Of a DNA stretch of 64,000 nucleotides, positions 1 through 64,000 are shown in pieces; positions within the stretch are counted from its first letter, which is position 1; each line of letters opens with the position of its first letter. Origin of the DNA: Sulfolobus sp. E5-1-F (GTDB taxonomy: Archaea; Thermoproteota; Thermoprotei_A; Sulfolobales; Sulfolobaceae). The DNA is taken from positions 1,958,001-2,022,000 of the forward strand of contig NZ_CP045687.1 in the NCBI RefSeq assembly GCF_009601705.1. The letters are read 5' to 3'. A model generated the notes under the pieces. It was not told the origin of the DNA and did no database searches. It worked only from the letters and a program-made list of their open reading frames with translations. A program made the position numbers and the translations under genes.

Positions 1-1
1 G

Positions 2-1621
2 AATAAAAATCTATGGGTTCCTATATTACTCATATGTCTGGGAATTGGAATTCTACTTCATAATTTAATTAATATTGATTTACTGTTTTTAATTTTTTTA
101 GTAATAATAACAATGATTATTTTATTTATTTTTAAAAATTCTTTTAAAGTAAAAATAGATAAATACATTCTTAAGAATGGGATCTTCCAAATCGTTTACG
201 ATAATACTTGTATTTGTGGTGTTGCTATGAAGATAACGGGTAAAATTGAACCAACTTCAAATAGAAACGACATAGAAAAAGAATTTAAGGATTTCATAAA
301 TGCAATAGCCCGAAAAGACTCTGAATTTAAGTTTACAATACTCACTACAGTAGAGAAGAATAAGTTAGGATCTTCAATTATAATTTATAGGATATTACAA
401 AATTCCACTGATATAGGAATAGATAGTTTTATGGAAGAAGTAAATAATTTGTTAGTGTTAGCAAAAGCTATAGCTCCACATTTGGAGTTTAAAATTATTC
501 AACCATCAAAGAATGTGCTTCCAATTCCAATGACCTTTGGGAACTACCCTTTTTTAACAGTATCCGAGATAACCTACACCAATCCTATCAACTCTAATAT
601 AATATCTGAGGATTTTGACGTAGAGATAGGAGAGGCTACAAATGGGACAGTAACATCAAAGGTAGGTATAAGAGTAAAGGATGTAACAAGACATATAGGC
701 ATATTTGGAAGTACCGGATCTGGTAAGACAAATACAGCGATACTTTTAGCTTCTCAATTGCACACCAGGGGTGTAAAGGTGATTATATTAGATTGGCATG
801 GTGAATATGCACAATTCCTTAAAAACGAATTTAGAGTTTACGATGAGGAAACTATAGTAAAAATAAATCCGCTGCACTTAATTGATTTAGACGTAGAGGA
901 TACAGTAGACATTATTGGAGATGTATTGCAATTAACAGATCCACAACGATTTTTACTTTATACTATATTATTAAAACTAAAAAGTTATAGAAAATTCTCA
1001 ATTAATAATTTACTAGAAGTTATTAATAGTATTGAGGACACTTCATACTGGATGAGAGACGTAAAATACGCGCTTCTTAGAAAAATATTTATCTTATTCA
1101 CACCAACTGCCTCAAAATTATTCTCGAGTATAGATGAAATTTCCCTTAATGAGTTCCCAGACTATTTGACGACTTCTACCATCATAAACTTAGGATTTAT
1201 TTCTAACCTTAAACTTAGAAAATTATATTCATTATTTCTAATAAAACTTCTAGTGGAAAGTTATATAAGATATAAGATAAACCAGCAGACTCTTATTATT
1301 CTAGATGAAGCGCAGAATTATTTCAATAAAGAAGGAAATGAATTTATAGATAGATTAGTTTCTGAGATAAGAAAATATAATGTAGGTCTATGTTTTATTA
1401 CGCAATCACCTTCATTACTTTCACAGAACGTGTTAAAAAATACAAATATAAAAATTATTCACTCAATAAAATCAGATAGTGATAAAAAGGCTATCAGAGA
1501 TACGTTATCACTTGATGAAAGGCTTACTCAAAGTTTAGATAAACTAGACATAGGAGAAGCAATAATAAGCGCACCGAATCTAAAAATTCCTATAATAATT
1601 AAAATTAAAAAAATGTCTTAA
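2..1621 (+). CDS. Membrane-anchored HerA/DUF87-type P-loop ATPase (5' end outside window)
   Basis: The frame is open to the left edge, so the gene begins outside the window; the ATG at 113 is probably internal. Bases 2-130 encode two hydrophobic stretches that look like membrane helices, followed by a lysine-rich turn. Walker A GSTGSGKT lies at 707-730, followed by IILDWHGEY; a Walker B segment LIILDEAQNYF lies near 1290 and an FITQSP motif near 1395. The family is the HerA/VirB4-like DNA or protein translocase ATPases (DUF87). Here the ATPase would sit at the cytoplasmic side of the membrane. No NurA nuclease neighbour is visible, so this is not the repair HerA. Its end overlaps the convergent thermosome gene by 4 bp. 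The substrate is unknown. Confidence 0.8.
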   Translation, partial: NKNLWVPILLICLGIGILLHNLINIDLLFLIFLVIITMIILFIFKNSFKVKIDKYILKNGIFQIVYDNTCICGVAMKITGKIEPTSNRNDIEKEFKDFINAIARKDSEFKFTILTTVEKNKLGSSIIIYRILQNSTDIGIDSFMEEVNNLLVLAKAIAPHLEFKIIQPSKNVLPIPMTFGNYPFLTVSEITYTNPINSNIISEDFDVEIGEATNGTVTSKVGIRVKDVTRHIGIFGSTGSGKTNTAILLASQLHTRGVKVIILDWHGEYAQFLKNEFRVYDEETIVKINPLHLIDLDVEDTVDIIGDVLQLTDPQRFLLYTILLKLKSYRKFSINNLLEVINSIEDTSYWMRDVKYALLRKIFILFTPTASKLFSSIDEISLNEFPDYLTTSTIINLGFISNLKLRKLYSLFLIKLLVESYIRYKINQQTLIILDEAQNYFNKEGNEFIDRLVSEIRKYNVGLCFITQSPSLLSQNVLKNTNIKIIHSIKSDSDKKAIRDTLSLDERLTQSLDKLDIGEAIISAPNLKIPIIIKIKKMS

Positions 1622-3276
1622 TCTTCGGATGACTTCTCTTCTTTATCTTTCTTACCGCTCGGCTCACTACCACTCTTCTTTCCAGCTGCTACAATGTCGT
1701 CTATTCTTAATACCAATGTTACAGCTTCTGTTGCAGCTTTAATTGCATTCATTTTCACTAATGCTGGTTCAATAACACCTGATTTCCACATATCCTCTGG
1801 ATTTCCAGTGAATAAATTAAGTCCATACCATTTATTGGCCTCATTTTCGTGAAGACTTCTTAATTGCATTAATTTATCTATAGGATCTAATCCCGCGTTT
1901 TCCGCTAATATCATGACAAGTCCTTCTATCGCGTTTGCATAGGCTTCAATTGCTAATTGCTCTTTACCACCGACTTGTGGAGCATATTTTCTTAGTCTCT
2001 TAGCTATCTCTATCTCAACAGCTCCACCACCAGCTACTGCTCTACCATCTCTTATTACATCTGCCACAGTGCCTAAAGCATCTCTAAGAGCTCTTTCAGT
2101 TTCATCTACTACTCTCTCTAATCCACCTCTTATTAGTATGCTAACTGATTTTGGATTCTTTGCACCTTCTACGAATACCATCTTATCCTCTCCTACTTTT
2201 CTCTCTTCTACTAAGGCGGCATAACCTAGATCTTGTGACGTTAATTCGTCAATGTTAGATATCACTCTACCTCCAGTAGCTCTAGCTAATTTTTCTAAAT
2301 CGCTCTTCTTAGCTCTTCTAACAGCTAATATACCCTTCTTAGCTAAATAATGTTGTGCAACTTCATCAATACCTTTCTGACATATTACAACATTAGCACC
2401 AGTAGCTGCGATCTTATCTACTTTCTCTTTCAATATGTTTTCTTCTTCTTCCAGGAATTTATGCATCTGTGTGGGGTCGTTAATTCTTATTTCCGCATCT
2501 AATTCTGGTTTCTCAACTTCCAATGAAGCATCCAAAAGTGCTATCTTAGCGTTTTCAATCCTTTTTGGCATACCCGGATGTACAACTTCTTTGTCAACTA
2601 CTATGCCATATACTAATTGAGTATCGTTAATGCTACCACCATGTTTTTTAACTATCTGCACATTATCTAGATCAACGTACCACTTGTCTCCCCTTAATTC
2701 TGCTACTTGTGCTACGGCCTTAACTACAAGGTCAGCTAAATATTCTCGTGCACCTGCTACTGCTTTACTACCTAAGGATGTTAACGCTACTCTCCTTAGT
2801 ACGTCAGTATCATTTATACTGACTGGTTGTGCTATATCTTGGATAGTCTTTAATGCAATTTCTTCTGCCTTCTTATATCCGCTTACAATTATTGTGGGAT
2901 GGATCTCCTTGTATAACAGATCTTCTGCTTTTTTAGCTAATTCTCCAGCTAGAATTACGGCAGTCTTAGTGCCATCAGCTGTTTCCTCGTCTTGTCCTTT
3001 AGCTATCTGAACTAAAAGCTTACCTGTTGGGTGTTGTAAATCCATTTTATCAAGAATTGTTGCTCCATCATTTGTTATTGTGATATCTCCTAAGCTATCG
3101 ACAAGCATTTTATCCATTCCACGTGGACCGTAGGTACTTTTTAATGCCTCTTCAATTGCCTTCACTGCAGCAATATTAGTCCTTAAAGCTTCTTTTCCAT
3201 ATGTTCTACTTGATCCTTCCTTTAAAATTATTACAGGTATACCTTCGGGTGTAGTTGCAACTGTAGCTGTTGCCAT
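1618..3276 (-). CDS. thsB: Thermosome subunit (group II chaperonin), beta type
   Basis: ATP-driven protein-folding chaperonin that forms eight- or ninefold double rings in the cytoplasm; abundant and heat-induced in Sulfolobales (TF55, rosettasome). The protein starts [15 protein letters not shown] and has 552 residues, the usual length. ATP-site motifs are visible: [22 protein letters not shown] and [11 protein letters not shown] in the N-terminal equatorial part, and [11 protein letters not shown] in the C-terminal part. The C-terminus is a charged, lysine- and glutamate-rich tail. I chose 3276 over an in-frame start nine bases upstream because the MATATV start is conserved. It is next to tfb3, an order I recall from other Sulfolobus genomes. 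The beta assignment rests on remembered sequence similarity to TF55-beta. Confidence 0.95.
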
Positions 3277-3307
3277 TTCACGCACCTTCCACTCTGTCTT
3301 AAAAAAA

Positions 3308-3318
3308 GGTTATATAAA
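3308..3318 (-). promoter_or_regulatory. TATA box of the thermosome gene
   Basis: Read on the minus strand, a TTTATATAACC element is centred about 37 bases upstream of the thermosome start codon. An archaeal start site about 26 bases downstream would leave a leader of roughly 10 bases. That leader contains GGAAGGTG, which can pair with the 16S 3' end. It is a short-leader promoter typical of highly expressed Sulfolobus genes. Confidence 0.55.
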
Positions 3319-3331
3319 AATTTTACTCAAA

Positions 3332-3844
3332 TCAGATACGATCGCTTTCTTCGTTAAGTTTATCAAAGATTAACGTTAAACGTCTCCAACCAATTCTTCT
3401 AAGTCTTTTCTTAAGATTTTCGTTTTTTATACCAAATTGCTCTAATTGATGTAAATATTGATCATTTAATGCAAATCTAAAATAAATCAGAAGACCGAGT
3501 TTACTTTTAGCCTTCAAACCACTTAGAATACCCTCGTTATAAAGTACTTTATATATTTTTTTGTATTGACTATCAAGCAATATAGATCTTAAGATAATTT
3601 CGTATCGATCCGTTTTCTTATTCTCAATACGATTATTCTTTAGGAAATTTTTTATTCGTAATTTTTTAATTAATATTTCATCCTTATAGAACTTATTATT
3701 TATTATGATCGTCTCTGTACTCTCCGGTTCGTTCTGCTCACTATAATAAATACTATCAATAATTGTACCACAATTGCTACATACAACTTCCCCGTTCTTG
3801 TTATCCCAAATTATTTCACTGGAACCACACACAGGGCATTCCAT
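3332..3844 (-). CDS. tfb3: Transcription factor B paralogue, truncated Tfb3 type
   Basis: Starts MECPVCG and has an N-terminal zinc ribbon (CPVC ... CSNC, within the first 26 residues) like TFB. It has only about 170 residues against about 300 for a full TFB, and I see no clear B-finger or pair of cyclin repeats; the C-terminal half is a basic, poorly conserved region ending RRIGWRRLTLIFDKL. This matches Tfb3 of Sulfolobus, a DNA-damage-induced factor that activates the ups pilus and ced DNA-import genes together with TBP and TFB1. Its position next to the thermosome gene agrees with what I recall from S. solfataricus. An alternative ATG lies six bases upstream. It is divergent from the gene at 3900. 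Confidence 0.82.
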   Translation of the reverse strand: MECPVCGSSEIIWDNKNGEVVCSNCGTIIDSIYYSEQNEPESTETIIINNKFYKDEILIKKLRIKNFLKNNRIENKKTDRYEIILRSILLDSQYKKIYKVLYNEGILSGLKAKSKLGLLIYFRFALNDQYLHQLEQFGIKNENLKKRLRRIGWRRLTLIFDKLNEESDRI

Positions 3845-3899
3845 GATCAAAACAATAACTTTTATGGGGAATATACTTATTTTTGATAATGTGACTATA

Positions 3900-4268
3900 A
3901 TGTCTGAGAAAAGCGAAAGTACTTTAGATAAGATATATACAGCGTTAAGCTCATCTAAACAGTTACCTAGTGAGATAATTTATCTTGTAAATTGGGATAA
4001 AGTTGACGTATTTGTTGACTTAAAACAAAGGGGAAGAATTACAATTGACGGTATAGATGAACAGTCGCTTATAATAAAGGATAAGGAAAATGGAAAATAT
4101 ACTGCTATGGTTTTAATAGTAGATGAAAATGAAAAGGTAAGTTTTAAGAAAATATTGGATAAACTACACCAGTCAAAATCAATGAATTTGGAACTTTATC
4201 TTTCAATTGTGGATAAATATGGAGATGTTACATATTACACATTATCTGAGATAAAAATGTCAAAGTGA
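3900..4268 (+). CDS. Probable structural (non-catalytic) subunit of tRNA-splicing endonuclease, degenerate EndA-like domain
   Basis: A 122-residue protein starting MSEKSESTLDK; the frame extends further upstream, but that part runs into tfb3. The order VFVDLKQRGRI ... LSIVDKYGDVTYYTL resembles the C-terminal nuclease domain of archaeal splicing endonucleases (YxDLRxRG ... VDxEGDVTYY). The catalytic Tyr, His and Lys positions are not present in the expected places. Crenarchaeal endonuclease is an alpha2beta2 enzyme with a catalytic and a structural subunit, and a subunit like this fits the structural role. Two intron-containing tRNAs lie in this window. It ends six bases before hisS. The assignment is motif-based inference; a Sulfolobales-specific protein of unknown function is the alternative. 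Confidence 0.45.
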   Translation: MSEKSESTLDKIYTALSSSKQLPSEIIYLVNWDKVDVFVDLKQRGRITIDGIDEQSLIIKDKENGKYTAMVLIVDENEKVSFKKILDKLHQSKSMNLELYLSIVDKYGDVTYYTLSEIKMSK

Positions 4269-4274
4269 CTCGAT

Positions 4275-5555
4275 ATGGTGAAATTTGAAACAGTAAGGGG
4301 TATGAAAGATTATATTGGAATAGATGCAGAAAAAATTAGATATTTGGAATCTACCTTTAGAGACCTAGCAATAAAATATGGATATTCTGAAATTATAACA
4401 CCAATAGTGGAAGAATTTAAACTGTTTGCGTTGAAGGGTGGAGAGGAGTTAAGGGAAACAATGTATGTATTTAAGGATAAGGCAGATAGGGAACTATCAT
4501 TAAGACCTGAAATAACACCTAGTGTAGCAAGAGCTTACATACAAAATTTACAGAGTTCACCCAGGCCGATAAGGTTATTCTACTTCGGTACCGTTTATAG
4601 ATATGATGAACCACAATATGGTAGATATAGGGAGTTTAGACAAGCCGGAGTAGAAATGATAGGCGATTCTTCTATTTTAGCCGATCTAGAAGTATTAGAC
4701 TTGTTGTATAATTTCTATGACAAGCTAAATCTTTCCAATGATATAACTATTAAACTAAATAATATTGGCATATTTAGAAAAATAATGGATAAGTATAATA
4801 TCGAAGATAATTTACAAGAGCATATCTTGCATCTAATAGATAAGAACAAGATTAACGAAGCTCTAGATATCCTTGAAAAAAACATAAAGAATAAAGATAT
4901 AGTAGACTTTTTTAATGAAATTCTAACTAAGAAGGATGCAAAATTGGAAGATATAGAGTCTTTAACTAAGTTGGAGGAGGTTTCAAAACTAGATATTAAA
5001 AATGAATTTTTATATCTATTTCGATTATCTAGCCTTTTAAACAACTTAAATATAAAATTTAAGATTGACTTAGGTTTTGTAAGAGGATTAGCGTATTATA
5101 CTGGTCTAATATTTGAGGTTCTTCATCCCTCGGTACAGTTTAGTATTGCCGGAGGAGGGAGATATGATAAACTTATAGAACTTTATGGTGGCTTACCCTC
5201 ACCTGCAATAGGATTTGCAATAGGAGTTGAGAGAACTTTGTTAGTAGTTAGAGAGTTGAAAGTGGAAGAACCAATAAATGTGATAGTAATAGGCATGTCC
5301 GAAGACGCAATTCCATCAATGTTTAAAGTATCGAGGATACTAAGAAAGGAAGAATATAGGGTAGTAATAAATACTAAAGATCAACCTCTTTCAAAACTAT
5401 TACCTTACTATGCATCACAAGGATTTAAGCTCGCGATAATAATAGGTAAACAAGAACTGGAGAAAAACATGATAACAATTAGAAATTTAATTACACGAAA
5501 ACAGATTTCAGTTCCATTGGAGAACGTTGAAGATGCAATAAAACAAACGTTATAA
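4275..5555 (+). CDS. hisS: Histidyl-tRNA synthetase
   Basis: Class II synthetase charging tRNA-His, whose gene is also in this window at 63486. The 426 residues are normal length. Motif 2 is seen as YDEPQYGRYREFRQAGVEM and motif 3 as PAIGFAIGVERTL; the histidine-specific loop reads GLAYYTGLIFEV. The C-terminal anticodon-binding domain begins around residue 330 (NVIVIGMSEDA). It follows the preceding gene by six bases and ends 35 bases before the proteasome subunit, so the three are probably co-transcribed or closely coupled. Confidence 0.96.
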   Translation: MVKFETVRGMKDYIGIDAEKIRYLESTFRDLAIKYGYSEIITPIVEEFKLFALKGGEELRETMYVFKDKADRELSLRPEITPSVARAYIQNLQSSPRPIRLFYFGTVYRYDEPQYGRYREFRQAGVEMIGDSSILADLEVLDLLYNFYDKLNLSNDITIKLNNIGIFRKIMDKYNIEDNLQEHILHLIDKNKINEALDILEKNIKNKDIVDFFNEILTKKDAKLEDIESLTKLEEVSKLDIKNEFLYLFRLSSLLNNLNIKFKIDLGFVRGLAYYTGLIFEVLHPSVQFSIAGGGRYDKLIELYGGLPSPAIGFAIGVERTLLVVRELKVEEPINVIVIGMSEDAIPSMFKVSRILRKEEYRVVINTKDQPLSKLLPYYASQGFKLAIIIGKQELEKNMITIRNLITRKQISVPLENVEDAIKQTL

Positions 5556-5590
5556 ATGACATTTAGAAGTATATTTATGGGTAAACTAAC

Positions 5591-6181
5591 ATGGAAGAAT
5601 TACCTGCAACTGCTGTTGGTTTAAAGGTAAATGACGGAGTTATATTAGCTTCTGAAAGACGATTAAGCTATGGTGGTTATGTATTAAGTAAACAAGCTAA
5701 GAAAGTACATAAGATAGGTAAATTTCTCATAGCAGGGGCCGGAATATATGGTGACTTACAGACTTTGATGCGCATAATGAACGTAGAAATAAAGTACTAT
5801 GAGATTTCAACCGGTAAATCAATCTCTGTTCACGCTGCAGCTAAATTGCTTTCAGTAATACTATATCAGTATAAAGTAATGCCATTCATTTCCGAAATTC
5901 TATTTGGAGGAATTGATGAAAAAGGTCCACAACTTTATGTATTAGACCCTATAGGCTCATTAATTGAAGATAATTACGCAGCAGTGGGATCAGGAGCCAA
6001 GATCGCTATAGGAGTTCTTGAATCTGAATATGATCCCACTATGAATTTAGACATGGCAACACAATTAATAACAAAAGCAATAAAAGCATCTATAGAACGT
6101 GATATTACATCTGGAGATGGAATAGATTTAGCGATAATAGATAAGAAAGGAAACTATGAGAACAAATTCATCCCATACTAA
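5591..6181 (+). CDS. psmB: Proteasome beta subunit lacking the catalytic Thr1 (inactive beta)
   Basis: A 20S proteasome beta-type subunit of 196 residues. The N-terminus is [12 protein letters not shown]. Aligned on the conserved V-G of the usual TTTVG start, the catalytic Thr1 is Ala6, Asp17 is Glu22 and Lys33 is retained as Lys38. There is also no Gly-Thr processing site. The rest of the fold is intact, for example [17 protein letters not shown] and YAAVGSGA. Sulfolobales carry two beta paralogues, one of which is known to be non-catalytic, and this is that one. It probably fills ring positions and modulates the active beta subunit encoded elsewhere. PAN and a PAC2-family gene lie 2.4-5 kb downstream. 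Confidence 0.9.
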
Positions 6182-6573
6182 ATATTTTTCTTAACGCAGA
6201 AGTAAATATGATCCATAGCATTTAATTGATATGTTTTAAGAAAACTTTCTTTATTACTTATTATCTTTACTAGCAATCCAAATAATGAAATTATCGTTGT
6301 GTATCTATCTCCGTTGCTCGAAGAAGAATCTTTTAGCTCAGTAACTACATAGCCGTGTCCACAGAAGTCATCATTAGTATATGAAGGTCTACTTTTAGAA
6401 ATTATAGCTTTCACTTTTTCTTTTTGGCTAAATATATTTATGCTATCGATTATATCAAAACTTATATTAAAGTCGTTGCAAGACATATGTATTATGGATA
6501 AATTCTTTAAGCTACCTCTTTCAATACTATTTATTTCACAACTTAGAATTATTTCTTGTGCCTTTGATTCCAT
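6178..6573 (-). CDS. rpo8: RNA polymerase subunit Rpo8 (RpoG)
   Basis: Small crenarchaeal RNA polymerase subunit homologous to eukaryotic Rpb8, found in the S. solfataricus and S. shibatae polymerase structures. The start [20 protein letters not shown] and the motifs [15 protein letters not shown] and [10 protein letters not shown] agree closely with the Rpo8 sequence I remember. It has 131 residues, an OB-fold size. An in-frame ATG lies one codon upstream. It lies convergent to the proteasome gene with a 4 bp overlap and divergent from SmAP3 with about 50 bases between starts. The main polymerase genes are at 46.2-53.7 kb. Confidence 0.9.
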
Positions 6574-6622
6574 CATATTACTATTTAAGTTTTAATTTAT
6601 TAACGTTATTGGGGACTATAAT

Positions 6623-7063
6623 ATGAGTAGTGGAAGAAGGATCTCGAGCGAATTAAATAACCTAATAGATAAGACTATAATTGTAAAAACTACTAATGGG
6701 AAAACGTATACTGGTCAACTTTATGCATATGAACTTTCGCCATTTATTATTAGTTTAACAAATGTTAAAGACGATAATAATAATGCTTTCTATAAAGTAA
6801 TGATAAATGGAAATACAATTTCAGAGATAATAATTAAGAATCCTCCACTATTTGAGCCAAGAGAGTTTGCGGAATTAGTTGAAAAATCCTTAAATTTAAG
6901 GCCAGCTGATATAAAAGTTTACGAAGAGACGGGAGTAGTGACAATTTTAGAAAGAATTAAGGTATCACAAAATGGAGTAGAAGGAAGTGGACCAATGGCT
7001 CAAAGAATTTATGATCTATATAATGATTATATAAATAAAAAGAAAAAGGAATTAGGTCTATGA
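6623..7063 (+). CDS. Sm-like archaeal protein with C-terminal extension (SmAP3 type)
   Basis: Residues 1-75 form an Sm fold ([24 protein letters not shown] followed by a [13 protein letters not shown] strand), the RNA-binding ring protein fold of Lsm/Hfq. Residues 76-146 are an extra alpha/beta domain, as in the SmAP3 proteins of crenarchaea, which form tetradecamers. The likely role is RNA binding or processing. It overlaps tgtA by four bases (ATGA), which suggests translational coupling with tRNA modification. Alternative: a generic Lsm paralogue; the C-terminal domain favours SmAP3. Confidence 0.78.
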
Positions 7064-8568
7064 CTGTATTTGAAGTAAAATACGAAGATCTTGCGGGAAG
7101 AATAGGTATCTTAAAAACAAGAAGCGGTAACTTAGAAACTCCAACATTCTTTCCAGTAATTAATATATTAAAAGATGAAATATCAATAGATGAGATAAGA
7201 AATATAGGATTTAAGAATTTTATCACGAACTCATATATACTATATAAAAATATGTATATAAAAAATGATATACATAAAGAGCTAAACTCTGAAGATATGA
7301 TCATAATGACTGATTCGGGAGCATACCAAATTCTAGAGTACGGAGACATAGGAATAACCAATTATGAGATCGTGAATTACCAGCTCATGATAAAACCAGA
7401 TATCGCTGTAATATTAGATTTGCCTACTGGAAATACAGACGATTATGAAAGTGCTAAAATGACAATATATGAGACTCTAAAGAGAGCAGAAGAAGCCTCA
7501 AAAATCATAGTAAAAAACCAAGATAACAATATTATTTGGGTATATCCAATACAAGGAGGAAAATATCTTGATCTAGTTAAGACTTCTGCTGAAGGACTAT
7601 CTAAGTTTGAAGATATATACAATATGGTCGCGCTTGGTAGTCCAACAGTTCTCTTAGAGCGATACATGTATGATACTGTAATTGACATGATTTATACTGC
7701 TAAATCTAACATAAAAAGAGGAATTCCATTTCATTTATTTGGAGGAGGGTTACCTCATATTATTCCATTTGCAGTAACGTTAGGAGTGGATAGTTTTGAC
7801 TCTGCCTCATATATAATATATGCTAGAGATAATAGATATATTACTAGAACACGTGTATACAAATTAGAGGATTTAGAATATTTTCCATGTTCTTGCCCAA
7901 TATGTTCTAAATATACACCTAAAGACTTGCTTGAAATGAATGAAAAAGAAAGAACAAGAGCATTAGCTATTCATAACCTTTATACCATTTTAGAAGAATT
8001 CAAAGCAACCAAACAAGCAATTAAGGAAGGGAGACTATTTGAATACCTTCAAGAGAAAGCTTACTCTCATCCTGCAGTATATTCTGCATTCAAGAGATTG
8101 ATAAAATATAAAGAATATTTAGAAAAATATGACCCTAGAGTAAGGGGAGATCCAAAAGGTTTACTTTTGTTTGATAATAAATCTTTACATAGGCCAGAAA
8201 TTATACGCCACTCAAGATTTTTAGAAAGGTACGTGCAAAAGAAAGACAAAATACATATATACTGTTATGATAAGACGATAAGCGATACTGCTTATGATTA
8301 TATTAAAAGTATAAAGGAAACAATACCTAATCATAATACCGGCGACATATTTATAGCAATACCATTTTTTGGTTTAATACCATTAGAGGTCTCAGATTCC
8401 TATCCACTATCTCAATTCGAGATTCCTAACGAAGTAGATGAAGATGTAATAGCTGACATGAAAACTAAAATCATTTCATTCTTAAAAAGTAAAAACTATC
8501 AAAAAGTAGAATTAGTCAACTGTGAAAAACTAGGTTTACATATAGACTCTATCAGCACTTCCCCTTGA
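7060..8568 (+). CDS. tgtA: Archaeosine tRNA-guanine transglycosylase, without PUA domain
   Basis: Exchanges guanine-15 of tRNA for the 7-deazaguanine precursor preQ0 on the route to archaeosine. The catalytic barrel covers about residues 1-340: the nucleophile region MTDSGAYQ, the [11 protein letters not shown] segment, and a zinc site [10 protein letters not shown] near residue 274. The protein has 502 residues against about 580 in euryarchaeal enzymes, and ends without a PUA domain. A free-standing PUA protein is encoded at 9251-9706 on the opposite strand. The 3' end overlaps the convergent PAC2 gene by 33 bp. Confidence 0.93.
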
Positions 8569-9258
8569 TAATTCTTTCTGCAATAACTCCATTTGTTTTT
8601 GTAAATCCTCTTCTATTCTTTTTGCCTCCTCGTATAATTCATCTACGCTAACATTTAAACTAAGCATTTTATTTAAGACTTCTATTGCAATTGCAGCTGC
8701 TACTGGATCTGTCCTTTCACGATCCGCATATGGTAACAAAACTAATGCCGGCAAGTCTTCAATTTCAGAATGCAAAGTAAATAACGCTAATGGACCTACC
8801 ATTAGTAATTGTTTGTCTAATTGAGGGTAATCTAGATTCAAATTGCATTTTGATGTTTTAAGCCATTTTAAACTCTCATTTCCAACTTTATACCTCTTAT
8901 CTAGCGCTCCTACAAGAAGTATATTATTAATTGATAACTTCTTAACCCATTTTATAACTTCTGAAGCAAAATCATTCCATTCACGTTGAAATGGCAAAAT
9001 ATGATTAAGTAATAATACTAAATGTTTATCCTTGTCATAAAATATATCGAAAGGCGTCGCGATACCGTAATCATCTACAAACGTGACATCTCTATAATAT
9101 TTAGTTACAACATACCCTATTCTTTCCATTTTCCTTTTTAAGGCTAAATGTCTTGTGGCTAAATAGCCTACCTCCCCTATCGTCCTAAATCCAGTTATAA
9201 ATGTAGAACCTTTTAGCTCACTTAAGTCTTTCTTTATTATTATCTTAACATTACTCAT
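8536..9258 (-). CDS. PAC2-family proteasome assembly chaperone-like protein with C-terminal HbYX motif
   Basis: A PAC2-fold protein of 240 residues; N-terminal [22 protein letters not shown] is typical. PAC2 proteins in archaea (PbaA/PbaB) help assemble the 20S proteasome. The last residues read RVYM, which is a hydrophobic-Tyr-any tail (HbYX) of the kind that docks into proteasome alpha-ring pockets. A coiled coil ([21 protein letters not shown]) precedes the tail. It is the last gene of an operon PAN - PUA protein - PAC2 and overlaps the PUA gene by 8 bp. The context supports a proteasome role; direct evidence of function is lacking. Confidence 0.8.
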
Positions 9259-9706
9259 CTAATACACCTCTTTTCACGTGAACTGCCATACCTCTCTTAT
9301 ACTCCATCATTTCTTCTCCGGATAATTTAGCTTTACCTATTGCTATCAGCTCGTCATTTTCATTTACAACTATTACCTCATCCCCAGCCCTTATTCGCTT
9401 ATCAACTGCTATTACGTGTTTAGAGAAAACATTTCTTCCATTTTTTATGAATTCTTCTAAATTTTTGGGTATTACAACTCTATATTCTGGAAACTTTGAA
9501 CAGTTCTTAATTACACCCCCACTTAACAAGGTAAGGGAAAATAAAACATCTTGAGCCCTTAGCACCAAATACAATTCTCCCTCACTTGTTAGCACGTTTC
9601 TGATTTTCTTTGTATTTAAGGATCTTTGAATTAAAAAACGCGCATCCTCAGGAAACAAACATCTAGAAATATTATAATCGAATTGATATTCTGCAATACA
9701 ACGCAA
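9251..9706 (-). CDS. PUA-domain protein, probably the detached RNA-binding part of TgtA
   Basis: A 151-residue protein with an N-terminal domain (about 1-75) and a C-terminal PUA domain: [20 protein letters not shown], then [16 protein letters not shown], and a MAVHVKRG end. This is the arrangement of the C2-PUA end of euryarchaeal TgtA, which binds the tRNA 3' end. Because the TgtA encoded at 7060 lacks that end, this protein is a good candidate partner. It sits between PAN and PAC2 in one operon, and starts 55 bases after PAN ends. Another RNA-modification partner role is possible. Confidence 0.65.
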
Positions 9707-9761
9707 AGTTGAGATCTCGCTATAGCTTGCTTCTACCGGTTTACTTAAAAACTCCTTATAT

Positions 9762-10943
9762 CTAGCTATACTTCTCCCGCCTCTCTCTCATATTTTCCAT
9801 ACTATTCCTTTTAACATTAATCTTGTTTATAGCATCAACTAGATCTTTCATTGTAACGTTATTCCTATTATCCCTAATTGCCATATATGCTGCTTCAACA
9901 CAAACATTTTTAATATCAGCACCACTGAATCCCTCAGTAAGCTGAGATAATAATTCAAGGTTTATATTATTCTCAACTTTCATTTTCTTTAAGTATATGT
10001 TAAATATCTCAATTCTTCCTTTAAAGTTGGGCAAAGGAACCTCTATTATCCTATCAAATCTACCAGGCCTCAATAACGCGGGATCCAATATGTCTATCCT
10101 ATTCGTAGCTGCAATGATCTTAACGTTGTCCAATGGATTAAATCCATCAAGCTCAGCCAAGAGCTGCATTAATGTTCTTTGTATCTCCCTTTCTCCGCTT
10201 GTTCCTATATCTATTCTCTTAGCACCTATGGCATCAATTTCATCAATGAAGATTATTGATGGTGCCTTCCTTTTAGCCATTTCAAATAGCTCTCTAACTA
10301 TCCTAGCACCTTCCCCCACAAATTTTTGTGCAAATTCTGAAGCTACAACATGAATAAAGACAGCGTTACTCTCAGTAGCTACTGCTTTTGCTAACATAGT
10401 CTTTCCAGTACCTGGTGGGCCATATAATAAAACTCCCTTTGGCGGTTCTACTCCTATCTCCCTAAATATCTCAGGCTTCTTTAAAGGCAATTCCACAACT
10501 TCCCTTAATTCCTTTATTTGTTCTTCTAATCCGCCGATTTCAGAATAAGTTACATTAGGTTTTTCCACAATCTCCATTGTCTTTACAATTGGATCTTCCT
10601 TCTGTGGCAAAACCTCTAATATTGTAGATCCTCTTTGATTTAAGGCAACGGATATTCCAGGTTTTATTAACTTTTGATTAATATGACTGGCTACATTTAC
10701 TACTAAATTTGGTCCAGACGAACTTCTAACTAATACCCTACCGTCTGGTAAAACATCTAATACAACTGCCTCAATCAATGGAGGACTTAACATTTTTTCC
10801 ATTTCTGCTTTATAATAGTTTAATTCTTTTCTTAGATTTTCAATTTCAATCTGTAATGACTTAATTTTTTCTTCCATCAATCTAACCAATTGAACCTCGT
10901 CTGAAGAAGAAGCATCCCTTATTGTGTCGAAATCTCCGGACAA
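9762..10943 (-). CDS. pan: Proteasome-activating nucleotidase (PAN AAA ATPase)
   Basis: Hexameric unfoldase that feeds substrates to the 20S proteasome. Domain order: coiled coil (residues about 18-55, [21 protein letters not shown]), OB fold (60-115), AAA module with Walker A GPPGTGKT, Walker [12 protein letters not shown] and arginine fingers in LLRPGRFDR. The 393 residues are normal length. The C-terminus is REKYS: it keeps the penultimate tyrosine of the HbYX docking tail, but the preceding position is lysine, not hydrophobic. First gene of the PAN - PUA - PAC2 operon; divergent from aMBF1 with 72 bases between starts. Confidence 0.95.
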
Positions 10944-11015
10944 TTTAACCCGTATATATACTTGTTTGGCATAGACTAAAAACGTTTAATACAAGTATTT
11001 ACAATAGGTATTTAT

Positions 11016-11510
11016 ATGCAAGCTAATAGTGAAGAATACTGTGAATTATGTGGATCTCCAATCCATGGTAAAGGTATAACTGTGTCATATGAAGGCTCAA
11101 TTATTACTGTATGTAATTCATGTTATAATAGGATAAGAAAGCATGCAGTGATAGTAAAAGAAGACAGTAAGAAAAGCGAGACAAGAAAGAAAACTGATCC
11201 TAAACCACCTAAAATGGGAGATACAGAATTAGAAATTGTAGCAGACTATTACAAGATTATTAAAACAGCTAGAGAACAACTAGGTATCTCACAGCAACAA
11301 TTAGCACAAAAATTAAAAGTATCAGAAAATATCGTTAAAAGATTTGAAAGTGGTAAATTAAAGCCTACGATCTCTCAAGCTAGGCAGCTAGAGAAAATTC
11401 TTGGCATTAAACTAGTTACCCCATTAGAAAATGAAGAAAGCGAGAGGGAATTCGACGATACTGGATTAACCTTAGGAGATGTGGTTAATATTAAAGAGGG
11501 AAAGAAGTGA
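11016..11510 (+). CDS. Archaeal multiprotein bridging factor 1 (aMBF1)
   Basis: N-terminal zinc ribbon CELCGSPI ... CNSC, a charged linker, then an Xre/Cro-type helix-turn-helix (ARQLGISQQQLAQKL region, REQLGISQQQLAQKLKVS). This is the aMBF1 architecture. Eukaryotic MBF1 bridges TBP and activators; the archaeal protein has been reported to bind the small ribosomal subunit. It overlaps hflX by four bases (GTGA), so translation of the two is probably coupled, which agrees with a ribosome link since HflX is a ribosome-associated GTPase. Confidence 0.9.
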   Translation: MQANSEEYCELCGSPIHGKGITVSYEGSIITVCNSCYNRIRKHAVIVKEDSKKSETRKKTDPKPPKMGDTELEIVADYYKIIKTAREQLGISQQQLAQKLKVSENIVKRFESGKLKPTISQARQLEKILGIKLVTPLENEESEREFDDTGLTLGDVVNIKEGKK

Positions 11511-12577
11511 AAACTGCAGCCCTTTTTGTATCTGAAGAATTTAAGGAAGAGGCAATAGCGTTAGCTGAGGGGGCTGATCACAAGATAGTTAGAATTTACA
11601 AATTACCAAAATCACCTAATGTGAAATTTTATATACAATATGATAAGTTACAACAAATCAAAAACGATGAGGAAATTTCTACGTTAATTATATTCGAAGA
11701 ACTTAAGCCTAGACACTTTATAAATCTGAGAAAAGAACTAAAAGGAAAAGAGGTCCTAGACAAAATACTCCTTCTTTTGGATATATTTGCACTACATGCA
11801 GGGTCAAAAGAAGCAAAAATGCAAATAGAACTGGCCAGGCTTAAGTATGAACTACCCATAATAAAAGAAACGTATACTAAATCAAAAATAGGTGAACAAC
11901 AAGGTCCTTTAGGAGCTGGAACATATGGAGTAGAATCTATAATAAAATTTTACAAAAGAAGAATCAATAAACTTATGAAAGAATTGGAAAATATAAAAGT
12001 TTTTAAAGAAAAATCCATAGAATCTAATAAGAGAAATAATATTCCTTCTGTTGGAATCGTAGGGTACACAAATTCTGGAAAGACCTCGTTATTTAACTCA
12101 TTAACTGGGTTAACACAGAAAGTTGATACAAAACTATTCACTACAATGTCACCTAAAAGATATGGGATCTCAATAAATAATAGAAAGATTATGCTAGTTG
12201 ACACTGTAGGATTCATTAGAGGAATTCCTCCACAAATTGTAGATGCTTTCTTCGTCACTCTGTCAGAAGCTAAATACTCTGATGCATTAATTCTTGTAAT
12301 AGACTCTACATTCTCAGAAAATCTATTAATTGAGACTTTGCAATCCTCTTTCGAAATTTTAAGAGAAATAGGAGTTTCGGGTAAGCCTATAATAGTAGCC
12401 CTTAATAAAATTGACAGAATTAATGGCGATTTATATAAAAAGCTTGACTTAATAGAGAAGCTATCAAAAGAGTTGTACTCTCCTATATTCGATGTCATAC
12501 CTATATCAGCTTTAAAGAGAACAAATCTTGAATTATTAAGGGATAGGATATACCAGCTAGTCACACAGTTGAGTTAA
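11507..12577 (+). CDS. hflX: GTPase HflX
   Basis: Ribosome-associated GTPase. A GTG start overlaps the aMBF1 stop. Residues 1-170 are the HflX nucleotide-binding N-terminal domain ending in a glycine-rich segment (GEQQGPLGAGTYGVES) and a coiled coil; the G domain follows with G1 GYTNSGKTSL, G3 DTVGF and G4 NKID. The 356 residues match the crystallised S. solfataricus HflX. The next gene, trm56, begins only a few bases after the stop. Confidence 0.95.
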   Translation: MKTAALFVSEEFKEEAIALAEGADHKIVRIYKLPKSPNVKFYIQYDKLQQIKNDEEISTLIIFEELKPRHFINLRKELKGKEVLDKILLLLDIFALHAGSKEAKMQIELARLKYELPIIKETYTKSKIGEQQGPLGAGTYGVESIIKFYKRRINKLMKELENIKVFKEKSIESNKRNNIPSVGIVGYTNSGKTSLFNSLTGLTQKVDTKLFTTMSPKRYGISINNRKIMLVDTVGFIRGIPPQIVDAFFVTLSEAKYSDALILVIDSTFSENLLIETLQSSFEILREIGVSGKPIIVALNKIDRINGDLYKKLDLIEKLSKELYSPIFDVIPISALKRTNLELLRDRIYQLVTQLS

Positions 12578-12582
12578 AAGAT

Positions 12583-13110
12583 ATATATGTTTTAAGGCTA
12601 GGCCATAGACCAGCTAGAGATAAAAGAGTGACAACACATGTAATTTTGGTAGCAAGAGCCTTTGGCGCTAAAGGTGTGTATATCGAAGGTAAAGATGAAA
12701 AAGTGATAAAATCTGTCTTCAAAGTTGTAAATAGTTGGGGTGGATCTTCGTATTTTTTTGTAAAAGAAATTGAAAATGGAAAGAATATAGTAAATGAATG
12801 GAAAGAAAAAGGAGGCACAGTAATACACTTAACGATGTATGGAATCAATATTAATGATCTTCAAGATAATCTTGAGAAAATAAAGTATCCTCTATTAATA
12901 ATTGTAGGATCAGAAAAAGTTGAAGGTTGGTATTATCGTAATGTAGATTACAATATAGCAATAGGGAATCAGCCACATTCTGAAGTAGCAGCACTAGCAA
13001 TCTTTCTAGACAGAATTTATAAGGGACGAGAGCTATATATGGAATTTGGAGATTCAAAAATAAAGATATTACCTCAGAATGCTGGCAAGAAGGTGATAAG
13101 AAATGGTTAA
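12583..13110 (+). CDS. tRNA (cytidine-56-2'-O)-methyltransferase aTrm56, with apparent ATA start
   Basis: SPOUT methyltransferase of the T-loop C56 of tRNAs. Conserved segments: [19 protein letters not shown] at the N-terminus, then [20 protein letters not shown] and [17 protein letters not shown]. The first usual start codon in frame is GTG at 12628, but this would delete the conserved LRLGHR motif. The frame is open back to 12547 and contains no ATG, GTG or TTG in that part; ATA at 12583 fits the expected N-terminus, one residue before YVLRLGH. hflX ends at 12577. It overlaps tfe by 8 bp. The product is clear; the start is an inference. Confidence 0.85.
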
Positions 13111-13639
13111 TGCAGAGGACCTGTTTATTAATCTAGCGAAAAGTTTGTTAGGAGATGATGTAATTGATGTTCTACGAGTCCTATTAGAAAAAGGTACTGA
13201 GATGACCGATGAAGAAATAGCAAATCAGCTCAATATAAAAGTTAATGACGTGAGAAAGAAATTGAACTTACTAGAAGAGCAAGGTTTCGTAAGTTATAGG
13301 AAAACGAGAGATAAGGATAGCGGATGGTTCATTTATTATTGGAGGCCTAACATAGATCAAATTAATGAGATATTATTGAATAGAAAAAGACTAATATTAG
13401 ATAAATTAAAGTCCAGATTAGAATATGAGAAAAATAATACGTTCTTTATATGTCCACAAGATAATAGTAGATACTCATTTGAGGAAGCATTTGAAAATGA
13501 ATTTAAATGCTTAAAGTGTGGATCTCAATTAACCTATTATGATACAGAAAAAATTAAGTCGTTCTTGGAGCAAAAAATAAGACAAATAGAGGAAGAGATA
13601 GATAAGGAGACAAAACTTGGAGCAAATAAAAATCATTGA
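13103..13639 (+). CDS. tfe: Transcription initiation factor TFE-alpha
   Basis: Archaeal TFIIE-alpha homologue that stimulates promoter opening with TBP and TFB. Residues 10-95 form an extended winged helix ([25 protein letters not shown]), followed by a helical linker and a zinc-ribbon-like region: [15 protein letters not shown] then FKCLKCG. Only three cysteines are seen; the second ligand position of the first pair is not cysteine. The C-terminus is a coiled helix that runs into the overlapping methyltransferase gene (23 bp overlap). 178 residues is normal. Confidence 0.93.
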
Positions 13640-14594
13640 TCTATTCTCCGGAGCTGGAGGATTTTCATTAGGTTTCAAAAAATTAGGAATAGAGCCTAAA
13701 TTAGCAATAGATATAAATCACGCTGCGACTAGAACGTATTCATTAAATTTTCCAAACACAATAGTAATTGAAGATGATATAAGGGAAATAAGCGGAAAAG
13801 AGATTTTAAAAAATGTAGGAGATGAAATAGACGTAATAATTGGAGGTCCTCCATGCGAAGGATATACTGCAGCTAATCCCTTACGTATGCTAGATCCTTT
13901 AGATAGATTGTATTTAGATCAAAGAGGGAGTTTAACACTAGAATTCATAAGGATTGTGGATGAACTGAAACCGAAAATTTTTGTCATGGAAAATGTTCCA
14001 GCAATTATAGAGACTCAATCATTAAGAGATGCTCTAATCAGTGAATTTAAGAGAGCAGGATACGATAATATATTCTTCAATATACTACATGCTGAAGATT
14101 ATGGTAACCCATCTAAACGAAAGAGAGTATTCATCTCTAATGTTAGAATATTACCTATTAAAACTCAAAAAAGAGTCACAGTTTATGATGCAATTCATGA
14201 TTTAGATAGCAAACCAGACGTTCCTAATAACGATATAAGTGAGCCTAATGAGAAAAAACTTCTGAAAATTTCTAAAATTGGACATGGCGAGTATTTAACA
14301 ATGTATAAGGCGAGTAAAGGAAAAAACATGCCACTATATATTAGACTTTCTCCATTTGATCTAGCACCTACAATTTTAGGTAATTCTAGATTTATACACC
14401 CATTTCATGATAGATTCTTAACTGTGAGAGAACAAGCCAGACTAATGAGTTATCCTGATGATCATGTATTTTTAGGAAGCAAGGATGAACAGTATAATCA
14501 AGTAGGTGAATCTGTTCCAGTAGCCTTATCTACCGCCATAGCTAAAGAGATTCTGGGTATCTTAAATGAAAGAGTTATATTTCGGCCTACATAA
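13617..14594 (+). CDS. Cytosine-C5 methyltransferase, solitary
   Basis: All C5-methyltransferase landmarks are visible: motif [15 protein letters not shown] for SAM binding, motif [11 protein letters not shown] with the catalytic cysteine (Glu replaces the usual Gln), motif [10 protein letters not shown], motif VIII-like [10 protein letters not shown] and motif [10 protein letters not shown]. The 325 residues leave a small target-recognition region (about 195-255). The TTG start lies inside the end of tfe. No restriction endonuclease is adjacent, so it is an orphan enzyme. The substrate could be DNA or, as with Dnmt2, tRNA; the sequence alone does not decide. Confidence 0.88.
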
Positions 14595-15030
14595 TCTAAC
14601 TAGTAACCAAAGACTCATCGACTTTTCTAAATTGGCTTTTAGTATAAAATACGTAAAGTATTTAATTCTTACTAAGGTAGGTGGGACAGCTGCACAATCT
14701 GGAGTTCCAGAAGTTAGTAAACTCGCATTTAAACTTAATAAGCCTATTTTAGTACTACCGGAACTAAAGGATGTTATAGACTTATTAAAACCAGAAATTA
14801 CACTCCTAGTTTCACAGAATGCCGAAAAACAAATTGATTTTAATAATCTTATGAAATATGATAGAATATTGGTAGTATTTTCCGGAATAGAAGGAGGGGG
14901 GTTTAACAAAATAGAACAATCTCTAGGGGAGTATGTAAGAATAGTAGAAGACGCTCAGGATTTAGGAGCCGTAAGTTTAGCATCCTTCTTTTTATGTAAA
15001 TATCTACAATTAGTAGAAGGTAAAGTTTAA
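14566..15030 (+). CDS. DUF2122-like protein, SPOUT-like fold suspected
   Basis: A 154-residue archaeal protein resembling the family DUF2122/COG4080. A Rossmann-like pattern is visible: [58 protein letters not shown]. Names in databases vary between RecB-like nuclease and SpoU methylase; neither activity is shown by the sequence. The start overlaps the methyltransferase end by 29 bp, so it is the last protein gene of the aMBF1-hflX-trm56-tfe run. The function is unknown; RNA modification would fit the neighbours. Confidence 0.5.
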
Positions 15031-15055
15031 AAGAGAAAACAATAACCTAGTATTA

Positions 15056-15131
<76 letters not shown>

Positions 15132-15389
15132 AACTTTTAATTTCATCATATTTTTATCGAAAAGTCAATTCATACAATATTAGCGGTTCATAACAGAAAG
15201 TCTCATATCTTTAGGGTAGCTAAAAAGAACAGACATAATGTTATGAGAACTTTTATTTTTACCCGTAATAAGTTATAAATGATAATCCTAGAAATTTTGT
15301 CAAGATATTAACAATTTGAAGTCAACTAATAATAGTTAAAACTGATTACTAGATAAATTATTAACCCTTAGACGGGTAAAGAAGTGTAA

Positions 15390-15752
15390 GTGTCTTCAAA
15401 TCAAACAAATAAGCGTCTTTTATTGAAAGCTAGAAGAGTAGTTAAAGAAGGAAGATTTGTAAGTCTAACTCTTAAAGATACTTTGTATATGTTCTTTATT
15501 TATATTGGACGTAATAACGACTACGTGCTTAACCTTAATTATTGTAGTTGTCCATTCTATTTATTCAATGTACTTTTAAGAAACGAGTATGACTTTTGCT
15601 ATCATACTTTAGGTTTAAAATACGCATTAGAAAAGGATCAGATAACAAAAATTGAGTTATACACGAAAGATTTTAAAGAAATATTAACCGAGATATACAG
15701 TTGTGGAAAATCTTTAAAACTAAGAAGAATATTGAACAGAGTGGAGAGTTAA
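15390..15752 (+). CDS. Small SWIM zinc-finger protein
   Basis: A 120-residue protein with a GTG start. A SWIM-type zinc motif is seen: CSC, fifteen residues, then CYH (CxCx15CxH) in the middle. SWIM domains bind DNA or proteins; in eukaryotes Sws1/Shu2 proteins with this motif work with Rad51 paralogues. The rest is basic with no recognisable catalytic part. The next frame (15755) begins two bases after the stop. A recombination-related role is a guess from the family. Confidence 0.65.
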   Translation: MSSNQTNKRLLLKARRVVKEGRFVSLTLKDTLYMFFIYIGRNNDYVLNLNYCSCPFYLFNVLLRNEYDFCYHTLGLKYALEKDQITKIELYTKDFKEILTEIYSCGKSLKLRRILNRVES

Positions 15753-15754
15753 CT

Positions 15755-15898
15755 TTGAACGATGTGCAGTTAGTATTTATATCCGGAATTTTGATACTTA
15801 CCTTTGTAATAATTTATATAATATTAATGGAATTTCCAATAAAGTCTTCAAGTACAAAAGATATTTATACGAAAAAGAAGAAAGGTAAAAGTAAATAG
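15755..15898 (+). CDS. Small single-span membrane protein (47 residues)
   Basis: From the TTG at 15755 the frame encodes MNDVQLVFISGILILTFVIIYIILMEF followed by a very basic tail ending KKKKGKSK. A single N-terminal helix with a positive C-terminal tail suggests an inner-face-anchored protein. The frame continues upstream into the SWIM gene, so a longer form is possible but unlikely. It lies two bases after the SWIM gene and 9 bases before elf1. The product is not recognised. Confidence 0.5.
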   Translation: MNDVQLVFISGILILTFVIIYIILMEFPIKSSSTKDIYTKKKKGKSK

Positions 15899-15907
15899 TG
15901 GTCGATT

Positions 15908-16231
15908 ATGGGAGGAAAAAGACGAAAGAGGACTAAAATTATCAGAGTAAAGCCTAAATTACCTAAAACCTTCGAGTGTCCTAGATGTGGGAAGGTTTCA
16001 ATTAGTGTAAAGATAAAAGATAATATTGCGACAATTACATGTGGGAATTGTGGCCTTTATACTGAAATTGAAGTGCCTCCTATATTTGATGAAGCAAATG
16101 CATATTCCAAATTCATAGACATGTACTTAGATGGAAGATTACAAATAAAAGAGAGAACGAATGAAAATATGGAAGAAGAAAATGAAATTGAAGGGGAAAG
16201 TGAAGAAATACCTCATGGACAAGTTGAATGA
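15908..16231 (+). CDS. Elf1-type transcription elongation factor
   Basis: Begins with the basic stretch [17 protein letters not shown] and has a zinc ribbon CPRCGKV ... CGNCGLY, followed by a [18 protein letters not shown] helix and an acidic tail rich in glutamate. This is the archaeal Elf1/ELOF1 pattern, an RNA-polymerase elongation factor located near the DNA entry channel in eukaryotes. The acidic tail is encoded in the region that overlaps the start of the GGGP synthase gene. Confidence 0.85.
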
Positions 16232-16928
16232 TAATGAGAAATTGCATTTTTCTCTCCTAGATCCATTTAAAATTAATTCTAGTGAGGAGCTTAAATATAT
16301 CGCAAAGAACTTATATGACGCAGGGACTGACGCATTTCTTATTGGAGGTACACTAGGTGTTTCTAAAGATAAATTAGATTTTGTCATATCCTTACTTGAC
16401 GATTATGAGATACCGAAGATTGTATTTCCTAGCAATATAAACTTATTATCTGAGAAGGCTGATGCGTTGCTATTTTTATCCCTATTAAACTCTGATGATA
16501 TATATTATGTAATAGGTGCTCAGATAGTTGCTGCTCCAATCATAAAAATGTTACAAATGGAGGTAATACCAACTGCTTATATAATAGTAGGACATGGAGG
16601 TACTGCAGCACATATAGGTAAGGCCAGAGTAATACCCTACGATAATTTTGAATTAGCAACTGCCTATACTTTAGCGGCGGAATATTTAGGAATGGATTTT
16701 GTTTACCTCGAAGCTGGATCTGGAGCCCCAGAACCAATAAGGCCAGAAATGATATCTTTTATCAAAAAGACTTCCAGTATTCCGTTAATTATAGGGGGTG
16801 GAATAAGAAGCGTAGAAGTTGCTTTGAAATTGATCGAAGCTGGGGCAAATATAATTGTTACTGGAAATATAATTGAAAGTGATGTCACTAAGGCAATAAA
16901 AATAATAAGGGGAATAAAGAATAAATAA
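16161..16928 (+). CDS. Geranylgeranylglyceryl phosphate synthase
   Basis: Makes the first ether bond of archaeal membrane lipids from geranylgeranyl-PP and glycerol-1-phosphate. TIM barrel with HFSLLDPFK at the first strand, [48 protein letters not shown] and [10 protein letters not shown] phosphate-binding loops. 255 residues from the ATG at 16161; a second ATG at 16182 gives [15 protein letters not shown] and is an equally possible start. Overlaps the end of elf1. It acts upstream of the tetraether synthase encoded at 37802. Confidence 0.95.
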
Positions 16929-16949
16929 GTAGAGAAAGAGGGATCTATA

Positions 16950-17117
16950 ATGCCTTCACCAAAGAAGAAAAAAGACGTTGTTCCAGTAATGTCAATGGCA
17001 GGATTAATTAGATATTATGAGGAGGAAAACGAGAAAATTAAGATAAGTCCTAAAATTGTAATAGGAGCTAGTCTAGCATTAGCAATTATCGTTATAGTTA
17101 TTACAAAACTATTTTAA
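16950..17117 (+). CDS. secG: Preprotein translocase subunit Sec61-beta (SecG)
   Basis: A 55-residue protein. It starts MPSPKKKKDVVPVMSMAGLI and continues RYYEEENEKIKISPK before one C-terminal membrane helix (IVIGASLALAIIVIVITKL). This is the archaeal Sec61-beta signature: basic tail, the conserved MSMAGLIRYY box and a single span. It is the non-essential small subunit of the SecYE translocon. It lies 21 bases after the GGGP synthase gene and 24 bases before RNase P RNA. Confidence 0.93.
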   Translation: MPSPKKKKDVVPVMSMAGLIRYYEEENEKIKISPKIVIGASLALAIIVIVITKLF

Positions 17118-17141
17118 AGCCATAATAAGAAGATTAATTAT

Positions 17142-17447
17142 GGGACCCCTAGCGGGGGCAACGGGGTAAAACCCTGAGGAAACTCCGGCCTCCAACCCTT
17201 GCAAGAACCCCGTAAGGGGTAGGGATAGGATCCTTGGCAACTACACAGAAACGAAGTCCTAATACTAGATAGATGAGCGGAACTACTAGCAAGCAATTGC
17301 TAGTAGTACATGATAGATGAAAGTATTAGGACTTGAAACGGTAGACCTCTTGGGAGCAAGTCAAAGGGGGATGAGCAAAGGGTTGACCCCTTACAGTACG
17401 CTTAGTCGAATCCCCCAGTACAGAAGCCGGGTTATGCTAGGGGTCCC
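17142..17447 (+). ncRNA. rnpB: RNase P RNA
   Basis: About 306 nt. The ends pair perfectly over 12 bp (GGGACCCCTAGC at 17142 with GCTAGGGGTCCC at 17436). The conserved core element GAGGAAACTCC is at 17175-17186 and the ACAGAA element at 17420-17425. A 13-bp helix is formed by AAGTCCTAATACT near 17254 and its complement near 17326, and a hairpin with CTACTAGCAA arms lies between. This is the archaeal type-A catalytic RNA that matures tRNA 5' ends. A TATA-like CATAATAAG lies about 20 bases upstream. Confidence 0.96.
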
Positions 17448-17799
17448 TACTAATGTATTAATGGAAGCCTCATCTACAATGTTTAAGTGATGTCTTATTC
17501 CCGTGATCTTTAGAGATTATAAAATAAATAGATGGAAAATTTAATGTTTAGCTACAATATAGTTCTTGTACCTCTCCAAAAGACAATACTTATCTTGGTC
17601 ATCATCATCACCTATGTCATTATATATATTAATATATATTATTATATTAATCATTTTTAGATTATATTTTTGAAACTCATTTTAAGTTACTGATCATCCT
17701 TATACATAATTATATCTTTTCCCAAAATTAATTAATATAGATACATTAATTGTCGCAAAGTTCTTATAGCCATATAAAATTAAAACTCTGTGGATAAAA
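17448..17799 (+). other. Intergenic stretch without a gene
   Basis: 352 very AT-rich bases between RNase P RNA and the RAM-domain gene. I see no coding frame and no tRNA-like fold. A minus-strand C-box-like GATGATGATGA near 17604 has no matching D box. AT runs around 17625-17650 and 17735-17750 are likely promoter or terminator DNA. Confidence 0.5.
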
Positions 17800-18051
17800 G
17801 TGGCTAGTGCGATAGTCCTTATAAATACAGACGCTGGAGGAGAAGAAGAGGTATTCGAAAAGCTAAAAAACATGAATGAAGTCGTGGAAGCGTACGTAGT
17901 TTATGGGGTATATGATATCGTAATAAAAGTTGAAACTGAGAATATGGATAAGCTTAAGAATTTCATTAGTAATTCCATACGAAAGATACCGAAAGTAAGA
18001 TCGACATTAACAATGATAATAATGGAGGGAAGAAGTGTAATAAAGAAATGA
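17800..18051 (+). CDS. Stand-alone RAM (Lrp/AsnC ligand-binding) domain protein
   Basis: 83 residues with a GTG start: MASAIVLINTDAGGEEEVFEKL, then VYGVYDIVIKVETENM and a C-terminal IPKVRSTLTMIIMEG. This is the alpha/beta effector domain of Lrp/AsnC regulators without the DNA-binding helix-turn-helix. Such proteins bind amino acids and may assemble with full-length Lrp proteins. The stop overlaps the tiaS start by four bases. Confidence 0.85.
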   Translation: MASAIVLINTDAGGEEEVFEKLKNMNEVVEAYVVYGVYDIVIKVETENMDKLKNFISNSIRKIPKVRSTLTMIIMEGRSVIKK

Positions 18052-19385
18052 AATATGTAATAGGAATTGATGACCATGATTCCTACAAGTTTGGATGTAC
18101 TACACATTTTTCTATTATTCTAACCTCCTATTTATATAAAAATCATAGTACTATTTTATTAGACTTACCTTACTTAGTTAGATTAAATCCAAATGTACCT
18201 TGGAAAACAAGAGGCAATGCTAGTATAAAACTCGTTGTCGACTTTAATGGAACAAAGAAAGAGCTAGCGGATATAATTTTCTCGTATTCGGTTAAATATG
18301 CTAAAGATGTTTCACTAGCACTAGAACATGGAAGAAAACCTGGAATAGCAATAATCGAATATGATAAATATAAAACTTTATTCGAAGAACTATATAATTT
18401 CTATACTAAAGCAGTATCGGATATTGTTCCTATAGATTATGCGAAAAATTTCGCAGAAAAAAACGATATAGAAATTAGAGGGGATAGAGGTATTATCGGA
18501 AGTATTGCAGCGTTAGGAATGAGTGGAGACTATACCTATGAATTAATTACTTATAGGAAAAAAGAAAATTGGCTCAAAAAGAGAATGATAAATAAAGACT
18601 CAGTAAAGAAAGTAGATGAAGAGACGTTCCCGCTAACATTTGCAAATTACGATTATATAAATGATGTTCCCCTTATAACTCCACATGGAAGTGATCCAAT
18701 CCTATATGGTATTAGAGGAACTTCCATTGAACATCTACTTAAAGCTATGAAATTGATAGAATCGGATGAAGATATTGATTTTTTCGCGGTGTTTAAGACT
18801 AATCAAAGTACTGATGTTCACTTCCAAAAAATTGGTAACTATTTCTATCAGCAAACTAGGAAAGTCGTAAAAATAAAAAATGTAAGGATACTTGAAGGAG
18901 GAGATGTAATAATTAGGACTACTGATGATGATGTGTTATTCGTGTATAAAGAAACCGGGGAGTTAAACAGTGCAGCTAAACTATTAAAGGAAGGTGACGA
19001 AATAGTAGCTTATGGCGCTATAAAGCCATCCATAGCTTATGGAAAGATCATAGAGCTGGAGAGATTTGAGATATTAAAATTATATGATACACAATTGGTC
19101 AATCCAAAATGCCCCATATGTGGTGGATCTACAAAATCTTTAGGAAAAAATAAGGGATATAAATGTAAAAAATGTAAATATATTATAAATACACATAATA
19201 AGAGTATAAAAAATATAATGAGAAACTTATCATTAGGAATGTATCAAACTAGAGCTTACAGGCATCTTACTAAGCCGATATTCTTAGAACTAGAAAATAA
19301 TAATCAAAGTTTTTATGAAGAGAAAAAGTTCCTAGAGACATTCAGATCAGAATTATACAAGATTAATTATTATTATATTATTTAG
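18048..19385 (+). CDS. tiaS: tRNA(Ile2) 2-agmatinylcytidine synthetase TiaS
   Basis: ATP-dependent enzyme that attaches agmatine to C34 of the CAU anticodon of tRNA-Ile2 so that it reads AUA. The N-terminus MKYVIGIDDHDSYKFGCTTH is the TiaS kinase-like start (IGIDDTDS in most). Middle part GDRGIIGSIAALG; an OB fold around residues 280-350; zinc ribbon CPICGG ... CKKC at about 358-380. The 445 residues are normal. Overlaps the RAM gene by four bases. The last protein gene before the foreign-looking patch at 19.4-20.4 kb. Confidence 0.93.
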   Translation: MKYVIGIDDHDSYKFGCTTHFSIILTSYLYKNHSTILLDLPYLVRLNPNVPWKTRGNASIKLVVDFNGTKKELADIIFSYSVKYAKDVSLALEHGRKPGIAIIEYDKYKTLFEELYNFYTKAVSDIVPIDYAKNFAEKNDIEIRGDRGIIGSIAALGMSGDYTYELITYRKKENWLKKRMINKDSVKKVDEETFPLTFANYDYINDVPLITPHGSDPILYGIRGTSIEHLLKAMKLIESDEDIDFFAVFKTNQSTDVHFQKIGNYFYQQTRKVVKIKNVRILEGGDVIIRTTDDDVLFVYKETGELNSAAKLLKEGDEIVAYGAIKPSIAYGKIIELERFEILKLYDTQLVNPKCPICGGSTKSLGKNKGYKCKKCKYIINTHNKSIKNIMRNLSLGMYQTRAYRHLTKPIFLELENNNQSFYEEKKFLETFRSELYKINYYYII

Positions 19386-19559
19386 TATGATGTTGTTTTA
19401 CGTTGTGTACTACTCCAGTTGGCAGTTGCAAAAAATTCAATGCGTCGGTTTGTCATAGAGAAAAATAATGCACAACTTCACAACACCCTACCCTGCCCCT
19501 CACCGCTTATTTTGACACTATGGAAAACATTTTTTATATTTTCCTTCTTCTCTCTTCAC

Positions 19560-19904
19560 ATGGCTCAAAAAACGCTAATAGCTGTTATCGGTGTTTTGGT
19601 AGCATCCTTTTTATCTCTCTTCTTCTACATTCATATGTCTCAAACCACACAAACAGTTACATCTATCAACTTATCTAATATCAATTTTGCCGTGCCCCCT
19701 CTTCTAATTAATAACACTACCTATACTTATACTGGCAATACTAATAATTTCACTGGCAAAATCATTATACCCAACCAAACATCACCATGGTACATTCAAT
19801 ATCTACCAGAAATAATAATAACTGCCATTGTTGATGCATTTGTTATATCCCTCATCTTATCCCCAACTTTTAGACAGATATTAAGAAGATACCTCAAGCT
19901 GTAA
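19560..19904 (+). CDS. Small membrane protein with two helices and an Asn-rich outer loop
   Basis: From the ATG at 19560 the frame gives 114 residues: helix 1 (TLIAVIGVLVASFLSLFFYI), a loop of about 55 residues with several N-glycosylation sequons (NLS, NNT, NFT, NQT), helix 2 (YLPEIIITAIVDAFVISLIL) and a basic end RQILRRYLKL. The frame is open further upstream from 19419, but that part is not protein-like. It lies in the integrase-relic region and may be element cargo. The product is not recognised. Four closely spaced sequons suggest a glycosylated extracytoplasmic loop. Confidence 0.5.
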   Translation: MAQKTLIAVIGVLVASFLSLFFYIHMSQTTQTVTSINLSNINFAVPPLLINNTTYTYTGNTNNFTGKIIIPNQTSPWYIQYLPEIIITAIVDAFVISLILSPTFRQILRRYLKL

Positions 19905-20174
19905 ACAGTTTTTATGATTTTGTTGAAATAGAAGCGGAAATTTACTCAATTTGCTCTGCGTCATTTTTTCTGTCTATTCATTTTTTACAATAACCTAAAA
20001 CACAAAAGCGGGTTTAGAAAAAACTGTAGTACAGACGTCTGGCCTCCCGACAAATACAAACAAAGTGCTTCTGAAATTTATTTTCACATCACGTACGCAG
20101 TCAATAATTTACTTTTTTTGCACAATTGAGGAATTTTTGCCCCATTCTTTCAATTTCACAACTGTTTATGGCAA

Positions 20175-20215
20175 ATGCCCCATGCTTAAAAGCTTATATC
20201 ACGCAAAAGGGGCAT
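20175..20215 (+). promoter_or_regulatory. int(N) promoter flanked by an inverted repeat
   Basis: ATGCCCC at 20175-20181 and GGGGCAT at 20209-20215 form a perfect 7-bp inverted repeat around a TATA-like GCTTATATC (about 20192-20199). A further GCCCCAT copy is at 20139-20145. The start codon of int(N) at 20225 is about 27-30 bases from the TATA, so the transcript would be nearly leaderless. The repeat could bind a repressor. Confidence 0.45.
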
Positions 20216-20224
20216 AGTTAATAT

Positions 20225-20475
<251 letters not shown>

Positions 20476-20533
20476 TCGAATAAAATAAAGACAAGGATAG
20501 ATTAAAAGTTTTACCCGTTTATATCTCAACTGA

Positions 20534-20556
20534 CACCCCTTTATTTCTCTTGGAGA
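20534..20556 (-). promoter_or_regulatory. ORB-like element 1 (inverted)
   Basis: On the minus strand it reads TCTCCAAGAGAAATAAAGGG followed by GTG. It matches the element at 20709 at most positions, including the AAATAAAGGGGT part. The opposite orientation to the other two elements is the usual arrangement on the two sides of the unwinding region. Confidence 0.75.
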
Positions 20557-20658
20557 TTACTTTAAACTATTCCTTCTTTTTATTATAGAGACTAAGAAAT
20601 ATACATTATACAAAGTGATTATATGCGGATAAAAACTAGAATTTATTGTATCGTAGAA

Positions 20659-20682
20659 TTCTCCAAATGAAATGCTGGGGTA
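20659..20682 (+). promoter_or_regulatory. ORB-like element 2
   Basis: TTCTCCAAATGAAATGCTGG followed by GGTA: it keeps the TCCA arm, the TGAAA arm and the G-string, but is the most divergent of the three copies. Direct orientation, at the right edge of the AT-rich segment. Confidence 0.6.
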
Positions 20683-20708
20683 TCCCTTTATATGATGTTT
20701 AACTTAGA

Positions 20709-20736
20709 TTTTCCAGTGGAAATAAAGGGGTTTTTT
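20709..20736 (+). promoter_or_regulatory. ORB-like element 3
   Basis: Best copy: a TTTCCAGTGGAAA dyad followed by TAAAGGGGTTTTTT, which matches the Sulfolobus ORB consensus with its G-string and T-run. It lies 46-74 bases upstream of the cdc6-1 start, so Orc1/Cdc6 bound here would also be placed to control its own gene. Confidence 0.85.
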
Positions 20737-20794
20737 ACTCCCCGGTTAAATAGCTTACGTCTTAAAAACTGTGTTAGTATAAATGTTACAAAAG

Positions 20795-21988
20795 ATGAGT
20801 GATATAATTGATGAGGTTATTTCTTCATTTAAGACCTCAAGTATCTTTGTAAACAGAGAATATTTAATGCCTGATTATATTCCAGACGAGTTACCACATA
20901 GAGAGGACCAGATAAAGAAAATTGCCAGCATTTTAGCTCCATTATATAGGGAAGAGAAACCCAACAATATCTTCATCTACGGTTTGACTGGAACAGGAAA
21001 GACGGCTGTAGTAAAGTTTGTTCTATCTAAATTACATAAAAAATTTTTTGGAAATTTTAAATATATCTATATTAACACTAGGCAGACAGATACACCATAT
21101 AGAGTATTGGCTGATTTGTTGGAATCATTAGACGTAAAGGTTCCTTTTACTGGACTATCAATAGCTGAGCTTTACAGACGTTTAGTAAAAGCTGTAAGAG
21201 AGTATAATTCACAAGTTGTCATAGTTTTGGATGAGATAGATGCTTTTGTTAAGAAATATAACGACGATATTCTATATAGGTTAAGCAGGATCAATAGTGA
21301 AGTGAATAAGAGTAAAGTTTCGTTTATAGGAATAACTAATGATATTAAGTTTGTAGATCTATTGGACCCTAGAGTTAAAAGTAGCTTAAGCGAAGAAGAG
21401 GTAGTTTTTCCACCTTATAATGCTGAAGAGTTAGAAGATATTTTGACAAAGCGAGCTCAGATGGCATTTAAGCCTGGAGTTTTATCAGATAATGTAATTA
21501 AATTATGTGCAGCATTAGCTGCACGAGAGCACGGAGATGCACGTAGGGCATTAGATCTTTTGAGGGTAGCTGGTGAAATAGCTGAGAGATTGAAGGATTC
21601 TAAGGTTAAAGAAGAGTATGTACATTTAGCTAAGGAAGAAATAGAGAGAGATCGAGTAAGGGACATTATATTAACTCTTCCTTTTCACTCTAAGTTAGTT
21701 CTTACTGCAGTGGCCTCTATGTCTTCTAAAGAGAATGTAGTTTTGACTACTGGTGCTGTATATGAGAGTTATTTGGCTATTTGCAAGAAGTTAGGTGTAG
21801 AACCTATTACACAAAGAAGAGTTAGTGATATTATAAATGAATTAGACATGGTAGGTATATTAACAGCTAAGGTTGTAAATCGAGGTAGATATGGCAAGAC
21901 TAAGGAGATAGGTTTGGCTATTGATAAAAATATAATTGTTAAATCTTTAATAGAAAGTGATAGTAGATTTGCTGATCTCTGGAGTTGA
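20795..21988 (+). CDS. cdc6-1: Origin recognition / initiator protein Orc1/Cdc6-1
   Basis: Initiator ATPase that binds ORB elements and loads MCM. AAA+ module with Walker [11 protein letters not shown] (about residue 62), Walker [12 protein letters not shown] (about 145), sensor 1 FIGITND and sensor 2 [11 protein letters not shown], then a C-terminal winged helix (about 285-397) with the wing around [14 protein letters not shown]. Starts [12 protein letters not shown]; an ATG four codons upstream (20783) is an alternative. Adjacent to the origin it presumably acts on. Overlaps the next gene by 32 bp. Confidence 0.96.
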
Positions 21989-22508
21989 TGACGGTTATTT
22001 TCCATTATCATATAAGGGAGGAAAAGGCAAAACTGCATTAGTTGTAGTTACTTTTTACGATTATGACCTGATTGATTTAGACTGGGGTCTAATAACTGTT
22101 GATGGAAATGACGCTACTTATGTTCTGAAGCAGTTGAAAAAAGGTGATATTCTTATTTTAGATGGTGTAATATTTGCTGGTTTCAACTATATTGTACCTT
22201 ATTCTGATAACATGATTTTCTTTTATTCTAAGATGCCGAAGGTAGATCTGATTAAAAATGCTCTTATGAAGCACTTCCAGACTGATACGGAAAGAGTGAG
22301 AGAGATACTCTACGTTTTAAATAATCTTAAACAAATTCCCACAAAGAGGGGAAACGTTTTCCTTTATTCTACAGTCGAATTAAGCCTAGCTAAATCGATT
22401 ATAGAGAAATATCAAATTTATTCGAAAATACCGGAGTTGTTGAGGAGTGCACATGTAATTGCAAGTAGTCTGGGAAGGTTTTTATCGCGTTATAAGAAAA
22501 CAATATAA
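21957..22508 (+). CDS. DUF99 family protein (endonuclease V-like, proposed endonuclease dU)
   Basis: 183 residues. Family landmarks are [12 protein letters not shown] near the start (two acidic residues), [25 protein letters not shown]-like [15 protein letters not shown], and [21 protein letters not shown]99 proteins share the endonuclease V/RNase H-like fold and have been proposed to cut DNA containing deaminated bases. GTG start within the end of cdc6-1; a TTG at 21969 is possible. The coupling with the initiator gene suggests a replication or repair link, which is inference. Confidence 0.75.
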
Positions 22509-22514
22509 AAAATT

Positions 22515-23033
22515 TTACTTATCTGTACCTACTATCTCTCTTAATCTTTGATCTCCATGAATATCTAAGATGTACTTATATACAGGTTCCGGAACTAGCT
22601 CACTCCAATTATCGTTTAGGATTATAAGACGTCTAATATAAGTTGAGTTATACTTTTCTCTATTAAAAGCTGGAGGAATCTCTACTTTATATCCGGCTTC
22701 TTTGAATATTCTAACTACTAGCGGATTTCTGGCAAATACGACTTCAAATTTAGGGGTATAAGTACTTACATAATGTGCCCAAATGTTATTCATTAAAATA
22801 TCTGGCATTGGTATTATAAATATTCTAGACAAATCTATCCCACTATACTTAAGAGAATTTCTTATCATTTCTACTCTTTCTCCTGCGGTAAATGGATTGG
22901 TTACTGTGTGACTTTCTTGTGAACTACCTACTAAAATTATTAACTCGTCAACTCTCTCTAAGCTCCACTTGATTACATTTAAATGACCTAGATGGAATGG
23001 CTGAAATCTCCCTGGGTATAACCCTCTAGGCAT
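22515..23033 (-). CDS. nadM: Nicotinamide-nucleotide adenylyltransferase
   Basis: Joins NMN and ATP to NAD in the archaeal NadM family. [18 protein letters not shown] carries the nucleotidyltransferase HxGH motif, and the C-terminal NSTYIRRLI corresponds to the ISTxxxR motif. 172 residues, normal length. The start lies 46 bp inside the end of the upstream SAM-hydroxide adenosyltransferase gene, so the two are translationally linked. Confidence 0.94.
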
Positions 23034-23824
23034 ATCTCATCACCTTCTCTAACGTTTAATTTATCTTTTGCACTCCCTTTATTAATTCCTATTTCGACCA
23101 TAAAATAACCGTTGAAGTAGATTAACAGCTCGTTTTCCATTCCGTAACCGAATGTTTTCACAAATCTACATTTATATTTAGAGTTATTTACCTTTATCTC
23201 TACGTTTTGACCATATTTGAAGTTATTTAGTAAAACTTCTTTAGGTATACTAGTTGCTATATTTCCAAAATGGTCTACATAAAGGATCTTTCCACAAATT
23301 TCATTCCCTAACGATTTATAGGTAAAATCTAATTTTGTAAGATCTTCGTATCTTAGCTGGTTTCCGAATATATCAGGTTCTACTCCAATTGAGATAAGAG
23401 CAGCAGCTACGGAGAAGATATCTCTACCATGGAAAGTATTCGAAATTGTTTTAGCTAAATATAGTTTCTCATTTTGTATCTCTATTATTTTTATTATTTT
23501 CTCAGAAGCTATAGCTGGGTATAACACACCATTATCTGGACCTATAAATACATAATTTTTTGTTTTTATTATTAAGGGTCTTCTGTTAGTACCTACCCCT
23601 GGATCTATAACCACAAGAAATATTGTATTTTTAGGAAAATATTTGTAAGATGTATATAATAGATATGCACCAGCAATCAGATTAAAAGGTTTGCTATTTC
23701 CAGTTATATATGTGATTTTGGCCTCTGGATTTATTTTCCTTATTACTGCCTCCATTACCCCATTATAGTTATCATTAAGCCCAAAATCAGTAAGTATTGC
23801 TATTTGACCTGAAATTCGCTTCAT
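22988..23824 (-). CDS. SAM hydroxide adenosyltransferase (DUF62)
   Basis: DUF62 enzymes hydrolyse S-adenosylmethionine to adenosine and methionine with water as nucleophile; they are relatives of fluorinase and chlorinase. Motifs: [42 protein letters not shown] and [13 protein letters not shown]; the C-terminal domain carries [12 protein letters not shown]. The ATG at 23824 (MKRISGQ) is preferred over a TTG at 23833. About 278 residues. It overlaps the CYTH gene upstream and nadM downstream, forming a compact three-gene operon. Confidence 0.9.
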
Positions 23825-24347
23825 ATTTATCAATTAGTAACTCTAGATAAGATTTTGTCGTTAACTTTCCTTTTATCTCATATTTTCTAATGAAGTTAGA
23901 AGTATAGTTCTGGATCTCTTGATCACTAATTTCATTAATGGCTTCTATTTCTATGAACTGCCCCAGGTTCTCGACTGAATCTAACGATATAATAAATGAT
24001 TTATCTAAGTAATTTATTCTAGTCTTTTTGATAGTTATAACAGGATAAAATCCTATTTTCCCCAGAAGTTCAATTGTTTTATTAAGGTCATTTACAATTA
24101 TAGATATTTCTTCTCGAGCTTTTAATGACGAGTGTAATTTAGGCCCCTTATATGTAAGCTCTATTCCTTTAGTATTAACCCTTATTCTAACTGCTTCATC
24201 AGTTATTTTGAAATTTCGGTAAACATAATTAAAATAAATATCTTCTTGTTTTTCTATATCCAATAATTTTAGTTCTTTTTCCAATGACTCTTTTAGCTCG
24301 TTTAATGATGGGTATTCAACTACTATTTTAACCTCTTTTTCGATCAT
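23787..24347 (-). CDS. CYTH-domain protein (class IV adenylate cyclase / triphosphatase family)
   Basis: Begins [10 protein letters not shown] with the ExExK signature that binds triphosphate in the CYTH superfamily, followed by [18 protein letters not shown] and an [11 protein letters not shown] strand, as in archaeal CyaB-like proteins. 186 residues. The likely activity is hydrolysis or cyclisation of a triphosphorylated substrate; which one is not decided by sequence. The longer frame to 24398 lies in the divergent neighbour's coding sequence and lacks family similarity. The start is only 10 bases from that of the divergent methyltransferase. Confidence 0.85.
24324..24331 (+). promoter_or_regulatory. 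TATA box of the Trm4-like gene, inside the CYTH coding sequence
   Basis: TATTTTAA centred about 30 bases before the ATG at 24358, which would give an almost leaderless transcript. It lies within the first codons of the divergent CYTH gene. Confidence 0.5.
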
Positions 24348-24357
24348 TATTTCTCTG

Positions 24358-25377
24358 ATGGAAAATCGCATAGCGAGATATTTAAGTGAACATGCCAATT
24401 TGTTTCATATTTCTCCTAGCTATAATGCTAAAAGATTAGCCTCTAAATATGGATTTTTAGATTATATGATAGAGCGATATTTGAATATGTTTAGTAATAA
24501 AGAAGAATTAGAAGAATATCTAAATTCTTGTAGTTTTCCTTTAAAAAAGAGTATTAGATGTAATACACTAAGAATTAATTGCAAAAAATTGGAAGAGATG
24601 ATGCTAGATAAAGGATTTATTTTGGAAAAAGTCAAATGGCTTCAACATGGTTATATAATTAAAAAAACTCCACCTAAGCCATCTCTAGGTTCTACACTGG
24701 AGTATCTTATGGGATATTATCATATTCAAGGGCTAGCTTCTATGGTGCCAGCATACGTTCTAAATCCCTTACAAGATGATTTTGTTTTAGATATGGCTGC
24801 AGCACCAGGCGGGAAAACTACACAATTATCTCAAATAATGCAAAATAAAGGTTTGGTAGTAGCAGTTGAGAAAAAACGCAATAGAATTAGATCTCTTCTC
24901 AGTAATGTTAATAGGTTAGGAGCAGAAAATGTTATACTAATTAAAACCGATGTATCAAACTTAAGAAAAATAAATAAATTTCAATTCGATAGAATCTTAT
25001 TAGATGCACCTTGTAGCGGTGAAGGATTAATACAAAGGGATCCTACTAGACGATATAAAACCACAATGGATGACTTAAGAGATTTTGCATATTTGCAGTT
25101 ATCTCTAATCGAAATAGCATATGAACTCTTGAAAGAGGGTGGTTATATTGTTTATTCAACATGCAGTGTGGCACCGGAAGAGGACGAATTAATTGTTAAT
25201 TTCGCCATCGAAGAGTTAGGTATGAAAACTATAAGTGTAGAAGGATATCCTGCTTCTAATGGATACGTAGAGTATTATAATACTAGATTTAATAATGATG
25301 TGAAGAATTGTTTAAGATTTTTTCCTCATATACAAGGTACTGAAGGGTTTTTCCTATGCCTTTTAAAGAAGGAATAA
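24358..25377 (+). CDS. RNA m5C methyltransferase, NOL1/NOP2/Sun family (Trm4-like)
   Basis: SAM-dependent RNA cytosine-C5 methyltransferase. Motif [15 protein letters not shown], motif [11 protein letters not shown] with one cysteine and motif [12 protein letters not shown] with the second, the two-cysteine hallmark of this family. 339 residues; N-terminal part is a short RNA-binding extension. It overlaps nothing upstream; the next gene starts three bases after its stop and encodes a PUA-like protein, a usual partner type. Confidence 0.92.
24378..24386 (-). promoter_or_regulatory. TATA box of the CYTH operon, inside the Trm4-like coding sequence
   Basis: On the minus strand CTTAAATAT, centred about 35 bases before the CYTH start codon and lying in codons 7-10 of the divergent gene. 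It predicts a leader of under ten bases. Confidence 0.5.
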
Positions 25378-25379
25378 GG

Positions 25380-25904
25380 ATGAGTTTTAGTGAAGTTAAA
25401 ATAGATGAGGTTAAACCTAAACTTGAGATTATTTTCTCAAGATATGGTTGTTTAAATAAGTTAAGTACATTTATACTTAACAAATCGTTCTATGAACTTA
25501 AAGGAAAATATAATCAACTGTTTATGCTAGCTAATAATGTAAATAATATCCGTTTATCGGAGTTCCTAAGTAGTCTATTAAGTAAAGGTTTTCATCCATA
25601 TTCCGTTGGTACGCCAATAATTATTTATGATAAGTCTGAGATCTTGCCTACTTTAGCTTTTGGAAGATATTTAGCTGAGATGTGTGAGAATAAGTTAGTA
25701 ATATCAGATTACAATTTGATATATAAGATTATATATAAAAGACCTATATATATTAATTCTATGTATAATTATAATAATGATGTGATAATTGTAGATAAAA
25801 TGAGCAATTTTATAGCATACGCAAAGGTTAAAAATAGGAAGAGAGGAGTGTATGAGGTAATACCAGTTAAAGATATAGGATGGTATTTAAGGCGCGGTGG
25901 ATAA
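25380..25904 (+). CDS. PUA-like RNA-binding protein, Nip7-like arrangement
   Basis: 174 residues starting MSFSEVKIDEV. Residues 1-95 are an alpha/beta domain (YNQLFMLANNVN, GTPIIIYDKSEILPTLAFGRYLAEM); the C-terminal part (about 105-174) has a PUA-like core, YNNDVIIVDKMSNFIAYAKV and ending VKDIGWYLRRGG. The order resembles Nip7, a ribosome-assembly protein. It follows the m5C methyltransferase by two bases and probably helps that enzyme bind RNA. The family call is tentative. Confidence 0.5.
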   Translation: MSFSEVKIDEVKPKLEIIFSRYGCLNKLSTFILNKSFYELKGKYNQLFMLANNVNNIRLSEFLSSLLSKGFHPYSVGTPIIIYDKSEILPTLAFGRYLAEMCENKLVISDYNLIYKIIYKRPIYINSMYNYNNDVIIVDKMSNFIAYAKVKNRKRGVYEVIPVKDIGWYLRRGG

Positions 25905-25960
25905 ATATAAAAATTAGAAAGTAGAGGTATATGTCTAGTATAAATGTCTGGTGGTAATAG

Positions 25961-26935
25961 ATGTCAAATGAAGTTGAGCAGAAAAAGAGTGTAAAAACAA
26001 TTAATGATTTACCTGGAATTAGCCAGACTGTAATTAACAAGCTAATAGAAGCTGGTTACTCTTCCCTTGAAACCTTAGCCGTTGCATCTCCACAAGATCT
26101 GAGTGTAGCAGCTGGTATTCCGCTGTCTACAGCGCAAAAGATAATTAAAGAAGCTAGAGACGCATTAGATATAAGGTTTAAGACGGCTTTAGAAGTCAAA
26201 AAAGAGCGAATGAACGTTAAGAAAATATCTACCGGTAGTCAAGCATTAGACGGTCTTTTAGGTGGGGGTATAGAAACTAGGACTATGACTGAATTTTTCG
26301 GCGAATTTGGGTCTGGTAAGACGCAACTATGTCATCAGTTAAGTGTTAATGTACAATTACCACTTGAGAAAGGTGGCTTATCTGGTAAAGCAGTTTATAT
26401 AGACACTGAAGGTACTTTTAGGTGGGAAAGAATTGAAAATATGGCTAAAGCTCTAGGATTAGATATTGATAATGTGATGAATAATATATATTATATAAGA
26501 GCGATAAATACAGATCACCAAATAGCTATTGTTGATGATTTGCAAGAGTTAGTCAGTAAAGATCCTTCAATTAAATTAATTGTTGTAGATTCTGTAACTT
26601 CTCATTTTAGGGCAGAATACCCTGGAAGAGAAAATTTAGCTATAAGGCAACAGAAGCTTAACAAACACTTACATCAATTAACCAGACTTGCAGAGGTTTA
26701 TGATATTGCAGTGATTATAACTAATCAAGTAATGGCTAGGCCAGATATGTTTTATGGAGATCCCACCGTAGCAGTTGGTGGTCACACCCTTTATCACGTA
26801 CCGGGGATAAGAATTCAGCTTAAAAAGAGCAGAGGAAATAGAAGGATAGCGAGAGTTGTTGACGCTCCGCATTTACCAGAAGGAGAAGTAGTGTTTGCAT
26901 TAACTGAAGAAGGAATAAGGGACGCCGAAGAGTAA
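25961..26935 (+). CDS. radA: DNA repair and recombination protein RadA
   Basis: Archaeal RecA/Rad51 recombinase forming filaments on single-stranded DNA. N-terminal helix-hairpin-helix domain ([16 protein letters not shown] ... [12 protein letters not shown]), polymerisation motif around FKTA, Walker [10 protein letters not shown] (about residues 114-122), Walker [12 protein letters not shown], and the L2 region [14 protein letters not shown]. 324 residues, the length of the S. solfataricus protein, which it resembles closely. Confidence 0.98.
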
Positions 26936-26974
26936 AAGTTAATATTTTATGTGTCAGTGAATAATATTTTACTT

Positions 26975-27490
26975 ATGAATGTTTTATGGGCGCCATGGAG
27001 AGCTAAGTATATATCTGAAACCAGCAAGGCGAAACAAGACGAATGCTTATTTTGTAGAGTAATAAAAGAAGAGAACGACGAACAAAATTACGTAGTATAT
27101 AGGGGAAAACATGCTTTCATAATACTTAATGCATTTCCTTATAATACTGCACATGTAATGGTCGTCCCTTATAGGCATATCCCTTCAATTGAGCTTTTAA
27201 GTAACGATGAAGCATTAGACATATTTAATTTAACTAGTGTCGCAATAAAAGCTATAAGAGAAATTTATACTCCAGATGGTTTCAACATAGGTGTAAATAT
27301 AGGCAGAGTCGCTGGAGCGGGTATAGAAGCTCACATGCATGTGCATATTGTACCAAGATGGAATGGTGATTCCAATTTTATGCCAGTTATTTTTAATACT
27401 AAGGTTATGCCGGAGACACTTGGAGATACGTTTAAAAAATTAAATGCAAAAATTAATGAGATTATGAAGAAGCCCTCGAAATCTGAGTAA
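26975..27490 (+). CDS. HIT-family nucleotide hydrolase
   Basis: Starts [13 protein letters not shown], a common start of archaeal HIT proteins; a GTG at 26951 would add eight residues. A CLFC pair lies near residue 25, the nucleotide-binding strand [19 protein letters not shown] follows, and the catalytic triad is [10 protein letters not shown]. Members cleave dinucleoside polyphosphates or nucleoside phosphoramidates. It lies 39 bases after radA; substrate undecided. Confidence 0.88.
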
Positions 27491-27513
27491 TTGATGAAGG
27501 CAGGGTTTTACGG

Positions 27514-28731
27514 ATGAATTATTTAGAATATTTTGATAGAATTAAGTTAGCAAAAGAGAAAATAGAAAAATATGTACATACTACTCCAATAGACTATTCT
27601 ACAACATTTTCTAGGATTATAAACGCAAAAGTTTATCTTAAATTAGAAAACTTACAGAAAACGGGGTCATTTAAAGTTAGAGGTGCATTTAATAAACTAT
27701 TATCTCTGAAGGAGGAAGACAAAAAGAAAGGCGTTATTGCCGTCTCAGCAGGTAATCATGCTCAAGGAGTCGCATATGCTGCCTCAACGTTAAATATTAG
27801 ATCAACTATAGTGATGCCAGAAACAGCTCCAGCTTCTAAGTATTTAGCTACAAGATCCTATGGTGCAGAGGTGATCCTATATGGCAAGTATTTGCATGAG
27901 AGTATGAAGAAAGCAGAAGAATTAATTCAAAATACTGGTTTAATATTTGTTCATCCTTATGGCGATTTAGATGTGATAATCGGACAAGGTACTATAGGAT
28001 TAGAATTATATGATATTGAACCAGATTACGTAATTATTCCAATAGGAGGTGGAGGACTAATTTCTGGTATAAGTATAGCTTTAAAGTATAGATTTCCAAA
28101 TGTCAAGATAATAGGCGTTCAGTCTTCCTCTTCTCCTTCTATGAAGGTTTCTAAGAATCTTGGAAGACTTGTAGAAATAGAGCCGGGTTATTCTATAGCT
28201 GATGGCATACTAGTTAAATCTCCTTCTGAACTAACCTTTGGGATCATTAATGAATTAGTAGACGATATAGTATTAGTAGATGATGAAGAAATTGCTGAAG
28301 CAATAGTTTTACTACTAGAAAGAAGTAAAACATTAGCAGAAGGAGCAGGAGCTGCTTCACTAGCGTCAATAATCTCGGGGAAGGTTAAAGTGAATGGAAT
28401 AGGCAAAAGGGTAATTTCACTAATAAGTGGAGGGAATATTGACTTGTCCTTATTATCTACTCTAACTGAGAAGTTCTTATATAGGCAAAAAAGGGTCGTC
28501 AAAGTAAGGGTAATAGTTCCAGATAAGCCAGGGCAATTAAATAAAGTATTAAGTTATGTGGTTAAGATCAGAGGTAATATAATCGATATAGTTCACGATA
28601 GGCATAGTAGCGATGTACTACCAGGATATACTAAAATATATATAACTTTCGAGCTTCAATCTTCAGAAGCTCTTAGCTCACTTTTGATGAATTTAGCAAA
28701 TGAAGGAATAGATGTTAAAATTGTAGAATAG
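27514..28731 (+). CDS. ilvA: Threonine dehydratase with C-terminal ACT domain
   Basis: PLP enzyme that deaminates threonine (and serine) to 2-oxobutyrate, the first step to isoleucine. PLP lysine in [14 protein letters not shown] (about residue 57), serine-rich loop [14 protein letters not shown], glycine loop [11 protein letters not shown] and a C-terminal ACT-like domain (about 328-405, [18 protein letters not shown]) for possible feedback control. 405 residues. Followed closely by pheA. Confidence 0.9.
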
Positions 28732-28760
28732 TTTATAAGTCATTTATGTAGAGATTTTAG

Positions 28761-29570
28761 ATGGTAGATGCAGATGGAATTTATTATTTAGGTCCGGAGG
28801 GAAGTTTTACACACGAGGCAGCTACTCTGCTTAATGAAGGAAATTTGAAGAGTGAATTAACAATATCTTTAGTATTTAAGAAAGTCAAGGAAAGAGAAGG
28901 TTCTATAGGTATAGTTCCAATAGAAAATAGCATAGAAGGACCGGTAAATGAAACCCTTGATAATCTCTACACTTATGATAATATATATGTTGTAGGCGAG
29001 ATTGAGAGAAAGATAGAACTCGCTTTAGCTGCTAGAAGTACTGATTTGAGTCAGATTAAGAGAATATACTCACATCCCCATGCTTTCAATGAGGCTAGAG
29101 AAAAGTTAAAGGAGTTAGGCTTTAACGAATACATACCAGTAGAAAGTACTTCAAAGGCTGCACAGATTGTATCTCGAGATTCGGAGGCTGCGGCTATTTG
29201 TTCTACTTTTGCAGCTAAGCTTTATAATTTAAAAGTTCTCTTCACAATTAATCCACATAATAATTATACTAGATTTGTAGTTCTATCTAAAAAAATGAGC
29301 TCTAATGGAACTAAGTCAATGATATTATTTACTGTTCCTCATAAGCCTGGAGCTCTTTATAAGGTTCTTCAAATATTTTATGAATATAATATAAATATTT
29401 CGATGATATATTCTAGGCCATTGAAATCAATACCTTGGCAATATTACTTTTATTTAGAGTATGAAGGCGATATCTCAAATCATGAGTTTATTGAAAAACT
29501 AGCTAAGTCTACATCTGTATTAAAAATAAAAGGATCTTTCTCTAAACTAAATAACGATTCCAGGTTTTAG
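28761..29570 (+). CDS. pheA: Prephenate dehydratase
   Basis: Converts prephenate to phenylpyruvate for phenylalanine. Catalytic region YYLGPEGSFTHEAATLL, GIVPIENSIEGPVNETLD and the TRF element in NNYTRFVVLS. C-terminal ACT domain with HKPGALYKVLQIF and IYSRPLK (family ESRP), the phenylalanine-binding part. 269 residues, no fused chorismate mutase. The 3' end overlaps the convergent siroheme decarboxylase gene by 24 bp. Confidence 0.93.
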   Translation: MVDADGIYYLGPEGSFTHEAATLLNEGNLKSELTISLVFKKVKEREGSIGIVPIENSIEGPVNETLDNLYTYDNIYVVGEIERKIELALAARSTDLSQIKRIYSHPHAFNEAREKLKELGFNEYIPVESTSKAAQIVSRDSEAAAICSTFAAKLYNLKVLFTINPHNNYTRFVVLSKKMSSNGTKSMILFTVPHKPGALYKVLQIFYEYNINISMIYSRPLKSIPWQYYFYLEYEGDISNHEFIEKLAKSTSVLKIKGSFSKLNNDSRF

Positions 29571-30530
29571 GTTCTCTAAGCTGAATAATATCATGTAGCT
29601 TCTTGAATCTGTTTCTTTTGAAATCTCTTTTGCTACACTTCTTATAGTTTCTTTCTTACTTGCATGTATCATACTGTAGCACAAATATTTCCAACTTTCA
29701 TCGTTAGATTCTCTAAGTACTACATGTGTAGCCTCCGGGATGTTTAAAGCTAACTTTTCACAAGCTTTTTCTACATTATTAGTATCTAGAAGAACCATTC
29801 CATTTTCAACTATTCCTATTTTCTCTCCATTAAGAGTTGCCCCATAATCTTTAATTACGTTTTTATCATATAATTCTTTAACTAATTCAATTAGCTCATC
29901 TTCTTTCATTTTATGTTTTTCAGCTATTTCTTTAAATGGCCTTTGTGAAATTTTTAATGGATAAGATAGCTCTGTTAATAACTGTTTATCTATTCCTAGT
30001 TCTTCTGCTGTAGGAACTCTATTAAGACTCCTTATGGAGTTATTTGGACTCCATGATACACCTCTTATAACATCATATTTTACACTTAATTTCAATGTTC
30101 TTTTAGAATATAATATAATATAATCATTACAATCCACCTGGCTAAGTAATTCTTTAACATTCTTGTTTAGCGTATCTCTATCACTTGCTTTTAAAACAAA
30201 CCATATATTATACTTTGGATGATCCCTAACATAATTGTGAGTTAGTTCTTTAATTCCTAGTGCAATCTTCCTAAACCTTTCTATCTTATCTGGAGGAATA
30301 CGTGCTGCAATTAACGCTCCATCCATTCCCTTTGCTCTAAAACTAACATACATTCCTATTCTTTTAATTACACCATTTTCTAGTAGTTTTTTAATTCTAT
30401 TTAATAATTCTTCCTCGGAAATTTTTAGTTCTTCACTAATAATTTTAAAAGGTTCAGGATCAAAGGGAAAGTCGTATTCTAGTTTCATCAATATTTCCTT
30501 ATCAATATCTGAAATTTCGGATAAATCCAT
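29547..30530 (-). CDS. Fused siroheme decarboxylase AhbA-AhbB
   Basis: Alternative heme pathway enzyme that decarboxylates siroheme to didecarboxysiroheme. Two tandem Lrp/AsnC-like modules: residues about 5-165 (DIDKEILMKLEYDFPFDPEP, GVIKRIGMYVSFRA, HNYVRDHPKYNIWFVL) and about 170-327 (GIDKQLLTELSYPLKISQRPF, ATHVVLRESNDESWKYL). In many organisms the two are separate subunits. The second half lacks the YNxWF box of the first. Last gene of a run with purA and the FAD protein. A general Lrp regulator is the less likely alternative. Confidence 0.85.
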   Translation of the reverse strand: MDLSEISDIDKEILMKLEYDFPFDPEPFKIISEELKISEEELLNRIKKLLENGVIKRIGMYVSFRAKGMDGALIAARIPPDKIERFRKIALGIKELTHNYVRDHPKYNIWFVLKASDRDTLNKNVKELLSQVDCNDYIILYSKRTLKLSVKYDVIRGVSWSPNNSIRSLNRVPTAEELGIDKQLLTELSYPLKISQRPFKEIAEKHKMKEDELIELVKELYDKNVIKDYGATLNGEKIGIVENGMVLLDTNNVEKACEKLALNIPEATHVVLRESNDESWKYLCYSMIHASKKETIRSVAKEISKETDSRSYMILFSLENLKPGIVI

Positions 30531-30556
30531 AATTTAAAAAGCACTAACGTGATATA

Positions 30557-31966
30557 TTAATCTAACCCTAACTTAATAGCAATTCCTCTTGCGGCCAATA
30601 TACCAGTTGCAGCAGCTACGTTTATTCCCCTAGAAAGTCCAGTCCCATCACCAGCTGCAAATAAATTATCCACTACAGTTTCCATATTATTATCCACTAC
30701 AGCTCTTACGCTATAATATTTTATTTCAGGCGCATATAGAAGTGTATTTGAAGAGAATATACCTGGCGCTATACTATCTAGCCTTTCTAAACCATCTATT
30801 AAATTATCCACTACTCTATAAGGAAGTCCCATACTTATATCACCTGGTGTTACATCTCTTAAAGTTGGTTTTACGGTAGATCTGTTTATTCTCTCCCATG
30901 TACTCCTTCTTCCTTTTTGAAAATCTATCAGCCTTTGCAATATTGGTTTACCACCACCTAGTCTAGTCATTAATCTAGCTATGCTCTTTCCATATTCTAT
31001 AGTATCCTCAAGTGGATCTGAAAGCTTAATAGTAGTTAAGAATGCGAAATTAGTATTATTACTCTTTTTATCAACATAGGTTTCTCCATTAACTCCAATA
31101 GTTCCATCGTCATAAACCTCCTTCATAATATATCCTCTTGGATTAACACAGAACGTTCTTACTTTATCGTCATATCTCTTAGAGTATAATATCACCTTGG
31201 GATCCCATACAGCTTCTGTAAGTTCATCAAACACAAATGACTCAGTTTCTACTCTTACTCCTATATCTAATGGCCCTGGTATTGTATCAACCCCTAATTT
31301 TTTAGATTGCTCATAGAACCATTTAGCACCGGCTCTTCCCGGGGCCACAAGGACTATTCTAGACTCTATTTCACCTCTTGAAGTTTTAAGTAGGAATTTA
31401 TTACCCTTCTTTTCTATATCTATAACCTCAGTTAGCTCTCCTATTTTAATTCCCTTCTTTTCAACATAGTTTACAATATTCTCTATTATTAATGGTGTTT
31501 TATCGGTCCCCATATGTCTTTGCCTAATTGGAACAAACTCAGCACCTACTTTTGCAGCTCTTCTTTGTATTTCTTTGACTTTTTCCATATTTGGTTCAAA
31601 TACTCTGTCCTTTGGTGCTCCAAATTTTACGAAAATATCGTCAACGTAGTTTATTAATTCTTGTGCCTTATCCCAACTTCTAGTTATTTCATGCAATTCT
31701 CCTCCAATATCTGGCCTTAGGTTTATTATTCCACTACTGAACGTTCCCGCTCCACCAAAACCATACATGATATGACATGGATCACAAAATGTACATTTCT
31801 CCTTCGGAGATAAAAGTGGGCAAGTTCTTTTACTTGCTCTAGCTCCCTTATCAACTAATAATATCTTATAGTTAGTAACATTTTCTTTAGCCAAACTCAC
31901 TAGCTCATACGCAGCGAATAGCCCAGCTGGACCTCCTCCGATTATCACAACATCATAAGAGCTCAT
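30557..31966 (-). CDS. FAD-dependent dehydrogenase (COG2509 type)
   Basis: 469 residues. FAD-binding GxGxxG as [16 protein letters not shown]; cysteine-rich segment [22 protein letters not shown] near residue 50; [17 protein letters not shown] in the middle; C-terminal FAD loop [15 protein letters not shown]. This is the archaeal NAD(FAD)-utilising dehydrogenase family with unknown substrate. The cysteine cluster may hold a metal or be a redox site. Its start adjoins the purA stop with no gap. Confidence 0.82.
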
Positions 31967-32977
31967 TTATTCCACCTCCTCTCTCAGATCTATCATATCG
32001 TATGCATCTTCTCCAGTGCCAATAAGTCCAATAGGTGTTTTTAGCTCTTCTTCTAATTCATCTAACCACTTCCTAGCCTCAGCAGGTAATTTTTCATATT
32101 CTCTCACTCTATATGCGTCCTTAAATAAGGCATCTAGTTTAGTTATCGCAACTATTGTAGCTGAATTTATTCTAATTGCTTCTCTAGCAAGTTTAACGTT
32201 AAATGGTGCTACTCTCCTTAATCTTCCAGTTACCGTACCATATTCTGTTAAACCGAGTTTTTTTGCGTCTTCTTCTGTTAACTCACCTTCCAGTGGACCT
32301 TTTCCTACTCTGGTGACGTAACTCTTGAAGGTAATTATTATGTGATCTACATATTTTGGTCCTATTCCAGCCTCGCTTAATATCCCTGATGCAGTAGTGT
32401 TTCTACTAGTTACGTATGGATACTCGCCATGGTATAGACTTAAATAATGTCCTTGCGTTCCTTCTATAAGGATATTGTGACCATTATCTAAGTAATCCAA
32501 TATTTTATTAGGAACATCTATGATAAACTTCTCAAGTTCTTTGTAATCTTTTGCTAACTTTAATTTTCTTAATATTCTTTTACTTTCTGCATAACCTACA
32601 CCTTGACCAGTGCTTCCAATTACATTTATAAGATGTGGATCGTTTTTCTCTTCTCTTACCTCATCTTCAGTTATGATTCCAACATGAGAATCAATATATA
32701 ATCTATCATAAGTTTCAGTTTCTCTCATCTCCTTAAATAGGACTTCTAATGACGTAAGTGCACCAGGAGCTAGAGCTAATTCTGTGGATTTATTTACAAA
32801 TGCAGATGGAATAATCCTTAGCTTCCATATCTTTCCCGAATATATAACGGTATGTCCGGCATTAATAGATCCAGTTCTCACGCTTAATTTTGGTTTATCT
32901 TTAATACCCAAATAAGCCGCTACTTTTCCCTTTCCTTCATCGCCAAAAAATCCTCCAACTACTAATTCTAGCATCAA
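31967..32977 (-). CDS. purA: Adenylosuccinate synthetase, short archaeal form
   Basis: Couples IMP, GTP and aspartate to adenylosuccinate for AMP synthesis. P-loop [18 protein letters not shown] at the N-terminus, [22 protein letters not shown] and [17 protein letters not shown]. The 336 residues are about 100 shorter than the bacterial enzyme, normal for archaea. An ATG is also present at codon 2. A TATA-like GTTTAAATAAG lies 30-40 bases upstream on the minus strand. First gene of the purA - COG2509 - AhbAB run; purB and purP are nearby. Confidence 0.95.
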
Positions 32978-33098
32978 ACACCGTTTTGTATACCTCTACT
33001 CTATCTTATTTAAACATATCTATGCGTTATTTAACATTATAGAAATCTAGACACTTTCGAAACATTTCGTTAACTAACGTAAAAATCATAATGACATA

Positions 33099-34148
33099 TT
33101 AAGTTAGTATTTTTTCGGTAAGATTATTTATTATAGCATGCTTTATCTCTAATGCTATTCTTCTTCCTAAACTTATTGGTTTTCCGAAGTAAAATTTAGA
33201 ATATTGACTCCCAATTCCCATATATGCATTTGTACCACCTCCAATTCTTGGGGCTACATCGTATACGATAAGATCTAAATCTGGAGTTACCATAACCTGT
33301 AGAGTAAAGGGTCCTATTATTCCAGGAGGCTCAAGTTTTTGTGTAGCCTCTACAAATCTATATCCTATCTCAAATACTTTTTCTAACAGACTTTCTCTTA
33401 TTGTTACCGGCTCGTGGCCAACCTCTATCAGTCTCGGTATCCTACCTAATTTTATTTGTATGTCAGCAGGTAATCTATATAAGCTATCCCAATCACTTTG
33501 AATTCTTCTATCTACGCTTATTAGTTCTAGCCTATTAAATATTGGACTGTAAAAGTAGTTAAGATTAAAATGAGCTCCGAATACAAATTCCTCTATTACC
33601 ATATTTTTTAATCCTTCATTATCTATTATGTTATTTTTAAATAATTCATTAAGTTTAGCTTCGAAATCTTCCTTATTTACAGCGAAAAAGAATCCCCTCT
33701 CAACTTTCCTTTTAGCCTCAGGTAGTTTAACTATTACTGGCCTATCGATCTCTTCTGGTTTGAATAATTTTGGTATAGGTATTTTTGCCTCATTTAATAT
33801 TCTATAATAATTCTTCTCACCAACTCTTTCTTCCCATCGTAACATGTATCTATTGCCAAAGACTTTCGTTTTCATTTTTTCTATTCCATCATAACCTACA
33901 TAAACTGCTAAGCTCCTATTAGGGATAATTATTGCGTTTTCGCTGAGTAATCTATCTTGCACCTCATCTGAGACTATTTCTTTAAAATCATCTAAGATTA
34001 TACACTTATCTAAGATTGCCTTAAATTCCAAATAAGGCTTTTCTCTCCCCTTTTTGCACAGCCCTATTGTTTGAAAGCCTTCATCCTTAGCTCCATCGAA
34101 GACGTCAAGAGCAGAATGGCTAGCTAGTGCAGCTATCTTAACGTTCAT
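33099..34148 (-). CDS. PurP paralogue with a degenerate ATP-grasp glycine loop
   Basis: 349 residues of the PurP family (DUF1246 N-terminal, DUF1297 C-terminal): [62 protein letters not shown] and [13 protein letters not shown]. Compared with the copy immediately upstream (GAKGGKGYF), the glycine-rich loop reads [12 protein letters not shown]. Archaea often keep two or more PurP paralogues and the role of the second is unknown. The two genes touch (34148/34149), so they are co-transcribed. Confidence 0.8.
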
Positions 34149-35162
34149 TTAACTCACCACTAAACTTAACCTATCTTTTTCATTAGCAATTTTGATTTCT
34201 CTTGCGATTCTTCTTCCCATACTCATGGGCTCATCCCAGTAAAGCCAACTATATGGGCTCCCATTTACGTATAAATTAGTTCCGGCAACTATTCTTCCAG
34301 AGAACTCGAAAACTACTATATCTGAATTATCAGTTACTATTGATTCCAAACAAAATGGCCCTATCATACCTGGAGATACTAATTCCTTAGTAGTTCTAAC
34401 GAAATTATCAGCGTATTCTAAAGCAACTGGTAGTAGGCTTTCTCTAGCCACAGCCGGAATATTACCAACAACTACAAACGTTGGGTTTATGTTAAGTTCT
34501 TTACTATACTCAAAAGGAAGTCTTTTAAGTCCATCCATATTAGTCTCATATCTTATATCTATTCCAAAGATTTCTGTTCTATTTATAATATTACTATAGA
34601 AAAATTGAAAATACATTGGGACTCCGACAACATATTCTTGGATAATTACTTCATTTTCATCTCTTATTATTTTAGTCTCAATGAGCTTTCGAATTCCCTC
34701 TTTTACTTCACTTTTGTTCCTAGCTAAGAAGTATCCTTTTCCCCCTTTAGCTCCGTTAAGTTTTACAATTACTAATCTATCCACATCTTCCGGTCTTTCA
34801 AATACCTCAGGAATCTTTATGTTTGACTTTCTAAGTAGTTCCATTTTCTTTTTCTGATCAGCCTCCCATTCGAATATTCTTCTATTCCCAAAGATTTTTG
34901 TCTCAATTCTATCTACTCTTTCCTTACCTAAATATTCTACTAAGCTTCCATGGGGTATCAATATACCGTTATCCTTTATTTCATTGATTAAAGAGACAGC
35001 TTCATCTAAATTAGTATATGCTAAAATATAATCGATAAAACTAAAATTTTTATAAAACTCTTTCCTTCTATTATCTGTTATTACCATAGTTTGAAAACCT
35101 TCCTTTTTGGCTCCATGTAAGATTTGTAATGCAGAATGACTTCCGATTGTAGCAACTATCAT
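34149..35162 (-). CDS. purP: FAICAR synthetase PurP (formate-dependent)
   Basis: Archaeal ATP-grasp enzyme that formylates AICAR with formate in purine synthesis. [46 protein letters not shown], the intact glycine loop [39 protein letters not shown] and a C-terminal [17 protein letters not shown] agree well with the M. jannaschii enzyme. I start at 35162; the longer frame to 35261 runs through the purB promoter and start. Divergent from purB with 55 bases between starts, probably sharing a control region. Confidence 0.9.
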
Positions 35163-35217
35163 TGTTGTGAGATTACAGTATAAGTTAATAAATGTTGAAC
35201 ATACTTTACAATTAGCC

Positions 35218-36573
35218 ATGGAAGATAGTATATGTCCTTTAGAATGGAGATACGGCAGCAATGAGATGAGAAAGCTTTTTAGCAGAGAAGAAATACTGAA
35301 AACGAGAATTCAAGTCGAAATTGCATTACTAAAAGCGTTAAGCAAGTACGGTTTAGTAAAAGAGGAAGACATTCAAAAAGTTGAGAAAGCTTCATTAACA
35401 ATAAGACCAGAAGAAGTTGATGAACTTGAATCAAAAATCGGTCATGACGTAATGGCTATGGTAGTGTTGATGGCAGAAAGAAGTGGAGATGCTGGGAGAT
35501 ATATTCATTTTGGTGCAACAAGTTATGATATCGTAGATACGGCTTATGCATTAATATTTAGAGACGCAATAAGATTAGTAAAGAAAAAAGTAATAGAAAT
35601 ATTAGAAATAATGATTAGTCTAGCAATTAAGTACAAAGATTTAGTAATGGTAGGGAGAACTCATGGACAGCACGCATTGCCTATAACGTTAGGCTTTAAA
35701 ATTACTAATTATATCTATGAATTTTCCAGATCATTAGAAAGATTAAATGAAGTTGAGAGAAGAATAGTAAAAGGTAAAATGGCAGGTGCAGTTGGCACAA
35801 TGGCTGCTTGGGGTAATATAGGGTTAGAAATCGAAGAAAATGTCATGAAAATTTTAGGATTAAGACCTCATGAGATTTCAACTCAAGTTGCTCCACGAGA
35901 TGCGTTTGCAGAATTAACTTCTGATCTTTCAATTTTAGCATCTCAATGTGATAGATTCGCATTAGAAGTTAGAGAATTAATGAGACCGGAAATAAATGAA
36001 ATAAACGAAGGTGTAGAAGGTCGTGTAGGAAGTAGCACTATGCCTCAGAAGGAAAACCCCGTTACGTCAGAAAAGATTGGAGGTTTAGCTAAAGTCTTAC
36101 GCTCTCTTGTTGTAGCGTCATTAGAAAATATTCCATTATGGCATGAAAGAGATCTGACTAACAGTTCGTCAGAGAGGATAATAATATCGCATGAATTTCT
36201 AATTATTGACGAAATACTAGATAGTATGATAAATCTCTTAAGGAATCTAAGGATAAATTTTGAGAATATTGAAAGGAATTTGAACTTGACTAAAGGACAA
36301 ATAATGGCAGAAAGTCTGATGATAAACTTAACCTTAAAAGGTATGAAAAGGCATGAAGCTCATCAATACGTTAACAAACTAACGTCAAAAGTAAGGCAAA
36401 CTGGAAAAACGTTACTAGAGGTTTGTCTAGAGGATAGTTTAATTCTAAGTTATTTCTCCAAGCAAGAACTTGAGAACATACTTAACCCTAAAAACTACCT
36501 AGGATCTTATGATAAACTAATAGAGAGGACTATAAGCTATGCGAAAGGAATAATTAAAGGTTCAGAAATATGA
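35218..36573 (+). CDS. purB: Adenylosuccinate lyase
   Basis: Cleaves SAICAR and adenylosuccinate in purine synthesis. Fumarase/aspartase superfamily: catalytic His region [16 protein letters not shown], the signature [18 protein letters not shown], and [13 protein letters not shown]. Starts [18 protein letters not shown]; the upstream GTG at 35167 is in the purP control region. About 451 residues. Together with the divergent purP pair and purA it makes a purine neighbourhood. Confidence 0.95.
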
Positions 36574-36646
36574 GAAGTTCAGAACAAGTGCAGTAAGGTT
36601 TATCTTTTAAGCTTTAAATAATCCATTTAAATATATAGTAGAGTGA

Positions 36647-36735
<89 letters not shown>

Positions 36736-36789
36736 TAAAACCTTATTTTTGAGAAATTAATTAAGACTTTGATAACTAGCTAATACTTT

Positions 36790-37740
36790 GTGAAACTAAA
36801 AGATATAGGTGAGCATGAGTTCATCAAGAGATATATTAAGAGTTACATCGACATTAAACTATTAGATGATGTATTCATCAATGATAAAAGAGGATATAAG
36901 GTAGATGGATTTAAACTGTCATACGCTTTTCCATTTATGTCACTCTACGATATTGGATGGAAGGCAATTTCAGCCTCTACCAGTGACATTATAGCGAAGG
37001 GAGTTAAACCTGAATTCTATTTAATTTCATTGGGCTTACCTCATGACTTCGATGTGAATAAAGCAGAGGAACTTATTAGCGGTATATCTGATGCTATTCA
37101 TTATTATGGAGGAAGATATGTAGGAGGGGATTTAAATGATTCTGATTCTAATGGCTGGGTTGATGTTTTTGTGGAAGGAGAAGTTTTATGCGATATTAGT
37201 GATAAAGTTATTGATGATGGTGATCTTTTAGTAATTGGCGACTATATTGGTTATACCACTAATGTTTTTATTTCTTATATAAACAATTTTAATATACAAA
37301 TCTTGCCAGAATCGTTACTTAAAGTAAAACATCCCATCATTAAAAAGTCATTACTATTTTTTATGAAAAAATACTGTAAGTTCATTAAATATTCTACTGA
37401 TATTAGCGACGGTCTTATGGTATCTTTATACAAAATAGTTGATAATTTCAACTTAGGGATAAACATTACCGAAATTCCAATAGATAAAAATGTCTTAAAC
37501 TCATTAAAGCTTCGCTTGAATTTAACTGAACTTGATATTTTAAAATACGCTGGAGAAGAGTTTTTGCCTTTACTTATTATAGACAAAAATTCCCCAGTGA
37601 AGGAAATACTAACTGAACTTCAATATCTAGCGTTTAATCCATTAATTATCGGACAAGTTATTCATGGAAATAAACTAATAACATATAAAAATGCTGTGAT
37701 TAAAAATACTGGATGGGATAATTTCATCGGCTGGTATTAA
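36790..37740 (+). CDS. thiL: Thiamine-monophosphate kinase ThiL
   Basis: Phosphorylates thiamine phosphate to the diphosphate cofactor. PurM-like fold with LKDIGEHEFIKRYIK at the N-terminus, LLDDVFI (metal-binding aspartates), DIGWKAISASTSDIIAKGVKPE, GGRYVGGDLNDSD, TDISDGLMVSL and a GEEFLPLLII box replacing the usual GEDYEL. 316 residues, GTG start. 55 bases after tRNA-Thr. The weaker motifs make another PurM-family kinase possible. Confidence 0.78.
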   Translation: MKLKDIGEHEFIKRYIKSYIDIKLLDDVFINDKRGYKVDGFKLSYAFPFMSLYDIGWKAISASTSDIIAKGVKPEFYLISLGLPHDFDVNKAEELISGISDAIHYYGGRYVGGDLNDSDSNGWVDVFVEGEVLCDISDKVIDDGDLLVIGDYIGYTTNVFISYINNFNIQILPESLLKVKHPIIKKSLLFFMKKYCKFIKYSTDISDGLMVSLYKIVDNFNLGINITEIPIDKNVLNSLKLRLNLTELDILKYAGEEFLPLLIIDKNSPVKEILTELQYLAFNPLIIGQVIHGNKLITYKNAVIKNTGWDNFIGWY

Positions 37741-37801
37741 CTGAATGTACGTAAGTCAAAGAGAATATCTTTATATATAAAGATCGCAAATCTTACTTTC
37801 A

Positions 37802-39550
<1,749 letters not shown>

Positions 39551-39560
39551 CTTAGCTTAA

Positions 39561-39770
39561 TCAAAAGTATTTTTCTAATGTGGTTTTTTCTTGTTTTCTA
39601 AGCTGTTGTTTTTTATTTGGAATTAAATCTTTGAACCATACTCTTAGATTACAATCGCTTCGCTTTTTACATAATGTACAGCACTGATAACAAACATTAA
39701 TTTTGAGTATTGAACAGTATTTTGTTTCCTTTATTTTCCCACAAGATTGACAATTCTCCTCGAAGACCAT
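39561..39770 (-). CDS. Small cysteine-rich zinc-binding-like protein
   Basis: About 69 residues starting MVFEENCQSCGKIKETKYC, with further cysteines CYQCCTLCKKRSDC, eight or more in the first half, and a basic C-terminus (KKQQLRKQEKTTLEKYF). The spacing resembles a double zinc-binding module. A GTG at 39779 is an alternative start that overlaps the upstream gene. Last gene of a six-gene operon beginning with rps28e. No known family recognised. Confidence 0.6.
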   Translation of the reverse strand: MVFEENCQSCGKIKETKYCSILKINVCYQCCTLCKKRSDCNLRVWFKDLIPNKKQQLRKQEKTTLEKYF

Positions 39771-39771
39771 T

Positions 39772-40314
39772 TTAATCACTTGCCGATCTACAGTTGTTTA
39801 CATCGCAAATATATTTTATGTATTTAGGATATTGTGTGATCCTTGTATTACTTCCGGAAAACAAGACATCATTATATTTTACCACTATATTTCCATTAGT
39901 GATATTTTTACTTAGAGTTATTAAAAAATTATCCAAAATATACTGTTTTTGCTTAATTTCCAGTGATATTGGAGATGGTGTGTATGTTCTATTTTCACAC
40001 TCACCTTTTCTGATCATTATAGAGTCTGGAAAATGGGCTATCGTAATTGGTTTAAATAAATTATAAATATAGTACAATCCACCACTATTTTCAAACTTGC
40101 AGCTTGTTAATATAACGTATTTTAGTTTATCCTTTCCTTTTAAGACTTCTAAAAGGCTCTCTATTACATATTGAATGTTAGCACCAGTTGTAGTGTCAAT
40201 GAGCGTATAATAATTTTTTTGGTCGTCATAAACTAGATATGCATTGGAATCATTACTATCTATTAATCTACCACCTATGACGTAAACGTTTCTTTGAATT
40301 TTAGCTATACTCAT
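39772..40314 (-). CDS. Metallo-beta-lactamase-fold protein lacking the metal ligands
   Basis: 180 residues with an MBL-like order: NVYVIGGRLIDSNDSNAYLV, a YTLIDTTTGANIQYVI helix, then YVILTSCKFENSGGLYYI in the place where active enzymes have THxHxDHxGG. All three histidines and the aspartate are replaced (Ser, Lys, Glu, Asn). The SGG turn and following helix remain. The fold is retained, but zinc hydrolysis is unlikely. Coupled (4 bp overlap) to the PRTase-type regulator gene upstream and followed by the Cys-rich protein. Function unknown. Confidence 0.6.
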   Translation of the reverse strand: MSIAKIQRNVYVIGGRLIDSNDSNAYLVYDDQKNYYTLIDTTTGANIQYVIESLLEVLKGKDKLKYVILTSCKFENSGGLYYIYNLFKPITIAHFPDSIMIRKGECENRTYTPSPISLEIKQKQYILDNFLITLSKNITNGNIVVKYNDVLFSGSNTRITQYPKYIKYICDVNNCRSASD

Positions 40315-41051
40315 ACTTTAAAAAGCACCATAACATTTATATCTTTGTCAATAAATTTATCCTTCCAAATATCAGTATTAGTTGCTATTATAAGGGCGCC
40401 TACTACACTTGCATTAGCTTTACTTATCAAGTTGTAAAGTGAAAGTAGGGTTTTTCCACTTCTAATTACATCATCAACTATAAGTATCTTATCCTTTTTT
40501 GAAATATAATCACTCCTCATGTAAAGTGTTGAAATTATGCCATTGCTTTCTCTGATATTCTCCTCAATATATTGTATCTGAGTAGAGTCCTTATGTTTTT
40601 TCGATATTATGAGTGGTTTTTCTAATATTGAAGCCACTATTGTAGCAAATGGGATTCCGTTTGAGGCAATACCTACTATTTTTGTTACATCACTAGCTTT
40701 ATTTAATTTAATTAAATATAATTCTAGAAATGTTCTTAGTAAGTTAGGATAAAATAGTAAGTTAGATACATCTATGAAATCATCTTCATAAACTCTTATT
40801 TTTCTTATAAAGAAATTATATAGAAATTCCTTATTCTTTATCCTTGTAACGATTTCTAAAGCTTGTCTCTCGCTAGGAATTGTTCTCCCATTAACGTATC
40901 TACATATTAAACTTTCTTGAATATTGAAGAAATTGGACAATTCTTTGTAAGTATAAATATTTTTTAATTCTTTTAAGATATCTACACTAAATAGCCTAAG
41001 CCGCAATTCTTTTTCCTTTATTTGATTATTCTGTAACATAAAAATCTCCAT
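40311..41051 (-). CDS. HTH-phosphoribosyltransferase regulator (GfcR-like)
   Basis: 246 residues. N-terminal Xre-like helix-turn-helix (YTYKELSNFFNIQESLICRYVNG), then a type I PRTase domain with the PRPP loop ILIVDDVIRSGKTL and a VGIASNGIPFATIVA segment. This is the archaeal orotate-PRTase-like regulator class, of which GfcR of haloarchaea controls sugar catabolism. Here it follows upp and gatB, so a nucleotide-salvage or PRPP-sensing role is plausible. A second ATG at 41039 is possible. Confidence 0.72.
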   Translation of the reverse strand: MEIFMLQNNQIKEKELRLRLFSVDILKELKNIYTYKELSNFFNIQESLICRYVNGRTIPSERQALEIVTRIKNKEFLYNFFIRKIRVYEDDFIDVSNLLFYPNLLRTFLELYLIKLNKASDVTKIVGIASNGIPFATIVASILEKPLIISKKHKDSTQIQYIEENIRESNGIISTLYMRSDYISKKDKILIVDDVIRSGKTLLSLYNLISKANASVVGALIIATNTDIWKDKFIDKDINVMVLFKV

Positions 41052-41052
41052 G

Positions 41053-42480
41053 TTAAGTTAAACCTAGCTTCTTTTTTATTATTTCAACTGTCATTTGAGG
41101 GTCAGCTCTTTTTCCCGTCTTCTTCATTACCATACCTACTAAATAATTTACAACTTTTGGATCTTTCTTAGCTTTCTCTACAGCCTCTTTCTCTTCATTT
41201 AGTACTTCATCTATAATCCTTTCTAAGTAATTCTCATCTTTGATGTTTGTCATACCCTTTTCCTTAATTAGTTGTCCCGGAGTTTTTCCAGATAAGATCA
41301 TTTCAGGTAGTAGTTCTTTTACTATCTTTATTGATATTAAGCCAGAATCTAAGTACTCAAATAGTTCAATGATATGATTGGCTTTGGCTTTACTTTGTGT
41401 TACTGTGATATTATTTTCGTTAAGCCATCTCATGTAATCGTTAATTAACAGATTTGCAACTTTAGCATAGTTTTTATACTTGTTTGTGATTTCTTCAAAT
41501 AAATCCGCTAAAGCTTTTTCATTAACCAAAACTTGAGCTTGATATGGGGTAACATTGTATTGTTTTACAAACCTCTCAGCTCTCTGGTCTGGTAACTCTG
41601 GCATTTCACGTTTAAACTTCTCGATAAGCTCTGGTGTTATTGAGTATGGTGGTAAATCTGGATCTGGAAAATATCTATAATCCTCCTCAGTCTCTTTAGT
41701 TCGTAAAGGTACTGTAACTCTCCTTTCGTTATCCCAATGTCTAGTCTCTCTTTCTATCTTGATACCTTGTAGTACACTAGCTCTCTGTCTTGCAATTTCA
41801 TAATTTATAGCATCCTCAACGTCTTTAGGAGAACCCACATTCTTAACTTCCACTCTCTCTCCTCCTTTTACTGATATATTTACATCAGCTTTCATTGAAC
41901 CTTCAATGCCACAGTCACATACACCTAAATGTTCTAGGATTGACCTTAATTTTTCTAGGAAGAATCTGGCTTCTTTAGCAGACCTTAGATCTGGTTCTGT
42001 TACAATTTCTAACAATGGCGTACCAGATCTATTATAGTCTAGTAACGTATATTTGCTAGTTAGTATAGAACCAGTAGGGTAGACTATCTTTGCTGGATCT
42101 TCTTCTATATTTATTCTTCTAATTCTTATGATTTTATCATTTAATTTGATATAACCGTCTTTAGCTATGGCCATACTACCTGGTCCATCATATTGGGATA
42201 TCTGATAATTTTTAGACATATCTGGATAAAAATAATGTTTCCTATCGAAAATTAATTTCTCAGCAATTTGGCAGTTAAGGGCTAGTGCAGTTAAGATACC
42301 ATATTTTACCGCGTTTTCATTTAATACGGGAATAGCTCCAGGTAATCCTAAACATACGGGGCAAGTTACTGTATTTGGGTCTTTTCCAGTATAATCTGAT
42401 GGACATGAGCAGAAAAGTTTAGTCTTTAACGCCGTTATGTGAACGTGAACTTCTAATCCTATTTTTACATCATCATCCAT
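41053..42480 (-). CDS. gatB: Asp/Glu-tRNA amidotransferase subunit B
   Basis: Kinase-fold subunit of GatCAB, which turns mischarged Asp-tRNA-Asn or Glu-tRNA-Gln into the amides. VKIGLEVHVHITALKTKLFC with CSCPSDYT and the second pair CPVCLGLPG form the zinc-binding part; YRYFPDPDLPP is a family signature; a C-terminal YqeY-like tail domain lies at about 330-475. 475 residues. Six bases after upp. Confidence 0.95.
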   Translation of the reverse strand: MDDDVKIGLEVHVHITALKTKLFCSCPSDYTGKDPNTVTCPVCLGLPGAIPVLNENAVKYGILTALALNCQIAEKLIFDRKHYFYPDMSKNYQISQYDGPGSMAIAKDGYIKLNDKIIRIRRINIEEDPAKIVYPTGSILTSKYTLLDYNRSGTPLLEIVTEPDLRSAKEARFFLEKLRSILEHLGVCDCGIEGSMKADVNISVKGGERVEVKNVGSPKDVEDAINYEIARQRASVLQGIKIERETRHWDNERRVTVPLRTKETEEDYRYFPDPDLPPYSITPELIEKFKREMPELPDQRAERFVKQYNVTPYQAQVLVNEKALADLFEEITNKYKNYAKVANLLINDYMRWLNENNITVTQSKAKANHIIELFEYLDSGLISIKIVKELLPEMILSGKTPGQLIKEKGMTNIKDENYLERIIDEVLNEEKEAVEKAKKDPKVVNYLVGMVMKKTGKRADPQMTVEIIKKKLGLT

Positions 42481-42486
42481 ATCTTA

Positions 42487-43452
<966 letters not shown>

Positions 43453-43467
43453 TTATTTGTGGTTTGA

Positions 43468-43653
43468 ATGCCTACTACTAGGCAATGTAGTTTCTGTGGT
43501 CACGAAATACCTCCAGGCACTGGATTAATGTATGTGAGGAACGATGGCGCGATCTTATGGTTTTGTTCAAGTAAGTGTAGGAAATCAATGCTAAAATATC
43601 ATAGAGATCCAAAGAAGTATAAATGGACTACTAAATATATGAAGGTTAGATGA
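43468..43653 (+). CDS. rpl24e: Ribosomal protein L24e
   Basis: 61 residues with the TRASH-type zinc knuckle: CSFCGHEIPPGTG and FCSSKCRKSMLKYHRDPKKYKWT. Normal archaeal size. Three bases before ndk, as in many archaeal genomes. Confidence 0.97.
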   Translation: MPTTRQCSFCGHEIPPGTGLMYVRNDGAILWFCSSKCRKSMLKYHRDPKKYKWTTKYMKVR

Positions 43654-43656
43654 AAA

Positions 43657-44073
43657 ATGGTTATGCAAAGGACATTTGTAATGATAAAACCAGATGGAGT
43701 TAGGAGAGGATTAGTAGGAGAAATAATTAGTAGATTTGAGAGAAGAGGATTAAAAATTGTATCTCTTAAAATGGTGAAAATGTCAAGGGAAGTAGCTGAA
43801 AAGTTGTATGAGGAGCATAAAGGAAAAAGTTTCTTTGAAGAACTTGTAAATTATGTTACCTCCGGTCCAGTAGTATGTATTGTGATAGAAGGTGATGATG
43901 TAGTGCAGGTGATAAGGCGAATGATCGGTAATACGGATCCTAAAGAAGCACCTCCTGGCACTATAAGAGGAGATTATGCGTTATCTAAGTCAGAAAACGT
44001 TATTCATGCTTCTGATTCTATCGAAAAAGCTCAGCGGGAGATATCGTTGTTCTTCGATAAATCAGATCTGTAA
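43657..44073 (+). CDS. ndk: Nucleoside diphosphate kinase
   Basis: Transfers the gamma phosphate of ATP to other NDPs. [15 protein letters not shown] at the start, [10 protein letters not shown], the active-site region [20 protein letters not shown] with the phosphohistidine in HASDS. 138 residues. An ATG is also at codon 3. The 3' end overlaps the convergent infB by 12 bp. Confidence 0.97.
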
Positions 44074-45864
44074 TCCTAATCCATATAAAGGATCTTCTTT
44101 TCTCTTTATTCTTATTATTTCTTTTATTACTTCTCTCATATCATCCGTGATAGAACTTGAATACTTATTAACCAATATTTCAAGGTCTTCTTTAGGTACA
44201 TCGGTGTATAAAACATCTCCTTCATTTACATGTCTTCCTATCATTAGATTGCCTTTAATTGATATTGCAACTTCCATTCCTTTAGTTGCCCTTTCAAGAC
44301 TCTTCTTATTATCTTGTATTTGTAGTATCTCACCAACTTTCCTTCCATCTTCTTTAATTAAAGGATACTTAGGTCTTATAACACCTCCTATAACTTCAAT
44401 ACCTACTACTACTGGATCACTGCGTCTAAATACATAACCCGGCAATATCCTTATTTTGCCTGGTAATATCAAAGTGTCAAATGTACGCCTTTTCTCAGCT
44501 TCCCTAACTTCATTAATATGCTTCTTGATATCTTCAATTAACTGATAAATTATTTCATTATATAATATTTTTACTCCACTAGTATCAATTCCTTGTAATA
44601 ATTTTACTCTAAAAGCAGCAATAATTCCATATTCTTTTGATCTTTGAGCTACTATACTCGCCTCTATAACATCTCTCTTCGAAATTGGACCTATATCTGC
44701 TAGCCTTATTGGTATACCTTCTCGCTGCAAAGCGCTAACTAAGGCTTCTAGTGTTCCTAAGCTATCTGCCTTAAGCACTATTCCGTCGATATCACTGTAC
44801 AGTCTAACTTCTTTAATTTCCTCTTCTATCTGCTGTTTATATTGCTCAACTTTAGACTCGTCTTCTATCACATAAAGTGGCGATCCAGCTAAGGCTTCCT
44901 CCAAATTAGGTGCAGATATCTTCACTCCAGCTGCTGCATATACTTCATCTATTGGTGTTAGATCATACTTGCTTAATTTCATATCTTGTAATGGTCTAGG
45001 TACAAATATTCCCCTAACTTTAGTTATAATAATGCCGTTGATACCTCCTAATATTATAGTATCATTTTTCTTAAGCACTCCATCGTAAATTATAACATCT
45101 ATGGTGTGCCCTAAGCCGGGATCTTCTTTTACTTCTAATATAACTCCCTTTGCAGGACCCTCTGCAAACTTTAATCTAGTCTCTAAGTATCTTTGGGTTA
45201 ATCCGGCGAGTAATGCTAAAAGATCTGCAACACCTTCCCCAGTCTTAGCAGAAACCGGAACTATTGCTACTGTTTTAGTGAAATCCTTTATTCTATCATA
45301 ACGTTCAGCACTAAAGCCTAAGTTAGCTAGTTGTGAAACCAAATTATAGACTAAGTTATCTAAATAAACTTTAACATCGTTCCTCTGTTTCTCAATTGAC
45401 GCTAAAAACGGTATGTCATTAGTTGATTTCCATCCGGGTATTTTATCTATTTTATTCGCAGCTACGAGAAATGGAACTTTTCTTTCTCTTAGTATTTGTA
45501 TTGATTCTATTGATTGCTTCTGGAGGCCTTCAGTAATATCAACAACTAGGATTGCAATATCCGCTACGCTTCCACCTCTTCTTCTCAAATTCGAAAAATA
45601 CTCGTGGCCGGGTGTATCAATAAACAATAATCCTGGTATTTGGAGTTTTATAGGTATTACCTTTTTAAGAGGTTCTGCTAATTTTTCAATTATATAGCTT
45701 GGAACAAAACTAGCTCCCACCTCTTGTGTCATTTCTCCAGGTTCCTTTTTAACCACTGTTGTACCCCTTATTTTATCAAGTAATGTAGTTTTTCCATGAT
45801 CTACGTGGCCTAATACTACTACTATTGGTTGCCTAAGCCTTCTCCCAGCGTTGCTAATTTTCAT
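44062..45864 (-). CDS. infB: Translation initiation factor aIF5B
   Basis: GTPase that promotes subunit joining. G1 [15 protein letters not shown]3 DTPGHEYF, G4 ANKIDK. Beta barrel domain II follows at about 230-330, then the domain III/IV region; C-terminal barrel at about 460-540. 600 residues, the short archaeal/eukaryal core without the N-terminal extension. No intein seen. Confidence 0.97.
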
Positions 45865-46213
45865 TCACCTATATGACCTTAATATATTATTAGAATAAAT
45901 TAGTTTGCCATGAAATTGCGTGAAAGACGAAATATTCTTTTCAATCGCATTATTTATAGCTATAGTTAAAAATATTTAGCGCATTGTAGATGAATACTTT
46001 AGCTGAGAAGTTGATCAATACTATTAAGATTTAGGTAATTTTTCCAGAGTAGGAATAGATTACTCTAAAACTGGATGTAACTTTTATATATGTATTGATG
46101 AATAAAACTACAAAGTGCTTAAAAGCTAACGCTTCGAATAATATATAGCCTAATTAAGTAAGTCAGAGTAAAACTCTTATTACCCAAATGTAGTATGTGA
46201 ATAATGGTTAATA
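45865..46213 (+). other. Intergenic stretch between infB and rpoH
   Basis: 349 bases of AT-rich DNA between divergent infB and the RNA polymerase operon. It contains no convincing coding frame. It should hold the promoters for both; a TATA-like TTTTATATATG lies near 46082-46092, though this is more than 100 bases before rpoH. A partial C/D-box pattern at 45985-46020 lacks a final D box. Confidence 0.45.
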
Positions 46214-46464
46214 ATGAGAGGATCATCTAATAGGAAAATTGATCCAAGAGTTCATTATCTTGTACCCAAGCATGAGGTACTTAGTATCGATGAAGCATAT
46301 AAAATTCTAAAAGAATTAGGAATTAGACCAGAACAATTGCCTTGGATAAGGGCCTCAGATCCCGTTGCTATAAGCATAAATGCGAAACCAGGTGACATAA
46401 TTAGAGTTATGAGAAAGAGTCAATTATATGGAGAGGTTGTCTCGTATAGGTATGTAATTAGTGG

Positions 46465-46468
<4 letters not shown>
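46214..46468 (+). CDS. rpoH: RNA polymerase subunit Rpo5 (RpoH)
   Basis: 84 residues homologous to the C-terminal domain of eukaryotic Rpb5: [50 protein letters not shown] and the ending VVSYRYVI. First gene of the RNA polymerase operon; overlaps rpoB by four bases (GTGA). Confidence 0.97.
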
Positions 46469-53670
<7,202 letters not shown>

Positions 53671-53676
53671 TAAAAA

Positions 53677-53994
53677 GTGTCAGAACAACAAGTTTCATTT
53701 GAAGGAGAGTTGAAAACTCTTTTAAAGACTGGTAAAGTTGTTTTTGGTGCTAAGAGAGCTATAAAATATATAAAATTAAGTAAAGTGAAGATGGTAATTA
53801 TCGCATCAACATTGAGGGGAGACCTTAAGCAAGATATATTGTATTATGCTAAGTTATCTAACGTGCCCGTATATGAATATAAAGGTAGCGGTTGGGATCT
53901 TGGGACACTATGTGGTAAACCATTTATGATTTCTACAATAAGCATTGTTGATGAAGGAGATTCTAAAATTTTGGACATTATAAAGGAGAGGTGA
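53677..53994 (+). CDS. rpl30e: Ribosomal protein L30e
   Basis: 105 residues of the L7Ae-related L30e family: LKTGKVVFGAKRAIKYIKLS, KMVIIASTLRGDLKQDILYYA, and VPVYEYKGSGWDLGTLCGKPF. GTG start six bases after rpoA2. Its last codons carry the strong ribosome-binding site of nusA (GGAGAGGTGA). Confidence 0.95.
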   Translation: MSEQQVSFEGELKTLLKTGKVVFGAKRAIKYIKLSKVKMVIIASTLRGDLKQDILYYAKLSNVPVYEYKGSGWDLGTLCGKPFMISTISIVDEGDSKILDIIKER

Positions 53995-54000
53995 TTTTTT

Positions 54001-54432
54001 CTGCCAGAAATTAGATTAACTCCAGAGGAAATACGTTATATTTCTCTATTTCAAGAAGTAACAAGAGCTAACGTAAGGGATTGTATAATCGATAATGAAA
54101 ATAATAGGATAATATTTCTAGTGGATTCAAAAGATATGGGAGTTGCAATAGGTAAAAATGGTATTAATGTTAAGAGGTTAAGGAAAATCATAGGTAAAGA
54201 TATAGAATTAGTAGCCTATAGCGATAATTTAGAAGAATTAGTAAAAAATCTGATGAGTCCAGCTAGAGTTAGAGGCGTAAAAGTAGTAAATACTAGCTCT
54301 AAAAAGTCAGTATATATTACTATAGATCCTCAAGATAAAGGATTAGCGATAGGTAAGAATGGAAGGAATGTAGCAAGAGCAAAGCTAATTTTAAAGAGGT
54401 ATATGGATATTGATAATGTAGTAATAGTTTAA
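54001..54432 (+). CDS. nusA: Transcription factor NusA (KH-domain protein), apparent CTG start
   Basis: Short archaeal NusA with two KH domains and no S1 domain: [19 protein letters not shown] and [19 protein letters not shown]. The conserved N-terminus [20 protein letters not shown] starts directly after a CTG at 54001. The frame is closed by the L30e stop at 53992 and the only codons between are TTT TTT. GGAGAGGTGA at 53984-53994 is spaced six bases from this CTG. The first usual start, GTG 54121, would cut 40 conserved residues. 143 residues. Confidence 0.9.
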
Positions 54433-54445
54433 GGGGTTGGAAAAA

Positions 54446-54889
54446 GTGAGTAAGAGTAAATCACCTAAAGGAATATATGCGGCTAGAAAATTAAGACTAA
54501 AAAGGTTAAAATTCAGAAGGAGTCAAAGAAAGTATAAGAACAAGATACTAAAGTTGAAGGAAAAATACGATCCTTTAGGAGGAGCACCAATGGCAAGAGG
54601 GATAGTTTTAGAGAAAGTAGGAATAGAATCAAGGCAACCAAATTCAGCGGTCAGAAAATGCGTAAGAGTTCAGTTAGTGAGAAATGGCAGAGTTGTTACT
54701 GCATTCGTACCTGGGGATGGTGGTGTTAATTTCATTGACGAACATGATGAAGTCATAATTACCGGAATTGGAGGTACGTTAGGTAGATCGATGGGTGACT
54801 TACCTGGAGTGAGATACAAAGTTATAATGGTAAATGGTGTGTCATTAGATGCGTTATATAAAGGCAAGAAGCAAAAGCCAGTTAGATAA
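54446..54889 (+). CDS. rps12: Ribosomal protein S12
   Basis: Decoding-site protein, 147 residues: [20 protein letters not shown] at the start, [20 protein letters not shown] with the streptomycin-site PNSA motif, and [17 protein letters not shown] at 54446 preferred over TTG at 54437 by comparison with other archaeal S12. Follows nusA by 13 bases. Confidence 0.96.
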
Positions 54890-54967
54890 GTATTTTACAA
54901 ATATATCTTAATAGATAATTAGTTATTAATTGTTTATAAATATAAAAGTAATGTAAGATTGATAATT

Positions 54968-55447
54968 TTAAAATTTTTGTTGTCCTTCTCTACTTTCCTT
55001 TTCTTGTTCGTCAACTAATCCTTTCTTGACAAAAATTGGTTTATTCGAAATTATGGCAAGAAATATTGCGTGACTTGGTATCATTCTTTTCTGAATTATT
55101 ACACCATCAAATTTAAACTCAACTGTAGCAACATAAACTCCTGTATCTCTTATCATATCGTCTATAACAACTTTTTCTATATGCTTAGAAAACTCCTCCA
55201 TAATTTCAGGGATAAAGGAGATAATATCATATATATTTTCTCTTTTATCGCTAAACTCCTCCTCTTTATTTCCCTTTGTTTTATTTATTGCTATAACAAT
55301 TTCTGCAGGTACACTAAATAGATAAAATTGTCTTCCGTCTTCTAAATAGCATACGATAGTTGGTATACCATGAAGAGGCATAAAGAATGCATCAACAGAG
55401 TTGACTTTTATATAATCCTCGTCCTTAATTGGTTGAAGATTCATCAC
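54968..55447 (-). CDS. DUF151 / bifunctional-nuclease-family protein
   Basis: 159 residues. DUF151-like pattern: FYLFSVPAEIVIAINKTKG, a VVIDDMIRDTGVYVATVEF strand pair, and the final IPSHAIFLAIISNKPIFV in place of RPSDAIALA. Members are reported as nucleases in plants and bacteria; archaeal members are uncharacterised. It lies in inverted orientation between rps12 and rps7, breaking the ribosomal operon. An alternative start is three bases downstream. Confidence 0.7.
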   Translation of the reverse strand: MMNLQPIKDEDYIKVNSVDAFFMPLHGIPTIVCYLEDGRQFYLFSVPAEIVIAINKTKGNKEEEFSDKRENIYDIISFIPEIMEEFSKHIEKVVIDDMIRDTGVYVATVEFKFDGVIIQKRMIPSHAIFLAIISNKPIFVKKGLVDEQEKESREGQQKF

Positions 55448-55522
55448 GTATACACTACATATACTTATGTATCATAAATTTAAATATCCAAATCATAGAT
55501 AGCATTAAGAGGTAACAAATAG

Positions 55523-56104
55523 ATGTCCTTAGATAACTTGCAATTAGACATCAAAGTATTTGGTAAGTGGGATACTAAAGTTGAAATCAGAGATCCTAGC
55601 TTAAAGAAGTATATTTCTCTAATCCCAGTTTATTTACCACATACAGGAGGTAGGCACGAGCATAGGAGATTTGGTAAGGCTAAGGTTCCAATAGTTGAGA
55701 GGTTAATAAACCAAATAATGAGACCCGGTAGGAATAAAGGAAAGAAACATCTAGCATATAATATTGTAAAATTGTCGTTTGATATAATTTATTTAAAAAC
55801 TGGCCAAAATCCAATACAAGTATTAGTTAGAGCCATAGAAAATAGCGCACCTAGAGAAGAAGTTACGAGAATAATGTACGGTGGTATAGTGTATTACGTT
55901 GCAGTAGATGTAGCTCCACAAAGAAGAATAGACTTAGCCTTAAGGCATATAGCTATTGGTGCCAAGGATGCCTCATTCAATAATCCAAAACCCATTGAAG
56001 AAGCATTAGCGGAAGAAATAATTGCTGCAGCAAATAATGACCCCAAGAGTTTTGCAATTAAAAGAAAAGAAGAGATAGAGAGAATAGCCTTAAGCTCAAG
56101 GTAA
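55523..56104 (+). CDS. rps7: Ribosomal protein S7
   Basis: 193 residues, archaeal/eukaryal S7/S5e: [62 protein letters not shown] and the ending [14 protein letters not shown]. Transcribed with tuf and rps10 downstream. Confidence 0.97.
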
Positions 56105-56149
56105 ACTTTTATTAACTCTATCACTATATCGGTTAAGAGAGTGTTATAA

Positions 56150-57457
56150 ATGTCTCAAAAGCCTCACCTTAATTTAATAGTAATAGGTCATATCGATCAC
56201 GGTAAAAGTACACTAGTGGGAAGACTACTAATGGATAGAGGTTTCATAGACGAAAAGACAGTGAAGGAAGCAGAAGAAGCTGCTAAAAAATTAGGTAAAG
56301 AATCTGAAAAGTTCGCATTTCTATTAGATAGATTAAAAGAAGAGAGAGAAAGAGGTGTAACAATAAATCTAACATTCATGAGATTTGAAACTAAAAAGTA
56401 CTTCTTTACGATAATTGATGCCCCCGGTCATAGAGACTTCGTAAAGAACATGATAACTGGCGCTAGCCAAGCAGATGCCGCAATTCTAGTGGTTTCAGCT
56501 AAGAAAGGTGAATATGAAGCTGGGATGAGCGTAGAAGGACAAACAAGAGAGCACATAATTTTAGCAAAGACTATGGGTCTAGATCAATTAATTGTGGCAG
56601 TAAACAAAATGGACTTAACAGAACCACCTTATGATGAAAAACGCTATAAGGAGATTGTTGACCAGGTCAGCAAATTTATGAGAAGTTACGGCTTTAATAC
56701 AAATAAGGTTAGATTTGTACCAGTGGTAGCACCTACTGGCGATAATATAACTCATAGATCAGAAAATATGAAATGGTATAATGGTCCTACCTTGGAAGAA
56801 TACTTAGATCAGCTAGAATTACCGCCAAAACCAGTAGACAAACCATTAAGAATTCCAATCCAAGACGTTTACTCCATCTCCGGAGTAGGTACTGTACCAG
56901 TAGGTAGAGTAGAAAGTGGAGTGTTAAAGGTCGGTGATAAAATCGTATTTATGCCAGCGGGCAAAGTAGGTGAAGTTAGATCCATAGAGACTCATCATAC
57001 TAAAATGGATAAAGCGGAACCTGGTGACAACATTGGATTCAACGTTAGAGGTGTCGAAAAGAAAGATATAAAGAGAGGAGATGTTGTAGGTCATCCAAAT
57101 AATCCACCTACTGTTGCTGATGAATTTACTGCCAGAATAATAGTAGTATGGCATCCTACGGCATTGGCAAATGGTTATACGCCAGTAATTCACGTTCATA
57201 CTGCAAGTATAGCATGCAGGGTTTCTGAATTAGTGTCTAAATTAGATCCAAGAACTGGTCAAGAGGCAGAAAAGAACCCACAGTTCCTAAAACAAGGAGA
57301 TGTTGCAATAGTCAAATTTAAACCAATCAAACCATTATGCGTAGAGAAGTATAACGAGTTCCCACCATTAGGCAGATTTGCCATGAGAGATATGGGTAAG
57401 ACTGTTGGAGTTGGCATAATTGTTGATGTAAAACCAGCCAAAGTAGAAATCAAATAA
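56150..57457 (+). CDS. tuf: Elongation factor 1-alpha
   Basis: GTPase that brings aminoacyl-tRNA to the ribosome. G1 [15 protein letters not shown]3 [17 protein letters not shown]4 VNKMD; domain [20 protein letters not shown]; domain III with [14 protein letters not shown]. 435 residues as in Sulfolobus. A TATA-like CTTTTATTAA lies about 40 bases upstream, so it can be transcribed on its own. A T-rich tract follows the stop (57458-57475), likely a termination signal. Confidence 0.98.
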
Positions 57458-57483
57458 TTTTAATTTTTTTATTGGTGGTTTTT

Positions 57484-57792
57484 ATGCCTACAAAAGCTAG
57501 AATTCGATTATGGAGTACTAATGTGGAGAATTTAAACTACGTTATAACGCAAATAAGGGGTATCGTTGAGAAAACAGGAATAGAAATGAGAGGTCCGATA
57601 CCATTGCCAACTAGTAAGCTGGAAGTTCCAATAATGAGGCTTCCTCACGGGGAAGGAAGGAAAAAGTGGGAAAAATGGGAAATGAGAGTACATAAGAGAT
57701 TAATAGATATTGCAGCAGATGAACGTGTAATGAGGCAATTAATGAGAGTAAGGGTACCAGAAGACGTTTACATCGAGATACAATTAATATAA
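57484..57792 (+). CDS. rps10: Ribosomal protein S10
   Basis: 102 residues starting [46 protein letters not shown] is the S10/S20e core. An ATG four codons upstream lies in the T-rich spacer and is unlikely. Last gene of the rps7-tuf-rps10 group. Confidence 0.97.
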
Positions 57793-57828
57793 ACCTTTTT
57801 ACCCTTCTATATATAATTGTAATAGAGT

Positions 57829-57912
57829 GCCGGGGTGCCCGAGCGGACTAAGGGGCTGGCCTGGAGAGCCAGTGGGGGTTTCCCCGCACGGGTTCAAATC
57901 CCGTCCCCGGCG
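57829..57912 (+). tRNA. tRNA-Ser (anticodon GGA)
   Basis: 84-nt class II tRNA with long variable arm (GGGGG-TTT-CCCCG type), acceptor GCCGGGG/CCCCGGC, anticodon loop CTGGAGA, discriminator G. No intron. TATA-like CTATATATAATT lies about 15-25 bases upstream. Confidence 0.97.
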
Positions 57913-58182
57913 CTTGTAAATTTCAATTATATTTCTAGCTAGTATGGCTGTACAAAATGTTAATTGTTTTAAAACTCAAACTCCATTAATTTCCTCGTAT
58001 TTATCATTCTTATTTGATGTGAAAGTAGCTCTATCATATTACTTAAATAATTGTAAATTAAATCTGTAATTTTATAACAAAGATGAAAATTCCTCAAGAG
58101 TTTGAGTAAGTTATTCTAGTGGAAAGGATAACAATAACTTTAAAGGTACTGTAGATTATATTTTAAAATGGCGGGGTAGAAT

Positions 58183-58281
58183 AGCGGGGTGGGCTAGCCT
58201 GGTAAGGCCGCGGGGCTCATATACTCTTTGAACACGCGTTGGGAAACCCCGAGGTCCCTGGTTCAAATCCAGGCCCCGCTA
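58183..58281 (+). tRNA. Initiator tRNA-Met (anticodon CAT) with 24-nt intron
   Basis: Acceptor AGCGGGG/CCCCGCT with A1-U72, and CGGGG/CCCCG anticodon stem with three G-C pairs, both initiator features. The loop CTCATA is interrupted after position 37 by an intron at 58222-58245; A38 follows. CCA appears encoded after the A73 discriminator (58282-58284). A duplicate of the first bases, GCGGGGTAGA, lies just upstream at 58171. Confidence 0.94.
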
Positions 58282-58377
58282 CCATTTCATTTAATATCTT
58301 ATGTATTGCTTGAGGATTTTAGCGAGCGAAGGCTTTTTAAGTAAGTTATTAGTAGATACTCATGCATACGTGAAATT

Positions 58378-58450
58378 GCCGCGGTAGTCTAGTGGTCTAG
58401 GATGGGGGCCTGTCGAGCCCCTGACCCGGGTTCAAATCCCGGCCGCGGCG
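58378..58450 (+). tRNA. tRNA-Asp (anticodon GTC)
   Basis: 73-nt cloverleaf, acceptor GCCGCGG/CCGCGGC, anticodon loop CTGTCGA in a GGGGC/GCCCC stem, T-arm CCGGG-TTCAAAT-CCCGG, discriminator G. Confidence 0.97.
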
Positions 58451-58470
58451 TATTTGTATTTTTACAAGGA

Positions 58471-58535
58471 CTTTATATACATGGGATGAGGTAAGAAGCC
58501 TTAAGGTGGGAGTAGAATCTTTATACTTTATATAC
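58471..58535 (+). promoter_or_regulatory. Two identical TATA boxes in tandem
   Basis: CTTTATATAC occurs at 58471-58480 and again at 58526-58535. The second would start transcription near 58558, exactly before the C box of the sRNA below and about 52 bases before the DUF1464 start codon. The first would start near 58502. Confidence 0.55.
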
Positions 58536-58556
58536 TTGTGTTATACTATCTTGATT

Positions 58557-58613
58557 TTGATGATGACGAAAAGCCGTTTTGAAATAGTGATATCGCGAGG
58601 CAGCCACTGATGA
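58557..58613 (+). ncRNA. C/D box small RNA overlapping the DUF1464 start codon
   Basis: Box C ATGATGA (58560-58566), 12-nt guide CGAAAAGCCGTT, box D' TTGA (58579-58582), 4-nt spacer, box C' GTGATAT (58587-58593), 13-nt guide CGCGAGGCAGCCA, box D CTGA (58607-58610). The spacing is that of archaeal methylation guide RNAs. The last A of box D is the A of the next gene's ATG. A TATA box is correctly spaced. The targets are unknown to me; the boxes are read directly, function is inferred. Confidence 0.72.
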
Positions 58614-59500
58614 TCTATGTCGGTATTGATCCAGGTAGTGAAAGTTATGCTTTTGCATTTGTTGATGAGATAGGGAATTTGGTTAAATATTTTGAGATAT
58701 CTACAGATCTCGTAGAGAAAAACGCTATAGTTTTAGCTAAGTTAATAGCGGGTTATAGACCTATTGCAGTGGCTTTACCTTCTGGCCATGGATTACCTTT
58801 TTATAACATTAGAGACGTTAACTATAGGGAAATATTTCTTCTTACGCTAAAAGATCCATTATCTCATGGTCCTTTAAGGGATTTTGTATTAGCTTCAAAG
58901 CAATATTTAGCCTTGTACAATTCTTTTACACTTCCATCAGTAATTGAGCTAGACAGTATATCTAGCGAAAAAAAGATAAACATTATAGATAAGGGTACTG
59001 CAGATAAAGTTGCTTCTGCGTTTTTCTACAGGGTTTATCTTAAACTAGATGATTTTATTCTAGTTGAAATGGGGAGAAAATTTACAGCAATTGTTATCGT
59101 TATGAACGGTAAAATTGTTGATGGCTACGGTGGAACATATTTGGCTGGCTTAGATGGAGAGATAGCTTATCTTCTTCATAAATATTCTAGGATTGATAAG
59201 TCAACTATTTATAATGTTGGTAGAAATTTAGACCTTGTTAGGATTATAGTGGAATGGTATAGTGAGAAGTATAAGTTACCAATTATAGTATCAGGATATA
59301 ATAAGAATTTCCTAGGGATTGGTGAGAAATACGATTTTAAGTTTAAAGAGGCTGCAGTTGGAGCAGCGTTTATTGCTAATGCGTATTTTGGTGGAACTTT
59401 ACGTTGCTATACTAATATGTTAGAAAGTAGTGGGACTCCAATCTCATTCGTGAGGCTGAAAGAATGGGGAGAGATTATTTCTTGGATAGAGACATTATAA
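58610..59500 (+). CDS. DUF1464 protein, ASKHA kinase-like fold
   Basis: 296 residues beginning MIYVGIDPGSESYAFAFVDE, an actin-like ATPase phosphate-1 motif, with KGTADKVASAFFYRVY, FILVEMGRKFTAIVIV and VGAAFIANAYFGG further on. DUF1464 is an archaeal family annotated only as predicted butyrate kinase. First of four overlapping genes (overlaps the next by 37 bp). The start codon is shared with the D box of the sRNA. The substrate is unknown. Confidence 0.75.
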   Translation: MIYVGIDPGSESYAFAFVDEIGNLVKYFEISTDLVEKNAIVLAKLIAGYRPIAVALPSGHGLPFYNIRDVNYREIFLLTLKDPLSHGPLRDFVLASKQYLALYNSFTLPSVIELDSISSEKKINIIDKGTADKVASAFFYRVYLKLDDFILVEMGRKFTAIVIVMNGKIVDGYGGTYLAGLDGEIAYLLHKYSRIDKSTIYNVGRNLDLVRIIVEWYSEKYKLPIIVSGYNKNFLGIGEKYDFKFKEAAVGAAFIANAYFGGTLRCYTNMLESSGTPISFVRLKEWGEIISWIETL

Positions 59501-60363
59501 TTGATAGAGAAGGTAATGTATATACCATTTTAACTAACTATAATCCTCCTGGTTACGTTTTTGCTTATTTGAAATATATTTATACTGGTAAAGGTCTTTG
59601 GAAAGGATATGAGAGGGTACTTAAGAAGTATGGTGTTCATAATCTTAGTAAGATTAATCAAATGTTTAATTTTGAGAGTTGTTACGATGCATTCTTTCCT
59701 ATAGTTCTCCTATCTAATATTTCTAGACATTTAAAACCTGAAGAAAGGTTGCAAGAGATACTGAAGAAAAGTACTAGTGATAATATAATCTATACTCTCA
59801 TTAATTTTATAGAAGAATATGTGAGAGTAAACAATGTAGGTGTCACTGGATCCATTTTACTAGGTAATTATCACGAAAACTCTGACATTGATATAATAAT
59901 ATATGGGCGCAAGAGTGCCTTAGATTTCATTGAATCTTTTGACGGATTTGAGAAGGATTATGAGTGGATTATTGAAGCTAATGAGAATTATGGTATAGAT
60001 TTTGCAAATTTATTATATGATAATAGGAGACGAGGAATATATAATGGTACGAAGATTTCTATACTCTTCGCTGATGACAAACCTTGGAGATACTGTAACG
60101 ATGTTTGTAAAAAAGTAGGTAAGGTGAGATTTAGAGCTCATATTTCAGGTAGTTATGAGGCTTTAATTTACCCTTCTATTGCGTATGTTTTAAGTAATAA
60201 TGAATATAACGTTGCCAGAATAATAAGTTATGAGGGTATTTTTTCATCAGTTTTATTTGGAGAGAGACAGGTTGAGATTGAGGGTTTATTAATGAGGTGT
60301 GAGAAGGAGAACGTTGTACTTGTTGGTGATAGGGATGTCAGAGGATTTGTTAGACCACTGTAA
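59464..60363 (+). CDS. Nucleotidyltransferase-fold protein
   Basis: 299 residues. A polymerase-beta-type core is visible in the middle: VGVTGSILLGNYHENSDIDIIIYG with the GS and SDID metal motif (about residues 133-155) and a third acidic strand NYGIDFANLLYD. The N-terminal 120 residues are a helical domain of unknown type. It is placed between a kinase-like gene and a CitG-like gene, so transfer of a nucleotide group in cofactor synthesis is plausible. Overlaps the next gene by 29 bp. Confidence 0.72.
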   Translation: MGRDYFLDRDIIIDREGNVYTILTNYNPPGYVFAYLKYIYTGKGLWKGYERVLKKYGVHNLSKINQMFNFESCYDAFFPIVLLSNISRHLKPEERLQEILKKSTSDNIIYTLINFIEEYVRVNNVGVTGSILLGNYHENSDIDIIIYGRKSALDFIESFDGFEKDYEWIIEANENYGIDFANLLYDNRRRGIYNGTKISILFADDKPWRYCNDVCKKVGKVRFRAHISGSYEALIYPSIAYVLSNNEYNVARIISYEGIFSSVLFGERQVEIEGLLMRCEKENVVLVGDRDVRGFVRPL

Positions 60364-61222
60364 TGATGTCTCTTTCATTTTATCTCAAGCTTCTGTTGTG
60401 GAATCATATATTTTTAAACCAGGTAACGCAAGCAGATTTCAAGACCTCGCTAATGTGAAATATATTGATATACTTAAAAGTGCGTTAATTTCTTCTACGT
60501 ATTATAGAGAGTTATGCATAAGGGGATTTAAGGGGATTATGAGACTCTATGATACGCTAGTTGAATTAATAACTCGTTCTAGGAAATTTGGATTTGAATA
60601 TCAGCTACTTGGTACTTATCTTTTAATTGCACCCATTGCATATGAGGCTGCTAGGAGTGATAACGTTTTTGAGTTGAAGAAAAAAGTTGCTAAACTCATA
60701 AGGAGTTTTGGAGCTCAAGAGAGTAAATGGTTTCTGGATACGTTAAAAGAGTTAAATTTGAAATATTTAGGTAGATTAAGTTTGATGGATTATAGGGAGA
60801 TAGAGAATGTTGACTTTTTTACGCTTATGAAGTTTTCATCAAAATATGATATAGTAGCGTTAAATATAGTTAGCGATTATTCCATTACATTTAATGCATA
60901 TAAAGTCATAAAGGAAGGTCTTTGTGGGTTCGAGAGAGATGTGCAAAAAGCGTTTTTGTATATACTCTCAAATTATCCAGATACTTTGATTTATAAAAAA
61001 TATGGAGCTTATGCTGCATTAAAAGTGTCTAAGTTAGCCAGACTGGTTTCCTCTAATGATTGTCCATCTTATAACGAGCTAAAGTGGCTTAATGAGTATT
61101 TGATTGTAAATAATTTTAATCCAGGGTCAACAGCTGATCTTATAGCATCCTCATTAGCTATATACTATTTAGATGAATGGTATAGCAAGAAGGATAATCC
61201 TCATAGCAGGGTTTCCATGTGA
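60335..61222 (+). CDS. CitG/MdcB-like triphosphoribosyl-dephospho-CoA synthase family protein
   Basis: All-helical 295-residue protein starting MSEDLLDHCNDVSFILSQASV; the family ending NFNPGSTADLIASSLAIYYL is clear. Known CitG makes the prosthetic-group precursor for citrate lyase, but no lyase genes are here. Archaeal and methylotroph homologues are associated with other cofactor pathways. The frame upstream to 60299 lies in the previous gene. Confidence 0.75.
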   Translation: MSEDLLDHCNDVSFILSQASVVESYIFKPGNASRFQDLANVKYIDILKSALISSTYYRELCIRGFKGIMRLYDTLVELITRSRKFGFEYQLLGTYLLIAPIAYEAARSDNVFELKKKVAKLIRSFGAQESKWFLDTLKELNLKYLGRLSLMDYREIENVDFFTLMKFSSKYDIVALNIVSDYSITFNAYKVIKEGLCGFERDVQKAFLYILSNYPDTLIYKKYGAYAALKVSKLARLVSSNDCPSYNELKWLNEYLIVNNFNPGSTADLIASSLAIYYLDEWYSKKDNPHSRVSM

Positions 61223-61679
61223 TTTAGATCTTATAAATTTGGTAAATGAGCTTAACGCTGACCTTTTCATTGGATTAGGGGATATTGAGTGTCCTCAGTT
61301 TATAAGAAATTTTATAGGAATAGTTGGTGATATGGAAGATGTTTCAGTGTTTAAATATTTAAAGAACACTGGTAAATATCTCGAGAAATATTTCAATATC
61401 TCTTCAGACTTTTCAACAAATATTGTGATTTCGCATTATCCCCCAAAAGGCTCAATTACTGGGATTATAAATGATGTTAAAGTTGGTTCTCAAGAGATTA
61501 TGGCTAGGGTATTATCTAATCAACCTAAGATTCTTTTTCACGCTCATTCTGAGATTCAAAAGGAGTATTATATAAATAATACAAAGGTTGTATCTATTGG
61601 TAATTTCAGTAAGGGGTATTATGTTGAGTATGACTCAGAAAAAGGTGAGGTAAAACTGGCTAGAGTTGCCTTGCCATAA
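61173..61679 (+). CDS. Calcineurin-like phosphoesterase, degenerate first motif
   Basis: 168 residues. Motifs of the superfamily are GLGDIEC, GIVGDMEDV (usually GNCD), IVISHYPPKG and LFHAHSEIQ, followed by VVSIGNFSKG. The first D-x-H motif is missing: the first strand reads IILIAGFPCDLDLI. Start ATG lies 50 bp inside the CitG-like gene. Ends overlapping the convergent ard1 by 20 bp. Confidence 0.7.
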   Translation: MNGIARRIILIAGFPCDLDLINLVNELNADLFIGLGDIECPQFIRNFIGIVGDMEDVSVFKYLKNTGKYLEKYFNISSDFSTNIVISHYPPKGSITGIINDVKVGSQEIMARVLSNQPKILFHAHSEIQKEYYINNTKVVSIGNFSKGYYVEYDSEKGEVKLARVALP

Positions 61680-62163
61680 GATAAGCATCTTCTCCATCAG
61701 CATAGTAACCTTTTAGTACCTTAACTTTTTTAAAATTCAGTTTCTCATAAAGGGCAATTGCAGGATAATTTGTAACTCTTACTTCTAAATATATTTCCTC
61801 AGCATTATAGTCATTTTTCATGCTTTTCATTGAAGCTTCTAATAATGCAGTAGCTATTCCTTTTCTTCTATATTCTTCTAATACCGCTATTGAAACCACA
61901 TGTCCTTTTCTAACCAATGAAGGTAACTGCTTAATGTTACTAAATCCCCATTCTATTCTAGGCATTATATATCCTACTACTTTATCATCAGCTATGGCTA
62001 CAAAAAATGCCAGACCATATTCCTTTAAGTGTTCGACGAAAAAATAATATGGGTAATTTTCTGGAAGTGTTAGTCTATTTATTTTTATTATTTGATCTAT
62101 ATCATCCATTCTTGCATTTCTCAGTGTGAAATCTCTTCCTTTATCTTTTTCTGCGAGCTCCAT
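61660..62163 (-). CDS. ard1: N-terminal acetyltransferase Ard1 (RimI-like)
   Basis: GNAT-family enzyme that acetylates protein N-termini; the Sulfolobus enzyme acts on several substrate types including Alba. Starts MELAEKDKGRDFTLRNARMDD; acetyl-CoA motif VSIAVLEEYRRKGIATALLEA and C-terminal NYPAIALYEKLNFKKVKVLKGYY (written here in parts) closely resemble S. solfataricus Ard1. 167 residues. The frame extends 49 codons upstream into the coaBC start region without similarity. Confidence 0.95.
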   Translation of the reverse strand: MELAEKDKGRDFTLRNARMDDIDQIIKINRLTLPENYPYYFFVEHLKEYGLAFFVAIADDKVVGYIMPRIEWGFSNIKQLPSLVRKGHVVSIAVLEEYRRKGIATALLEASMKSMKNDYNAEEIYLEVRVTNYPAIALYEKLNFKKVKVLKGYYADGEDAYLMARQL

Positions 62164-62207
62164 ATCAATATCTTTATATAATGTAGTTAATATATATGCA
62201 CACATAT

Positions 62208-63437
62208 ATGGCTCATCCTTCAAAGAAAATAATTGGAAGTGTAAGTAAGGAACTAGCTGACAAAAAGGTATTATTAGCAGTAACTGGAAGCGTAGCAATA
62301 TATAAGTCATTGGATTTAGCCAGAAGTTTAATGAGGAATGGTGCAGAAGTGAGCGTTATCATGAGTAAAGATGCAGCGAAACTAATTTCTCCAGAGATGT
62401 TTAAGTGGGCTACTGGGAAGGATGTGGTTGCTAAGCTTACTGGTGACTTAGAACACGTTTCATTAGCAGAAGATAATGATGTGATGATTATAGCTCCATC
62501 TACTGCGAATACTATAGTAAAGATAGCTTATGGAATAGCTGATACGCCAATAACTGCTACTGCATTGAATTTTGTTGGTATGAAAAAACCCTTAATCATA
62601 GTTCCTTCAATGCATTTACAAATGTATATTTCACCTCAGGTCGCAGATGCTGTAAATAGGTTAAAGGGGATAGGAGTAGAGATAATAGAACCAGATATAA
62701 TAGGAGATTTAGCGCATTATCCGGAATTAGAGTACCTAGCTGGCAGAATAACCTCATTTATTTTGAGAGGAAAAGACTTATCTGGACTTAATATATTAGT
62801 TACTGCTGGGCCTACACGTGAGTACTTAGACTCTGTCAGGTTTGTTTCAAATCCTAGTAGCGGAACTATGGGGATATCTATTGCGAATGAAGCTTATTTT
62901 AGAGGAGCAAATGTTAGAGTTATTTGTGGTCCTATAAGTTCTAAGCTAGAGCCTTACGTTAGGGATATAGTGCGCATAGAGACAACTGAGGAAATGCTTA
63001 ATGAAGTTGTAAAAAGTATAGAAAATGATAAGTTTAGTGTTGTAATTTTAGCAGGAGCTCCTGCTGATTATAAGTTTAAAAACAGATTTGACAGTAAGAT
63101 AGATAGTCATACAGAAATACCTAAGGTTGAATTAGAAAGAACACCAAAAATTTCTGAATATATTAGGAAATATAATATATTATTGGTTGGTTTTTCTGCG
63201 GAGACTGTAAATTCTGATGAGGAGTTAGTAGAGAAAGCTAAAATTAAGATGAGAAGACACGGATTTGATTTAATTGTGGCAAATAATGTTAGGAGGAAGG
63301 ATATAGGATTTTCATCAGAATATAACGAAGTTATAGTTATAGATAAGGCTGGTAATGTAAGGAAGATAGAAAAGGATTTTAAGACAGTAGTAGCGAGGAA
63401 GATATTGGATATAGTGAAGGAGCAATTAAAAAGATGA
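62208..63437 (+). CDS. coaBC: Bifunctional PPC decarboxylase / phosphopantothenate synthetase
   Basis: Two steps of CoA synthesis in one chain. N-terminal CoaC flavoprotein (KVLLAVTGSVAIYKSLDLAR; NTIVKIAYGIADTPIT-type loop; VPSMHLQMY) to about residue 180, then CoaB (ILVTAGPTREYLDSVRFVSN, SSGTMGISIANEA, ILAGAPADYK). ATG at 62208 is preferred by TATA spacing; ATG at 62196 is the alternative. Divergent from ard1 with about 45 bases between. Confidence 0.94.
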   Translation: MAHPSKKIIGSVSKELADKKVLLAVTGSVAIYKSLDLARSLMRNGAEVSVIMSKDAAKLISPEMFKWATGKDVVAKLTGDLEHVSLAEDNDVMIIAPSTANTIVKIAYGIADTPITATALNFVGMKKPLIIVPSMHLQMYISPQVADAVNRLKGIGVEIIEPDIIGDLAHYPELEYLAGRITSFILRGKDLSGLNILVTAGPTREYLDSVRFVSNPSSGTMGISIANEAYFRGANVRVICGPISSKLEPYVRDIVRIETTEEMLNEVVKSIENDKFSVVILAGAPADYKFKNRFDSKIDSHTEIPKVELERTPKISEYIRKYNILLVGFSAETVNSDEELVEKAKIKMRRHGFDLIVANNVRRKDIGFSSEYNEVIVIDKAGNVRKIEKDFKTVVARKILDIVKEQLKR

Positions 63438-63485
63438 TAAAAGAAGAGTTTAAAATGAATTAGATAATGATATACAATAGCGGCT

Positions 63486-63560
63486 GGCTCGGGTAGCTCA
63501 GCCTGGGAGAGCGCCGGGCTGTGGACCCGGAAGTCCCGGGTTCAAATCCCGGCCCGAGCC
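63486..63560 (+). tRNA. tRNA-His (anticodon GTG), encoded G-1
   Basis: G-1 at 63486 opposite C73 at 63560, acceptor GCTCGGG/CCCGAGC, anticodon loop CTGTGGA, T-arm CCGGG-TTCAAAT-CCCGG. The extra 5' G needed by HisRS is genomically encoded. Its synthetase is encoded at 4275. Confidence 0.96.
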
Positions 63561-63627
63561 CTTCCATGTAATTGTGCTAATATACATAAAGCTCATTTTT
63601 ATATTTCATGACATTTTATACTATTAT

Positions 63628-64000
63628 ATGGGTAAGTTATTTGGAACAGATGGGATAAGAGGAATTACTAATACTGAATTACAACCAGAATTTGCGTTGA
63701 AGATTGGAAAAGCTATAGGAACATATTTTGGTAAAGGTGCTAGAATTCTAATAGGTAGGGATGTAAGAGCTGGAGGAGATATGTTGCTTAAAGCCGTTGA
63801 AAGTGGACTGTTGAGTAGTGGTGTATTAGTCTATGAAGCAGGGATGGCTCCTACTCCAGCTTTCCAGTACGGTGTAAAAACTTTAGGATATGATGGCGGT
63901 ATTATAATAACTGCGAGTCATAATCCAGCAGAATATAACGGTATCAAAGTTCTTTCCCCCGATGGTATTGAGATATCTAGAGAAGACGAGGATAAAATAG
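63628..64000 (+). CDS. Phosphosugar mutase (phosphoglucosamine/phosphomannomutase type), 3' end outside window
   Basis: N-terminal 124 residues: [32 protein letters not shown], and the active-site serine loop [19 protein letters not shown] (shown as [18 protein letters not shown]). Alpha-D-phosphohexomutase family. The Sulfurisphaera homologue is described as a bifunctional phosphohexomutase. The sequence continues to the right edge without a stop. Confidence 0.93.

Follow-up and report, generated by a model that had tools for sequence, protein, structure and literature searches.

A rare CTG start codon almost certainly begins the nusA gene of a hot-acid archaeon

Among the closest described systems is the gene pair of Condo et al. 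1999, in which the junction of the two genes reads UGAGUG, the Shine-Dalgarno (SD) motif is located inside the upstream gene and translation of the two genes is described as uncoupled (PMC6728339). According to a review, the SD motif of this pair is essential and the second cistron is independent (PMC7531240). 'ORF 104' has been used in cell-free work with S. solfataricus, for which a reverse primer is given in PMC6388310. For the Haloferax gene HVO_1510 a CTG start has been suggested, with an out-of-frame ATG combined with slippage as an equal alternative (PMC8305020). Literature searches turned up little on initiation at CUG in Sulfolobus or archaea. The reverse primer for ORF 104 is complementary to the end of rpl30e plus the nusA leader in the relatives L025 and L027, through which the construct primer can be matched to rpl30e, and the UGAGUG of the Condo 1999 pair is the exact arrangement of these two loci. 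The second cistron of that model mRNA was probably nusA in a version with a GTG start, as judged from the matching sequences.

The window analysed here, a stretch of 64,000 nucleotides, belongs to a genome of 2.54 Mb in a single contig, whose relatives include Metallosphaera and Aramenus and thereby place it in the Sulfolobaceae. In this window, rpl30e and nusA form a pair, with nusA in second place, within a cluster of RNA polymerase and ribosomal protein genes. The first gene, rpl30e (53677..53994, + strand; GTG start, TGA stop), encodes ribosomal protein L30e (NF002172, 149.5 bits with a cut-off of 77), which is the 'ORF 104' of the literature. It is followed by nusA (54001..54432, +), encoding an archaeal NusA-like protein of 143 residues with two KH domains, and by rps12 (54446..54889, +; GTG start; NF003254, 261.8 bits), the next gene of the cluster, which served as a control gene. 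The NusA product matches TIGR01952 with 181 bits over residues 3-143 (cut-off 74.35), has KH-type Pfam matches in its N- and C-terminal halves, and is structurally closest to the archaeal NusA 2cxc/2cy1 among solved structures, aligned over residues 4-142. A nusA gene was present in every genome of a class-wide search; start codons were read within the order only.

An earlier note on this DNA had proposed that nusA starts with a CTG six bases behind a strong SD motif, and all coordinates of this proposal hold. The motif GGAGAGGTGA (53985..53994, +) lies within the 3' end of rpl30e and is followed by a spacer of 6 nt, TTTTTT (53995..54000, +), and by the CTG (54001..54003, +). Pairing with the anti-SD extends across the 8 bases of GAGGTGAT (53988-53995), with a duplex energy of -13.9 kcal/mol and a spacing of 6 nt. 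A start further upstream is excluded, as the note had also stated, by the TGA at 53992-53994, which is the rpl30e stop and an in-frame stop of nusA at once. Only TTT TTT CTG separates this TGA from CCA GAA ATT, with which the conserved PEIRLTPEE begins directly after the CTG, again in agreement with the note, and no ATG, GTG or TTG is found between the in-frame stop at 53992 and the conserved nusA coding sequence. The first such codon after 54001 is the GTG at 54121..54123 (+), 40 codons downstream, and its use would indeed remove the 40 residues that had been predicted to be lost.

The same position was inspected in other Sulfolobales genomes, a check that the earlier note had suggested. In all of the 30 closest genomes, the codon aligned with 54001 is of the form xTG (8 CTG, 12 TTG, 7 GTG, 3 ATG). 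Beyond these, 39 genomes from the order could be aligned unambiguously, the remainder with an extra or altered N-terminus being left out; here, a manual count gave 10 ATG, 4 GTG, 15 TTG, 8 CTG and 2 ATT. Of the 69 genomes that could be aligned in the order, 67 thus have xTG at the nusA start position and the two exceptions have ATT, and CTG recurs. Leucine codons in this genome are predominantly TTA (45%), CTA (19%) and CTT (14%), and 83% of them do not end in TG; since TTG and CTG together account for only 17%, an internal leucine should have shown TTA, CTA or CTT at this position. A stop immediately precedes the CTG in L232 (TAG) and in L028 (TGA), and in L226 and L227 a stop lies two codons upstream of it, with one codon between. 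Four more members of the genus carry the identical CTG, which rules out a sequencing error at 54001. Within this genus, members with TTG and members with CTG differ by two bases between the T6 run and the G (TTTTTTG versus TTTTTTCTG), so that the two codons were interchanged here by an insertion or deletion, after which an xTG still stood in place.

Two other groups of genomes show codons outside the xTG pattern. At L233 and L234, which belong to the same genomes as L087 and L205 and to one genus, nusA apparently starts with ATT in the context GGAGGTGAGTAAGCA ATT CCC GAA, with an in-frame TAA two codons ahead. In family f4, TCG is found at the position where relatives have xTG (L083 and L084 of genus g23, and L208); the arrangement is GGTGA-N6-TCG-CCN-GAG, shortly preceded by stops in the same frame, and the vicinity contains no canonical start.

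Coding constraint begins directly behind the CTG. Pairwise comparisons of codons 2-41 between CTG genomes of the window's genus gave 11/0, 13/1, 17/3, 17/2 and 17/3 synonymous/amino-acid differences. Such near-exclusive synonymous change implies that the 40 residues upstream of GTG 54121 are translated, and points to codons 2-41 evolving as coding sequence under strong purifying selection in the CTG genomes. The xTG column, the constraint from codon 2 onwards, the upstream stops in several CTG lineages and the strong SD motif all support the start that the earlier note had read, and it is almost certain that nusA of this hot-acid archaeon has CTG, a rare start codon, as its first codon.

The best account, and a highly probable one, is direct initiation on the CUG at 54001, placed by the SD motif and carried out with initiator Met-tRNA. 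In this process, GAGGTGAT at the end of rpl30e would position the 30S subunit, the initiator Met-tRNA would pair with the last two bases of the CUG, and the product would be a protein of 143 residues with the N-terminus Met-Pro-Glu-Ile. The ordinary initiator tRNA would thereby decode the CUG as methionine, initiation on nusA would probably be independent of rpl30e translation, and the weak codon may be tolerated because the SD motif is strong. Mean SD pairing is -13.0 kcal/mol where nusA starts with CTG, compared to -10.8 for GTG, -9.9 for TTG and -8.8 for ATG; as these means come from few independent lineages, a stronger SD motif at CTG starts is suggestive only. Points that speak against initiation on CUG are that bacterial initiation complexes are less stable on CUG than on AUG, GUG or UUG (PMC11497404) and that the experimentally studied gene pair had GUG and not CUG. 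The six-T run between SD motif and start (53995-54000) is kept in those members of the genus that have CTG. In archaea, oligo-T has been described as a termination signal (PMC2253867), and attenuation ahead of nusA via this run is conceivable.

The CTG start is found in five of the seven genomes of the window's genus, in two genomes of another genus, in one genome whose site is identical to that of Acd1 (L028/L033), and in one genome of family f5, where two genomes have ATT at this position. It is also found without exception in the distant genus g43 of family f2, from which seven genomes were sampled. On a tree of 48 genomes built from rpoA2, L30e, NusA with its first codon removed, and S12, the nusA start codon underwent 12 changes of state, and five changes separate CTG from not-CTG, a count that does not distinguish gain from loss. 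The neighbouring genes rpl30e and rps12 of these genomes start with ATG, GTG or TTG, and CTG was never seen in them, which assigns the CTG trait to nusA. While CUG starts are known elsewhere, this recurrent and gene-specific use of CUG is new here.

With regard to the meaning of this codon, neutral drift has a slightly better than even chance of being correct. According to this explanation, which competes with dose control only, the CTG is a real start that has arisen without regulatory meaning. The first base of the nusA start often changes between ATG, GTG, TTG and CTG, as the 12 changes of state show, and the gene already favours weak starts; this frequent xTG interchange makes drift a likelier default than selection. 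However, drift does not readily account for five CTG changes in nusA with none to CTG in rpl30e or rps12, for the persistence of CTG in g43, where the rps12 start moves among ATG, GTG and TTG, or for the stronger SD motif where CTG occurs. These three observations rather favour a role for the weak codon. It is possible, if rather doubtful, that selection holds nusA across the order at a rare weak start (CTG, or ATT in one genus) combined with a strong SD motif. The role tentatively proposed within this same reading is that NusA would be set below the ribosomal proteins and RNA polymerase of the cluster, by codon-based dose control or by feedback.

Explanations that dispense with the CTG start itself are far weaker. 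Translation might start at a neighbouring codon (TTT 53998), or the mRNA might be altered, for example from C to U to give UUG, and both would agree with the interchange of CTG and TTG in relatives; the TCG at this site in three genomes of another family would become TTG by the same change. The TTT codons, however, are not conserved whereas the xTG is, and we know of no mRNA editing of the C to U kind in these archaea, which leaves this explanation very improbable. A start at GTG 54121, with a protein shorter by 40 residues, is even less credible: as the first canonical codon in frame it would be the choice of a standard gene finder, but it has to be rejected in view of the strong purifying selection on codons 2-41 in CTG genomes, a TIGR01952 match that begins at residue 3, a 2cxc alignment that begins at residue 4, and an excellent SD motif at 53985 that would be left without a start. 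Scarcely any probability remains for readthrough of the rpl30e TGA (TGA TTT TTT CTG) into a NusA fusion with the CTG as an internal leucine, although the rpl30e stop is in the nusA frame in the CTG members of the genus. This frame relation is not conserved (L005 and L007 are two bases shorter from TGA to CCT, and the overlap takes other forms in further relatives), close relatives never depart from xTG at this codon, nusA has a separate SD motif, and rpl30e encodes a small ribosomal protein of fixed length.

Within its own genome, a CTG start such as that of nusA is rare. In a survey of 464 kb with 437 likely genes, consisting of a 400-kb genome sample plus pattern hits, SD matches of at least 6 bases at 5-8 nt were followed by CTG in nusA alone, compared to 20 ATG and 7 TTG. 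The pattern AGGTGA-N4-8-CTG occurs 61 times in the whole genome and its reversed form 33 times; among the fetched sites that were inspected, no convincing gene start other than nusA was found, and the closest other site precedes a 60-codon frame without sign of being a gene. Two further frames of this genome lack canonical codons near their beginning. A frame of 358 codons (L074:2162-3238; ISCFDKIKKAFSNF...) lies directly after AAGGTGA and has no canonical codon for 36 codons; it is possibly another non-canonical start. In a frame of 189 codons on the minus strand (L078:15829-16398), AGGTGA-N6-ACG stands near the beginning and no canonical codon follows for 25 codons, and an ACG or ATT start is possible.

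The earlier note had counted trm56 (12547-13110) as a second non-canonical start, a claim that was borne out only in part, with respect to the missing canonical starts. No canonical start precedes the conserved YVLRLGHR core, and ATG, GTG and TTG are absent from the expected start of trm56 in most of the Sulfolobaceae (loci L176-L204, 29 genomes). A gene of about 360 codons precedes trm56, and in most of these 29 genomes its stop overlaps an NTR codon (TTA, ATA, CTA, GTA, TTG or CTG) located three codons ahead of the trm56 core; this genome has TTAA. Because the overlap fixes the second and third letters of the candidate codon, the NTR pattern is no proof of a start. From its sequence, trm56 may plausibly provide a second non-canonical start in this genome, and possible routes are a restart on NUR codons, an AUH start or a frameshift; a brief inspection by eye revealed no slippery site for the latter.

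As predicted from sequence, nusA would show CUG initiation cleanly and under natural conditions in a core gene of an archaeon, and it is probably located in the very gene pair with which internal initiation dependent on the SD motif was established in Sulfolobus. How archaeal initiation factors discriminate between start codons thereby becomes testable in a natural context. Gene finders limited to ATG, GTG and TTG would shorten or lose nusA in several lineages.

Among known systems, bacterial infC has an AUU start, and this codon serves IF3 feedback. Like the infC AUU, the nusA CTG is a rare start that is retained in a single expression-machinery gene, but archaeal NusA, unlike IF3, is not an initiation factor. 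HVO_1510 of Haloferax resembles nusA in being an archaeal gene without a canonical start at its conserved N-terminus in several relatives; no recurrent xTG column has been described for it, whereas the nusA codon is fixed by SD motif, stops and relatives (PMC8305020). In the bacterial CUG complexes, the initiator tRNA pairs with the second and third positions of the codon, as proposed here, and the frame is normal, but this system is based on E. coli ribosomes and includes a variant initiator tRNA, and neither tRNA initiates efficiently on CUG (PMC11497404). The Condo 1999 model mRNA shares with the present locus the same placement of the SD motif in the upstream gene and probably the gene pair itself. 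It differs in the junction, where its stop and GUG start are adjacent as UGAGUG, whereas here six T and a CTG follow the stop.
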